Source: Candidatus Kapaibacterium sp.
GTDB lineage: Bacteria; Bacteroidota; Ignavibacteria; Kapaibacteriales; NICIL-2
NCBI GenBank assembly: GCA_025055755.1
Contig: JANWWF010000007.1
Span: 17,286-67,625 of the forward strand
DNA: 50,340 nucleotides
Reading direction: 5' to 3'
In this document: one piece after another, positions 1-50,340 of the stretch
Numbering within the stretch: position 1 is the first letter of the stretch
How the letters are laid out: every line of letters starts with the position of its first letter
Notes under the pieces: generated by a model
What the model saw: only the letters and a program-made list of their open reading frames with translations
Database searches by the model: none
What the model was told of the DNA's origin: nothing
Program-made: the position numbers and the translations under genes

Positions 1-1120
1 CACTCAGTTTTGCTAAGCGTTCTTGCAGCTTTTCGCGGTCGTAGTCGCTGGTGGTTTTTTCAATCTGCACCTTGATTTCGTTGATGCGCTTTTTGATTTC
101 TTCGCTCTTGCCCGCACCCTCGACAATCGTGGTATTATCCTTATCCACGGTCACTTTCTTTGCCATGCCGAGCATGTCGAGGCTGGTCTGATCGAGCTTG
201 AACCCTTTCTCTTCGCTGATGACGATACCACCAGTCAGGATCGCAATATCTTCGAGCATTGCCTTACGGCGATCACCAAAGCCCGGTGCTTTGACCGCAC
301 ACACGCGCAGGGTGCCACGCAGCTTGTTAACAACCAGTGTTGCCAAGGCTTCACCTTCGACATCTTCAGCGATGATGAGAAGCGGACGACCACTTTGCGC
401 TACTTTTTCGAGAATCGGCAAGATATCCTTGATTGCCGAAATCTTCTTGTCATGAATCAAAATGTAGGGATTTTCCAATACTGCTTCCATCGTGTCGGCA
501 TCGGTGACAAAGTACGGCGACAGATACCCGCGGTCGAACTGCATCCCTTCGACAACTTCCATCGTCGTTTCCGTACCCTTGTTTTCTTCCACGGTAATGA
601 CGCCGTCTTTCCCGACTTTTTCCATCGCTTCAGCGATCAACTCACCGATTGCCTTGTCATTATTGGCACTGATAGCGCCGACTTGAGCGATTTCTTTGCG
701 CCCTGTCACTGGCCGCGAAATCTTTTTAAGCTCTTCTGTTACCGTTGCGACTGCCTTATCAATCCCACGTTTGATGTCCATGGGATTGGCACCGCTGGTA
801 ACAAACTTCATCCCTTCATTGAAAATTGCTTGAGCAAGGACTGTTGCAGTAGTAGTTCCATCCCCTGCTAAGTCGCTGGTCTTCGAGGCAACCTCGCGCA
901 CCATTTGGGCTCCGAGGTTTTCAATGGGGTCCTCCAGCTCGATTTCCTTTGCAACGGTCACACCATCCTTGGTCACCGTCGGAGGACCGAACTTTTTGTC
1001 AATGATGACGTTGCGTCCTTTGGGACCAAGCGTCACTTTGACTGCATTTGCTAACTGATCAACACCGCGCTTGAGCGCCGCACGTGCTTCAACATCGAAG
1101 GTTATGATTTTGGGTGCCAT
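1..1120 (-). CDS. groEL: 60 kDa chaperonin GroEL (3' end outside window)
   Basis: This is the N-terminal 373 residues of GroEL, the ATP-driven folding chamber that works with GroES in the cytoplasm. The start reads [19 protein letters not shown]. The ATP-binding signature [11 protein letters not shown] follows at about residues 85-95, and the family blocks [10 protein letters not shown] and [11 protein letters not shown] are intact. The reading frame runs off the left edge with no stop, so roughly the last third of a typical 540-residue protein lies outside. It follows groES by 27 bases in the same operon and should share its CIRCE/HrcA heat-shock control. Identity is certain; only completeness is unknown. 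Confidence 0.98.
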
Positions 1121-1147
1121 ACGTACTCTCCAATTAGTGGTGGAACA

Positions 1148-1438
1148 TTACTTGTTGATAATGGCAAAGATGTCACTTTCCCGCATGATGAGGTAGTCCT
1201 CACCGTCAATTTTGATTTCTGTGCCGGCATACTTTCCATAGAGGACTTTGTCGCCTACCTTGACACTTAAGGGAAGTACTTTTCCGTCTTCGGTCATTTT
1301 ACCACTCCCAACAGCAACGACTTCGCCTTGCATTGGCTTTTCTTTCGCAGTATCAGGGATGATAATACCGCCCTTGGTCACTTCTTCCGGTTCGCTGGGG
1401 CGCACAATCACGCGATCGTACAAGGGAGTAAGGTTCAT
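1148..1438 (-). CDS. groES: 10 kDa co-chaperonin GroES
   Basis: GroES caps the GroEL ring. The 96-residue protein starts [14 protein letters not shown] and contains the mobile-loop region [18 protein letters not shown] and the conserved [20 protein letters not shown] block, matching family length (about 95-100). The ATG at 1438 is chosen over an upstream in-frame start at 1474 because family proteins begin here and AAAGGG lies a few bases upstream. It is the first gene of groES-groEL, directly downstream of the CIRCE element. Confidence 0.97.
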
Positions 1439-1477
1439 AGGTGTACCCTTTATAATGGTGGAACATAGCAGCACATT

Positions 1478-1504
1478 TTAGCAGTCGCTATTGACGAGTG
1501 CTAA
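1478..1504 (-). promoter_or_regulatory. CIRCE operator (HrcA binding site)
   Basis: The plus strand reads TTAGCAGTC, nine spacer bases, GAGTGCTAA. The CIRCE consensus is TTAGCACTC-N9-GAGTGCTAA, so both arms and the spacer length fit with a single mismatch. It lies 40 bases upstream of the groES start, which is where HrcA represses groESL in many bacteria. hrcA itself is not in the window. Confidence 0.93.
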
Positions 1505-1512
1505 TTCACCGT

Positions 1513-1518
1513 ATTGTA
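1513..1518 (-). promoter_or_regulatory. Candidate -10 box of groES-groEL
   Basis: The minus strand carries TACAAT eight bases upstream of the CIRCE element, so transcription would start at or inside the operator, as expected for HrcA repression. No good -35 is visible; its expected place falls inside the 1534-1555 palindrome. This is a placement argument from the sequence only. Confidence 0.4.
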
Positions 1519-1533
1519 TCATCTTCAGCGAAT

Positions 1534-1555
1534 AGGGCGCGTATATTCGCGCCCT
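1534..1555. repeat. GC-rich inverted repeat in the divergent groES promoter region
   Basis: AGGGCGCG and CGCGCCCT form 8-base arms around the spacer TATATT. It lies between divergent genes, upstream of the candidate groES -10 and 22 bases before the start of the plus-strand gene at 1578. No gene ends here, so a plain terminator is unlikely. A second operator or a structured leader is possible. Confidence 0.6.
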
Positions 1556-1577
1556 CCGTTTATCTTTTCTTGATACT

Positions 1578-2102
1578 ATGCTGCATCTAATTCGCCACAT
1601 AAGCAAAGCAGCAATCGCAATTAGTTGCATGATATGGTTTGCAGCAACTGCTGCACGCCTGGTTATCACCTACGATTTATTTGAGCCTGGAACCTCGGTA
1701 CTACGCCAAGCATCTATCGAGCATCGTCTCGACCAGCTCCGCCTTGCTGAAAACATGGCAACTGTCGCATGGACAAGTTATACCATCGCCATGGTCGCTA
1801 CAATCGCTGCAGTGCTTGTATGGCGTTCTGCACTGCGGCAGCATGGCTACATGGTCATCACGGCACTGCTGATGATGCTCAGTCTTGTGTGGCAGTTGTG
1901 GATAATTCCCTCTGAACTTGCTCTTGCTGCAGAATTCCCAAGTCGCTGGCTCCCTCCACCCCTACATCGGTATGACACTATCATGGCTATCATCTCGCGA
2001 CGTTTTTTTCAGCAATCCCCTGCCGATTTCCTCTCACTGCTGACAGCAGGAACTGTCGTGACAGTATTGGTCATCCAACCTCGCCGGTTAGAGCATGCCT
2101 AA
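1578..2102 (+). CDS. Small integral membrane protein, unknown function
   Basis: I do not recognise this 174-residue protein. It has about four hydrophobic segments: near residues 10-28 (after a short basic N-terminus), 65-85, 93-112 and 150-168. The two loops between segments 1-2 and 3-4 are polar. No catalytic motif is evident. It is divergent from groES and overlaps the next gene by 8 bases, so the two are probably translated together. The clear membrane pattern and the coupled neighbour support a real gene. Confidence 0.65.
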   Translation: MLHLIRHISKAAIAISCMIWFAATAARLVITYDLFEPGTSVLRQASIEHRLDQLRLAENMATVAWTSYTIAMVATIAAVLVWRSALRQHGYMVITALLMMLSLVWQLWIIPSELALAAEFPSRWLPPPLHRYDTIMAIISRRFFQQSPADFLSLLTAGTVVTVLVIQPRRLEHA

Positions 2103-2442
2103 GACATCGTCTCTTACCAAGTTAATCGAAGAAGCGATTGCACTCCTTGCCGCCCAAGGCATAGTTGTCCGCCGGGATCGAAGCATCCGCACTGGAGGCT
2201 ATTGCATCCTCAAGGACACCCGTTATGTGGTAATAAGTGTTTTTCTTCCCCCTGAGACCGCTCTTGAGCTGCTTGTTGAGGCTCTCGTGTACTACAACTG
2301 TGCAGTAGATAGTTGCTCGGCAGCACTCATGGAGCGGTTAAGTCGTTTCCGTATGAACGGGATATCTCCTGAGCAATCAAACGGTCAGCAATTGCAATCC
2401 CTGCATAGAGCATCCCCAAAAACATCGCTCCACTCCGCATAA
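2095..2442 (+). CDS. Small conserved-looking protein, unknown function
   Basis: The product has 115 residues. Residues 1-85 look like a folded alpha/beta domain: an N-terminal helix (LIEEAIALLAAQGIVVRR), then the patch RTGGYCILKDTRYVVIS, then the helix PPETALELLVEAL. From memory this resembles small hypothetical proteins of Chlorobi and Bacteroidetes that share a GG-C-hydrophobic-K pattern, but no function is known to me. The tail after about residue 77 is antisense to the last 116 bases of the ligase-like gene and may be poorly constrained. It overlaps the membrane-protein gene upstream by 8 bases. Confidence 0.6.
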   Translation: MPKTSSLTKLIEEAIALLAAQGIVVRRDRSIRTGGYCILKDTRYVVISVFLPPETALELLVEALVYYNCAVDSCSAALMERLSRFRMNGISPEQSNGQQLQSLHRASPKTSLHSA

Positions 2443-3742
2443 GAAATGCATTGGTCGTCCAGTCAATAATAGTTGTGGCAAACAGTGTAAGTGTGAAAGG
2501 TAGCACATATGGCTCCCACCGCGTATGCCGACTACGAAAGTAGCTAACAAAGCTTTTAGCCACCATTACAAGATGAAACAGATAGACGGTCAATCCAACA
2601 GGAATACCAAATTTTAGCAGTAGCCCCAGCATCCCATTGTGAGTGAAGTGCGTCAAAACTGGTTTGCCTAGGTAGGAATCGTAGTACACGTACCGATTCC
2701 CCGCTCCAATACCAGCAACCGCAACATCGGGACGACTAAGTAAATGAAGAACCTGCCGCGTCTCATCTCGACGCTCAATAATAGACGCTTGTTTCGTAGC
2801 AGTTCGCAGGGTAAGAAAGCGATAGGTGATAAGCCGACTCACGGTTGGATATGCAGGACCCAATACCACACGAGCGATACCATAGATAATGACAATTCCT
2901 CCTGCTAAAGCAACCACCAATCGCCATCGCTGACGAGACGGCAGGAGAACAAGCATCACGAGAATTCCTACTGCAGTGCCAACCCATACCGTGCGAGTAT
3001 AGGTTGCAATAATACCTCCCACAATGAGACCTGCTACTACTAACCACAACAGCCGATATCCCAGACGACGAGCGAATAAAAAGAGCGAAACGCTCAAGAA
3101 AAAACCAATCAGGTAGACGGCATTTACTCCGCGTGTACCACGAATCTGGTATGCATAAAGTGCTTGGAGAATTTGTTCGCGAAAATTCAGTACCCCTATT
3201 ACTACGAGACTTACCGTCATCAATACTAACAGCCTGACATAGAATTCAAACCCATCCTCTGTGCTGAACAAACTACGCAAGACAAAATAGTAGCCAACTG
3301 TTGCAAGCATTGCCCATTCGCGAGCCCAATCCAAAAACGAAATACCTCGGCTAACTGCCGAAATAGCACTAAACAACGAACCTATCAGCCCAAGCCAAAG
3401 AATGGCATCACTTCTGTTCCACATCAGCTCCTCTCGACGGACAGCCAGCACCCACACAAACCAGCCCAGAAGAAGGCTCGCAAGGTAGGCCGCCATCACG
3501 ATATCAAAGACCGAGATTCCCTCCTCGACTTGGTGGAAGTACCAGGGCATTATCCCAAAAAACACGACCCAATGCAATCGCTGATAACGGATGAGCAATC
3601 TAAGGGTTATCCCCGCTGCACCAACTGCTACGACAATGTACCACTGCCCCGTTGCAGCTGCACCAACTATGCTACCGATTGCAGCAATCGCTGCTCCAAC
3701 GTCGAGCGGCGATAGCACACCAAGTTTATGACGCAGAAGCAT
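2327..3742 (-). CDS. O-antigen ligase/polymerase-like membrane protein (Wzy_C type)
   Basis: This is a polytopic membrane protein of 471 residues with about 11-12 hydrophobic segments. The Wzy_C-type core is recognisable: the TYTRTVWVGTAVGI motif in the centre, then a large periplasmic loop containing GIGAGNRYVYYDSYLG and the conserved FTHNGMLGLLLKFGIPVG block that includes the key His. Such proteins ligate or polymerise lipid-linked glycans at the outer face of the inner membrane. The frame opens at 3841, but the ATG at 3742 limits overlap with the upstream gene to 17 bases; the ATG at 3754 is an alternative. It follows the chain-length gene, which fits surface or exopolysaccharide assembly. 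Substrate is unknown. Confidence 0.8.
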   Translation of the reverse strand: MLLRHKLGVLSPLDVGAAIAAIGSIVGAAATGQWYIVVAVGAAGITLRLLIRYQRLHWVVFFGIMPWYFHQVEEGISVFDIVMAAYLASLLLGWFVWVLAVRREELMWNRSDAILWLGLIGSLFSAISAVSRGISFLDWAREWAMLATVGYYFVLRSLFSTEDGFEFYVRLLVLMTVSLVVIGVLNFREQILQALYAYQIRGTRGVNAVYLIGFFLSVSLFLFARRLGYRLLWLVVAGLIVGGIIATYTRTVWVGTAVGILVMLVLLPSRQRWRLVVALAGGIVIIYGIARVVLGPAYPTVSRLITYRFLTLRTATKQASIIERRDETRQVLHLLSRPDVAVAGIGAGNRYVYYDSYLGKPVLTHFTHNGMLGLLLKFGIPVGLTVYLFHLVMVAKSFVSYFRSRHTRWEPYVLPFTLTLFATTIIDWTTNAFLMRSGAMFLGMLYAGIAIADRLIAQEISRSYGNDLTAP

Positions 3743-4958
3743 CACCCATTCCATCAAGGCGAGCACGGATAGTGCGCCACTGGTCGAGAAGCATTGCAAT
3801 GATGAACCCCAAAATTGCACTGGACACCAGCGCCCCACCAATGATCAACAAGCGACGTGGACGCTCCTTTTTTACAGCAGGAATTGCGGCATCAACAACG
3901 TATAGAGATGGCGAGTACCGTGTCAAGCTACTCCGTATATCCTCTAACGTTGGGGCCATTGCTGCTTTAAGTCGCATCATCGTTTCGAGCTCGGTGTAGT
4001 AGCGCATGTAGTCGTATGCTGCCTTTGGTGCATCTTTGAGCGAAAAGTTCCCCACAAAGCCAGGACGCTGCTCTAACTGGTTTACCTTCTGGCGCAACGA
4101 TTCCACAACACGTCGCTGCTGCTCTGTTGCAGGGTCCTCGTTACCGTAGCGTTGCTCCAGCACTGTGAGAATAATTTCCTGACTAAGGAGTTGCGCCTTT
4201 GTCTCAGCTATTGCTGAAGCTGCTGCTTGAGCCTGTTCCAGCGGTGCAAACATGAGCGTCTTCCGACTGACAAGCGAAAGGGAATCGGCTACTACATTCA
4301 TACGCGCAAGCATCGCATCTATGCGCTGCTGTATCCCCTGGAGAAGCACCTCGTTTTCACGCCGGTCAAGATCCCGGGCAATGTTGTTAGCGATTTCAAC
4401 AACTGCATTTGCCATGGCAGCAGCACGGTAGCGATCGCGATCAATTACAGTTATGCGGTAGTTCCCTGCACCATCGAGCTCCACTTCATACCGATCCATC
4501 AGCTCCTCTCGCGCCATGCTCCGCGCGGAATCAAGGGACTTCGCATCGGTAATCTCGTATACCGTAATAAGATCAAAGCGGTCAATGAGCGAATCAAGCA
4601 GCGACCGGCTTTGCAAAACCACCATAAAATCATAACCCATAGCTGCAGCGCGCCCCGGTGTCACCCGCATGAGCCCAATATCCCGTAAAGCACTCGAGAT
4701 CCCACCAAGAACAGATTCCATACCCGTCTGCGGCCGTTTCGGTGGGACTGCATTCACCGTACTTGCGTATTCATTGGGCAAGAGAAATGCAACAATAGCT
4801 GCAGCGACTGTTCCCACACTTGCAACCGCAGCGATAAGCTTTCGATAGCGTCGTGCAAGAAGGAAAAACTGGGCAATTTCGGTGCCTCTTTCTGCTGACC
4901 CAACAGCAGCACCATTTGCTTGAAGGACTGAAGGGGCTGTTCGTTGCTCGCTATCCAT
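3726..4958 (-). CDS. Polysaccharide chain-length determinant protein (Wzz/PCP family)
   Basis: The 410-residue protein has the PCP layout. There is a short cytosolic N-terminus, a membrane segment at about residues 41-60 followed by PNEYAST, a long periplasmic region with a coiled coil (roughly 190-300), and a second membrane segment at about 371-391. The cytosolic tail is short and has no tyrosine kinase domain. Such proteins set glycan chain length with a Wzy-type polymerase. The ATG at 4958 (MDSEQR) is preferred; 4967 is possible. It lies 68 bases downstream of purE and overlaps the ligase-like gene, so these two form a small polysaccharide unit at the end of the ribosomal run. Confidence 0.82.
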   Translation of the reverse strand: MDSEQRTAPSVLQANGAAVGSAERGTEIAQFFLLARRYRKLIAAVASVGTVAAAIVAFLLPNEYASTVNAVPPKRPQTGMESVLGGISSALRDIGLMRVTPGRAAAMGYDFMVVLQSRSLLDSLIDRFDLITVYEITDAKSLDSARSMAREELMDRYEVELDGAGNYRITVIDRDRYRAAAMANAVVEIANNIARDLDRRENEVLLQGIQQRIDAMLARMNVVADSLSLVSRKTLMFAPLEQAQAAASAIAETKAQLLSQEIILTVLEQRYGNEDPATEQQRRVVESLRQKVNQLEQRPGFVGNFSLKDAPKAAYDYMRYYTELETMMRLKAAMAPTLEDIRSSLTRYSPSLYVVDAAIPAVKKERPRRLLIIGGALVSSAILGFIIAMLLDQWRTIRARLDGMGDASAS

Positions 4959-5021
4959 TTCGCACATCGGAAAATGGTGGATAGATTGATCGGCGCGCCT
5001 TCAGCACGCACCAGAATGACG

Positions 5022-5029
5022 CAAAACTA
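5022..5029 (-). promoter_or_regulatory. Candidate -7 box upstream of the chain-length gene
   Basis: The minus strand reads TAGTTTTG, a match to the Bacteroidetes -7 consensus TAnnTTTG, overlapping the purE stop codon and 63 bases before the ATG at 4958. No TTG is found at the expected -33 distance, so this is only a candidate for separate transcription of the polysaccharide pair. Confidence 0.35.
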
Positions 5030-5542
5030 CTCGGCACTTGAGGTACCACGCACAGGAGGAAGAGGGTTTTTTGCCCGCGACTGCTCAGCCAATCCCTCTT
5101 TGTACCTCATGAATCGTTCGCTTAGACTCTGATCAGTGAGAGCAAGAATCTGCACTGCTAAAAGCCCTGCATTGCGTGCTCCCCCAATTGCTACCGTTGC
5201 GACAGGGACACCGGCAGGCATTTGAACAATAGAGTACAACGAATCAACCCCATGCAAATGAGGGGTAGGGATAGGCACTCCAATCACGGGAAGAATTGTG
5301 TGGGAGGCAACCATACCAGGCAGATGGGCAGCTCCTCCTGCCCCTGCGATGATTACCTTCAGCCCGCGGCTGTAGGCAGAGCGACCATACTCCGCCATAT
5401 CGAGAGGGGTACGATGAGCAGAGACAACACGGATTTCGTAGGGGATGCCGAAGCTGTCGAGTACCTCTGCAGCCTGCCGCATAATCGGATAATCCGAATC
5501 ACTCCCCATGATAATGCCAACCAGCGGAGTATTAGTGTGCAT
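5027..5542 (-). CDS. purE: N5-carboxyaminoimidazole ribonucleotide mutase PurE
   Basis: PurE converts N5-CAIR to CAIR in purine biosynthesis (cytosolic class I enzyme). The 171-residue product has the diagnostic GSDSDYPIM loop at about residues 13-21, [12 protein letters not shown], and [17 protein letters not shown] with the catalytic His region. The ATG at 5542 is chosen over a frame opening at 5671, because the family starts just before the first beta strand and GGAG lies about 9 bases upstream. It overlaps the end of engB by 11 bases. purK is not in the window. Confidence 0.96.
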
Positions 5543-6155
5543 TGAGACTCTCCAAGGGTGAATGGTATGTACGGAGTGCTTTATGAATAAGCGCCCATAA
5601 CTGGCTTCGTCCCTGTCCCGTCCGAGCGGAAGTACACACAACATCCATACACCAGCTGCATTGGTGCACAAGATGCCGCAGTTGTGCTATTCGCTCTTCG
5701 GCGTGTTGAGAGCTCAGGGCGTCACACTTTGTGAGCACAACAGCAAAGCGCCGCTGATGCAATTCCAGCTCTTCCAGTAAAGAAGTATCATCTGCGGTGG
5801 GATCATGCCGACTGTCAACCAACACACACGCCAGCACAAGATTGGGACGACCAAGTAAGTATCCCAGGATCAATTTGCGGAACTCCTCTCGCTGCTGCTT
5901 TGAGACGCGGGCATATCCGTATCCAGGCAAATCCACAAGCATCCACTTCCCATCGACTGGATAAATGTTGATACTTTGCGTCCTCCCAGGCGTTGCACTG
6001 ACACGAGCTAAATTGCGCTGGAATACCAATGCATTGAGTAGGGAGGATTTCCCTACATTCGAGCGACCCGCAAATGCAACTTCCGGGAAGGAGTATTTGG
6101 GCAGCTGTTCAAGCTGTACTGCACTGCACAGGAACCCAACCTTCGGAACTTGCAT
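5532..6155 (-). CDS. engB: Ribosome biogenesis GTP-binding protein EngB/YsxC
   Basis: EngB is a small GTPase needed for large-subunit assembly. The 207-residue protein has G1 GRSNVGKS at about residues 30-37, the switch I threonine in [10 protein letters not shown]3 DLPGYGYA, G4 TKCD and a G5-like SA near the end. Length matches the family (about 200). It lies 45 bases downstream of rplQ on the same strand, a fitting position for a ribosome assembly factor, and its 3' end overlaps purE. Confidence 0.95.
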
Positions 6156-6200
6156 GGATAGCTTCGCGGGTAAGAAGACCGTGTATCGAAGAGCGCAGCT

Positions 6201-6938
6201 CTATGCTGCCGGCGATGAAGCAGTATTATTACCTTCTGGAGAAGTGTCTTCTGCACTTAAAGTTGTCTCGTGGGCGATCTGGCTTTCTTGCCCAGCTTGA
6301 GGTGCTGCTTCTTCCTCTGAAGCAGATGCTACCTCTGCATGCTGATAAGGACCAGCGGCTGCCGCGGCTGCTTCTGTAGAAGAATCTCCTGTTGTAGAAG
6401 AATCTCCTGTCGCTTCAGATGCTTGTTCAGAGGGACGCGGAGACTCCGTTGCTGCTCGTTCTTCTGGCTGTTGAGCTGTTTTTCGTGATGTCCGCCGCTT
6501 TCGTTGAAGCGATGTTGCCCCATCTTGTGGGGCTGCCCAATCAACAAGCTGGATGATTGCTTCTTGTGCCCCATCGCCACGGCGATAGCCAAGCTTTACT
6601 ATTCGCGTGTAGCCGCCATTGCGCTCTGCAACAATAGGCGCGATGTTGTCAAACAACTCTTGGAGCACCGCTTCATCACGAATGTACCGCGCCACAAGAC
6701 GGCGTGTATGGACATCCACGGTTCCGTAAGGCACTTGCCCACTTTTTTCTCTCTGATACGCACGGCGTGCCTTCGTGATGAGGCGCTCGACAAATGGACG
6801 CAATTCCTTTGCTTTCGCAACAGTAGTCCGAATTGCCTTTTGATCGCTCCGGAGGAGCGAGGCGGCTAAATTGCATAACAATGCTTTGCGGTGACTTTCT
6901 GTACGCTTGAGCTTACGACCTTGCCTAACGTGACGCAT
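6201..6938 (-). CDS. rplQ: 50S ribosomal protein L17 with long low-complexity C-terminal tail
   Basis: The first 140 residues or so are a normal L17 (start MRHVRQGRKLKRTESHRKAL, then IVKLGYRRGDGAQEAIIQLV), which binds 23S rRNA near the exit tunnel. About 105 residues then follow that are rich in Ala, Glu, Ser, Thr and Gln and have no fold signature. They include the tandem DSSTTGDSST encoded by an 18-base direct repeat. Typical L17 has 115-130 residues; Bacteroidetes and Chlorobi proteins often have extensions, but this one is long. It is the last gene of the alpha-like cluster, after rpoA. Confidence 0.96.
   Translation of the reverse strand: MRHVRQGRKLKRTESHRKALLCNLAASLLRSDQKAIRTTVAKAKELRPFVERLITKARRAYQREKSGQVPYGTVDVHTRRLVARYIRDEAVLQELFDNIAPIVAERNGGYTRIVKLGYRRGDGAQEAIIQLVDWAAPQDGATSLQRKRRTSRKTAQQPEERAATESPRPSEQASEATGDSSTTGDSSTEAAAAAAGPYQHAEVASASEEEAAPQAGQESQIAHETTLSAEDTSPEGNNTASSPAA
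6376..6411. repeat. 18-bp tandem duplication inside rplQ
   Basis: The unit GTAGAAGAATCTCCTGTT is present twice in direct succession, the second copy differing only in its last base. It adds six residues per copy in frame to the disordered tail of L17. It suggests recent expansion of the tail by slippage. Confidence 0.85.
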
Positions 6939-6961
6939 GCGACATCTCGAGACGTTCTACA

Positions 6962-7984
6962 CTACATGGATTCAACCGAGCGTGGGGCTGTTTCTTTGAG
7001 GTACTTGCTGACATCCATCCCGAACGCCAATCCCAGGCTTTGGATTACCTCTGTAACTTCTGCTAAGGACTTTCGTCCGAAGTTGCGGAAACGCAACAAA
7101 TCTTGCTCTCGATATTTGACCAGGTCTCCAATAGTTTTGATATTTGCAGCGCGGAGGCAATTCTGTGCACGGACTGACAATTCGAGCTCTTCAACTGAGC
7201 GTTGGAGCAATTGCCGAATACGCTCAAACTCCTTCTCGCCCTCTGCAGAAACCACATGAGGTATTTGTGGCTGCGTTTCGGGTAGTGCATCTCGGTCAAG
7301 CTGTGTAAAGAGACTAATGTGTTGGATGAGAAGCTGGGCTGCTTGCTCCACCGCCTCTTTGGGTTCGATAGTTCCGTCGGTTTTAACCTCCAACACTAAC
7401 CGCTCATAATCTGTTTTGTGGCCTACCCGGAACGGCTCGATTGTGTACACAACATTTTTGATCGGCGTGTAGATAGCATCTATCGGTATCATTCCCACGG
7501 GGAAATCAGCACTGGGCTGTTCATCTGCTGGAACATATCCTCGCCCAAATCCAATACGGAGTTCGACATCAAGCTGTGCATCCTCCGCTAATGTTGCGAT
7601 AATATGCTCAGGATTAAGAACCTGAACCAATGGCGCAGCTTCTTGAATGATGCCTGCTTTCCAATAGCCAGGACCTTGCAATTGGAAGGCAATACGGCTG
7701 AGCTTTCGGTCTTCTACCCGCAACCGTACTTCCTTGAGATTGAGAATAATTTGGCTGACATCCTCAACAACGCCGCGAATAGTCTGAAATTCATGGAGAA
7801 CGCCCTGAATTTTGACGCCAATAATTGCTGCACCGGGGATAGAGGAAAGTAAAACCCGGCGAAGGGAGTTGCCGACGGTTACGCCGTAGCCTTCCTCGAG
7901 CGGTTGGAGGATAAAGCGACCTACCCACGGAGAGGAGGTTGGCTCAAACTCAACGTGTTTAGGCATTTGGAATGAAGTCGTCAT
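6962..7984 (-). CDS. rpoA: DNA-directed RNA polymerase alpha subunit
   Basis: This is the 340-residue alpha subunit. The N-terminal dimerisation domain has RFILQPLEEGYGVTVGNSLR and RRVLLSSIPGAAI. A linker follows at about residues 235-255, and the C-terminal domain contains LELSVRAQNCLRAANIKTIG and RNFGRKSLAEV, which contact UP-element DNA and activators. Length and both domains are normal. Transcription order is rpsK-rpoA-rplQ with only 43 bases between rpsK and rpoA, so the usual rpsD gene is absent. Confidence 0.98.
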   Translation of the reverse strand: MTTSFQMPKHVEFEPTSSPWVGRFILQPLEEGYGVTVGNSLRRVLLSSIPGAAIIGVKIQGVLHEFQTIRGVVEDVSQIILNLKEVRLRVEDRKLSRIAFQLQGPGYWKAGIIQEAAPLVQVLNPEHIIATLAEDAQLDVELRIGFGRGYVPADEQPSADFPVGMIPIDAIYTPIKNVVYTIEPFRVGHKTDYERLVLEVKTDGTIEPKEAVEQAAQLLIQHISLFTQLDRDALPETQPQIPHVVSAEGEKEFERIRQLLQRSVEELELSVRAQNCLRAANIKTIGDLVKYREQDLLRFRNFGRKSLAEVTEVIQSLGLAFGMDVSKYLKETAPRSVESM

Positions 7985-8027
7985 AGCTGCTTAGCCAATT
8001 GATGGGAACTGGTGTATTCAATGGTTG

Positions 8028-8414
8028 TTAGACCCGCCGCCGTTTGGGAGGACGGCAGCCATTATGAGGAATTGGAGTACGGTCAACAATTGACAGTACT
8101 TCCAGTCCAGCTTGAGCAATAGCACGGATTGCAGCTTCGCGTCCTGCTCCAGGACCTTTAACGATCACATCCACTTTTCGCAACCCCATGTCGTAGGCTT
8201 CCTTTCCTGCCCGTTCGGCAGCAACTTGGGCAGCATAGGGTGTATTCTTTTTCGATCCACGAAAGCCATTTCTCCCTGCTGACGACCAGCAGAGGGTGTT
8301 GCCATAGGAATCGGTGACCGTAACAATCACATTGTTGAACGTTGCCTGGATATATACCTTTCCGTGGATATCGGTAACTGTTTTCCGCTTGGTTTTTCGT
8401 TTGGGAGCAGCCAT
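8028..8414 (-). CDS. rpsK: 30S ribosomal protein S11
   Basis: The 128-residue protein contains [15 protein letters not shown], the [15 protein letters not shown] block and the C-terminal [16 protein letters not shown] signature. S11 sits on the platform of the 30S subunit beside the mRNA exit. The ATG at 8414 ([11 protein letters not shown]) is chosen over an upstream TTG at 8429. It follows rpsM by 21 bases. Confidence 0.97.
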
Positions 8415-8435
8415 AGGAAAATAATGCAAGTAGTG

Positions 8436-8816
8436 TTACTTTTTCGCCACTGCTTTCTTTTTACCAGCAACTGTTTTGCGGCGTCCTTTGCGCGTTCGCG
8501 CATTAGTACGAGTTCGCTGTCCTCGTACGGGAAGTCCCCGCCGATGCCGCAGTCCGCGGTAACACCCGATATCCATCAGGCGTTTGATGTTGAGCTGTAC
8601 TTCGCTCCGTAGTTCTCCCTCGACCTTGTAATCGCTGATAACCTGTCGAATACGCGCAATTTCTTCGTCGGTCCATTGTGCGACACGCTTGTTCTCGTCC
8701 ACCCCTGCTTTGGCGAGGACTTCGCGTGCCAGCGTTGGACCAATGCCGTAAATGTAACGCAAACTAATGACGCCGCGTTTATTACGCGGCAAGTCTACAC
8801 CTGCAATCCGTGCCAT
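8436..8816 (-). CDS. rpsM: 30S ribosomal protein S13
   Basis: The 126-residue protein begins [19 protein letters not shown] and has the typical [13 protein letters not shown] motif, the [28 protein letters not shown] tail region (positions about 89-115) and a lysine-rich end. S13 contacts the P-site tRNA and forms intersubunit bridges. It lies between rpmJ and rpsK, the standard order. Confidence 0.97.
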
Positions 8817-8819
8817 TGG

Positions 8820-8936
8820 TTAGCCCTGTCGTTGTTTCATTCGTGGATTTTTTTTATTGATAACATAGACGCGCCCCTTGCGGCGCACGATCTTATCGTC
8901 TGGACTACGTTTTTTGACTGATGCTTGGACTTTCAT
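8820..8936 (-). CDS. rpmJ: 50S ribosomal protein L36, zinc-free form
   Basis: This is a 38-codon gene, easily missed because of its size. It starts [19 protein letters not shown] and ends NPRMKQRQG, the hallmark of L36. The zinc-ribbon residues (three Cys and one His in the metal-binding form) are all replaced, so this is the C-minus type. It lies between infA and rpsM, the classic place, and ends 3 bases before the rpsM start. Confidence 0.96.
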
Positions 8937-8965
8937 CGGAAACCTGCTAACAGAAACAGTACACA

Positions 8966-9184
8966 TCATTTGTATCGGTACGTAATACGCCCTCGACTCA
9001 GATCGTAGGGGGACAGCTCGACGGTCACTTTATCACCGACCAAAATCTTAATAAAATTCATCCGCATTTTGCCACTGATGTGGGCAAGCACTTTATGTCC
9101 ATTGTCCAGGCGGACAATGAACTGCGTATTGGGGAGTACTTCCTCAATCACACCGTCAACTTTGATCAGTTCCTGTTTGGGCAT
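8966..9184 (-). CDS. infA: Translation initiation factor IF-1
   Basis: The 72-residue OB-fold protein has [40 protein letters not shown] (residues about 9-48) and ends GRITYRYK. This is a full match to IF-1 in length and pattern. It binds the 30S A site during initiation. Its start overlaps the 3' end of map by 29 bases, which suggests translational coupling. Confidence 0.97.
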
Positions 9185-10025
9185 AGGTCGGTTTACGAAG
9201 TGAATGAACCGTCAGGATTTCTGCGCCATTACGGCCAACCCGGACCGTATGCTCAAAATGCGCCGATGGCTTACCATCGGTGGTGCATACTGTCCACCCA
9301 TCTCGCGCAGTATAGACGGTAAAAGAACCTGCATTGACCATCGGTTCTATTGCCAATGTCATACCCTCTACCAGTACCGTCCGAGGGTATCGATTTCGGT
9401 GCAACAATCCCGGCACAAAGTTCGGTACCGCTGGATCCAAGTGTAGTGCAGTCCCGACCCCGTGCCCAACAAGTTCGCGCACGCACGTAAAACCGTTTGC
9501 TTCGACGTACTGCTGTATTGCGCGCGCAATATCATAGGTAGTATTACCAGCTCTTGCTTGCTCAATACCGCGGTAGAGTGCTTCGCACGTGACCGCAAGC
9601 AATTGTTGCTTTTCTTGGCTTACTTGCCCAACCGCAAAACTCCATGCTCCATCGCCATAGCATCCATCGTAGCGGACACCGCAGTCAATCGAAACAATCT
9701 GCCCTTCTTCCAAGCATCGCTGCGATGGAATGCCGTGGACCACTTCACTATCAATCGAGATGCACAGGGTCGAAGGGAATGGAGGAGTATGCGCATTCCC
9801 TCCATATCCCTTGAAGGCAGGTTCACCGCCATGATCACGGATGAACTCTTCTGCCAATCTATCTAGTCGTTTTGTTTCGACACCTGGCTGTATATATGAC
9901 GCCAGCATCTCTAACGTTGCCCCTACCAATCGCGATGCCGCCGCAATTGCCGCCTGTTGCTCTTCAGTTACGCACCAGGTTGAACGGTCGGCAGCCATCG
10001 CACCAGAGGCAGTTTGTAGTTTCAT
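9156..10025 (-). CDS. map: Methionine aminopeptidase type I
   Basis: The enzyme removes N-terminal methionine from nascent proteins. The metal ligands of the family are visible in [15 protein letters not shown] (two Asp), [16 protein letters not shown] (His) and MTLAIEPM (Glu). At 289 residues it is slightly longer than the usual 250-265, with about 20 extra N-terminal residues; no internal Met gives a better start. It follows secY by 2 bases. adk, often found between secY and map, is absent here. Confidence 0.95.
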
Positions 10026-10027
10026 TC

Positions 10028-11389
10028 TCAGTATCGCGAGCTGCTGATAGCCATTCCACGCCCACGGATCCGACCGCTTTTCATAAAGCCGTCGTAATGC
10101 CGCATAAGCAAGTATGCTTCTATTTGCTGGAGTGTATCCAGCGCAACACCTACGATGATTAGCAGGCTTGTACCGCCAAAAAACTGAGCAAAAGAATAGG
10201 GAACGTTCAGCACGTTTGTCACAAATACCGGGAGCAGGGCAATAATCGCTAAAAACACTGCACCTGGAAGCGTTATCCGTGTCAGTATTGTGTCGAGATA
10301 TTCTGCTGTTGGTGCACCAGGGCGAACACCGGGGATAAATCCCTGTGCTCGCTTGAGGTCGTCAGCAACCTGACGGGGATTAAATGCAATCGCTGTGTAA
10401 AAGTAGGTGAAGAAAATGATCAAGCCTGCGTAGAGAACCGCATAAAGTATTGAGCGGTCGCTGAAAAGGTTTGCGATATTGATTAGCGTCTGGTTTTCTG
10501 GGAAGAAGCTCAAAATGGTATTCGGAATAAAGAGAATTGCAGAAGCAAAGATGATAGGCATAACCCCCGCTGTGTTGACCCGCAGAGGGATGTACGTTGT
10601 ATGTCCGCCGTATTGCTTTCGTCCTTCAATACGCTTGGCATATTGGATAGGGATACGTCGCGCTCCTTGGGTCACTAATACAACTAGAGCGACAATAACC
10701 CCGAGAAATGCAACCAGGATTAAATCCACAACCCAATTGCGTGCTCCTGCGCTTATCAATTGAATTTCATTCTGAATCGCAACGGGCAACCGCGAGATAA
10801 TCCCAATAAAAATGATAAGCGAGATACCATTGCCAATACCACGTTCGGTGATTTGTTCACCAATCCACATAAGAAAAATCGTTCCCGCGGTCATCGTGGC
10901 AACGGCAGTAAGGGTAAACAGTATTCCTGGCTCCACCACAATGGACTGTCCACCAATTCCCGCTGTAGTGGCAGTAAGCTTTATGCTCAAGCCGATTGCT
11001 TGCATTGCTGCCACAAAAACAGTAAGGTAGCGTGTCCACTGATTGATCTTACGCCGCCCTTCCTCCCCTTCACGCTGAAGCTTCATCAGTTCAGGGACAA
11101 ACACCCCTGCCAATTGGAGGATAATCGAAGCAGAGATGTAGGGCATGATCCCCATTGCAAAAATCGCGGCATTACTAAATGCGCCCCCAACAAACAGATC
11201 GTACAATCCAAACAGGTTGTTCGGGTCACTTGTTGCAGTCGAGGCTTTGAGCGCTTCAATATCAATGCCCGGAATGGTGATGTGAGCACCAATCCGAACA
11301 ACAATCAGCATCAGCGCTGTAAACACGATGCGCTGGCGAAGCTCCTCGATCCGAAAAATATTCCGAATTGTTTCAACTACAGATGCCAT
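10028..11389 (-). CDS. secY: Protein translocase subunit SecY
   Basis: SecY is the channel subunit of the Sec translocon in the inner membrane. The 453-residue protein shows ten membrane segments, the plug-region pattern ITIPGIDIEAL after segment 1, YISASIILQL in segment 2 and the cytosolic RRIPIQYAKR loop needed for SecA and ribosome contact. It lies between rplO and map, as in the spc operon. Confidence 0.97.
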   Translation of the reverse strand: MASVVETIRNIFRIEELRQRIVFTALMLIVVRIGAHITIPGIDIEALKASTATSDPNNLFGLYDLFVGGAFSNAAIFAMGIMPYISASIILQLAGVFVPELMKLQREGEEGRRKINQWTRYLTVFVAAMQAIGLSIKLTATTAGIGGQSIVVEPGILFTLTAVATMTAGTIFLMWIGEQITERGIGNGISLIIFIGIISRLPVAIQNEIQLISAGARNWVVDLILVAFLGVIVALVVLVTQGARRIPIQYAKRIEGRKQYGGHTTYIPLRVNTAGVMPIIFASAILFIPNTILSFFPENQTLINIANLFSDRSILYAVLYAGLIIFFTYFYTAIAFNPRQVADDLKRAQGFIPGVRPGAPTAEYLDTILTRITLPGAVFLAIIALLPVFVTNVLNVPYSFAQFFGGTSLLIIVGVALDTLQQIEAYLLMRHYDGFMKSGRIRGRGMAISSSRY

Positions 11390-11427
11390 GTATTGCTATT
11401 TACAGTAAAGTACCGCATACAGCGAAA

Positions 11428-11889
11428 CTACTGCTCAATGACTACACACTGCCCACCTGCGGCAGTAATTTTTTCTTTCGCTGTGGCAGAAAAACGATGA
11501 GCAACTATTGTGAGTGTGTGGCTCAGCTGACCATCGCCTAATATCTTGACAGGCGCATTTCGTTTAGAAATAGCCCCAGCGCGGTAAAGCTCTTCCGGAG
11601 TAATTTCTGTACCGAGCCGTCCTTTTTGGACGAGCTCTTCAATCCGTCCGACATTAACCTCTTGATATTCAACCCGAAAGGGATTAACAAAGCCAAACTT
11701 TGGAATGCGCCGCGACAGTGGCATTTGCCCCCCTTCGAAATTCCGCTTATAGCGGAAATTCCCGCGGGATTGATGTCCTTTATGACCACGCGTTGAGGTG
11801 CCGCCATGTCCAGAGCCTTCACCTCGTCCTATGCGCTTACGCGCTTTACGGGAACCTTCAGCATAGTGGAGATTACCGATGTGCTTCAT
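11428..11889 (-). CDS. rplO: 50S ribosomal protein L15
   Basis: The 153-residue protein has the glycine-rich RNA-binding start RIGRGEGSGHGGTSTRGHKG and the middle GGQMPLSRRIPKFGF. The ATG at 11889 (MKHIGNLHYAEGSRK) is chosen over a frame opening at 11976 because the family starts here. It overlaps the rpmD stop region by 17 bases. L15 acts in late 50S assembly. Confidence 0.96.
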   Translation of the reverse strand: MKHIGNLHYAEGSRKARKRIGRGEGSGHGGTSTRGHKGHQSRGNFRYKRNFEGGQMPLSRRIPKFGFVNPFRVEYQEVNVGRIEELVQKGRLGTEITPEELYRAGAISKRNAPVKILGDGQLSHTLTIVAHRFSATAKEKITAAGGQCVVIEQ

Positions 11890-12079
11890 GAGTGTCGCTG
11901 GTAAGTTCTTCGACGCGTACAAGATGAGATACCTTTGCGACCATACCGAGAATCTGCGGTGTCGCTGCATGAACAACCGAGTAGTTCGGTCGTCCTAATC
12001 CAAGGGCGCGGATTATGCGCTTGTGCTTCTCTTTTGCATCAATAATACTTCGAACTTGCGTTATGCGAATTTTCGTCAT
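11873..12079 (-). CDS. rpmD: 50S ribosomal protein L30
   Basis: The 68-residue protein has KIRITQVRSIIDAKEKHKR, LGLGRPNYSVVH and the MVAKVSHLVRVEEL end, matching L30 (about 60 residues) with a short extra tail. It lies between rpsE and rplO, the standard order, 12 bases after rpsE. Confidence 0.94.
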   Translation of the reverse strand: MTKIRITQVRSIIDAKEKHKRIIRALGLGRPNYSVVHAATPQILGMVAKVSHLVRVEELTSDTHEAHR

Positions 12080-12091
12080 AGCAAGAGCGCC

Positions 12092-12595
12092 TTAGCCGTT
12101 GAGCACTTTTTCGATTGAGATACCACGCCGAGCTGCAACTGAGCTGACATCCTCAAGCTGCTCCAGCGCTTTGATAGTTGCCTTAACAACGTTATGAGGA
12201 TTCGATGAACCAAGCGACTTTGTGAGAACATCATGCACTCCCACCATCTCCAGGACTGCCCGAACTCCTCCAGCAGCAATGATACCCGTTCCTGGGGCTG
12301 CAGGACGGAGAAGAACTTTTGCTGCACCATACTTAGCGAATACCTCGTGCGGGATCGTTCCTCCGTGCAGCTGAACATGAATAATATTTTTCTTAGCAGC
12401 CTCTGTTGCTTTTTGCACTGCATCAACTACTTCGCCTGCTTTGCCTAAGCCATAGCCGACATGTCCCTGCCCATCACCGACAACCACTAAGGCTGAAAAG
12501 CTGAAGCGTCGCCCCCCTTTGACAACCTTGGCTGTCCGGGAAACGCTTACCAGCTTATCCTTGAGATTCAATTGCGATACTTTTGCTCGTGCCAT
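12092..12595 (-). CDS. rpsE: 30S ribosomal protein S5
   Basis: The 167-residue protein has the double-stranded RNA-binding start [20 protein letters not shown], the [18 protein letters not shown] motif and the C-terminal [20 protein letters not shown] and [12 protein letters not shown] blocks. S5 takes part in decoding accuracy and mRNA unwinding. Spacing to rplR is 24 bases. Confidence 0.97.
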
Positions 12596-12619
12596 ACTGC
12601 CTGTTCGAGAGTGAACACT

Positions 12620-12982
12620 TTAGAATTGCAAACCACCTTCCCGTGCTCCTTCCGCCAACGCACGAACGCGCCCGTGGTACAGGAATCCATTGCGATCAAA
12701 TGCTACAGTCGTAATTCCTGCTGCCATAGCCCGTTGCGCAAGTAGTCGTCCTACTGCGCGGCTAATCTCGACTTTGGGGAGCTTCCCGTCGAGATTTAGC
12801 TCCTTGTCGAGCGATGATGCGCTCACCAGGGTCCGCCCCACGGTATCGTCAATAATTTGTGCATATATATGCTTGAGCGACCGATACACATTTAGCCGTG
12901 GGCGTTCGGGAGTACCACGTATCTTTTTCCGAATACCTTTTTTGCGTCGGAGACGGCGATCAAGCTTGTGATTGATAATCAT
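12620..12982 (-). CDS. rplR: 50S ribosomal protein L18
   Basis: The 120-residue protein has the basic start [38 protein letters not shown] and the end [21 protein letters not shown]18 binds 5S rRNA together with L5. It sits between rplF and rpsE. Confidence 0.97.
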
Positions 12983-13000
12983 CGTCGTGGTGTATGCTGT

Positions 13001-13540
13001 TTACTTACCTGCTGCTTTACCTGCTTTCCGTCGTACATACTCGCCGGCATATCGAATACCTTTCCCTTTGTATGGTTCGGGAGGTCGAACCCTCCGAATC
13101 ACCGCTGCAACCTCGCCCACTAATTGTCGATCAATTCCCTTGATCGACACTTGAGTAGGGCTGGCAACCGCAATCTGAATGCCATCTGGCGGAATAAACA
13201 CCACTGGGTGAGAATATCCCAGCGTGAGCACCAGATTTTTTCCACGTAATTCCGCTTTATATCCCACTCCATGCAATTCCAGCTGCTTTTCAAAACCTTT
13301 ACTCACTCCCGTGAGAATGTTTGCTGCCAGTGCACGAGTTGTTCCGTGGAGTGCACGGAGATGCTTTTCATCACTTACCCGATGAAAGGTAAGATAGTTT
13401 CCCTCGCGCTGGCAGGTAATCCCATCGGGAATAGTCATCTGGAGTTCACCCAGTGGACCTTTTGCTGTCAAGACCGCTCCATTGAGCGTGACAGTCACAC
13501 CGGCGGGAATTTCAAGAGGTTTACGACCAACTCGTGACAC
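13001..13540 (-). CDS. rplF: 50S ribosomal protein L6
   Basis: The 179-residue protein has the two L6 repeats, including SRVGRKPLEIPAGVTV at the start and the C-terminal GIDRQLVGEVAAVIRRVRPP-EPYKGKGIRY block. The GTG at 13540 (reads SRVGRKPLEI) gives the usual 177-180 residues. The frame stays open to a TTG at 13573, which would overlap rpsH and is less likely. L6 lies near the GTPase-associated centre. Confidence 0.96.
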   Translation of the reverse strand: MSRVGRKPLEIPAGVTVTLNGAVLTAKGPLGELQMTIPDGITCQREGNYLTFHRVSDEKHLRALHGTTRALAANILTGVSKGFEKQLELHGVGYKAELRGKNLVLTLGYSHPVVFIPPDGIQIAVASPTQVSIKGIDRQLVGEVAAVIRRVRPPEPYKGKGIRYAGEYVRRKAGKAAGK

Positions 13541-13557
13541 GATTTTGAGCGAAAGTG

Positions 13558-13959
13558 TTACCACACTGTACAAATAATTTCACCCCCGACATTCTCGCGG
13601 CGTGCTTGCTTATCTGTCATCACGCCCTTTGATGTCGAGATAATTGCAATGCCTAATCCATTGTACACACGGGGTAGTTCTGCTACCCCTGCATAGCGAC
13701 GAATTCCTGGCTTGCTAATGCGTTTGATCTCGCGAATTACTGGCTTGCCTTGAAAATACTTCAGGTGGAGCCGAAGCGTCGGCTGCACTGCTCCAGGGGG
13801 AGTAATAAGCTCGTAATCTGCTATGTAGCCTTGGTCTTTGAGAATCTCCGCAATTGCAATTTTAAGCTTTGATGCGGGCGCATCAACGGTACGGTGATGT
13901 GCGCGCTGTGCATTCCGAATGCGGGTAAGGAAATCTCCTATTGTATCGGTTACCGGCAT
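13558..13959 (-). CDS. rpsH: 30S ribosomal protein S8
   Basis: The 133-residue protein starts [16 protein letters not shown] and has [18 protein letters not shown] and the C-terminal [18 protein letters not shown] signature. S8 is an early 16S binder and, in E. coli, the autoregulator of the spc operon. It is preceded by a 167-base gap after rpsN that holds a candidate internal promoter and a hairpin, unlike the tight packing elsewhere. Confidence 0.97.
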
Positions 13960-14011
13960 TGTACATTAGGCTTAGTTGTCGTACCTCGTGGACTTTGGCT
14001 TGTGTCAACCA

Positions 14012-14030
14012 GGCGGCAGGGACTGCCACC
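14012..14030 (-). ncRNA. Strong hairpin in the rpsH leader
   Basis: On the minus strand GGTGGCAG and CTGCCGCC pair over eight positions (one G-U) around the loop TCC, about 55 bases upstream of the rpsH start. It is not followed by a U run, so it is not an obvious terminator. It is listed as an RNA structure element of the leader, possibly regulatory; a ribosomal-protein binding site is only a guess. Confidence 0.5.
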
Positions 14031-14101
14031 ATTTTGTCAATTAGACCAGACCATCTCAGGTGCCACGCAGCCCTGATGCGTCTGTTCTGGGGAAAGGGAT
14101 G

Positions 14102-14133
14102 CAAAAATACGGAATGAGGGCATTATTTACCAA
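14102..14133 (-). promoter_or_regulatory. Candidate internal Bacteroidetes-type promoter for rpsH onward
   Basis: The minus strand has TTG (overlapping the end of rpsN), 21 bases, then TATTTTTG, a full match to the -7 consensus TAnnTTTG. The same octamer occurs in the rpsL promoter. It lies at the start of the only large gap (167 bases) in the ribosomal run, so a second start site for the downstream half of the cluster is plausible. Confidence 0.6.
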
Positions 14134-14396
14134 CTTGCTTTGCGCAATCCTGGAATCTTACCCTCTAAGGCAAGCTGGCGCAGGACGTTTCGGCAAAGCA
14201 TGAAGCGACGATAGACACCTCGTCCGCGCCCTGTCACTATGCACCGATTTCGCACTCGGACGGGATTGCTATTGCGCGGTAGCTTTTGCAACGCTTCATA
14301 ATCACCAGCTGCCTTCAGAGCGGCACGCTTTGCTGCATACTTTGCAACTAACCGTTGGCGTTTTCTATTACGGGCAATGACTGCATCGGTTGCCAT
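14127..14396 (-). CDS. rpsN: 30S ribosomal protein S14, zinc-free long form
   Basis: The 89-residue protein matches the longer S14 type: [20 protein letters not shown] at the start, [20 protein letters not shown] and the end [15 protein letters not shown]. The two CxxC pairs of the 61-residue zinc form are absent (only single cysteines remain). S14 is a late 30S head assembler. It lies after rplE and before the unusual gap. Confidence 0.96.
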
Positions 14397-14415
14397 AGCG
14401 TTTCACCTGTTTTTT

Positions 14416-15048
14416 CTACTCTCGTTTGCGGAAAGGGAAGCCAAATTCTGCCAGCAAGGCATACGCTTCTTCATCTGTCTTTGCACTTGTAACAAACGTG
14501 ATGTCTAACCCGCGAATGCGATCGACTTTGTCAACATCAATTTCGGGGAAGATAATCTGCTCCTTGACACCGACAGTATAGTTCCCGCGACCGTCAAAGG
14601 ATTTATCTGGGAAGCCGCGGAAGTCCCGAATACGAGGAGCAGCGATGTTGATGAAGCGATCGAGAAACTCGTACATTCGGGCACGCCGTAGCGTTACGTG
14701 AACCCCAATAGGTTGCCCCTGCCGAAGCTTAAAATTAGCAATCGAGCGTTTAGCACGAGCCACTGCTGGCCGCTGTCCTGCAATAAGCTCCAGTTCATTG
14801 AGTGCTTGTTGAATTTGCTTCGGATCCTGTGCCCCTTCTCCTACTCCCATATTTAGGCAAATTTTCACAAGCCGCGGTACCTGCATCACAGAGCGATAGT
14901 TGAACCGTTTCATAAGGTTCGGAACTATCGTCTCGCGGTAGTACACCTGAAGCCGCGGCGCTGGTATATGTTCAACCTGAACATCTTCCAGCCGTGGCCC
15001 TTCGTACTTGAACTCCAACTTTTTCAGTTGCTGCTTTGCCATGGACAT
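14416..15048 (-). CDS. rplE: 50S ribosomal protein L5
   Basis: L5 binds 5S rRNA and contacts P-site tRNA. Family blocks are clear: [23 protein letters not shown], the [31 protein letters not shown] region, and [18 protein letters not shown]. The start is uncertain: ATG at 15048 is used; ATG at 15042 and a GTG at 15090 (6 bases after the rplX stop) are in frame. The N-terminus before [14 protein letters not shown] is about 25-30 residues longer than in most L5 proteins. Confidence 0.94.
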
Positions 15049-15096
15049 TTGAGCAATAGGTTCAACGAGCGTGTGTACGGCGTTGTGCACACACCA

Positions 15097-15381
15097 TTAG
15101 GCGCCCTCTTTAGGGCGTTTGCGTGTTGGTTTCCCATCAGGACCAACAAGCATCACATTCGAATAATGGATTGGCATTTCTTTCGAGATAATTCCTCCCT
15201 GCGGATAGGCAGGCGAAGGACGCACGTGCTTTTTGCACACGTTGACACCTTCGACAAGCACCCGCATCTTTTTGGGATAGACGGCAATTACGCGGCCGGT
15301 TTTTCCTTTGTCATCTCCGGCGATCACCATGACGGTGTCACCTTTTTTAATCTTGAGTTTCATTGCGCTGTCGAATAACAT
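15097..15381 (-). CDS. rplX: 50S ribosomal protein L24
   Basis: The 94-residue protein has the KOW motif [20 protein letters not shown] near the start and the [13 protein letters not shown] block. L24 initiates 50S assembly. It lies directly after rplN (4 bases). The ATG at 15381 is used; the ATG at 15363 (MKLKIKKGD) would also fit. Confidence 0.95.
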
Positions 15382-15385
15382 TCTA

Positions 15386-15754
15386 CTACACGACCTCTGG
15401 TGCCAGTGAGATAATTTTCATAAAGTTCTTTTCGCGCAGTTCCCGTGCGACGGGTCCAAAGATGCGTGTCCCACGGGGTTCCAGTTGATTAGTCAACAGT
15501 ACAGCTGCGTTTTCATCGAATCGCACATATGAGCCATCGCGACGGCGAATTTCCTTCTTTGTCCGAACAACAACCGCCTTGACAACATCCCCTTTTTTTA
15601 CTGCACCATTCGGCAGCGCAGCCTTGACCGATACCACGATAACATCACCAACGGTCGCATACCGCTTGTCATGTCCTCCAAGCACACGGATACAGCGGAC
15701 ACGCTTTGCACCAGAATTATCCGCAACAACGAGATTGGTTTCCTCTTGAATCAT
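15386..15754 (-). CDS. rplN: 50S ribosomal protein L14
   Basis: The 122-residue protein starts [19 protein letters not shown], with the typical [19 protein letters not shown] and [15 protein letters not shown] blocks; length equals the family norm. The ATG at 15754 has GGAGG at an ideal distance, so the longer frame reaching back to 15883 inside rpsQ is not used. L14 forms bridges to the 30S subunit. Confidence 0.97.
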
Positions 15755-15786
15755 AGCAGATACCTCCGTCGGTATAGTTCGACACG

Positions 15787-16143
15787 TTAGCGAACACGCT
15801 GCACAATTTCTAGCAGCATCCAGCGCTTCCGCCGGCTCAAAGGACGAGACTCGATAATCCGGACAATATCGCCGATCGAGCACTGATTGTGCTCATCGTG
15901 CGCCATGTACTTTTTTGTCCTTTTGTAGTATCGTTTATAAAGCGGGTGCATCACTTGTCGCTCAACAGCGACCACAATGGTTTTATCCATCTTATTAGAA
16001 ATCACCACTCCTTGACGGATTTTCCGTCTGCTTTGTGTTGAAGTAGGAGTTGCTATAGCCTGGTCACTTTGCGTGACCTGGACCTGCTCGTCCGTGGGAG
16101 CAGACTCTACAGATTCTTGGGTAACTGTGTTCTGTTCATCCAT
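15787..16143 (-). CDS. rpsQ: 30S ribosomal protein S17 with acidic N-terminal extension
   Basis: Residues from about 39 on form a normal S17 OB fold: [40 protein letters not shown] and [20 protein letters not shown]. The first 38 residues are rich in Glu, Gln, Thr and Ser and are not part of the usual 80-85 residue protein. No internal Met gives the short form, and spacing to rpmC (4 bases) supports the long start. S17 is a primary 16S binder. Confidence 0.95.
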
Positions 16144-16147
16144 TGCG

Positions 16148-16351
16148 TTAGACTCGAATGTTGCGTTCGTGAAGAATTGTTTTCATCCGCGCTATGTCTT
16201 TGCGCAGGATGCGGAGATATGCGGTGTCATGAAGCTGCTTGAGTGCATGTTGGAAGCGTTGCTTTGCTAAGGTTTCCTCTGCTTCTCGCAGTGCTGCCAG
16301 TAAGTCCTGATCATTGAGTTCTCGCAGATCACGTGCTTTACGAGGTTTCAT
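16148..16351 (-). CDS. rpmC: 50S ribosomal protein L29
   Basis: The 67-residue two-helix protein reads [20 protein letters not shown] early and ends with the [16 protein letters not shown] helix, a standard L29. It sits at the tunnel exit and helps dock the signal recognition particle and trigger factor. Its ATG overlaps the rplP stop by 4 bases. Confidence 0.95.
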
Positions 16352-16770
16352 GCTTCAACCAAGTCCAGACGTGCAACAATCTTCGTTTTAACAGGAAGTT
16401 TGTGCGAGGCTAAGCGCAACGCCTCCATCGCTGCTTCTTTCGAAACACCATCAACTTCAAACAGAATACGTCCTGGTTTAACGACTGCGACCCATCCCTC
16501 GGGATTACCTTTCCCGGACCCCATTCGCACCTCAAGCGGCTTTTTCGTAAAGGGCTTATCGGGGAATATCCGTATCCACACCTTTCCATCCCGCTTGAGA
16601 TGACGATTGATAGCGATACGGGCTGCTTCAATTTGACGATTCGTAATCCATGCTGGCTCAAGTGCTTTGAGCCCGTAGGCACCAAAAGCGACTTGGGAAC
16701 CACGGAACGCTTTTCCTTTTCGGCGCCCGCGCTGAACTTTTCGATGTTTGACTCGTTTAGGAAGCAGCAT
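16348..16770 (-). CDS. rplP: 50S ribosomal protein L16
   Basis: The 140-residue protein starts [19 protein letters not shown] and has [20 protein letters not shown] and [20 protein letters not shown], all classical L16. It contacts the A-site tRNA and is needed for peptidyl transfer geometry. It lies between rpsC and rpmC. Confidence 0.97.
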
Positions 16771-16793
16771 AACTCTATCCGCAAAGTGTTTTT

Positions 16794-17435
16794 TTATCGC
16801 TCAATTTGTTTACCGATGATTTCGCCTTTACAAATCCACACCTTCACGCCAATCGAACCGTAGATTGTTTGCGCAGTGGCAGTCGCATAGTCAATGTCGG
16901 CTCGCAGAGTATGAAGGGGAACCCGTCCTTCTTTGTACTGTTCTGTTCGCGACATTTCCGCACCTCCAAGTCGCCCAGAGCACATGACCCGAATGCCCTC
17001 GGCACCCATGCGCATCGCTGCCGCAACAGCTTGCTTCATGGCACGGCGGAATGCTATCCGCCCTTCGATTTGCTGGGCAATTGTATCGGCGACAATCTGA
17101 GCATCCAGCTCTGGTCGCTTAATCTCGTGGATAGTGATAGAAACATCGCTACCGGTTAGCTTACTTAGCTCATTTTCCAGTTGCTCCACATCCTTCCCCG
17201 ACCGGCCAATGACGACGCCAGGGCGCGAGGTGTGAATGGTCACCACAATCCGTTTCGGTGTGCGGTCAATGACAATACGTGACACATTCGCCTTTTTGAG
17301 ACGGCTACGCAAGTAGTTGCGCAGCATGATATCCTCGGCAAGCTTCTCATCGAAGTTTGACCGCTCAAACCAGTTGGAATCCCATCCACGGATGATACCA
17401 ACCCGCAAACCGATTGGATTTGTCTTTTGACCCAC
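16794..17435 (-). CDS. rpsC: 30S ribosomal protein S3
   Basis: The 213-residue protein starts [20 protein letters not shown] from a GTG codon, contains the KH domain [18 protein letters not shown] and the [20 protein letters not shown] block. S3 lies at the mRNA entry site with helicase activity. It follows rplV by 6 bases. Confidence 0.97.
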
Positions 17436-17441
17436 GACTAC

Positions 17442-17786
17442 TTAGTCCTTAGTTTCTACAACAATTGTCAAATGGTGAGAGCGCTTCCGAATGCGATAAG
17501 CCCGTCCCATTGGGGCAGGCTGAATGCGCTTGAGCATTGGACCGTTATCCACATACGCCTGCTTGATCATGACATTCGACGGATCTAGGTATGGATTATC
17601 TGCCTTCGCTTGCAGATTTGCAAGCGCCGAGCGCAGAGTCATTTCTGCAACATGACAGGCGCGCTTGTTTGTCAAGCGCAACAGCGCAAGAGCCTCGGCA
17701 GCACTTTTGCCGCGGATAAGGTCAATGACAAGCCGCATCTTTCGCGGCGAAGAACGGACATATCGTGCAATGGCGCGTGCTTCCAT
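17442..17786 (-). CDS. rplV: 50S ribosomal protein L22
   Basis: The 114-residue protein has RSSPRKMRLVIDLIRGKSAA, the AEMTLRSALANLQAKAD helix and the tunnel-loop tip region GPMLKRIQPAPMGRAYRIRK. L22 lines the exit tunnel. Position between rpsS and rpsC is standard. Confidence 0.97.
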   Translation of the reverse strand: MEARAIARYVRSSPRKMRLVIDLIRGKSAAEALALLRLTNKRACHVAEMTLRSALANLQAKADNPYLDPSNVMIKQAYVDNGPMLKRIQPAPMGRAYRIRKRSHHLTIVVETKD

Positions 17787-17804
17787 TGGCTTTCTACTGC
17801 AATG

Positions 17805-18089
17805 TTACTTTTTCGCTTTATCTTCCTTGCGGTGACCAGCGTGACCACGGAATGTTCGAGTGGGAGCAAATTCACCAAGTTTGTGCCCCACCATATTCTC
17901 GGTCACATACACAGGGATAAACTTATTCCCATTGTGGACAGCAAATGTGTGCCCTACAAACTCCGGAATAATTGTCGACGCACGGCTCCAGGTTTTGATA
18001 ACCTGCTTTTTTCCACTGGCATTGAGCTGCTCGACTTTTTTCCGAAGCTTGTAGTACACAAAGACACCTTTTTTCAGCGATCGTGCCAT
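17805..18089 (-). CDS. rpsS: 30S ribosomal protein S19
   Basis: The 94-residue protein starts [18 protein letters not shown] and has [20 protein letters not shown] and [20 protein letters not shown], the S19 signature. It partners with S13 in the 30S head. It lies 9 bases after rplB. Confidence 0.97.
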
Positions 18090-18098
18090 AGTCCTGTA

Positions 18099-18938
18099 TT
18101 AGTTCTTTGTGCGACGTCGAATAATAAGACGATCCGATGCTTTGTGCTTTTTCCGTGTCTTGAGACCTTTTGCTAATTGTCCCCATGGCGAACGGGGATG
18201 TTGACGTCCACCACCGGACTTGGAGCGTCCCTCTCCGCCGCCGTTCGGATGATCAATTGGATTCATTGCCATACCACGGGTTTGCGGACGGATGCCTAAC
18301 CAGCGTGCTCGTCCTGCTTTGCCCAACATGATGTTTTCATGATCGGGGTTACTGACCACCCCTATTGTTGCCCTGCATTGGGCAAGTACCATGCGAATTT
18401 CACCTGACGGCAGTTTCAATTGGGCATACTTACCATCGAAACCAAGCAGTTGGGCAGCAAGACCTGCACTTCGCACCAGTTGCCCCCCTTTCCCTGGTTT
18501 CAACTCGATATTATGGACAAATAAACCCGGGGGAATCTTCGCCAGCGGTAGTGTATTACCAACATTAAACTCTGCATGTTCACTGCTAATAATCCGATCC
18601 CCCACTTTGAGCCCTTGGGGCGCCAGGATATAGCGACGCTCTCCATCGTCATAGCGCACCAGCGCGATACGGGCGGAGCGATTTGGATCGTACTCTATTG
18701 TCTCGACGGTGGCGTAAATGTCAATTTTATCTCGCTTGAAATCAATTTTCCGGTATAGCCGTTTATGGCGACCACCGCGATGACGAGAGGTAATACGCCC
18801 GGTATTGTTGCGCCCTCCTGTCGAGGGAAGTGGTTCACACAGCGGCTTATACGGCCGATCAGTAGTCAGATCGGAAAAGTCGCTGATGGAGTAAAAGCGC
18901 GTTCCTGGCGTAATAGGTTTGAGCTGTCGAAGTGGCAT
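18099..18938 (-). CDS. rplB: 50S ribosomal protein L2
   Basis: The 279-residue protein has the central [20 protein letters not shown] block and the C-terminal [20 protein letters not shown] region with the conserved His near the peptidyl-transferase centre. Length matches the family (273-280). It follows rplW by 6 bases. Confidence 0.98.
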
Positions 18939-18944
18939 TGTGAA

Positions 18945-19253
18945 CTATTCGTTTGTTTCACCTTCACCGCTGACGACATCAATTGCGTAGCCAGGCTTGA
19001 GCCGGACATACGCTTTTTTCCATGTTCGTGTCCGCCCTTGCTGAATACCGCGTCGCGTGTATCGAATGCGACGCTTCCCTCGAACTGTTACTGTACGCAC
19101 CTTTTCGACCTTGACGCCGAACATTGCCTCGACCGCCTGTTTGATTTCAATCTTGTTGGCAGTCCGCTCAACTTCGAAGACGTAATGGTTGTGGATGCCT
19201 TTGACTTTTTCAGATTTCTCCGTAAGGATTGGGCGTTTGATAATCTGAATCAT
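18945..19253 (-). CDS. rplW: 50S ribosomal protein L23
   Basis: The 102-residue protein has IIKRPILTEKSEKVKGIHNH and the core FEVERTANKIEIKQAVEAMF followed by KVEKVRTVTVRGKRRI. L23 forms the docking site for trigger factor and SRP at the tunnel exit. Its ATG overlaps the rplD stop by 4 bases. Confidence 0.97.
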   Translation of the reverse strand: MIQIIKRPILTEKSEKVKGIHNHYVFEVERTANKIEIKQAVEAMFGVKVEKVRTVTVRGKRRIRYTRRGIQQGRTRTWKKAYVRLKPGYAIDVVSGEGETNE

Positions 19254-19906
19254 GCTGCTACCTCCTCTGGCTCGTGAGACTTCGGTGTCAGAATGCGGGC
19301 AAGAACTTCAATCGCTCCCGGAACAAGGAGCAACTTCCGGTGGCTGAGCACGTGGTAGGCAGCAACATTCTCCGCAAGCATGATATCCAGGTACGGAAGA
19401 TTCCGCGTTGCCCGCAGAACGTTCTCGTCGAAGCGATCGACAAGCATAAGCGTTTTGACACCCTCCAGCCCCAATGCACGCATCACTGCTGCAGCCTGCT
19501 TGGTCTTTGGCTGCTCAAGCTGTATGCTCTCGACAACCACCACATTCCCTTCACGTGCACGGCATGAAAGTGCCGAGCGTCGAGCAAGCTGATTAAGCTT
19601 TTTCGGGATGGTGATCGTGTACTTATGCGGTTGCGGACCGAACACCGTTCCTCCTCCCACCCAGAGGGGTGATCGGATTGAGCCTGCACGAGCAACACCA
19701 CGCCCTTTTTGGGGCCAGGGTTTGCGACCACCACCAGATACTTCTTGCCGTGTTTTGGTCTTATGGGTCCCTTGCCGTTGATGCGCCAGGTACACGCGCA
19801 CGGCTAAATACATCGCATGCTCGTGTGGCTCGATGCCAAATACCGCATCTGGCAGCTCAATAGTGCCTTTTTGTTCACCGTTTTGCGTTAGTAGGGGTAC
19901 GTTCAT
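19250..19906 (-). CDS. rplD: 50S ribosomal protein L4
   Basis: The 218-residue protein has the tunnel loop RQGTHKTKTRQEVSGGGRKP followed by WPQKGRGVARAGSIRSPLWV and the C-terminal VLSHRKLLLVPGAIEVL. L4 lines the exit tunnel and, in E. coli, autoregulates the S10 operon. It is separated from rplC by 68 bases that hold a hairpin. Confidence 0.97.
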   Translation of the reverse strand: MNVPLLTQNGEQKGTIELPDAVFGIEPHEHAMYLAVRVYLAHQRQGTHKTKTRQEVSGGGRKPWPQKGRGVARAGSIRSPLWVGGGTVFGPQPHKYTITIPKKLNQLARRSALSCRAREGNVVVVESIQLEQPKTKQAAAVMRALGLEGVKTLMLVDRFDENVLRATRNLPYLDIMLAENVAAYHVLSHRKLLLVPGAIEVLARILTPKSHEPEEVAA

Positions 19907-19944
19907 CGCTATTACCGCGTTGTATGGTTACTGCATGCACGCGT

Positions 19945-19967
19945 CTGCTGTGGAGCTTGCACAGCAG
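19945..19967 (-). ncRNA. Hairpin in the rplC-rplD spacer
   Basis: CTGCTGTG and CACAGCAG form an 8-base stem around a 7-base loop in the 68-base rplC-rplD gap, 38 bases before the rplD start. Neighbouring gaps are mostly under 25 bases. There is no following U run. It could be a processing or regulatory RNA structure. Confidence 0.45.
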
Positions 19968-19974
19968 CACTGGT

Positions 19975-20592
19975 TTATGAAAGCTTGACGATTTCCACCA
20001 GTGCATTTGGAGCACCGGGGATACTGCCTTTGACCAAAAGGAGATTGTCTTCCTCGATCACTCTGAGGACCTCGAGATTGCGGATGGTGGTCCGCCGTCC
20101 GCCCATCCGCCCAGCCATACGCATACCTGGGAATACACGCGACGGGAACGAGGATGCACCAATTGAGCCCGGCGCCCGTGTGCGATCACTTTGTCCGTGT
20201 GTCGCCATACCGACCCCCGCAAAATGGTGTCGCTTGACGACTCCCTGGAATCCGCGTCCAATACTGGTCGCAGAAATCTTAACCCGATCACCGGGCTGGA
20301 ACTGGGCTACCGTGAGTACATCGCCAACATTTGCATCAACACCGCGAAACTCGCGCAAGTAGCGATGCGGTTGCACTCCTGCCTTCGCAAAGTGCCCTGC
20401 AAGAGGCCGGTTAACCTTTCGGGGCGGTATCGGCTCAAATCCAATTTGGATTGCCTCGTACCCGTCCCGCTCAAGGGTCCGGCGAAGCACGACCGGACAC
20501 GGCCCTGCTTCGATAACCGTACAGGGTACGTACTCGCCTGTTTCGGTAATAAATCCGGTCATCCCAAGTTTTCGACCGAGCAAGACAGCCAT
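19975..20592 (-). CDS. rplC: 50S ribosomal protein L3
   Basis: The 205-residue protein starts MAVLLGRKLGMTGFITETGE and has the conserved GQSDRTRAPGSIGASSFPSR loop that reaches the peptidyl-transferase centre. The ATG at 20592 has AGGT a few bases upstream and is preferred to the GTG at 20607. It follows rpsJ by about 20 bases. Confidence 0.97.
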   Translation of the reverse strand: MAVLLGRKLGMTGFITETGEYVPCTVIEAGPCPVVLRRTLERDGYEAIQIGFEPIPPRKVNRPLAGHFAKAGVQPHRYLREFRGVDANVGDVLTVAQFQPGDRVKISATSIGRGFQGVVKRHHFAGVGMATHGQSDRTRAPGSIGASSFPSRVFPGMRMAGRMGGRRTTIRNLEVLRVIEEDNLLLVKGSIPGAPNALVEIVKLS

Positions 20593-20613
20593 CGTTACCT
20601 CGTGCACAATAGC

Positions 20614-20922
20614 TTAAACTTTGATCTCAACGTCCACACCGGCGGGAATGTCGAGCTTTGTTAGCTCGTCGATAGTTTTCGGCGTCGAGCTGAAAATGTC
20701 GATCAGACGCTTATGGATACGCATTTCAAACTGCTCGCGTGATTTTTTATCCACATGGGGCGACCGATTGACCGTGACCACAGTCCGCTCGGTCGGCAGG
20801 GGAATAGGACCAGATACAGTCGCACCCGTCTGCTTAACTGTTTGCACAATCCGTTCAGCAGATTTATCAACCAGATTGTGATCGTAGGAGCGGAGCTTGA
20901 TGCGTATCCGTTGAGCTGCCAC
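20614..20922 (-). CDS. rpsJ: 30S ribosomal protein S10
   Basis: The 102-residue protein reads [40 protein letters not shown] and ends [12 protein letters not shown], a standard S10 (NusE). The GTG at 20922 gives the usual length; a TTG at 20937 is in frame. It begins the S10 cluster right after tuf and also serves in antitermination in other bacteria. Confidence 0.96.
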
Positions 20923-20946
20923 GACGCTTCCAACCAAATGTGAAAC

Positions 20947-22155
20947 TTACTCGAGAATCTTGGTCACAACACCAGCACCGACGGTACGACCGCCTTCGCG
21001 AATCGCAAAGCGCAGTCCCTCTTCCATTGCAACAGGGGTAATGAGCTCGATCGTGAGATTGTCCACGTTGTCACCCGGCATGACCATCTCAACACCACTG
21101 GGCAATTGAATGGTCCCTGTCACATCGGTTGTGCGGAAGTAGAATTGGGGACGGTAGCCGCTAAAGAATGGTGTTGTGCGCCCACCTTCAGCAGCGGTCA
21201 GGACGTACACCTGTGCCGTAAACTTATGGTGTGGAGTGATGGTTCCTGGTTTTGCAATCACCATTCCGCGCTCCAACTCATCTTTTTCGATCCCCCGCAA
21301 CAAAAGCCCAACATTATCACCTGCCTGTGCTTCGTCGAGCAACTTCCGGAACATCTCGATACCTGTGACAGTGGACTTTTTGTGCAAGCCAAAGCCGACA
21401 ACCTCGACTTCCTCATTGAGGCGGATGACACCACGCTCCACACGCCCTGTTCCTACCGTACCACGCCCTGTGATCGAGAAAACGTCTTCGACTGGCATCA
21501 GGAAAGGCTTGTCAATCTCCCGTTGTGGTGTAGGAATGTAGTTATCAACCGCATCCATCAGGTCCCAGATGCACTGGAAGCGAGGATCATCCAGCGGTGC
21601 ACCGCTCATTCCAGCATCGAGCGCTTGCAGCGCTGAACCCCGGATAATCGGCACTTCGTCGCCGGGGAAGTCGTACTTCTTGAGCAGGTCACGCACTTCT
21701 TCTTCCACCAAGTCGAGCAACTCTGGATCAGCAATATCCACTTTATTCAAAAACACCACAATGCGGGGAACGCCAACCTGACGCGCCAAAAGAATATGTT
21801 CACGGGTTTGCTGCATAGGACCGTCGTTTGCAGCGACAACAAGGATTGCCCCGTCCATTTGTGCAGCACCTGTGATCATGTTTTTGATGTAGTCTGCATG
21901 CCCTGGACAGTCAACATGGGCATAGTGCCGTTTTTCTGTTTCGTATTCGACATGCGCAGTGTTGATAGTAATACCACGTTGCCGCTCCTCTGGAGCATTG
22001 TCGATTTGGTCATAAGCACGTGCCTGCACGGTAGGGAACTTCCGTGACAGTGCAAATGTGATTGCCGCCGTCAACGTCGTCTTCCCATGATCGACGTGAC
22101 CAATGGTGCCCACATTGACGTGGGGCTTTGTACGAACAAATTTTTCTTTTGCCAT
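20947..22155 (-). CDS. tuf: Elongation factor Tu
   Basis: EF-Tu brings aminoacyl-tRNA to the ribosome. The 402-residue protein has G1 GHVDHGKTT, the switch I threonine in [17 protein letters not shown]3 DCPGHADY and G4 NKVD, and ends [14 protein letters not shown]. The ATG at 22155 ([20 protein letters not shown]) has GAGG just upstream and gives normal length. It lies between fusA and rpsJ. Confidence 0.98.
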
Positions 22156-22190
22156 AAAGCCTCCGTGGAGAAGACAGTTAAACAAATTCG

Positions 22191-24269
22191 CTAAATGTAG
22201 TTTGCGTATGAATGTTGTGGTACTGTTGCCGGTTCGTAATGAGAAAAGGTCATCGTGTACACAGCTCGCCCTTGCGTTAGCGAGCGAAGCTGCGTAACAT
22301 AACCGAACATTGCAGCCAATGCAACGGTTGCCCGCACAAGACTGACCGTCCCTCGCTGCTCAATCTGTTCAATCTTGCCGCGGCGACTATTGATATCGGC
22401 AATAACGTCGCCGACAAACTCATGGGGCGTTGTCACTTCCAGCGCCATAACTGGCTCCATGAGTACAGGTCCGGCTTCTCGATATGCCTCCCGAAGTGCT
22501 ATCGTCGTTGCTACCCGGAAGGCAATATCATTCGGCTCGGTTTCGCCACTGGTTGCGCCACGCAAGCGCACTACAATGTCAATGAGCGGGTAGCCCATCA
22601 CCGGCCCGGCGATCAGAGTTTCGCGGGCTCCATCTTCAATCGCCCGGACGCACGCAAGCGGCAGTGATGCCCGGTGGGATTCTGGCCTTTCATCACTAAA
22701 CGTAAACCCACTGCCGCGTGCTCCAGGGGCAATTTCCAGATCTACATCTGCAGAATACACGTTCGATCCCTGGATGCGCTCAAAGTGGCCATGTTTTTCG
22801 ACCACCTGGGTAATCGTTTCGCGATAGGCTACCTGGGGCTTACCTACACGGACCGGCACACCAAATTCGCGTGCCAACCGATCCACCACAATTTCCAGAT
22901 GCAATTCTCCAACACCGCTGATAATAAGCTGTCCCGACTCTGGGTCGGTCGAAAAGCGAAACGTTGGATCTTCATCGGCAAGCGCTGTAAGTGCAGCGAC
23001 AAGCTTTTCTTGATCGGCCGCAGTCCGCGCCTCGATTGCTTGAACGATAACGGGCTCGGTAAACTCAATTCGTTCGAACAGGATGGGATGCTTTTGGTCC
23101 GCGATTGTTTCTCCTGTTCGAGCTCGGAGCCCTGGAATGGCAACAATATCGCCTGCGTATGCCGCAGGAATCTCTTCCCGCCGATCGGCTTGCATATGAA
23201 GTATTTTCTGTACTCGTTCGCGCTTGCCCGTTGAAACGTTCAGCACGGTGTCGCCGGGTTGGAGTGTGCCTGCATAAAGCCGCACAAACACCAGCCGACC
23301 AGCATGCCGATCTGCAATCACTTTGAAGGCTAAGCCCGCCAATGGCTCATCATCACTGGGCTGCCGCACCAGCACTCGATCCGGCGCCGATGGATCGTAT
23401 CCGCTAATTGCACCGACATCCAGCGGCGAGGGAAGATAGTCCACTACTGCATCGAGCAGTTGCTGCACACCCTTGTTGCGATAGGACGAGCCACACAACA
23501 CCGGTACTGCCCGTCGCTCTAAGGTACCGCGGCGAAGAACCGCCCGCAGCTGTTCGACAGATGGCTCGACGCCGTCGAGATATTGCTCCATCAATTGATC
23601 GTCGAGCTCAACCACGCGCTCAATCATCGCCGCCCGTGCTGCTTCCGCCGCTTCTCGGTACTGCTCTGGGATTGGAATTGCCTCGTAGCGTGCGCCCAGC
23701 GATGCTTCATCGAACACGATTGCCTGCATCGTGAGCAAGTCTATCACGCCAGCGAATGCATCTTCACTTCCCAATGGAATTTGGACGGGAATGGGATTAG
23801 CGCCGAGCTTCTGGCGAATAGAAGCAACCGCGGCATCGAAATCTGCCCCGACTCGGTCCATCTTGTTGATGTACGCGATACGGGGCACCCGGTACTGGTC
23901 GGCTTGGTGCCAGACTGTCTCCGATTGAGGCTCGACACCTTCAACCGCCGAGAACAGCGCGATAGCACCATCGAGCACGCGCAAGGAACGCTGCACCTCT
24001 GCCGTGAAATCAACGTGGCCCGGCGTATCAATAATGGTAATTCGATGCCCTCGCCAGGTGCAGGAAACTGCGGCGGAGGTAATCGTAATCCCTCGCTCAC
24101 GTTCCTGCTCCATGTAGTCGGTTATGGTAGTCCCTTCGTGTACCTCGCCGAGCCGATGCGCGACACCAGTATAGAACAGGATGCGCTCGGTGGTAGTGGT
24201 TTTCCCGGCATCAATGTGCGCCATAATCCCAATGTTGCGCACATGCCGAATGTTGGTACTCCGAGCCAT
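22191..24269 (-). CDS. fusA: Elongation factor G
   Basis: EF-G drives ribosomal translocation. The 692-residue protein has G1 [24 protein letters not shown]3 DTPGHVDFT and G4 NKMD, followed by domains II-V, including YRETITQ and the domain IV/V block [20 protein letters not shown]. Length equals the family norm. Order rpsL-rpsG-fusA-tuf is the classical str operon. Confidence 0.98.
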
Positions 24270-24309
24270 CGTTCCGTGTAGGCTGTTATGACGTCAAAGA
24301 GCCATGGTT

Positions 24310-24341
24310 CACTTCAAGGGGTTATTCTACCACTTGAAGTG
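24310..24341 (-). ncRNA. Hairpin spanning the rpsG stop codon
   Basis: On the minus strand CACTTCAAG and CTTGAAGTG form a 9-base perfect stem with a 14-base loop that holds the rpsG stop codon (TAG at 24329-24327). It lies 41 bases before the fusA start. No U run follows. It may affect translational coupling between rpsG and fusA or RNA processing. Confidence 0.5.
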
Positions 24342-24794
24342 AGCGAATGCTTTGTTAGCTTCTGCCATCGCATGCATAGTATCTCGGCGCTTGATTGCGC
24401 CACCTTCACCGTTGGCAGCAGCGATAATTTCATTTGCCAGACGGATAGCCATTGTTTTATCTCTGCGTTCACGAGCATAATCGCGCAGCCATCGCAATGC
24501 GAGCGATAAGCGCCGCTCCTCACGGACTTCCATGGGAACTTGATAGGTTGCCCCTCCGACGCGGCGCGGACGAACCTCCAGCACCGGCGCGACATTCGCG
24601 ACCGCAGCGCGAAACACTTCCAGTGGGTTTTGTTTAGTCTTTTGCCCAATCAACGTGAAGGCTTCATACACAATACGCCGTGCGATTGTCTTTTTACCTT
24701 CCCGCATAATGCAGTTGATGAGCTTTGCAACCATCACGTCATTGTATAGCGGATCCGGCTCGATGTAGCGTTTCGGTGCACGTTTCTTTCTCAT
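24327..24794 (-). CDS. rpsG: 30S ribosomal protein S7
   Basis: The 155-residue protein has [20 protein letters not shown], the [17 protein letters not shown] block and the C-terminal [21 protein letters not shown]7 nucleates assembly of the 30S head and in E. coli represses its own operon. It lies between rpsL and fusA. Confidence 0.98.
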
Positions 24795-24812
24795 ACTTGC
24801 ATTTGCCGATGA

Positions 24813-25202
24813 TTACTTTTTCGCTGCTGCTTGCTTAGGCCGCTTGGCGCCGTACTTGGAGCGTCCTTGCATACGGCCGTTGACGCCTTGCGTGTCGAGT
24901 GCACCGCGGATGATGTGATAGCGCACACCTGGCAAATCTTTCACCCGTCCCCCGCGGACAAGCACAATGCTGTGCTCTTGCAAGTTGTGCCCCTCGCCCG
25001 GAATGTACGCGGTAATCTCAATACCATTGGTCAAACGCACACGCGCCACTTTACGGAGCGCAGAGTTTGGCTTTTTCGGCGTGGTGGTGTACACCCGAGT
25101 ACACACTCCCCGCCGCTGAGGGCATCCCATCAGCGCAGGAGACTTTGACTTTTTGAATGGCTGTTGCCGACCTTTGCGGATAAGTTGGGCTATCGTAGGC
25201 AT
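24813..25202 (-). CDS. rpsL: 30S ribosomal protein S12
   Basis: The 129-residue decoding protein has [20 protein letters not shown] and [19 protein letters not shown], including the Lys and Asp regions linked to streptomycin response and beta-methylthiolation. The ATG at 25202 ([14 protein letters not shown]) is the family start; the frame open to 25406 is not used. It is the first gene of the 23-kb ribosomal run and has a clear promoter upstream. Confidence 0.98.
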
Positions 25203-25272
25203 GCGCAGTCCAACACCAAAACAGTGACACTCGACCGCTCCAGAATGCTCAAGGCATTCCAGAATTAGCCCG

Positions 25273-25304
25273 CAAAAATACGGCAAGCAATAGAATTTTA
25301 CAAA
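25273..25304 (-). promoter_or_regulatory. Bacteroidetes-type promoter of the rpsL operon
   Basis: The minus strand reads TTTG, 20 bases, TATTTTTG. This fits the known Bacteroidetes primary promoter form (TTTG around -33, TAnnTTTG around -7) at full match. It lies in the 109-base gap between the UDP-HexNAc dehydrogenase gene and rpsL and leaves a leader of about 65 bases before the rpsL ATG. An imperfect repeat, GAATGCCTTGAGCATTC, lies in the leader. Confidence 0.8.
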
Positions 25305-25311
25305 CCGAGCA

Positions 25312-26670
25312 TTAACCTCGCGCTCCCAGGAGCACAATGTTGCTGCGATCCCGGACCGCTCGCAATGCATTCCGCGTATCAACAACCACCCGACTGGCAC
25401 GGGCAACTAACTCATAGTCAATGCATGTATGGTCGGTGGTGACACAAACGACATTGTACCGCCGGAGCACCTTCGCACTGAGACGATGAAGCGAGTGCAA
25501 TTGCTCTGCTTGGGGTGTACCCTCAAATAATTCCACCGTCGGGATGTAGGGATCGTAGTAGTCAATCTGCCGTACCCCTTCACGCCGTAGCAGTTCGGCC
25601 ACTTTGAGCGCGGGAGAATGGCGGAGGTCGTCAACATCACGCTTGAACGCCATTCCCAGCAGCAATACCCGTGCATTGGGTAATTCCACTGGTTGCCGCG
25701 CAATTTGTCCTATAATCATGTCGCGCACATAGTAGGGCATTGACTCGTTGACCTCTGCTGCTAACTCGATAAAGTTCGTGGTAAAATCATACTCTCGGGC
25801 AAGCCACGAAAGGTAATATGGATCAATGAGAATGCAATGACCACCAATACCAGGCCCAGGATAGAAGGGCATGTAGCCAAAGGGTTTTGTCGCTGCAGCC
25901 TCGACAACTTCCCAGATATTGACTCCCATCCGATCGCATAGCTGTGCTAACTCATTGACCAGTGCGATGTTTACACTGCGGAAGATATTTTCCAGCAGTT
26001 TCTCCATCTCTGCTACTTCAGGAGAGGAAACACGCACAACTTTCTCGACAGCAAGCGCTGTCGCAGCAGCTGCCAGCTCTGTACACTGCTCGGTAATACC
26101 CCCAACCACAATCGGAGTGTTGCCCGTATGCCAAATTTTATTCCCTGGGTCTACACGCTCGGGCGAAAAGGCAAGGAAGTATTGCTGTCCACAGCGGAAG
26201 CGAGTATCCTCCAGCAAAGGTTGCACGTACTTGCGCGTTGTTCCGGGGAAGGTCGTGCTTTTGAGCACATACAGCTGCCCGGGCCGCTTGTGGGTAGCAA
26301 TTGCCCGCGCTGCAGCAAGGATATACGAAATGTCGGGGTCCTTGTTTGCAGTAAATGGCGTTGGGACGCAAATAAAAATCACATCACATTCAGCAAGACG
26401 CTCCTGCTTCCCCGTTGCCTCAAGCATGCCTCTGGTCACGCAGTCAGCAACAACTGCATCGTCGAGATCGCGGATATAGTTTTTCCCCTGTTCCAGAAGG
26501 GCAATTTTATGCACATTTGTATCAAAGCCAAGGGTGCGAATTCCTTTGCGAGCGAACTCAACCGCAAGCGGGAGCCCAACATATCCCAGCCCAATTACCC
26601 CTACCACAACACTTCGATCATCAATACGACGGCGGAGCTGACGTGCCCAGCGCGAAGGACGATTGTTCAT
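25312..26670 (-). CDS. UDP-N-acetylhexosamine 6-dehydrogenase (WbpA/WecC-like)
   Basis: This NAD-dependent enzyme of the UDP-glucose/GDP-mannose dehydrogenase family makes a sugar uronate for surface glycans. The Rossmann start [19 protein letters not shown] is at about residues 20-40. [16 protein letters not shown] and [10 protein letters not shown] follow. The catalytic cysteine is in [19 protein letters not shown], whose IGGHC-IDP pattern is typical of UDP-GlcNAc/ManNAc dehydrogenases rather than UDP-glucose enzymes. The C-terminal domain has [17 protein letters not shown]. The ATG at 26670 is used; a GTG at 26676 overlapping the upstream stop is possible. It is the last gene of the envelope operon that starts at 29411. 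Confidence 0.9.
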
Positions 26671-26672
26671 AC

Positions 26673-27545
26673 TCACTGCTCAGGATAATTCGGTAATTCA
26701 GTGCGGAGCTTCTCACGAAGCATGCGGAATAGTTTCTCCACCTGGACTCGAGCTGACTCAGTACGAGGAGCAAGCAGCCAGTAATACTCGCGATTTGCAA
26801 TAGGACCTAATGGCATCAAGCCTTGGGAGCGATGAACTGCAGCATTCCATGCCACAATAGCTTTCCATGTGAGACGGCGGTTGAAACCAAAACTCACAGT
26901 CCGATCAAATACCAAGGGGGGCGTGTTTATCACCCCTTCGGCAAAGGGCTCCATTGCTACTGCAAAGAGCGAGTCGCCACCGAGCACTCCAAGGACCGGC
27001 AGCTGAGGCTGCACTCGGGCTGCCGCCTGCAGTAGAAGATAAGTGGCGGCTTTATGCCCTCCATGTGTGGTCTGGGTAGGTAAAAGACCAAGCGCCATAT
27101 CATAACGTCCTCGCCGAATAATGCGCTCTAATTGATGGCGTACAATGGCAGTATCCCACTCCCTTAGCGTTTCTTCCATACTCTGCGTATAGGCGTGGTC
27201 ACGCTCGTCGAGGAAATAGACTGTTCGCACTCCGAGTAACTCTGCCGCTTCGAGCATCTCTCGCTTGCGTATCCGTGGCAGGTGAGCACGTCCAATTGAG
27301 TCTATCGTCAGCGGAAGATGGTATAATGCTTCCGCCAGCGTGGCATAGCGGTATCCTGCTTCCCCATTGGTAATAACGCAAATGTCAACAATGGCGTTTT
27401 GATAGTGCGTTAGGGCAAACAGCAATGCTGCACATGCTGTTTCATCATCGGGATGTGCCTGGACGACGAGAATGCGTGGCTGCCCCATCGCAACCACGCC
27501 CATACAAAGCACACCGAAAACAATGCGGACAATGCGGTTTTTCAT
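26673..27545 (-). CDS. Exported PIG-L family (LmbE-like) deacetylase
   Basis: The 290-residue protein has an N-terminal export signal (MKNRIVRIVFGVLCMGVVAMG, then QPRILVV). The zinc-site motif AHPDDE follows at about residues 30-35, and a second His region TTHGGHKAA in the middle. PIG-L enzymes remove N-acetyl groups from GlcNAc-containing small molecules or glycolipids. Most are cytosolic, so the signal peptide is notable. It lies immediately upstream of the UDP-HexNAc dehydrogenase gene in the same operon, which hints at an N-acetylated glycan as substrate, but that is inference. The ATG at 27545 is chosen because it gives a clean signal peptide; 27566 is possible. Confidence 0.85.
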   Translation of the reverse strand: MKNRIVRIVFGVLCMGVVAMGQPRILVVQAHPDDETACAALLFALTHYQNAIVDICVITNGEAGYRYATLAEALYHLPLTIDSIGRAHLPRIRKREMLEAAELLGVRTVYFLDERDHAYTQSMEETLREWDTAIVRHQLERIIRRGRYDMALGLLPTQTTHGGHKAATYLLLQAAARVQPQLPVLGVLGGDSLFAVAMEPFAEGVINTPPLVFDRTVSFGFNRRLTWKAIVAWNAAVHRSQGLMPLGPIANREYYWLLAPRTESARVQVEKLFRMLREKLRTELPNYPEQ

Positions 27546-27573
27546 CAGTGGCAAAATTAGGAGCACTGCCGCA

Positions 27574-28152
27574 TCAGAACTTCTGCTTCTCGAGGAAGAC
27601 CCCTTTGTCCACTTTCAAGAAAAATTGTTGATAGACATTTGGATCAGTCACGGGATACGACTCGATCACTGCTCCTTCGTTATCCAAAATACGAGCGACA
27701 AAACTCACGCGGACTCGCGTCTGTCGAGTGCCAAACGGTGAAACATTCACCGTGGCCTCGATTTGCTCTATGTTACGATACCGCTGGGGCTGCTGCGGTG
27801 TTGATGGCTGCGCTCTACCACGGCTAATCGCTGCAGCGAATATTTCAGCCCATGTTTCAGCTGGTGTTCGCTCCTGCCCAGTCCGCATACGATTTGTGAG
27901 CATGATCTCCTTGACAGCGCTAATCAGTCCTAAGTCCACGACTGCATTGCGGACCGTAAAGCCGTCGTCTTGCAGCGTATTGAGTACTGCTTTCATCACC
28001 AGCTTTGTGTCGTTCGTATCGAAATCCCGCTGTTGGTATTGGCGGCGCTCCAGTTGTGTCTGCTCGTAGTCGGGAGGTTGCGGACGATTGACAATTGTAC
28101 ACCCGCTCACCAGCAGAGCAAGTGCAATTAGCAGACCAAAAACCCGTTCCAT
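27574..28152 (-). CDS. Lipoprotein, unknown function
   Basis: This is a 192-residue predicted lipoprotein: MERVFGLLIALALLVSGC gives a lipobox with Cys at residue 18. The mature part has the patch TKLVMKAVLNTLQDDGFTVR followed by VVDLGLISAVKE, a pattern I recall from small envelope lipoproteins of several phyla but without known function, then a Gln/Pro-rich linker and a beta-rich end. It lies 12 bases after another lipoprotein gene and 28 before the PIG-L gene. The ATG at 28152 is preferred over 28164. Confidence 0.8.
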   Translation of the reverse strand: MERVFGLLIALALLVSGCTIVNRPQPPDYEQTQLERRQYQQRDFDTNDTKLVMKAVLNTLQDDGFTVRNAVVDLGLISAVKEIMLTNRMRTGQERTPAETWAEIFAAAISRGRAQPSTPQQPQRYRNIEQIEATVNVSPFGTRQTRVRVSFVARILDNEGAVIESYPVTDPNVYQQFFLKVDKGVFLEKQKF

Positions 28153-28164
28153 ATGCAGTGCCAC

Positions 28165-28581
28165 TTAAAATTTTGAAGCGTGGTACGAGAACGAATCAAC
28201 ACGTCCTTTATCGTCGAATTTGATAACAACAGTCAGTGTCTTCTGCGTACGGAGCGTTGCCCCAGACTGGCTGGCAGTGCCCGCCAGAATCAAGAACAAG
28301 GCATTTTGACTTTCAGAATAGGTAACCTCCGTCGCAATGCGATCGTACACCCACGTTTCTCGCCCATCGGCGTCTTTTGTGACGATATTCGGCGAGCCTA
28401 ACACTTCCGCAACTTCTGCTCCGGACATGCCGCGACGAATCTCGCGTTGGACCTTGCCTACGGTCAAGTCCTCCCGACGCGACGCGCCGACATCTGCTCG
28501 GTGATCTGCGGCGCTTTTGCAGCCTTCTACTGTGGGAAATAGAGCAAGTAGCCCTGCTACAACAATTTGGACGAGCTTCAT
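28165..28581 (-). CDS. Lipoprotein with SmpA/BamE-like domain
   Basis: The 138-residue product has a signal ending PTVEGC, with a lipobox-like Cys at residue 21. The mature part holds VQREIRRGMSGAEVAEVLGS-PNIVTKDADGRETWVYD, the helix-helix-strand pattern of SmpA/OmlA (BamE-fold) lipoproteins. Such domains occur in outer-membrane assembly proteins and many others, so the exact role is open. The ATG at 28581 has GGAGG nine bases upstream. It follows the barrel gene by 29 bases. Confidence 0.8.
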   Translation of the reverse strand: MKLVQIVVAGLLALFPTVEGCKSAADHRADVGASRREDLTVGKVQREIRRGMSGAEVAEVLGSPNIVTKDADGRETWVYDRIATEVTYSESQNALFLILAGTASQSGATLRTQKTLTVVIKFDDKGRVDSFSYHASKF

Positions 28582-28610
28582 TGTCTGTACCTCCAAGAAA
28601 GTGTGATACA

Positions 28611-29411
28611 TCAAAATGCTGCTTGAATGCCAAGAGTGATTACATACAAATCCGTTCGTGAGGCACCTGTTACTGTCTCGATAGCACGACTGCCATCGCT
28701 TGCGAACTTCCAGAACGTATAATCGGAGAAATCGCCATATAGGTAGCGAATGCCCAAGTTCACGTAGTACGCTTGCCGTGACACGGGGATATTGAACACG
28801 TCGGCAAATTTGACGTTGATTCCCGCACCGATGGAGTATTGGAAAGGCACGTGCGAGCGAGAATCCTCTTGCTCTCCGCCAATATTCGACTTGAGCGAGT
28901 AGCTGGAACTAATCACGGTCAATCCTACTCCCGCTTCGACGTATGGCTGAACCCAACCAATATCAGGAGCAATGCGAGTAAAAACCGTGATCGGGATAAA
29001 CACAATATTAGTGCTCACGGTGTCATACACTGTGCGGGGAATACCTCCGATGATAAGAGGGGTTTGGTAGGTGCGCTCCTGTGAGCCGTAGAAGAGTATG
29101 TCCAGCATTGCACCGATGGCAAGGGGCACAGAACTTAGCTTGTAGCCACCGTTGAATCCAAATCCTAAGCCCCAGGAATTGTTGATGCTATCAAGGAATC
29201 GCTTGAAATTGCCGCGCGGCTGAGAGTAAGCAAAGTGCAAACTACCAAACCAGTTGAGAGGTTGCTGGCGGAGACGCTCGATTTCCTGCTGTTCATCGAA
29301 GGTGTCCCGTCCTGCTCCTGCGATTGGTACATCCTGGGTTTGCGCTTGGGCCCCATTACTTGCTCCCAGGGCAAGTAGAACTATCAGTAGCATCACAGAA
29401 TGCACCACCAT
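28611..29411 (-). CDS. Outer-membrane beta-barrel protein, unknown function
   Basis: The 266-residue protein has a signal peptide (MVVHSVMLLIVLLALGASNG, then AQAQ), a polar N-terminal stretch and alternating aromatic/polar strands such as WFGSLHFAYSQP, WGLGFGFNGGYKL and VQPYVEAGVGLTVI. It ends LYVITLGIQAAF, with the terminal Phe typical of BAM substrates. It is the first gene of a five-gene minus-strand operon with two lipoproteins and the two glycan enzymes. The ATG at 29411 has GGAG just upstream; 29393 is possible. Confidence 0.8.
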   Translation of the reverse strand: MVVHSVMLLIVLLALGASNGAQAQTQDVPIAGAGRDTFDEQQEIERLRQQPLNWFGSLHFAYSQPRGNFKRFLDSINNSWGLGFGFNGGYKLSSVPLAIGAMLDILFYGSQERTYQTPLIIGGIPRTVYDTVSTNIVFIPITVFTRIAPDIGWVQPYVEAGVGLTVISSSYSLKSNIGGEQEDSRSHVPFQYSIGAGINVKFADVFNIPVSRQAYYVNLGIRYLYGDFSDYTFWKFASDGSRAIETVTGASRTDLYVITLGIQAAF

Positions 29412-29424
29412 TGCTCCATCGAGA

Positions 29425-29455
29425 TTGTGAAACAATGAAATATGTACGATTTTTG
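29425..29455 (+). promoter_or_regulatory. Candidate promoter of aat
   Basis: TTG, 20 bases, then GATTTTTG lie in the 78-base divergent gap before aat. This fits the TTG-N19-21-TAnnTTTG form with one mismatch in the -7 box. The predicted start is about 25-30 bases before the aat ATG at 29490. Confidence 0.45.
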
Positions 29456-29489
29456 CTGTGAACTCTACCCTTCTCCACAACACGCACCA

Positions 29490-30095
29490 ATGACGGCATT
29501 ATACCACCTGATGCCGCAACCAAGCAGGTTGATTACCGCCGAGCAATTGCTCCAGGCATATCGGGTTGGTTTTTTCCCAATGGCAGAAACTGACCACATC
29601 GTGCTCTGGCATTCGCCCGATCCGCGGGCTATCATACCGCTCGACCATGTCCACATAGCTCGGTCAGTGCGTGTGCTGATTAAGAAGGGAGTGTTCACTG
29701 TGCGCAGAAACGGTGATTTTGAAAAAGTGATTCATGCCTGCGCCGACCGCCCCCACACGTGGATTTCCCGTGATTTGATTCGCCTTTACTGCACATTGCA
29801 TGAATGGGGATTTGCCCATTCGGTTGAAGCATGGCAGGACGGTCAGCTTGTCGGTGGTCTCTACGGTGTCGCGATTGGCGGCGCATTCTTCGGTGAATCT
29901 ATGTTCTCACGAGTGAGTAATGCGTCGAAAGTATGCTTTGCCCATCTTGTTGAGCATCTTCGTAACCGCGGCTTCATTCTGTTGGATTCGCAATACGCAA
30001 ATCCGTTTACGATTTCGCTCGGCGCAATCGAGATACCACGCCGTCAGTACTTGGTCAAACTTACAGAGGCACTTGCGCTCGAATGTACGTTCTAA
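29490..30095 (+). CDS. aat: Leucyl/phenylalanyl-tRNA-protein transferase
   Basis: Aat adds Leu or Phe to proteins with N-terminal Arg or Lys, marking them for ClpAP. The 201-residue protein has LLQAYRVGFFPMAE, WHSPDPRAIIPL, VEAWQDGQLVGGLYGVAIGG, FFGESMFSRVSNASKVCFAH and DSQYANPFTISLGAIEIPR, the full family pattern. The ATG at 29490 is used; the frame opens at 29442 and the ATG at 29511 is another option. The 3' end overlaps the PorE-like gene by 13 bases. Confidence 0.95.
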   Translation: MTALYHLMPQPSRLITAEQLLQAYRVGFFPMAETDHIVLWHSPDPRAIIPLDHVHIARSVRVLIKKGVFTVRRNGDFEKVIHACADRPHTWISRDLIRLYCTLHEWGFAHSVEAWQDGQLVGGLYGVAIGGAFFGESMFSRVSNASKVCFAHLVEHLRNRGFILLDSQYANPFTISLGAIEIPRRQYLVKLTEALALECTF

Positions 30096-31762
30096 TGCTT
30101 GCAATCGCTGTTGCATTCCTGGGAATTGGTTGCCGCGACATTGTGCTTCAGTCGGGACCTGCAGTGCGGCTGGTAGAGTGTCCGCCTCCGCCAGAGCCTC
30201 CCTGTACTTCATCGCGCTGGCAGGGTGAAGAACTTGATACGGCTACCCAACCGCCGTACCGCGACCAGCAGTACTGGTGGCATATCCGCCCCGTCCGCGG
30301 CGCTGCAACTGCTGCACAAGAGTACGCTGTTGCATTGGTAGAAGGAAACACTGCTCTGCTGACGCGGGGGAGCCTATCCCAGCAAGTGCTGATCACTGCA
30401 CGATTTGTGCACCCCGATAGCCTTGCCTGCTCTCCAGATTCTATTCTGCCAGAACGCACCCGGAGCATTGGGACGGTCACAACTAACGGGCAAATTCTGC
30501 TTGCCAGCTACATGCCAACTGGTAGCCGTCTTGTCCATGTCGGGCGCCTGATGGGAACGGTATTTCCTCCTCAGCGCATTCGCCTTGAACCGCTTATTCA
30601 CGAGCAGGGAAGCTGGATTGCACATCCAGCTCTTTCACCCGATGGCTCGTTCCTTGTCGTTACCGCTGACCGCCCAGGAGGATATGGCGGACTTGACCTG
30701 TGGTATAGCCGCCGTCGGGCAGATGGCTCTTGGGATACGCTCCGCAATCTTGGACCCCTTGTCAATACACCATGCGATGAGCTCTCGCCCTCAATTTGCC
30801 GTGATGGTACCCTGCTGTTTGCATCAAACGGGCATGCCACCGTAGGCGGTTACGACCTTTTTGCTGCGCGGCTGGATATGCAAGGCGGTACTATACGTGC
30901 GCGAGATGTTGAAAACCTACGTCCTCCTATCAATACTGCTGCCGACGAGCTCTTCCCTTACTCGCCGAGCACCCCTCGAGAGCTCCTCTACTGGAGCTCG
31001 AATCGCCGCGAAGAGAACTTCGACCTCTACGTTGCCGAGCGACGTGAACGCCCGAAAGCACCGCCACCTCCTGTGGTGGCAGAAGAGCCAGAAGAGCTTG
31101 AAACACCATGGGCACGGCTTCGAGGACAAGTGCGCACGCAAGACCGTCGTCCAATCGACAACGCTGACGTTAGTGTACGCGATGTTGAACGCAAGCGTAC
31201 AGTTGCCCAGACACGCACTGACTCGACAGGCACATTTGAAACACTTGTTCCCACAGAGCGAAATCTGGAAGTTATTGCCCAAAGTGAGCGTGGCTTTTAC
31301 GATGTCCAACGCATCCGCATTCCTCGCACTGACACTGTGTTTACACTCGCACAAGAATTGACAATACCTGACGTACTCACACTGCGCATCAACTTTCCCC
31401 ACGACCAAGCCCGAATCCCCTATGAATTTGTGTTGGATTCCAACGGTATGCAGACTGATCGCCGTTGGACAGAAGAACTTGACCGCGTAGCTGCCAACAT
31501 CAAGCAGTATCAACACCAAATCAAGCGTGTCGTGTTGGTTGGTCATACCGACCCCAACGGAACCGATGCATACAACTTACAGCTTGGTCAGCGACGGGTA
31601 GAGTTCGTCATTGAAGAGCTAGTCAAGCGTGGTGTTCCTCCTGCTCTCCTGGAAGGCATCTCGGCTGGCGAACGAAACCTTTTGCCACGCCGACCAGGAG
31701 AACCAGTAGAGGTGTACTATCGTCGCAATCGTCGCGTCGAATTGTCAAAGGTGCTCCAGTAG
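30083..31762 (+). CDS. OmpA-family lipoprotein with PD40 beta-propeller and carboxypeptidase-regulatory-like domain (PorE-like)
   Basis: The 559-residue protein has a lipobox (LMLAIAVAFLGIGC, Cys 17) and PD40/WD40-like propeller repeats at about 175-325 (ALSPDGSFLVVTADRPGGYG, GLDLWYS, GGYDLFAARL). A Pro-rich linker leads to a carboxypeptidase regulatory-like domain at about 345-420 (LRGQVRTQDRRPIDNADVSV, DSTGTFET). The C-terminal OmpA domain at about 435-559 has VVLVGHTDPNGTDAYNLQLG and QRRVEFVIEEL with the peptidoglycan-binding Asp and Arg. This domain order matches PorE of the T9SS, except that the N-terminal TPR repeats of PorE are missing. It probably links the outer membrane to peptidoglycan. 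The start at 30083 is used; the ATG at 30095 overlaps the aat stop. Confidence 0.88.
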   Translation: MYVLMLAIAVAFLGIGCRDIVLQSGPAVRLVECPPPPEPPCTSSRWQGEELDTATQPPYRDQQYWWHIRPVRGAATAAQEYAVALVEGNTALLTRGSLSQQVLITARFVHPDSLACSPDSILPERTRSIGTVTTNGQILLASYMPTGSRLVHVGRLMGTVFPPQRIRLEPLIHEQGSWIAHPALSPDGSFLVVTADRPGGYGGLDLWYSRRRADGSWDTLRNLGPLVNTPCDELSPSICRDGTLLFASNGHATVGGYDLFAARLDMQGGTIRARDVENLRPPINTAADELFPYSPSTPRELLYWSSNRREENFDLYVAERRERPKAPPPPVVAEEPEELETPWARLRGQVRTQDRRPIDNADVSVRDVERKRTVAQTRTDSTGTFETLVPTERNLEVIAQSERGFYDVQRIRIPRTDTVFTLAQELTIPDVLTLRINFPHDQARIPYEFVLDSNGMQTDRRWTEELDRVAANIKQYQHQIKRVVLVGHTDPNGTDAYNLQLGQRRVEFVIEELVKRGVPPALLEGISAGERNLLPRRPGEPVEVYYRRNRRVELSKVLQ

Positions 31763-31763
31763 C

Positions 31764-32735
31764 ATGCTGCAGACGGCTGTTTCTACCGTTTCCCTGGCTG
31801 TTTGGGCTTTGCTGCTTCGCTCGATCGCGGGAGCGCAAACGCATGGAGTGCCCGAAGACAGTATCGTCGGAAGGGACTTTCTCCAGTATGTTTCGACCGG
31901 ATGGTTCCCGATTCCATACACTGCCACTGGCTACTATGTTGGCTCTACGATCAACATTTACCAGCACAGCAGCGCTCAAAACCTTCGCACTGCGGGGACC
32001 GTGCCAATTGTCGGAACCTGGAGTGCAGCTAATCCCTTTCGCCGGGGAGAAAACGACATCAAAAAATCGTGGTCGAATGATGACGCCGACGATGATTTCC
32101 CCCCGCTGGGATATAGTGTTCCCCTGATACTTCGGGTCCAGCAAAATATTCCCTTTCTGCGGTGCATTATCCGCCTTGATGCGATGTATGAAATGTCGCG
32201 GGATCGGCTCTTCAGCCTGGATACAAGTCGGCAATACCTTTCGCTTTCGGGCCAACCAACACGATTTCGCGAAGTCAGCGTGCTATTCAACAACGAGCAT
32301 TTCCTTGGAGCACGGCTGGGAGTGACTATCCCTGTCTATGGTGCGTTTGTCACTAGCGAACCAATACGCCTCGACACGCTGCGCTCGATAAGCATTGACC
32401 GCCTCGCTTCATTTTACTACTTCGGAGCAAGCATTCACGGAGCGGTGCTCGTTCTCAGCGAAGCAACGCAGTATGTGCAAATTGCTGATGCAAAATCCTC
32501 TCTCCGCTATGCGAACGGACAAGACACAGTCACGCTCATGCAGAAGGCACGCTTGTCCACTGCGCAGCCACTGCGCCTTTATGCCGATGTCGCAGCAGGA
32601 TGGCAGGCAACCTTTGGTGTCTTCTCATTTGCGGTCGAAGCGTATGTTGCATTTCCCCTACGAAGTGTTCTCACCGATGCACGCTGGATGCTGACCCGCT
32701 TCGGCATTCGTACTGCAATTGGGTGGGAACGGTGA
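31764..32735 (+). CDS. Exported outer-membrane-type protein, unknown function
   Basis: The 323-residue protein has a signal peptide (MLQTAVSTVSLAVWALLLRS, then IAGAQ) and alternating strands such as FIRCIIRLDAMYEM-like segments and LRLYADVAAGWQATFGVFSF, suggesting a barrel or beta-rich outer-membrane protein. I do not recognise the family. It starts one base after the PorE-like stop, so it is very likely co-expressed and may work with that lipoprotein. The last 16 residues are encoded upstream of the glycosyltransferase start. Confidence 0.7.
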   Translation: MLQTAVSTVSLAVWALLLRSIAGAQTHGVPEDSIVGRDFLQYVSTGWFPIPYTATGYYVGSTINIYQHSSAQNLRTAGTVPIVGTWSAANPFRRGENDIKKSWSNDDADDDFPPLGYSVPLILRVQQNIPFLRCIIRLDAMYEMSRDRLFSLDTSRQYLSLSGQPTRFREVSVLFNNEHFLGARLGVTIPVYGAFVTSEPIRLDTLRSISIDRLASFYYFGASIHGAVLVLSEATQYVQIADAKSSLRYANGQDTVTLMQKARLSTAQPLRLYADVAAGWQATFGVFSFAVEAYVAFPLRSVLTDARWMLTRFGIRTAIGWER

Positions 32736-32769
32736 GATTTGTTCCCTAATCACTGGTAGGAACACGCTA

Positions 32770-33723
32770 ATGGCAGCACAGCCTCAATATGCCTCTGTCG
32801 GTATCAGCGTGGTTGTTCCCTTTTTGGACGAGCGCCAATCGCTCGAGGAGCTCATTGCGCGCCTTGTACCGGTAGTTGAGTCGCTGGCAGGAGACACATA
32901 TGAGCTCATCTTTGTTGATGACGGATCGCGCGATGGTTCATTCGAGATTGTCCGTCGTGCTCACGCACTCAACCAGCGGATACGAGGTATTCGCTTTCGT
33001 CGCAACTACGGGAAGTCTGCAGCACTGGCAGTAGGATTCGATTATGCACGCTACGGCATTGTTGTTACGCTCGATGCCGATCTTCAGGACGACCCCGCAG
33101 AGATACCAAAACTGATCGCCAAACTGGAAGAAGGCTATGACGTTGTTTCTGGTTGGAAACAGGTGCGCCACGACCCTTTGGAAAAGACCCTTCCCTCCAA
33201 GCTTTTCAACGCTGTTGTCTCGCTGGTAAGTGGCATTCGTCTCCATGACTTCAATTGCGGGCTAAAAGCCTACCGCCGCGAAGTGGTCAAGACCATCACG
33301 CTCTACGGCGAGATGCACCGCTACATTCCTGCACTTGCCCACTGGGAAGGGTTTCGTGTCACAGAGCTCCCGGTGCGCCACCATCCCCGGAAATATGGGC
33401 ACTCGAAGTTCGGTGCAAGTCGGTACGTCAAAGGCTTCCTTGACCTTCTCACCGTTATACTGACCACGCGATATCTGAAGCGTCCACTTCACTTATTCGG
33501 AACGGTAGGGACGCTCCTCCTTGTCGCAGGATTCGGCATCGCAGCAGCCCTCACAATAGAGTGGGCACTGGGAGGAACATACTTAAGTAACCGCCCTCTT
33601 TTGCTCATGGCAGTTGCATTCATTATCGTGGGAATGCAATTGATTTCAATCGGCCTTGTAGGCGAGCTAATCGTCCGCCAATCCGAGAGTACGCGCGAGT
33701 ACCACATTCGCGAGTGGCTTTAG
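32770..33723 (+). CDS. Glycosyltransferase family 2, polyprenyl-phosphate sugar transferase type
   Basis: The 317-residue enzyme has the GT-A fold marks SVVVPFLDERQSLEEL, IFVDDGSRDGSFEIV and TLDADLQDDPAEIPKL. DFNCGLKAYRREVVK follows, as in dolichol/undecaprenyl-phosphate mannose or ArnC-like transferases, then two C-terminal membrane segments at about 235-260 and 268-292. Such enzymes load a sugar onto a lipid phosphate at the inner face of the membrane. The ATG at 32770 (MAAQPQYASVG) is chosen because the family fold starts here; the frame opens at 32719. Acceptor and sugar are unknown. Confidence 0.9.
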   Translation: MAAQPQYASVGISVVVPFLDERQSLEELIARLVPVVESLAGDTYELIFVDDGSRDGSFEIVRRAHALNQRIRGIRFRRNYGKSAALAVGFDYARYGIVVTLDADLQDDPAEIPKLIAKLEEGYDVVSGWKQVRHDPLEKTLPSKLFNAVVSLVSGIRLHDFNCGLKAYRREVVKTITLYGEMHRYIPALAHWEGFRVTELPVRHHPRKYGHSKFGASRYVKGFLDLLTVILTTRYLKRPLHLFGTVGTLLLVAGFGIAAALTIEWALGGTYLSNRPLLLMAVAFIIVGMQLISIGLVGELIVRQSESTREYHIREWL

Positions 33724-33786
33724 CCATAGAACGCGGAAAGAAGACGGTCGTATATTCGCCCGCAGTTGTCATGAATTGCCGAACAA

Positions 33787-34545
33787 ATGTATCCACTGGT
33801 AGCTATCCTTTTCATTGCCTCGGTCCTGAGTGCCAGCGGGCAGATACATCGAACCACCGCAACACTGGGATACACTGCAACGTTTTTAGTCAATAGCCCT
33901 GCAACTCGCCTAATATTCACCACTGCTGAACAAGACACTGGGAGCTTGTACGTCACCGGCTCGCGTTTTGTAGGCGCTCAATCGGGAATTTCGTTCCGCT
34001 ACACTCAAGCCCTTGACCAGGCAGAGCGATGGTTTTTGCCCGTAGGAATCGAGGCGATTTTCTTCCGCGGTAAACAACGGCTGGAAAATGCTCTCTACAT
34101 TGGCCGTGGACAAGTCCTGGCAGACATGTTCACTGCGACTGCAGGGCTCCACTATCGCTATGCCGATTTGCCCCTGGCACAAGCATTTCTCTACGCGGGA
34201 ATTGAGCCACGGATTTCTCTGGTGACCGGACCGCAGATCGTGTACACAGTCAGCGAAAAAGCAAACAACCAAGTGATCGCGGAATTTTCCTTCGACACTA
34301 CGCTCAAGCCCACCGTAGTTCGATTAGGCGGAGCGCTTCGTCTAGGCGCCCAAGGGGTACTTGAGGACAAGCTGCTTATCAACGTCAACGTTGCATGGGG
34401 AATTTTCAACTTGGTTGGGCGCGACAGTCGCACTACTCATCCCCAGCGCCGAGGGAACCTTTTGACTCCAACGCGGATTTTCGAAACGAAAGAGCCTCTG
34501 GAGCAATTTATCCAGTTTTCTCTGTGGCTACAGTATCCTCTTTGA
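33787..34545 (+). CDS. Exported beta-barrel-like protein, unknown function
   Basis: The 252-residue protein has a signal peptide (MYPLVAILFIASVLSASG, then QIHRTT), and alternating strands such as TATLGYTATFLVNS, TAGLHYRYADLPLAQAFLYA and VVRLGGALRLGAQGVLEDKL. It ends FIQFSLWLQYPL. The pattern fits an outer-membrane barrel of the OmpW/PorT-like size, but no family is recognised. It lies 63 bases after the glycosyltransferase gene. Confidence 0.7.
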   Translation: MYPLVAILFIASVLSASGQIHRTTATLGYTATFLVNSPATRLIFTTAEQDTGSLYVTGSRFVGAQSGISFRYTQALDQAERWFLPVGIEAIFFRGKQRLENALYIGRGQVLADMFTATAGLHYRYADLPLAQAFLYAGIEPRISLVTGPQIVYTVSEKANNQVIAEFSFDTTLKPTVVRLGGALRLGAQGVLEDKLLINVNVAWGIFNLVGRDSRTTHPQRRGNLLTPTRIFETKEPLEQFIQFSLWLQYPL

Positions 34546-34617
34546 CTAATGCGCCACACGGATATCACTGCTCGATTATAGCCAAACCATTGTCCGAACT
34601 ACACCAGCACGTATGCC

Positions 34618-35973
34618 ATGGAGGTTGTTATCGTTGGCGGTGGATTAGTCGGAACGCTGCTGGCGATTCTTTTAGGGCGACGGGGATACCGCATACGCCT
34701 ATTTGAGCGACGTCCCGACATGCGGACACATGGATATACAGGCGGCCGCTCGATCAATCTTGCCCTCAGCGACCGTGGCATTCGCGCCTTGGAGCGAGCC
34801 GGTATTGCTGACCGGATTCTCCCTCTGACCATTCCCATGAAAGGACGCATGATTCACCACCAAGACAGCTCGCTCGACTTTCAGCCGTATGGCATTGAAG
34901 GACAAGTTATCCGCTCACTGTCGCGAGCGCGGCTCAACCTGGCGCTCCTTGAGGCAGCCGACGATCTCGATACGGTGCAGATGGAGTTCGAGTGGCGCTG
35001 CGTTCACGTGGAGCCCGAAGTACCTGCTGCAACATTTGTCCACGTGCGAACAGGAGAGCAACAACGCGTCGCAGGCGATGTGCTTATCGGGGCTGACGGT
35101 GCATATTCTGCAGTGCGTGAGGTTCTTCGCACCCGTGATCGGTACAACTACTGCCAGGAATACCTCGACTACGGCTACAAGGAGCTTTCCATCCCTGCTG
35201 GTCCTGACGGTAGTTTCCTGATGGAGCCGAATGCACTTCACATCTGGCCGCGGCACAACTTTATGATGATTGCTCTGCCCAATACGGAAGGAACATTCAC
35301 ATGCACACTGTTTCTCCCCTATGAAGGGGAGGTGTCATTTGCTCAGCTGTACAGTCGTGATCGTGTCCACGAGTTTTTTGCGCACTATTTTCCCGATGCA
35401 GTACCACTTATGCCAACGCTTCTGGAGGACTTTGAGCATAATCCTACGGCGTCATTAGTAACAATCCGATGCTTCCCCTGGGTGGTGGGACGAACGGCTC
35501 TAATCGGTGATGCTGCTCACGCGATTGTGCCATTCTATGGGCAAGGGATGAATGCTGGTTTCGAGGACTGCCGCATTCTCGACGAGTTGCTCGACCGCTA
35601 CCATGACGATTGGGATGCAGCACTGCAGGAATACCAGCGCCTCCGCAAGCCAGCTGGCGACGCCGTTGCCCAGTTGGCACTCGACAATTTCGTGGAAATG
35701 CGGGACAAAGTAGCCGATCCCCAGTTCCTCTTGCGAAAGAAAATCGAAGTGCTCCTTTTCGAGCATTTCCCTGAGCTTTATACGCCGCTTTACACGCTGG
35801 TAACCTTCTCTCCGGATGTTTCCTACGACCAAGCCTACCGGCAAGGTCAAGCCAACGAGCGCATCATCGCGGAAATTATGAAGCTGCCGAACATCGAAGA
35901 ACGATGGGACGATCCCGCTCTGCTGCCGGAGTATCGCCACATTCTGGAACGCTTCCATGACCACGCATCTTGA
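34618..35973 (+). CDS. kmo: Kynurenine 3-monooxygenase
   Basis: The flavoenzyme hydroxylates L-kynurenine using NADPH and O2. The 451-residue protein has the FAD dinucleotide motif VVIVGGGLVGTLLAILLGRR at residues 3-22 and the kynurenine-type GGRSINLALSDRGIRAL. The DG motif is LIGADGAYSAVR, and the GD motif region is TALIGDAAHAIVPFYGQGMN-AGFEDC. The C-terminal part has the hydrophobic segment expected in the family (FPELYTPLYTLVTFSPDVSY). Its stop overlaps nadC by 17 bases, so the pair feeds quinolinate to NAD. Kynureninase and 3-hydroxyanthranilate dioxygenase genes are not in the window. Confidence 0.93.
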   Translation: MEVVIVGGGLVGTLLAILLGRRGYRIRLFERRPDMRTHGYTGGRSINLALSDRGIRALERAGIADRILPLTIPMKGRMIHHQDSSLDFQPYGIEGQVIRSLSRARLNLALLEAADDLDTVQMEFEWRCVHVEPEVPAATFVHVRTGEQQRVAGDVLIGADGAYSAVREVLRTRDRYNYCQEYLDYGYKELSIPAGPDGSFLMEPNALHIWPRHNFMMIALPNTEGTFTCTLFLPYEGEVSFAQLYSRDRVHEFFAHYFPDAVPLMPTLLEDFEHNPTASLVTIRCFPWVVGRTALIGDAAHAIVPFYGQGMNAGFEDCRILDELLDRYHDDWDAALQEYQRLRKPAGDAVAQLALDNFVEMRDKVADPQFLLRKKIEVLLFEHFPELYTPLYTLVTFSPDVSYDQAYRQGQANERIIAEIMKLPNIEERWDDPALLPEYRHILERFHDHAS

Positions 35974-36829
35974 CCCCTTACTCCACGACGCCTCTGTACT
36001 GCGACTGGTCCAAATTGCTGTAAGCGAAGACCTCGGCAGTGGAGACGTCACCAGTGAAGCGATCATCGAGCCATCGTGGATGGCACGAGCGACACTGGTC
36101 GCCAAGCAAGCAGGCGTCATCTGCGGGCTACCAGTGGCAGCATTGGTTTTCCGCACCGTTGATCCTGACGTTGCGTGGGAGCCCCTTGTGGAGGAAGGTG
36201 CACAGGTAGAGGGGCACACGCCCATTGCGTACGTCTATGGCGCTGCTCGTTCCTTGTTGGCAGCAGAGCGCACAGCACTGAACTTTCTTCAGCGAATGAG
36301 TGGAGTGGCAACTCTTACGCGCCAATATGTGGAAGCAGTTGCTGGCACTACTGCCCGCATTCTCGACACTCGCAAAACCATTCCCGCATGGCGACTGCTC
36401 GACAAGTACGCATGCCGGATCGGTGGTGCCCACAACCACCGCATTGGTCTATTCGACATGGTGCTTATCAAGGACAATCACATTGCTGCAGCGGGCAGCA
36501 TCGAAGCTGCAATCGAGGCTGTCCGCCCTTTGTGGGAAGAAGGCACAGTTCGCATTGAGATCGAGGTGCAATCAACCGAGCAGCTCAAGCGTGCTCTTGC
36601 CGTCGGCAACTTCCATCGGATAATGCTCGACAATTTCCCGCTTGACCTGCTTCGACAGGCAGTCGAAATGGTTGCTGGTCGCTATGAAACGGAAGCTTCC
36701 GGCGGCGTTACACTGGCAACAGTTCGCGCAATTGCGGAAACAGGAGTTGATTTCATTTCGGTCGGCGCACTTACACACTCAGCCCCTGCTCTCGACATCT
36801 CGATGGATATTGCAATTGCTCGACGCTAA
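35957..36829 (+). CDS. nadC: Nicotinate-nucleotide pyrophosphorylase (carboxylating)
   Basis: NadC joins quinolinate with PRPP to give nicotinate mononucleotide and CO2. The 290-residue protein has SEDLGSGDVTSEAII near the start, ERTALNFLQRMSGVATLT, the hallmark DTRKTIPAWRLLDKYACRIG followed by GAHNHRIGLFDMVLIKDNH, and the C-terminal EASGGVTLATVRAIAETGVD. Full length. Translation overlaps the kmo end, indicating that quinolinate comes at least in part from tryptophan degradation. Confidence 0.96.
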   Translation: MTTHLDPLLHDASVLRLVQIAVSEDLGSGDVTSEAIIEPSWMARATLVAKQAGVICGLPVAALVFRTVDPDVAWEPLVEEGAQVEGHTPIAYVYGAARSLLAAERTALNFLQRMSGVATLTRQYVEAVAGTTARILDTRKTIPAWRLLDKYACRIGGAHNHRIGLFDMVLIKDNHIAAAGSIEAAIEAVRPLWEEGTVRIEIEVQSTEQLKRALAVGNFHRIMLDNFPLDLLRQAVEMVAGRYETEASGGVTLATVRAIAETGVDFISVGALTHSAPALDISMDIAIARR

Positions 36830-36844
36830 ACATGCAATGCATGT
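36830..36844. repeat. Short palindrome between nadC and the next gene
   Basis: ACATGC-AAT-GCATGT follows directly after the nadC stop. With 6-base arms and no U run it is too weak for a convincing terminator. Confidence 0.35.
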
Positions 36845-36872
36845 GACCTGTTGCACAACATGGAGATTCGCT

Positions 36873-37769
36873 ATGAATCCCGCGCTTGTGATAACCTTTC
36901 TGCTTGCTGCTTTTCCAAGCAGAGCTGGAGTGCTGCAGGATACGACCCGCAGCAACGATACGCTCGACACAGGAGTGCACATCACTCCCCGAGGGTTGCA
37001 CGTGCGGCTTGACTTGTCGACTCCACCTCAATTACTCCGCATCCATTCCAGCTATGCTATGCCTTCCATAGATGGAACACCAACGCTCTCCCCTGCCGCA
37101 GGAGCAGAATTAGAGTTCGGAACACTCACCTCTCGACAGCTCCAGCAGGACAACTCTGTTCAACGCCTTAGCAGCTCCACCATGACGGTAGCAGCACTTC
37201 TGCCTCGCCTGGGCTTTCGGAATACAACCCAGGTGGCGACGGAAGGATGGCGTTTCGGATTTCGACTCGGTAGTGGACATCGCCTCGGTGGGAAAAGTGG
37301 TGTGTACTTCCTCCACAGTGGCGGCTGGACGTGGTCGTATGTACGACCTACCTCGGCACCCAGCAGCAGCGATAGTGCCACAATCGCTCGTGCTACTGCG
37401 GATGTGGAAAGTTTTCGCACTTCACACTTCGGCGCAAATACCAGCGCAACGGTTGGCTACACCATTGCCGGCACTGTGCTTATTGAAGCAAGTTACCAAC
37501 GCATCTTACTCTACAAAAACCACGTTTTCTTGCCGTGGCTGGGAAGTTTGCTACTGGAAGGTTTGGCACAGTCTCTCATCGGCGTAGCGCTGGACCAAGC
37601 AGAAGAGCGAAATCCTCATGCTACTGCTCTGGCAACGTTGATACTGCGTTCGGCTCTCTCGTGGGGTATTTATGAGCTTCGCCGCACATCGGGGCAACAC
37701 TTCCCCTTTCGAGGTAATACCCCGATGCTGTGGGATGAGTTTCGCATTGGGATAGGAATGCAGTTTTAG
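36873..37769 (+). CDS. Exported outer-membrane-type protein, unknown function
   Basis: The 298-residue protein begins MNPALVITFLLAAFPSRAG, a signal peptide. The mature part is rich in strands such as TQVATEGWRFGFRLGSGHRL and GANTSATVGYTIAGTVLIEA, and ends EFRIGIGMQF with a terminal Phe, consistent with an outer-membrane barrel. The ATG at 36873 has TGGAG eight bases upstream, so the frame reaching back into nadC is not used. The family is not recognised. The 3' end overlaps the convergent Sel1 gene by 4 bases. Confidence 0.7.
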   Translation: MNPALVITFLLAAFPSRAGVLQDTTRSNDTLDTGVHITPRGLHVRLDLSTPPQLLRIHSSYAMPSIDGTPTLSPAAGAELEFGTLTSRQLQQDNSVQRLSSSTMTVAALLPRLGFRNTTQVATEGWRFGFRLGSGHRLGGKSGVYFLHSGGWTWSYVRPTSAPSSSDSATIARATADVESFRTSHFGANTSATVGYTIAGTVLIEASYQRILLYKNHVFLPWLGSLLLEGLAQSLIGVALDQAEERNPHATALATLILRSALSWGIYELRRTSGQHFPFRGNTPMLWDEFRIGIGMQF

Positions 37770-39448
37770 TGTCTGCGCCGCGGAAGTTCAAAGGGCCCTG
37801 ACTTGACAACAAGCGTTTGATCCTCGCCTTCAACTTGCCACATGCACTGGAGGAAAAGCACGTATTTGCCACTCAAGATACGTGGGAGCTCCTCGGGAGA
37901 TGGCTCCCAAACAAATTCGTGTACCCCATCTTCCCATACCCGCCAAAGGCGACGGACGCTGACAGCAAGCTCTGCATTCCGTGCTGTATGATCGTGGGCA
38001 ATGCCAAGTGGCATTAGCACTACTCCTGTTTGCGGCACATGCTGTGCACGGATGCGCAGCCGCACAAGGCGGTCCCCGATGCGAGGTGGGAGTATCTCAA
38101 TACGTGGGCGTATTAGCTCATGGTGCATAAACACAGGATGGCGCTGCACCTGTTCACTCGAGAGTGGACTGTAGAGGGCAAGCTTTTTTCCCCACTCAAT
38201 TGCAGCAAGCCCCTTCTGCAGCAGAACGAAACGCCCTGCCCATTGTTGGGAAGATGTAGAAATGCTTATCGTTGCCCCTTCTTTGATCCATTCCCCCAGT
38301 AGCGTCGTATCACTGACTACTGCTGCCGTGCCATCGCAGCGCAGGGCAAGGAAACGCGGTATAGAGTGCTCTGAACAGCGCCAGGCGTACCACACACGAA
38401 CACTGCTACCACACAAAAGCACTCTTTGGGCAGGGTCATCTCTTTGTTCGCTGGTCGATGCAAGCGAACGCACTACAGCATCAAGGTAGGGAGCAAAGCA
38501 GCTATCGCGAAGAGCTGTTTCCAAATAACCTGCAATCACAGCACGACTTGACGGCTCTGCAACACTAAGCGACCGAAGCAACCAGCGAAGCGCTTCCGCG
38601 GTATCGGCGGGCATTCCAACTCCCTGCAGTAGCCGTACCCCCAGCTCTGCCATTGCCAATGCACTACCGCGATCAGCAGCAATAGCTACCCAGCGCAATG
38701 CATCCGTGGAGCTACGTTTGATACCAAGACCACGTTCTGCGCAGCTTGCCAGCAGCAGTGCTGCATCGGCAGAGCCAAGACTATCGGCACGTCGAAGGAG
38801 CTCTACCGCCGCACTGACAGTAGCAGAATCTGCAAGGAGGTGCTGCGCAAGCAATACCATTGCCGGAACACTTCCGGCAACAGCTGCTTGCCGCAGCAAG
38901 AAAAGTGCGGTAGAATCAATTCCTCGTTGCCGTAGCAACGCACGTGCTCGAAGATAGAGTGCAGCGGGATTCCCTATTTGCGCAGCCTGGCTCCAGAGAA
39001 CTGCCACGCTATCATCATGCGGAACTACTTGTGCCAATCCACGCCGATAGTACTCTGCTAACACCAGCATTGCTACTGCATCGCCCTTATCTGCACGAGT
39101 GCGGAGAGCAGAATACACCACAGCGTAGATTGAGTCAGCACGTCGCGCTGCAGACAGCTGCTCCTGCTGTTGTGCTATGCACTCAGCGTGCAGAAATCCA
39201 GCGATAGGATCGCGTGCAGCAACAGTTTCAGCCCATCGGCAGGCACACTCAATGGTAACTGCTCGCTGAATGCCCCACCAACATCGCACGGCACTGTCAA
39301 TGGCGCTGGTGGTGCTGGAATCTACCCCTCCATGCCCACCATAGGGCATACCTGGTAGCAGTGGTACCTGCTGGGCAGAAAGTACGCCCACAACGACACA
39401 AAAGAGCAGTACATTGAACTGCCGGCAGCATACCATGCATGCTATCAT
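37766..39448 (-). CDS. Exported Sel1/TPR-like repeat protein
   Basis: The 560-residue protein has a signal peptide (QFNVLLFCVVVGVLSAQ), then from about residue 80 to 300 a run of Sel1-like repeats with the A-x-x-x-L/Y-x-G pattern. Examples are AVAMLVLAEYYRRGLAQV, GNPAALYLRARALLRQRGID, GSALAMAELGVRLLQGVGM and ADTAEALRWLLRSL. The C-terminal 150 residues are beta-rich and unassigned. Sel1 repeats bind partner proteins, so a periplasmic or outer-membrane scaffold role is likely but unproven. The ATG at 39448 is used; 39502 and 39436 are in frame. It is divergent from the FG-GAP protein gene with a 56-base gap. Confidence 0.78.
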   Translation of the reverse strand: MIACMVCCRQFNVLLFCVVVGVLSAQQVPLLPGMPYGGHGGVDSSTTSAIDSAVRCWWGIQRAVTIECACRWAETVAARDPIAGFLHAECIAQQQEQLSAARRADSIYAVVYSALRTRADKGDAVAMLVLAEYYRRGLAQVVPHDDSVAVLWSQAAQIGNPAALYLRARALLRQRGIDSTALFLLRQAAVAGSVPAMVLLAQHLLADSATVSAAVELLRRADSLGSADAALLLASCAERGLGIKRSSTDALRWVAIAADRGSALAMAELGVRLLQGVGMPADTAEALRWLLRSLSVAEPSSRAVIAGYLETALRDSCFAPYLDAVVRSLASTSEQRDDPAQRVLLCGSSVRVWYAWRCSEHSIPRFLALRCDGTAAVVSDTTLLGEWIKEGATISISTSSQQWAGRFVLLQKGLAAIEWGKKLALYSPLSSEQVQRHPVFMHHELIRPRIEILPPRIGDRLVRLRIRAQHVPQTGVVLMPLGIAHDHTARNAELAVSVRRLWRVWEDGVHEFVWEPSPEELPRILSGKYVLFLQCMWQVEGEDQTLVVKSGPFELPRRRH

Positions 39449-39504
39449 TGTGCGGCTATATTTGTGCTGCGTATCAGACCCATTGGAGGATTGGCGGTCC
39501 ATAT

Positions 39505-42402
39505 ATGCACAATTATTCCTGTTGTCGGTCGGTTGGGCATCTTTGCTTGGTAATAGCTCTTACGGTCGGGATGCTATCGGCACAGCCTGCATCACCTGCC
39601 CACTGGCTCTATCCACAAGGTGCAAGCATCGCATTACCTGTGCAGCCGGTTCGCTCGGCACCTCAACCATTGAACGCATTTATGCAGAAGTGGCAGAGCC
39701 GTGCTATTGCAGGCGATGTTCGCTTGATTGCTGCGAATATCGTGCCGAATACGGTGTTTGGGAGAGGATATCCGTATGCCCCCCTGGAATTGGCAACAGT
39801 CCTGGGCAGTAAACTTGTTCTTCTCGATGCAGGAGGAAAAACTATCCGCTCTACTCAACTTCCACCCCTTGTAACTGGAATAAGCGCAGTGGTAGATTCT
39901 ACGCAACTCCCTGTGTGGCTTCTTCAGCCCACCCCAAGCTTACTGTTGCTCGAAACTGCCGAAAGTTCTTTTGCCCGTGATTCCTTTGCCACTGCGTATA
40001 TCGCTGGATATGATCCACGTGCGGATTCGGTAGCGCTGGTAACACGGCTAACGTATGACCTCCGTCCCTACACACCCAATCTTGCTGCATGGGCACGACC
40101 GGTATTTGCGCAACTTACAGGCACAACGTTCACGGTGTACAGTGTGCTGGGGACAACAGCGCCAACGCTTGACTCAAGCAGGTCGTCGGTGCAATTCTTG
40201 CGTGGGATGGCAGTAACCCAGGTACCCGTCGCTCTATTAGGAGGAACCTATCCCATTCCCGATGCAGGCGATAATGTCGCCAACCGCATGACTGTTGTTC
40301 CGCATGTTGGCTGGATCCAGCCGAGTATTTACTCGCTTTCCCCTTCGCTGTCCCTGTGTGTCCTCCCCAGCATGGCTGCCCGGGAAAATGTCACGATCAA
40401 TAGCCCTACTGGTTCGACCACCAGTGGAGGAAGCACCTACCTTTTCTGCACACAGTTTGCCAGTGGCACTCTCAGCGAGCGTTTCGTTGCCATTCCACTC
40501 GATCCGATGCTCTCACCGGGGGGAACACGTCCGGTCATCATCCCTTCTCTGGTTGAATTGTACGATGGGGGAACACTGCGCCGATTTATTCTGGTGGCTG
40601 AATCCTACCGCGGACGCGATGGCTCCTTCGGTCGTGCACAGCTTCACCTATTCAACGAGGATGGAACTCCCGTCACCACGCCGACAAATCCCCAAAACCC
40701 TCCTTTTCGCGGAGGGCATAACCACGGCTGGGCACTGGCAGTGGCAGATGTGGACGGCAATCCCTCCAACGAGTTCCAGCCGTTCTACCCGAACAACCCT
40801 GGCGCAGAACTCATTCTAACGCAGAGCAGCCGTGAACTTGCAGTTGCGGGCTCGCGTCTTATGGTGCTGCGGTATCACAGTGGGACCCCTGTGCCGAAGC
40901 CTTCTCCGGCAGGATCGGTACTCTTCCCATTGGACACGATCGTAACATACCCGATAACAGGATGGCTTGCTGCTGTTGCTGATCTTGATAGTGCTTCCGA
41001 TGGAAAGGCGGAGATCCTCCTTGCCGATGGAAGCGACCTATTGGTTCTCCGCCTGCGAGATTACAAAGATCCCCGTTTCCGAACAGGTGCTCCATTTGAT
41101 ACCGTGGTAGCATGGCATGCCCCCGGGGAAGAAATCACCAATGTTATTGTAGCGGACCTGGAAGGAGACGCCAAGCTTGATATCATCGTCACCACAACAG
41201 GGGGCACGTATGCGCTGGGAACAGTACCGCCTCGCGTGCTGCATGTTACCGCTCCGGCTGATACGACAGGAAGTATCCTCTCCTTCTGCGCAGGAGATAC
41301 AATCCGTCTCCGCTGGCGGTATCCATACAGTGGCACCCACCGCTTTACGATTGCATTTGTCCCTGGAGCAGGGCAGCAGCGTGTCCTTATCAAGGACACT
41401 CTCCTTGCAGCAGCAGATACCTTCCAGGTGCTTATTCCAGCAATGAGGATACGGGGAGAAACAGGGCATTTTATTGTTTGGCTGTCGGCTGATTCAACGG
41501 TCCGCGACCAGAGCGGAATTTTCACGGTCTCTCCTGGAACAGTTTCCTTTGTGTTGTCGTCGCCGTCTCCCCTTCGTGCAACCGCTGGGACTCGCATCAT
41601 TCTCAACGGCACAATAGACTGCATAGATACACTGCTCTTTGTTGGCTCGTTCGACCGGGGACAATCCTGGCAACCGTTGAGCGCACAGAGCGTGATTTCC
41701 AGTCCAACATTCTTAGCACACGTAGATGTCCCCTGCACGTTGTTTCCTCCTTTGGGCGGAAAAGACACGCTCTTGCTCATCCGCGCCATAGGGCGTCGAG
41801 GACAAGAGCTGGTTTACTCCGATACAATAGCACTGTCCATTGAACCGCAGCTCGTCCCCGTTGAGATAACCCAGAGCGTGCCTGGCTTCTGCTGCACCTA
41901 CGTCATTCGACTCTCCGCGGCAGCTGTGCAATGCAGTTCTGCTATCGTGCTGGTTCAATTCGCCGCAGGGCAGCCGTGGACTGTAGTTGATAGCGCTGCC
42001 TATGATAGTGTCATAGTGCGTGGGCGGAGCGGAAGTCAAGACACCCTCCGGCTACGATGGGCATGCCGTCAAGGATGCATTCGCACTGATACCATTATCG
42101 TCCAGCAAACACCGCGCTTGATAACAGCAGTAGCGCCTAATCCTGTCCACCGTGGGCAGCAGACTTGCCGTATTCTCACGACGCCACGAAACACTGCTGC
42201 AGTGACCATTCGGATTTTTGATACAAGTGATCGCGTGGTGCGCACGCTTGTACAGAACGAACTTCGCACCGCTGATCACATGTATTGCGACGTATGGGAT
42301 TGTCGAAGCGATAGCGGCGAACTTGTACCGCCCGGTGTGTATTACGTCCTGGCTCGGTCAAGCGACGGATGGGAATCCTTCGAGGCTGTCTATGTTCGCT
42401 AA
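39505..42402 (+). CDS. Large secreted protein with FG-GAP/VCBS-like repeats and T9SS C-terminal sorting domain
   Basis: The 965-residue protein has a signal peptide (CLVIALTVGMLSAQPAS). In the middle (about 410-570) are propeller repeats with calcium-type Asp loops: AVADVDGNPSNEF, AVADLDSASDGKAEILLADG and VADLEGDAKLDIIVTT. Ig-like segments follow. The last 85 residues (APNPVHRGQQTCRIL, then TIRIFDTSDRVVRTLVQNEL and VPPGVYYVLARSSDG) match the FlgD-like/T9SS type A sorting domain that anchors or secretes cargo through the outer membrane. The ATG at 39505 gives the signal peptide; the frame opens at 39439. The ligand is unknown. Confidence 0.85.
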   Translation: MHNYSCCRSVGHLCLVIALTVGMLSAQPASPAHWLYPQGASIALPVQPVRSAPQPLNAFMQKWQSRAIAGDVRLIAANIVPNTVFGRGYPYAPLELATVLGSKLVLLDAGGKTIRSTQLPPLVTGISAVVDSTQLPVWLLQPTPSLLLLETAESSFARDSFATAYIAGYDPRADSVALVTRLTYDLRPYTPNLAAWARPVFAQLTGTTFTVYSVLGTTAPTLDSSRSSVQFLRGMAVTQVPVALLGGTYPIPDAGDNVANRMTVVPHVGWIQPSIYSLSPSLSLCVLPSMAARENVTINSPTGSTTSGGSTYLFCTQFASGTLSERFVAIPLDPMLSPGGTRPVIIPSLVELYDGGTLRRFILVAESYRGRDGSFGRAQLHLFNEDGTPVTTPTNPQNPPFRGGHNHGWALAVADVDGNPSNEFQPFYPNNPGAELILTQSSRELAVAGSRLMVLRYHSGTPVPKPSPAGSVLFPLDTIVTYPITGWLAAVADLDSASDGKAEILLADGSDLLVLRLRDYKDPRFRTGAPFDTVVAWHAPGEEITNVIVADLEGDAKLDIIVTTTGGTYALGTVPPRVLHVTAPADTTGSILSFCAGDTIRLRWRYPYSGTHRFTIAFVPGAGQQRVLIKDTLLAAADTFQVLIPAMRIRGETGHFIVWLSADSTVRDQSGIFTVSPGTVSFVLSSPSPLRATAGTRIILNGTIDCIDTLLFVGSFDRGQSWQPLSAQSVISSPTFLAHVDVPCTLFPPLGGKDTLLLIRAIGRRGQELVYSDTIALSIEPQLVPVEITQSVPGFCCTYVIRLSAAAVQCSSAIVLVQFAAGQPWTVVDSAAYDSVIVRGRSGSQDTLRLRWACRQGCIRTDTIIVQQTPRLITAVAPNPVHRGQQTCRILTTPRNTAAVTIRIFDTSDRVVRTLVQNELRTADHMYCDVWDCRSDSGELVPPGVYYVLARSSDGWESFEAVYVR

Positions 42403-42760
42403 GATGCTTCTTGCCATTGTTAGTCTGCTGTTGGGTGGCATAGGTGGATGCTGGCGTCTTGACCCTGCACTTTTGGAAGGCTCGTGGCAGGTAGAACGGA
42501 TCGTTATTACTTCGCGCCACGCAGGCAGCGACATATTCACCCGCCTGTTCCGCGGAGCAGCGATTGAATTCCGCAATGGTCGTGCACTCATTCCTCTTGT
42601 TGGCAGCGACACTCTACGCTTGGAGTACCGACTCTACCGTGACACTCTAGAGCTGCGGAGCGGCATACTTGCGCTCGCGCGCTGCCGCATCGTGTACCTT
42701 GGTCACGATCAGCTCCGCTTGCAAAACGCATGGACTGCTACCGTCTTATCCCGTCGTTGA
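42392..42760 (+). CDS. Small lipoprotein, lipocalin-like in pattern, unknown function
   Basis: The 122-residue product has a signal segment MLLAIVSLLLGGIGGC with a plausible lipobox Cys, followed by LLEGSWQVERIVITS, a G-x-W start typical of lipocalin-like domains, and short strands (AAIEFRNGRALIPLVG, TLRLEYRLYRDTLELRSG, LRLQNAWTATVL). The ATG at 42392 overlaps the stop of the FG-GAP gene; the ATG at 42404, two bases after that stop, would also fit. The assignment to lipocalin-like is weak. Confidence 0.65.
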   Translation: MFAKMLLAIVSLLLGGIGGCWRLDPALLEGSWQVERIVITSRHAGSDIFTRLFRGAAIEFRNGRALIPLVGSDTLRLEYRLYRDTLELRSGILALARCRIVYLGHDQLRLQNAWTATVLSRR

Positions 42761-42775
42761 ACAACGGAGAATCTC

Positions 42776-43456
42776 ATGCGCATCTTGGTTATCGAGGACG
42801 AAGAAAAGGTTGCAAACTTCATTCGGCGTGGACTGGAAGAGGAGCACTATACCGTGGATGTAACACACGATGGCAAAACAGGCATTGACATGGCACTCAA
42901 GGGCATTTACGATGCCATCGTGCTTGACCTGATGCTCCCGGGCAAAGACGGTTTCGAGGTCCTCCAGGAATTGCGTGCTGCTGACAATGACACCCCTGTG
43001 CTTATTCTCACTGCGCGAGGAAGTACTAAAGACCGCGTGCGTGGTTTGGACTTAGGCGCCGATGATTACCTGCCGAAACCTTTCCATTTCGAAGAGCTGG
43101 CTGCACGTCTCCGCTCGATTATTCGCCGAAGCTCGGTGCAGAAGTCCTCTAAGCTTGTCGTCGGCGATTTGGTCCTCGATACCACCGCACACTTAGCGTG
43201 GCGCGGAGATAAAGAGATCGAGCTCACGGCACGAGAATACGAGCTGCTGGAATTCCTCATGCGAAATAAGCACCGTGTCGTCAGCCGCACAATGATCATG
43301 CAACACGTCTGGAATGACCCCTATAACGCGATGTCGAATGTTGTGGACGTGTACATTAAGCGGCTGCGCTCGAAAATCGAATTCGATGGCAAGCGCTTCA
43401 TTCATAGCATCCGTGGCATCGGATACCGCATCAAAGAACCAAATGGGGATGAATAA
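42776..43456 (+). CDS. OmpR/PhoB-type response regulator (orphan)
   Basis: The 226-residue regulator has a receiver domain (acidic DE at residues 8-9, phosphoacceptor Asp in AIVLDLMLPGKDGFEVL at about residue 51, Thr in LILTARGS, Lys in ADDYLPKPFHFEEL). The winged-helix output domain at about 125-222 has LTAREYELLEFLMRNKHRVV, SNVVDVYIKRLRSKIEFDGK and IHSIRGIGYRI. It resembles CusR/TctD-like regulators. No histidine kinase lies next to it; instead a glycosyltransferase gene overlaps its 3' end, so the partner must lie elsewhere. Targets are unknown. Confidence 0.95.
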   Translation: MRILVIEDEEKVANFIRRGLEEEHYTVDVTHDGKTGIDMALKGIYDAIVLDLMLPGKDGFEVLQELRAADNDTPVLILTARGSTKDRVRGLDLGADDYLPKPFHFEELAARLRSIIRRSSVQKSSKLVVGDLVLDTTAHLAWRGDKEIELTAREYELLEFLMRNKHRVVSRTMIMQHVWNDPYNAMSNVVDVYIKRLRSKIEFDGKRFIHSIRGIGYRIKEPNGDE

Positions 43457-44612
43457 TCCGCGTCGCATTGCTATCATTGGTCCGGCATATCCTTACCGTG
43501 GTGGTCCTGCAGCAGTTGTTGCTCATCTGTACGAGCTACTCAGCCAGCAGGCAGAAGTCCGCGTGTTTAGTTTTCGGCGCCTCTACCCTGGTTTACTCTT
43601 TCCGGGCACTCGGCAGGAAGATGTTAGCGCTCATCCGATAAAGCCTCATCCTGCAGAGCGCATCATTGATTCAATCGATCCTCGAACATGGTACGCCACC
43701 GCACGCGCAGTTGCAGCATTTGATCCTGCCCTCATCTTGCTTGATTGGTATCAACCGTTTTTTGGTTTGTGCTATGGAACGATTCTCCGCCGTTTGCGTC
43801 GGCAGACGCAGGCACCCATCATCGTCCTGGCGGAAAACATCATCTCGCACGAAGCACGGCAAATAGATTGGTGGCTAACGCGACGCACCTTCCGCTATGC
43901 CGACGGATTCATTGCATTTTCGAGCGCGGTTGCTGATCGCCTTCGCACGCTCTATCCTGAGCACCCCGTCGCACGTGCTTATTTGCCACTGTTCATCACC
44001 CCTGCACTTAGCCCGACACCCTGGACCCCGGAAGCCGCAAAAGCTGCGTTGGGACTGCGCGATGGCCGCGTGGTGCTGTTTTTCGGTTACATCCGACCAT
44101 ACAAGGGACTTGCAACACTTCTTGATGCCTTCGCACAGGTACAATTGCCCAATACGACGCTTGTGATTGTTGGCGAGTGCTACGAGAATCCTCAGCACTA
44201 TCAAAACCGCATCGCTGCAAGTAGCGCCCGCGAGCGTATCCGCTGGATTGCTGAATATGTGCCCAACGAGCACGTGCCGCTCTACTACACTGCAGCCGAC
44301 ATTGTCGTGCTCCCCTACTACAGCGGTACCCAATCAGGAGTCCAGCGGATCGCTTTCGCATTCGGTAAGCCGGTGGTAGTTACTGACGTTGGCGGATTAG
44401 CAGAAGAAGTGCGCGCCTATGGTGCAGGACTTGTCGTTCCTCCCCGCAATGCCTCTGCACTGGCTGATGCAATCGAACAACTCTTGAGCAACGCTAAACT
44501 GCGAGAGCAATGTGCCCAGGGCGCCCGCGTTGCTGCTGAGCAAACGCGCTTTGAACGAATTATCGAGGCAATTGACCAGGTTATCACTCAGGTACAATCG
44601 CGCCGCCCGTAG
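43449..44612 (+). CDS. Glycosyltransferase family 4-like (GT-B fold)
   Basis: The 387-residue enzyme has the GT-B start RRIAIIGPAYPYRGGPAAVV with the glycine-rich acceptor loop. The C-terminal nucleotide-sugar domain has VVLFFGYIRPYKGLATLLDA, IVVLPYYSGTQSGVQRIAFA and GKPVVVTDVGGLAEEVRAYG (Glu of the E-x7-E type motif). The start is ATG 43449 or ATG 43443; both overlap the regulator gene (8 or 14 bases), so the two are translationally coupled. It likely extends a surface or lipid-linked glycan in the cytosol. Confidence 0.9.
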   Translation: MNNPRRIAIIGPAYPYRGGPAAVVAHLYELLSQQAEVRVFSFRRLYPGLLFPGTRQEDVSAHPIKPHPAERIIDSIDPRTWYATARAVAAFDPALILLDWYQPFFGLCYGTILRRLRRQTQAPIIVLAENIISHEARQIDWWLTRRTFRYADGFIAFSSAVADRLRTLYPEHPVARAYLPLFITPALSPTPWTPEAAKAALGLRDGRVVLFFGYIRPYKGLATLLDAFAQVQLPNTTLVIVGECYENPQHYQNRIAASSARERIRWIAEYVPNEHVPLYYTAADIVVLPYYSGTQSGVQRIAFAFGKPVVVTDVGGLAEEVRAYGAGLVVPPRNASALADAIEQLLSNAKLREQCAQGARVAAEQTRFERIIEAIDQVITQVQSRRP

Positions 44613-44682
44613 AGCACATGAGGTGGCTTTCGTCACTGCAGCGTTTGCCCAATGAGCCATTGAGCTAAAAAGTCAGCCCTTT

Positions 44683-44934
44683 TTACCCAATCATTGCCCA
44701 AAGAACACCGCATACTCCCACCAACGCAACAAGCCCCATGGCAATCAGAACAAGGCAGGTGGGACGAGTAGTGCGACTGTAGAGCCGATTATACATTGCT
44801 CGTCGAGGATTGGTAAGAAATCCCCATCCGCGGGGCATCTTCAAGCCGAGCGAATGTCGTACGTATCGTTTCCAGGACGTCCGCGCTGCAATACGCTTAC
44901 GGAGTGAAGGACGACGAAAGCCAAACGGTGTCAT
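44683..44934 (-). CDS. Small basic protein with C-terminal membrane segment
   Basis: The 83-residue product has a basic N-terminal half (SLRKRIAARTSWKRYVRHSL, PRGWGFLTNPRRAMYNRLYS) and one membrane segment at about 60-80. The pattern S-x-R-K-x-I-x-A-R-T-S, GxG-x-x-x-NP-x-x-A-x-YN-x-x-Y resembles small hypothetical proteins that I recall from many bacteria; their function is not known. It follows the Nramp-UspA gene by 20 bases. The ATG at 44934 is preferred to the longer frame at 45030, which lies inside the transporter gene. Confidence 0.75.
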   Translation of the reverse strand: MTPFGFRRPSLRKRIAARTSWKRYVRHSLGLKMPRGWGFLTNPRRAMYNRLYSRTTRPTCLVLIAMGLVALVGVCGVLWAMIG

Positions 44935-44954
44935 CGCACTATGCCCTCTAGGTT

Positions 44955-46847
44955 TCACACGATGATAACGGGAATTGAAAGAGCATGTCGAACGGGGGAA
45001 ATTGTTGCCCCAAACAGCAGGTCCTTCCATCCACGGTGGCGATGACCACCCATCACAAGCACATCTGCGCCACAGCTTTGGACCATCCGCACAAGCTCAC
45101 GGGGAACATCCCCATGCCCAATAAGTCCCGTACAATCGATCCCACGCTGGCGCACCATGGTGCAAAGAGCGGTTACGTACTCTTCATCGGCACGCGCCTC
45201 CGCATCGTAGGCGGTAGGATACACCGTTCCGACAGCCCCTTCGACTACGTGGAGGAGCACTACCCGTCCGCCATGCTGCTGTGCAAGCATTACCGCTTGC
45301 TGCACCACTGCGGGATCTTTTTCATCGTGCGCGATCGCAGCAGCGATCACCCGGTATTGCGGAGCATAGCCTATCTGCTCTTCGACCCGACCAAGCATCT
45401 CGTGCCAAGAGCGGATAGGTTGCTGTCGCCAGCGGCGCACAATCGGTAGCAGGAGCGTTGCAGCAAGGAGCACTGCCAAAAGCAATGTCACACCGACCAC
45501 AATGATCGTAAGCAGCAGCGAGTCAGTGGCAGCAAGCCATTCTGCTACTGTCATTGCTGCCAATCGGACGTTCAATGTCACAACGATTGCTGCAGCAATC
45601 CAGCCCAGAACACGGACCCATACAGGACTAACCAGCTCGCCCATCATCTCTCGGCTTGAGGTGAAATGGACCAGCGGAATTACTGCAAAGGGAAGCTGCA
45701 TACTCAGGATAACTTGGCTGAGAATGAGGAGCTGATAGGTGCCACGATCACCCATTGTCACAAGCACGACAACGGCAGGAACAATTGCAATCATGCGTGT
45801 AACAAGCCGGCGCAAAAATGGTCGCATTCGGAAGCGAATGAATCCCTCCATGACGATTTGCCCTGCCAGAGTTCCCGTTAGTGTTGAACTCTGCCCTGCC
45901 GCAATAAGAGCAACTGCAAAAGCTGTACTCGCCAGCGTCGTTCCCAGCAGAGGCGCAAGCAGCGCATGTGCCTGTTCGAGCTCAGTTACTTCGATCCCAC
46001 GTGCGTGAAATACTGCCGCTGCTAAGACCAATATCGCAGCATTGACAAAGAATGCAGCATTGAGCGCAATTGCCGTATCCACGAGATTATACTGGCACGC
46101 TTCCCGCTTCCCCTGGAGCGATTGGTCATAGGCACGTGTTTGCACCAGTGCAGAGTGAAGGTACAGGTTGTGCGGCATCACCGTTGCCCCAATGATCCCC
46201 AGTGCAACGTAGAGCGCTTCGTCTGGTAGCACCGGAATGAAGCCCTGGGCAATCTCCGCAGCCGCAGGCTTTGCCAAGACCAATTCGATAACAAAGCATA
46301 CGCCAACGACAAACACCAGCGAGAGGATAAACGCTTCGAACTTCCGCACACCCAGGTTTTGAATAGCAAGCAAAAGCAGTGAATCTGCCCCTGTGACAAG
46401 GACTCCCGCCAGCGTGGGAATGCCAAAGAGCAAGTGCAGCCCTATTGCAGTCCCCAGCAGTTCAGCCAAATCACAGGCAGCAATTGCAATTTCTGCCAGA
46501 ACCCACAGCGCGTATGCTATCGGCGCGGGATAGTGTTCCCGACAGGCTTGGGCTAAATCGCGACCGCTGGCAATGCCAAGACGTGCAGCCAGGGTCTGCA
46601 CAAGAAGCGCAATGAGATTCGACAGGACCAACACCCACAAAAGCGTGTAGCCAAAGCGTGCGCCTCCTTCCAGATCCGTTGCCCAGTTGCCAGGATCCAT
46701 ATAGCCGACGCTCACCAGATATGCAGGTCCCAGAAATGCAACAACACGCTTCCATCCCCGTGCCGTCTGAACAATCGGCACACTTCGGTGCACTTCGGGC
46801 AGAGATACATACTCGCTTGGAGTAATGCGACTGCGGCGAAATTCCAC
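44955..46847 (-). CDS. Nramp-family divalent metal transporter fused to a universal stress protein domain
   Basis: The 630-residue protein starts at a GTG. Residues about 35-450 hold the Nramp core with about 11 membrane segments: the metal-site motif DPGNWATDLEGGARFGY at 51-67 and the second one in GATVMPHNLYLHSALVQTR. This core is close to MntH proteins for proton-driven Mn2+/Fe2+ uptake. Residues about 485-630 form a UspA domain with AIAHDEKDP and the ATP-type motif GGHRHRGWKDLLFG-ATISPVRH. Such fusions occur in Bacteroidetes; the UspA part may sense nucleotide or stress. It forms a two-gene unit with the small basic protein downstream. Confidence 0.92.
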   Translation of the reverse strand: MEFRRSRITPSEYVSLPEVHRSVPIVQTARGWKRVVAFLGPAYLVSVGYMDPGNWATDLEGGARFGYTLLWVLVLSNLIALLVQTLAARLGIASGRDLAQACREHYPAPIAYALWVLAEIAIAACDLAELLGTAIGLHLLFGIPTLAGVLVTGADSLLLLAIQNLGVRKFEAFILSLVFVVGVCFVIELVLAKPAAAEIAQGFIPVLPDEALYVALGIIGATVMPHNLYLHSALVQTRAYDQSLQGKREACQYNLVDTAIALNAAFFVNAAILVLAAAVFHARGIEVTELEQAHALLAPLLGTTLASTAFAVALIAAGQSSTLTGTLAGQIVMEGFIRFRMRPFLRRLVTRMIAIVPAVVVLVTMGDRGTYQLLILSQVILSMQLPFAVIPLVHFTSSREMMGELVSPVWVRVLGWIAAAIVVTLNVRLAAMTVAEWLAATDSLLLTIIVVGVTLLLAVLLAATLLLPIVRRWRQQPIRSWHEMLGRVEEQIGYAPQYRVIAAAIAHDEKDPAVVQQAVMLAQQHGGRVVLLHVVEGAVGTVYPTAYDAEARADEEYVTALCTMVRQRGIDCTGLIGHGDVPRELVRMVQSCGADVLVMGGHRHRGWKDLLFGATISPVRHALSIPVIIV

Positions 46848-46882
46848 GGTTCCGTCCAGAAATATTTCACTGGTACGAAAAT

Positions 46883-46905
46883 AGGCGTCCTTTGAGAAGA
46901 CGCCT
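46883..46905 (-). terminator. Hairpin downstream of the DUF1501 gene
   Basis: On the minus strand AGGCGTC and GACGCCT form a 7-base stem with a 9-base loop, followed by ATTTTCG. It lies 45 bases after the DUF1501 stop and 36 before the transporter start, the right place to end the DUF1800-DUF1501 transcript. The U run is short, so efficiency is uncertain. The following TATTTTCG also resembles a -7 box for the transporter gene. Confidence 0.45.
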
Positions 46906-46949
46906 TCGAAGGTGCCTTGTCTATCAAGAGCCCTATGGTGGACTAACTA

Positions 46950-48539
46950 TCAGCGTGCAACCGTGAAGCTCCGATGCACGAGATGCTCGCCTACTCGACA
47001 TTGAAGAAGGTAACTGCCACTTTGCAAGGGAGGCAAGGGTAACTGGCTATTCCCTTCCGGCAATAAACCGTGGAAAACTTCGCCGACAAATTGTCCACGC
47101 GTATTGTATAGCTCGAGCACCACTGCCGCCATTTGTCGTAAACTCAGCATCACCTGCCCAGTGGACGACACCGGATTTGGTGCAATGACGACCGCATTCT
47201 CCTCTGTCCCCACCAGTGGCGAGCTGGTTGTCGTCCGCCGCTTGATGACGTTGAGCGGCGCGATACGCTCCCCAAGGATTGCTGCGGTGTCTTCGGCAGT
47301 AGCATCGAACCAATTGAGTAGAATGTCTGCATACAATCGGCGGTAGTCATGTTGATAGATGAGGTCCCCATTTGCATCGAGATTTTGCAAGTCTGGCATT
47401 GTTCCAAAGCGCGAGGAGCGAATAGACGTGCCGTCGCCAAAGACAAATTGTACTCCTGCTGCGCCGTGGTCAGTCCCTCGGGAACCGTTTTCGTAGGGGC
47501 GGCGACCGAACTCCGAGATCGTGATTCCTACTACTCGATGGGCAAAACCTTGCTGGAGAGCATCCTGCATAAAAAGTGCGACCCCATTAGCAAGTTGGGA
47601 AAGCAGCGATGGATGTACTCCTTTGGTTACGTCATCGGCTTCCTGCTGTTGGACGTGCGTGTCAAATCCCCCAAGGTAACACAAATACACCTTCGTTTTC
47701 AATCCACCGGAAATAAGTCGAGCAATCATCCCCAGTTGTGCAGGAAGCCCTCGCGAACCATAGTCCACTGTCGTTCGTCCACGGTTGTATGCATCGAGGA
47801 CCGCCCGGGAATAACCATCTGCTTGCATTGCCACCGAACGAATGTAGTTGAATTCCCGCGCAAAGGCATCAAGCTCCGGTAAAGGCTCTTCATCGGGTGA
47901 TGCACCACGACCAAGCTCGAAGAACTTCTGCGGATCAGTCAGGGCAATACCAACATCCCCTTTGGCCGATTGGAACAATAACGACAGCGTCCCTCCAATT
48001 TGGACACAGAGAGGATGCTCGGGTAGCACCGCCGGGAAATCCGGAAGTACGCGGGCAAAAAAGCGTCCTATCCACCCTTCACTGAGTCGCACAAATGGAT
48101 CAGAGGAATTGATGCCCGACAGCCAAATATCCGTCGAGCGAAAGTGGGAAAGGTTAGGATTGTCGTAGCCAACATCCTGCACAATAGCAAGACGCCCTTG
48201 ATCCATCAGCCCGCCCAACCCACCGCCATAGAGCCCATCCCCTGCAAGTGATGGATGCAAGTACAAATCGGTCGAGAGCCAACGCCATGCCTTGTTTTTC
48301 GGTATTGCCAGCGTTGGACGCAAGCGATAGTATTCGTCGTTCTCTGCAGGAATTACCGTGTTGAGCGCATCATTTCCACCGAAAAGCTGGATGATGATAA
48401 GCACATTGTCACTTTCCATGATGCGAGGAGGCAGTGCCAACACGGGAGAGCTGGCACGAACAGGGACGCCTGCAATCTGAGTTGCAGCAGCCGTTGTCGT
48501 TAGTGCTGCCGCAGCACGAAGAAAATCACGTCGTTTCAT
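46950..48539 (-). CDS. DUF1501 protein with Tat signal and T9SS sorting domain
   Basis: The 529-residue protein starts MKRRDFLRAAAALTTTAAAT, a twin-arginine (Tat) signal. The main part is the DUF1501 domain (sulfatase/alkaline-phosphatase-like fold) with VLIIIQLFGGNDALNTVIPA, the FRSTDIWLSG region, GGFDTHVQQQEADD, ISEFGRRPYENGSRGTDHGA and FVFGDGTSI. The last 75 residues (VVIAPNPVSSTGQVML, VVLELYNTRGQFVGEVFHGL, SGSYLLQCRVGEHLVHRSFT) are a T9SS type A sorting domain. It lies 21 bases downstream of a DUF1800 gene, its usual partner. Activity is unknown. GGAGG upstream of the ATG is part of a small hairpin. Confidence 0.93.
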   Translation of the reverse strand: MKRRDFLRAAAALTTTAAATQIAGVPVRASSPVLALPPRIMESDNVLIIIQLFGGNDALNTVIPAENDEYYRLRPTLAIPKNKAWRWLSTDLYLHPSLAGDGLYGGGLGGLMDQGRLAIVQDVGYDNPNLSHFRSTDIWLSGINSSDPFVRLSEGWIGRFFARVLPDFPAVLPEHPLCVQIGGTLSLLFQSAKGDVGIALTDPQKFFELGRGASPDEEPLPELDAFAREFNYIRSVAMQADGYSRAVLDAYNRGRTTVDYGSRGLPAQLGMIARLISGGLKTKVYLCYLGGFDTHVQQQEADDVTKGVHPSLLSQLANGVALFMQDALQQGFAHRVVGITISEFGRRPYENGSRGTDHGAAGVQFVFGDGTSIRSSRFGTMPDLQNLDANGDLIYQHDYRRLYADILLNWFDATAEDTAAILGERIAPLNVIKRRTTTSSPLVGTEENAVVIAPNPVSSTGQVMLSLRQMAAVVLELYNTRGQFVGEVFHGLLPEGNSQLPLPPLQSGSYLLQCRVGEHLVHRSFTVAR

Positions 48540-48540
48540 G

Positions 48541-48553
48541 GGAGGACACCTCC
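48541..48553 (-). promoter_or_regulatory. Ribosome binding site inside a small hairpin
   Basis: The minus strand reads GGAGG-TGT-CCTCC one base before the DUF1501 ATG. The first arm is a consensus Shine-Dalgarno at a suitable distance; the second arm is its exact complement. The 5-bp/3-nt hairpin could hide the site until ribosomes finishing the DUF1800 gene, which ends 8 bases upstream of it, open it. Confidence 0.5.
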
Positions 48554-48560
48554 AGTGTTG

Positions 48561-50108
48561 TTAGCACAAGTGAAAATCAGGGGCTTTGACCATAGCGCGC
48601 AATAGCGAACGCAGACGCGGTCCAACAGCCTGTGCATCCGCAGCAATAGAGCTCCACTCGTAGCTTGGTGCGCCCGCCAGCAGAATGCTTTTGTAGTACG
48701 CTGTGCGGTCTGCACTAATTGGACGCGGCAAGAAATACTGGCATAGCTCAGTCACACAAGTATCAATCGTGCGCCAGCCAGGAAACTTTTGGATGAATTG
48801 CTGGGCATGCTGATCGCTGATGCTGGCAATAACTTGGTTTGCATATGCAATCCGCTGGGGGAAGGTTTTTGTGCTTATCCATGTGCGATATCCAGGCCAC
48901 CCCGATACATCGGGCGGATCGATTAGGTCTTGCTCCATCCGCGCCAGCGCATCGGCAGCACCGCTAAGAGTTACCCCGAGCTGTCGCGCCAGCCCTACCA
49001 CATAGTCTGCTGGCGTTTTGATTTGCACGCCGCGATTAGCAGGGTCAAAAAAATGCTTGCTGGTAAGCATCGTTTGCACCAGAGGACGAAGCTCGAAGTC
49101 ATTGCGCATAAACACATCCATCAATGCAGCGAGCACTGTTGCATCGGTTGCAGCAGGATTACTGTACACAAAAAACCGGTAGAGCTTTCCCACCATAAAG
49201 CGTGCGATTGCCTCAGCTCGCTGCTCAAAGAGAATCTCAATCATGCGGCGTACCTCTTGCGTGCGCACTAAGTACTCTGTGTTCGTGTCTTGGTCGCGAG
49301 CGGGGATAGTGACTCCCAAGAACTGTTTTGCTCCAATATCGTGGTCGCTTGGCTTGAACCAGGTGTTGAAGATACCATTGGGAGCCGGCGCATCGCTGTA
49401 GAGCGACGCTTTCCATCCTGTTAGAACACGCGCAGCTTCTTTGACATCTCCTTCGGTGTACCAGCCAATGCCAGTAGAGTACAGTTCCATCATCTCTCGC
49501 GCATAATTCTCGTTCGGCGTCCCTGCAACGTTGAGTGTGCCTCCTAAGTACTCCAGCATTGCGCAATCGAGTGTGACTTCTTCCAGGAACATGCGGAAGT
49601 TCCCTAATCGCATCCGCCGTAGCATGAGATTTTGGCGGTAAAGCACTTGCGGGGGAATGTATCCAAGGTCGTAGGTAAACTCTGTGGTGAAATGGCCACT
49701 CCAAAAGAGGGTCAGTTTTTCGCGTGCAGGAAGAGTTTCGGTGCGCATCAGTTCGATCCACCACTCCTGCAACCGCTTGAAGTTTGCTTGCCATGTTGCT
49801 TCAATTTGTCCGCGCGTTACGATATCCACTCCGCGAGGATCCTCTTGAGCTTGATCAACCCAGGGACCAGGGGATGGCAGAGGTGGTTCTGTCCCGGGCT
49901 CGCCCAGTAAAAGTGCTACAGCTTCCTCGGCGCGTTTGCCCGTTAGCTGCTCGACCAGTGCCACAGACGGACCACATGTTAGCCGGCGGAGCAGATGGAG
50001 CACATCATCGCGCGACAAGGGGACATCGTATGGCTCAATGGATGCAAGTGGCTCAGTCAACCGTGGGGGAGCATGCCGCTCCAGCCCAAGAAAGGCACGG
50101 CGATTCAT
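48561..50108 (-). CDS. DUF1800 protein
   Basis: The 515-residue protein belongs to DUF1800: SRDDVLHLLRRLTCGPSVAL near the start, MRTETLPAREKLTLFWSGHF, LDCAMLEYLGGTLNVAGTPN, NYAREMMELYSTGIGWYTEG, AARVLTGW, FDPANRGVQIKTPADYVVGL and DPPDVSGWPGYRTWI are family blocks. The N-terminus MNRRAFLGLERHAPPRLTEP keeps the twin-arginine beginning seen in relatives but has no hydrophobic stretch, so it is not a working signal by itself. The ATG at 50108 is preferred over 50147. It is the first gene of the pair with DUF1501. Function is not known. Confidence 0.93.
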   Translation of the reverse strand: MNRRAFLGLERHAPPRLTEPLASIEPYDVPLSRDDVLHLLRRLTCGPSVALVEQLTGKRAEEAVALLLGEPGTEPPLPSPGPWVDQAQEDPRGVDIVTRGQIEATWQANFKRLQEWWIELMRTETLPAREKLTLFWSGHFTTEFTYDLGYIPPQVLYRQNLMLRRMRLGNFRMFLEEVTLDCAMLEYLGGTLNVAGTPNENYAREMMELYSTGIGWYTEGDVKEAARVLTGWKASLYSDAPAPNGIFNTWFKPSDHDIGAKQFLGVTIPARDQDTNTEYLVRTQEVRRMIEILFEQRAEAIARFMVGKLYRFFVYSNPAATDATVLAALMDVFMRNDFELRPLVQTMLTSKHFFDPANRGVQIKTPADYVVGLARQLGVTLSGAADALARMEQDLIDPPDVSGWPGYRTWISTKTFPQRIAYANQVIASISDQHAQQFIQKFPGWRTIDTCVTELCQYFLPRPISADRTAYYKSILLAGAPSYEWSSIAADAQAVGPRLRSLLRAMVKAPDFHLC

Positions 50109-50257
50109 GGTTTGCCCTGGCTGAGTAGTATGTAACAATGTAGGCATGGAGCACTAACACGGCTTTGATGCGAAAGTAACGCGCGCAAAAATTATTCCAT
50201 GCGGCCGCTTCATCGCCCTGATGATTTTTGCATTGTAGTTTCAATTTGGGTTTTTCG

Positions 50258-50340
50258 ATGACACTGGACGTAATAGCAATTGGCGCCCATCCAGACGATG
50301 TAGAGCTATGCACGGGTGGTACTCTTGCCCAGCTTGTTGC
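50258..50340 (+). CDS. bshB1: PIG-L deacetylase, BshB1-like (bacillithiol pathway), 5' end only
   Basis: Only 27 codons are inside the window, reading [20 protein letters not shown] and TLAQLV after the ATG. The AHPDDVEL-x-x-GGTL motif is the zinc site of PIG-L enzymes in the form typical of BshB1, which deacetylates GlcNAc-malate in bacillithiol synthesis. The gene is divergent from the DUF1800 gene with a 149-base gap. The rest lies outside, so the subfamily call is tentative. Confidence 0.75.

Follow-up and report, generated by a model that had tools for sequence, protein, structure and literature searches.

Cargo of the type IX secretion system (T9SS) is described in reviews, in the parts available, as exported by Sec and folding in the periplasm. 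The available sections of a 2023 review (PMC10202324) and a 2025 paper (PMC12618676) describe all effectors of the system as having a Sec-dependent signal peptide. Type A cargo (TIGR04183/PF18962), which includes the gingipains and RemA, has a C-terminal sorting domain (CTD) that starts with PNP and contains conserved glycines, and the accessible part of PMC9127263 reports seven strands for such CTDs. In the Tat system, heterodimers with an export signal on one subunit are described in the available text of PMC10924467. The pairing of DUF1501 with DUF1800, together with a twin-arginine motif, is reported beside bacterial chitin synthases in the available sections of PMC5122149.

The DUF1501 protein examined here resembles type A cargo in its PNP-start CTD, conserved glycines and seven predicted strands, and both SprA and PorU are encoded in its genome. 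Where the available sections of PMC10202324 and PMC12618676 describe a Sec signal, however, its N-terminus is of the Tat type – a departure from a described, though not an experimentally required, feature of T9SS cargo. The first-pass annotation had held that most T9SS cargo uses Sec; the contrast with Sec stands, but "most" is an understatement beside the "all" of those sections. Compared with CTD-less DUF1501 proteins (PF07394) paired with DUF1800, the protein has the same Tat-type signal, domain and neighbour, while the T9SS domain is absent from the former. No report of T9SS cargo with a Tat signal was met in the available text of the open-licence PMC literature (subscription papers were outside the scope), and the protein is therefore classed as a variant of T9SS cargo rather than as a new system.

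The window, meaning the whole stretch of DNA analysed (50,340 nucleotides), comes from a Candidatus Kapaibacterium assembly of 2.33 Mb that is 99% complete and Kapabacteria-like. On its reverse strand a DUF1800 gene is followed, after a gap of 21 bp, by the DUF1501 gene, with the following features:

48561–50108, reverse strand: DUF1800 coding sequence, 515 aa from the conserved ATG at 50108 (the listed open reading frame opens at 50147), without a hydrophobic signal and without a CTD.
50097–50102, reverse strand: Arg3-Arg4 codons of DUF1800, in a MxRRx[FL][FL] motif without a hydrophobic core, found in 17 of 17 members of the window-like clade.
48549–48553, reverse strand: GGAGG Shine-Dalgarno-like site in the gap, nine bases 5' of the DUF1501 ATG, read directly.
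46950–48539, reverse strand: DUF1501 coding sequence, 529 aa, with a Tat signal, an alkaline-phosphatase-like domain and a T9SS type A-like CTD (open reading frame list, profile scores, AlphaFold2).
48453–48539, reverse strand: twin-arginine signal peptide, residues 1–29 (MKRRDFL...VPVRA), from sequence and homologues, with a putative cleavage site.
48528–48533, reverse strand: Arg3-Arg4 codons of DUF1501; R3 is present in 98 and R4 in 88 of 99 alignment rows.
47235–48416, reverse strand: alkaline-phosphatase-superfamily-like domain, residues 42–435 (AlphaFold2, Foldseek, structure comparison).
46953–47204, reverse strand: T9SS type A-like sorting domain, residues 446–529, seven predicted strands (profile scores, homologues, AlphaFold2).
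46883–46905, reverse strand: terminator-like stem-loop of 9 pairs 3' of DUF1501; 4 such sites were found in the region against 3.3 expected, which is not above chance.

The DUF1501 frame runs from the ATG at 48539 to a stop ending at 46950, exactly as first annotated. In a relative (L104), the DUF1800 frame opens just upstream of the ATG equivalent to 50108. The next gene downstream of DUF1501 (44955–46847, reverse strand) encodes an Nramp Mn/Fe transporter that continues at its C-terminus into a universal stress protein domain, as a fusion. A functional link between it and DUF1501 was considered and dropped, the Nramp-Usp protein being matched in none of the 110 loci (L073–L182). An Rfam search gave no matches.

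DUF1501 matches PF07394 at 62.4 bits (cut-off 27), and all 88 RR-bearing relatives match it at E≤0.05. Its closest named relatives, among the best 80 of 563, are from Candidatus Kapabacteria KatS3mg039 (85% identical) and Chlorobiota SKW269 (83%). The 80 named DUF1501 loci were the best of 563 confirmed, found with an alignment of three paralogues that included both ends of the protein; the set therefore favours CTD-bearing proteins. A 99-row alignment (110 loci, less 5 truncated and 9 redundant, plus the 3 copies from the window's own genome) has a mean column identity of about 40%.

Taken alone, the DUF1501 N-terminus, MKRRDFLRAAAAL...VPVRA-SS, falls under the cut-offs of both Tat models (TIGR01409, 14.2 bits against 16.7; PF10518, 15.1 against 22.7), and TIGR01409 matches just 21 of the 88 RR-bearing relatives. 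Inspection of the sequence, the alignment and the hydrophobicity nevertheless reveals a Tat pattern in the leader: RRxF[LI], a weakly hydrophobic core and an A-x-A-like site. RRx[FLIMVY] lies within the first 40 residues in 88 of the 99 homologues, and in 89 once the start of L179 is corrected. Within the motif, RRxF[LI][KR], F occupies +4 in 85 of the 88 sequences, L or I occupies +5 in 83, and K or R occupies +6 in 47; the position ahead of RR usually holds K rather than S/T. Ala29, the probable signal peptidase site to judge from the alignment, is kept in at least 90% of homologues.

The CTD of the window protein is also under both cut-offs (TIGR04183, 19.9 bits, E 5e-4, cut-off 23; PF18962, 19.8 bits, cut-off 27). 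Among relatives, 78 of the 88 RR-bearing members match TIGR04183 at E≤0.05, and so does each of the other 11 (10 without RR, plus L179), often together with other T9SS families; PF18962 matches 72 of the 88. Like the 89 of 99 for RR, the 78 of 88 for TIGR04183 describes the collected set, not DUF1501 at large. A paralogue on another contig (C44) of the same genome scores 30.9 bits against TIGR04183, above the cut-off. The PNP at the start of the CTD is kept in 92–94 of the 99 rows per column, and AlphaFold2 places seven strands in the last 80 residues (within 450–527), with a pLDDT of about 90. While neither signal passes a curated threshold in the window protein alone, the homologues indicate that both are more than chance; the twin-arginine N-terminus and the T9SS C-terminus of the first-pass annotation are thus borne out by the family.

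All three DUF1501 paralogues in the genome have both signals, and each starts with MKRR[DE]FL and follows a DUF1800 gene. The joint architecture first noted here is confirmed: it is conserved far outside this genome and sets these proteins apart from cargo routed by Sec. A TIGR04183 search of the genome gave 65 places, 52 of them over the cut-off; it misses weak CTDs, such as those of L001 and the window protein, neither of which is among the places found. One place is a DUF1501; among the remaining 64, the N-terminus of 7 could not be read. None of the 57 that could be read has an RRxF signal. Three have RRx[FLIMVY] before a hydrophobic stretch, of which one (L245) is an internal match and two (L194 and L214) have strongly hydrophobic, Sec-like cores. 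The median hydrophobic peak is 2.50 in these 57 cargo proteins and 1.53 in the 99 DUF1501 proteins, the former taken over 110 codons and the latter over the first 45 residues.

Both machineries are present. The genome encodes TatC and two tandem TatA, along with PorU (774 bits) and SprA (915.6 bits). Across 80 genomes, TatC was found in 75 and SprA in 78. The presence of TatC was rejected as a discriminator, being uninformative: the 75 genomes include DUF1501-poor and RR-losing ones. Of the five genomes without TatC, four (G519, G520, G526 and G534) encode such a DUF1501; SprA is missing as well from two of the four, which are therefore probably incomplete.

The gene order, the two signals and their conservation, the contrast with other cargo, the predicted fold and the two machineries were computed directly. 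From sequence we infer an actual routing, a removal of the CTD, a DUF1501–DUF1800 complex and an enzymatic activity. DUF1501, a predicted member of the alkaline phosphatase superfamily, would fold in the cytosol and cross the inner membrane through Tat in the folded state. T9SS would then take the folded protein across the outer membrane by its type A CTD, which PorU would remove. DUF1501 would leave as a pre-formed complex with DUF1800, encoded upstream and without an export signal of its own, and this co-export would be the likeliest reason for the use of Tat. The proposal as a whole is held with moderate confidence. If it holds, some members of the DUF1501/DUF1800 pair, which is widespread and uncharacterised, should lie at the cell surface or outside the cell. 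A conserved family presumably folded before it reaches the periplasm would also make it possible to test directly whether pre-folded cargo, or even complexes, can pass through the SprA channel.

The DUF1501 model (AlphaFold2, 67 sequences) has a mean pLDDT of 87.5, with a disordered signal region and a well-predicted core. The core aligns best with NPP3 (Z 17.4, rmsd 3.8 over 252 residues), followed by PafA, choline sulfatase and MCR-1 (Z about 15–17), and Foldseek gives E 5e-6 to 3lxq. While the predicted fold is like that of these alkaline phosphatase superfamily proteins, identity to them is 10–14%, and the metal ligands and nucleophile are putative; a PDB search with the sequence of the catalytic domain found no solved relatives. 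The shared fold reveals no function. D57, S131, D293, H295, H309, E343, D357 and H358 are invariant in all 99 rows. S131 stands at the start of a helix, which we take by analogy to be the nucleophile position of the superfamily. Given the fold and the other seven invariant residues, a metal site is plausible. The phosphatase-like fold that had been anticipated was thus found in the prediction, with invariant D/H/E residues as candidate metal ligands by analogy. DUF1501 is a putative metal enzyme, and the insertion of a cofactor or metal in the cytosol, as first proposed, is a hypothesis.

Metal loading is also the basis of the alternative that survives best, in which Tat would serve to load an alkaline-phosphatase-like site in the cytosol, away from periplasmic mis-metallation, and DUF1800 would be irrelevant to the routing. 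The fold and the invariant residues favour it, as do three loci (L107, L108 and L119) in which DUF1501 retains RR and clearly has no adjacent DUF1800. PhoA, PafA, NPP and the sulfatases, however, are mostly exported by Sec, with the metal loaded outside, so the fold does not demand Tat and cannot alone explain it. Metal loading also leaves the signal-less DUF1800 unexplained, and as the whole reason for Tat it is considered rather unlikely. Co-export of DUF1800 could fit the data at least as well as cytosolic metal loading.

At the threshold applied in the search, DUF1800 adjoins DUF1501 in 102 of the 110 loci, counting also stretches truncated by the end of a locus. In 82 of the 102 loci the DUF1800 N-terminus was usable, with starts chosen by script, and 76 leaders were long enough to score. 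They are short and polar, with a median hydrophobic peak of 0.47, and only 4 of the 76 reach 1.5. No T9SS sorting-domain family was matched in the 63 DUF1800 proteins searched. With DUF1800 usually lacking a signal peptide, folded co-export on DUF1501 via Tat is the economical reading. In L126 and L147, DUF1800 itself starts with a Tat-like signal. Among the five plasmid copies, that from Paraburkholderia has a Sec signal and that from Vibrio a lipoprotein-type one, both judged by eye. Such signals speak for a role of DUF1800 outside the cytosol, and they also weigh against the co-export proposal. The Tat-exported heterodimers in the available text of PMC10924467 are alike in having one partner with a signal and one without, but the DUF1501/DUF1800 complex is putative and would bear an outer-membrane secretion tag in addition.

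In the window-like clade (17 leaders, within L103–L123), the RR of DUF1800 has an entropy of zero, while the next twenty positions range from 2.1 to 3.5 bits, are disordered and have no hydrophobic core. To our knowledge, no function has been described for a core-less MxRRx[FL][FL] motif of this kind. A bolder form of the co-export proposal, tentative and thought unlikely, is that the folded heterodimer crosses both membranes whole. The motif would then provide a second point of docking, either at TatBC or on DUF1501, and the single CTD would carry the pair through SprA. If this were true, T9SS would secrete complexes assembled in the cytosol. For DUF1800, the search for solved relatives by sequence gave none that was convincing (the best, at E 0.078, was an unrelated reductase), and Foldseek with the model gave no match at E≤0.001. 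In structure comparison the best score of the DUF1800 model, Z 5.1, is no better than noise; it reflects a weak likeness of residues 362–515 of the protein (48561–50108, reverse strand) to phycobilisome core-membrane linker domains.

The N-terminus might instead be read as a Sec signal, the RR being part of an ordinary basic n-region and DUF1501 a normal Sec-T9SS cargo. Ten homologues are without RR; all retain the first arginine and have lost the second, and a tree explains them by two losses, one in a Spirosoma/Runella/Aquirufa clade and the other in a single Saprospirales row. Nine homologues from Cytophagales and L180 have RK, RH, RQ, RS or RA at this place and keep the CTD. In the Cytophagales clade (L134, L139, L141, L144, L148, L155, L160, L161 and L162) the second arginine was lost once and then varied between K, H, A, Q and S. 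TatC is present in these nine genomes, so either Tat is not required there or the motif tolerates variation; a switch to Sec in this clade is possible. The weak matches to the Tat models and the RR beside Sec-like cores in L194 and L214 also favour a Sec route. Against it, RR, and not KR or RK, is fixed in 89 of 99 rows where mean column identity is about 40%, F and L/I are fixed with it, the hydrophobicity is low compared with that of other cargo, and DUF1501 proteins outside the CTD-bearing group are likewise Tat-type. Use of Sec by the family is judged improbable. That the CTD is a generic Ig-like accessory domain, leaving DUF1501 in the periplasm after Tat export, is most doubtful: FlgD_ig matches 20 of the 88 RR-bearing relatives and the window CTD scores below its cut-offs, but the TIGR04183 and PF18962 matches across the family, the best PDB matches (T9SS sorting domains 8glj/8glk and the mirolase CTD, at just E 0.2–0.6) and the SprA of nearly all the genomes argue against it.

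Many DUF1501 proteins have the Tat-type signal and no CTD. In 20 Bacteroidota DUF1501 proteins, chosen by hand among the PF07394 matches listed and with high scores, RR is present in all 20 and a CTD in only 2, so that all 18 CTD-less ones have RR. Thirty canonical long-match loci encode proteins that end at the last conserved stretch of the family, and 27 have RR; of the other three, two are wrong reading frames and one has an unclear start. Plasmid DUF1501 proteins from Thermus, Paraburkholderia, Persicobacter, Vibrio and Azospirillum all have RR (5/5), and none has a CTD (0/5). CTD-less DUF1501 being Tat-type as well, the simplest history is that an ancestral Tat substrate probably gained the T9SS domain at its C-terminus later. 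Two Latescibacterota homologues (L165 and L177) have a dockerin-type EF-hand end (NF041540, in 2 of 88) in place of the T9SS domain, and SprA-like genes are found in those genomes. On a Thermus thermophilus plasmid (L254, 986–2991), an IS982 transposase gene interrupts the gene for DUF1800.
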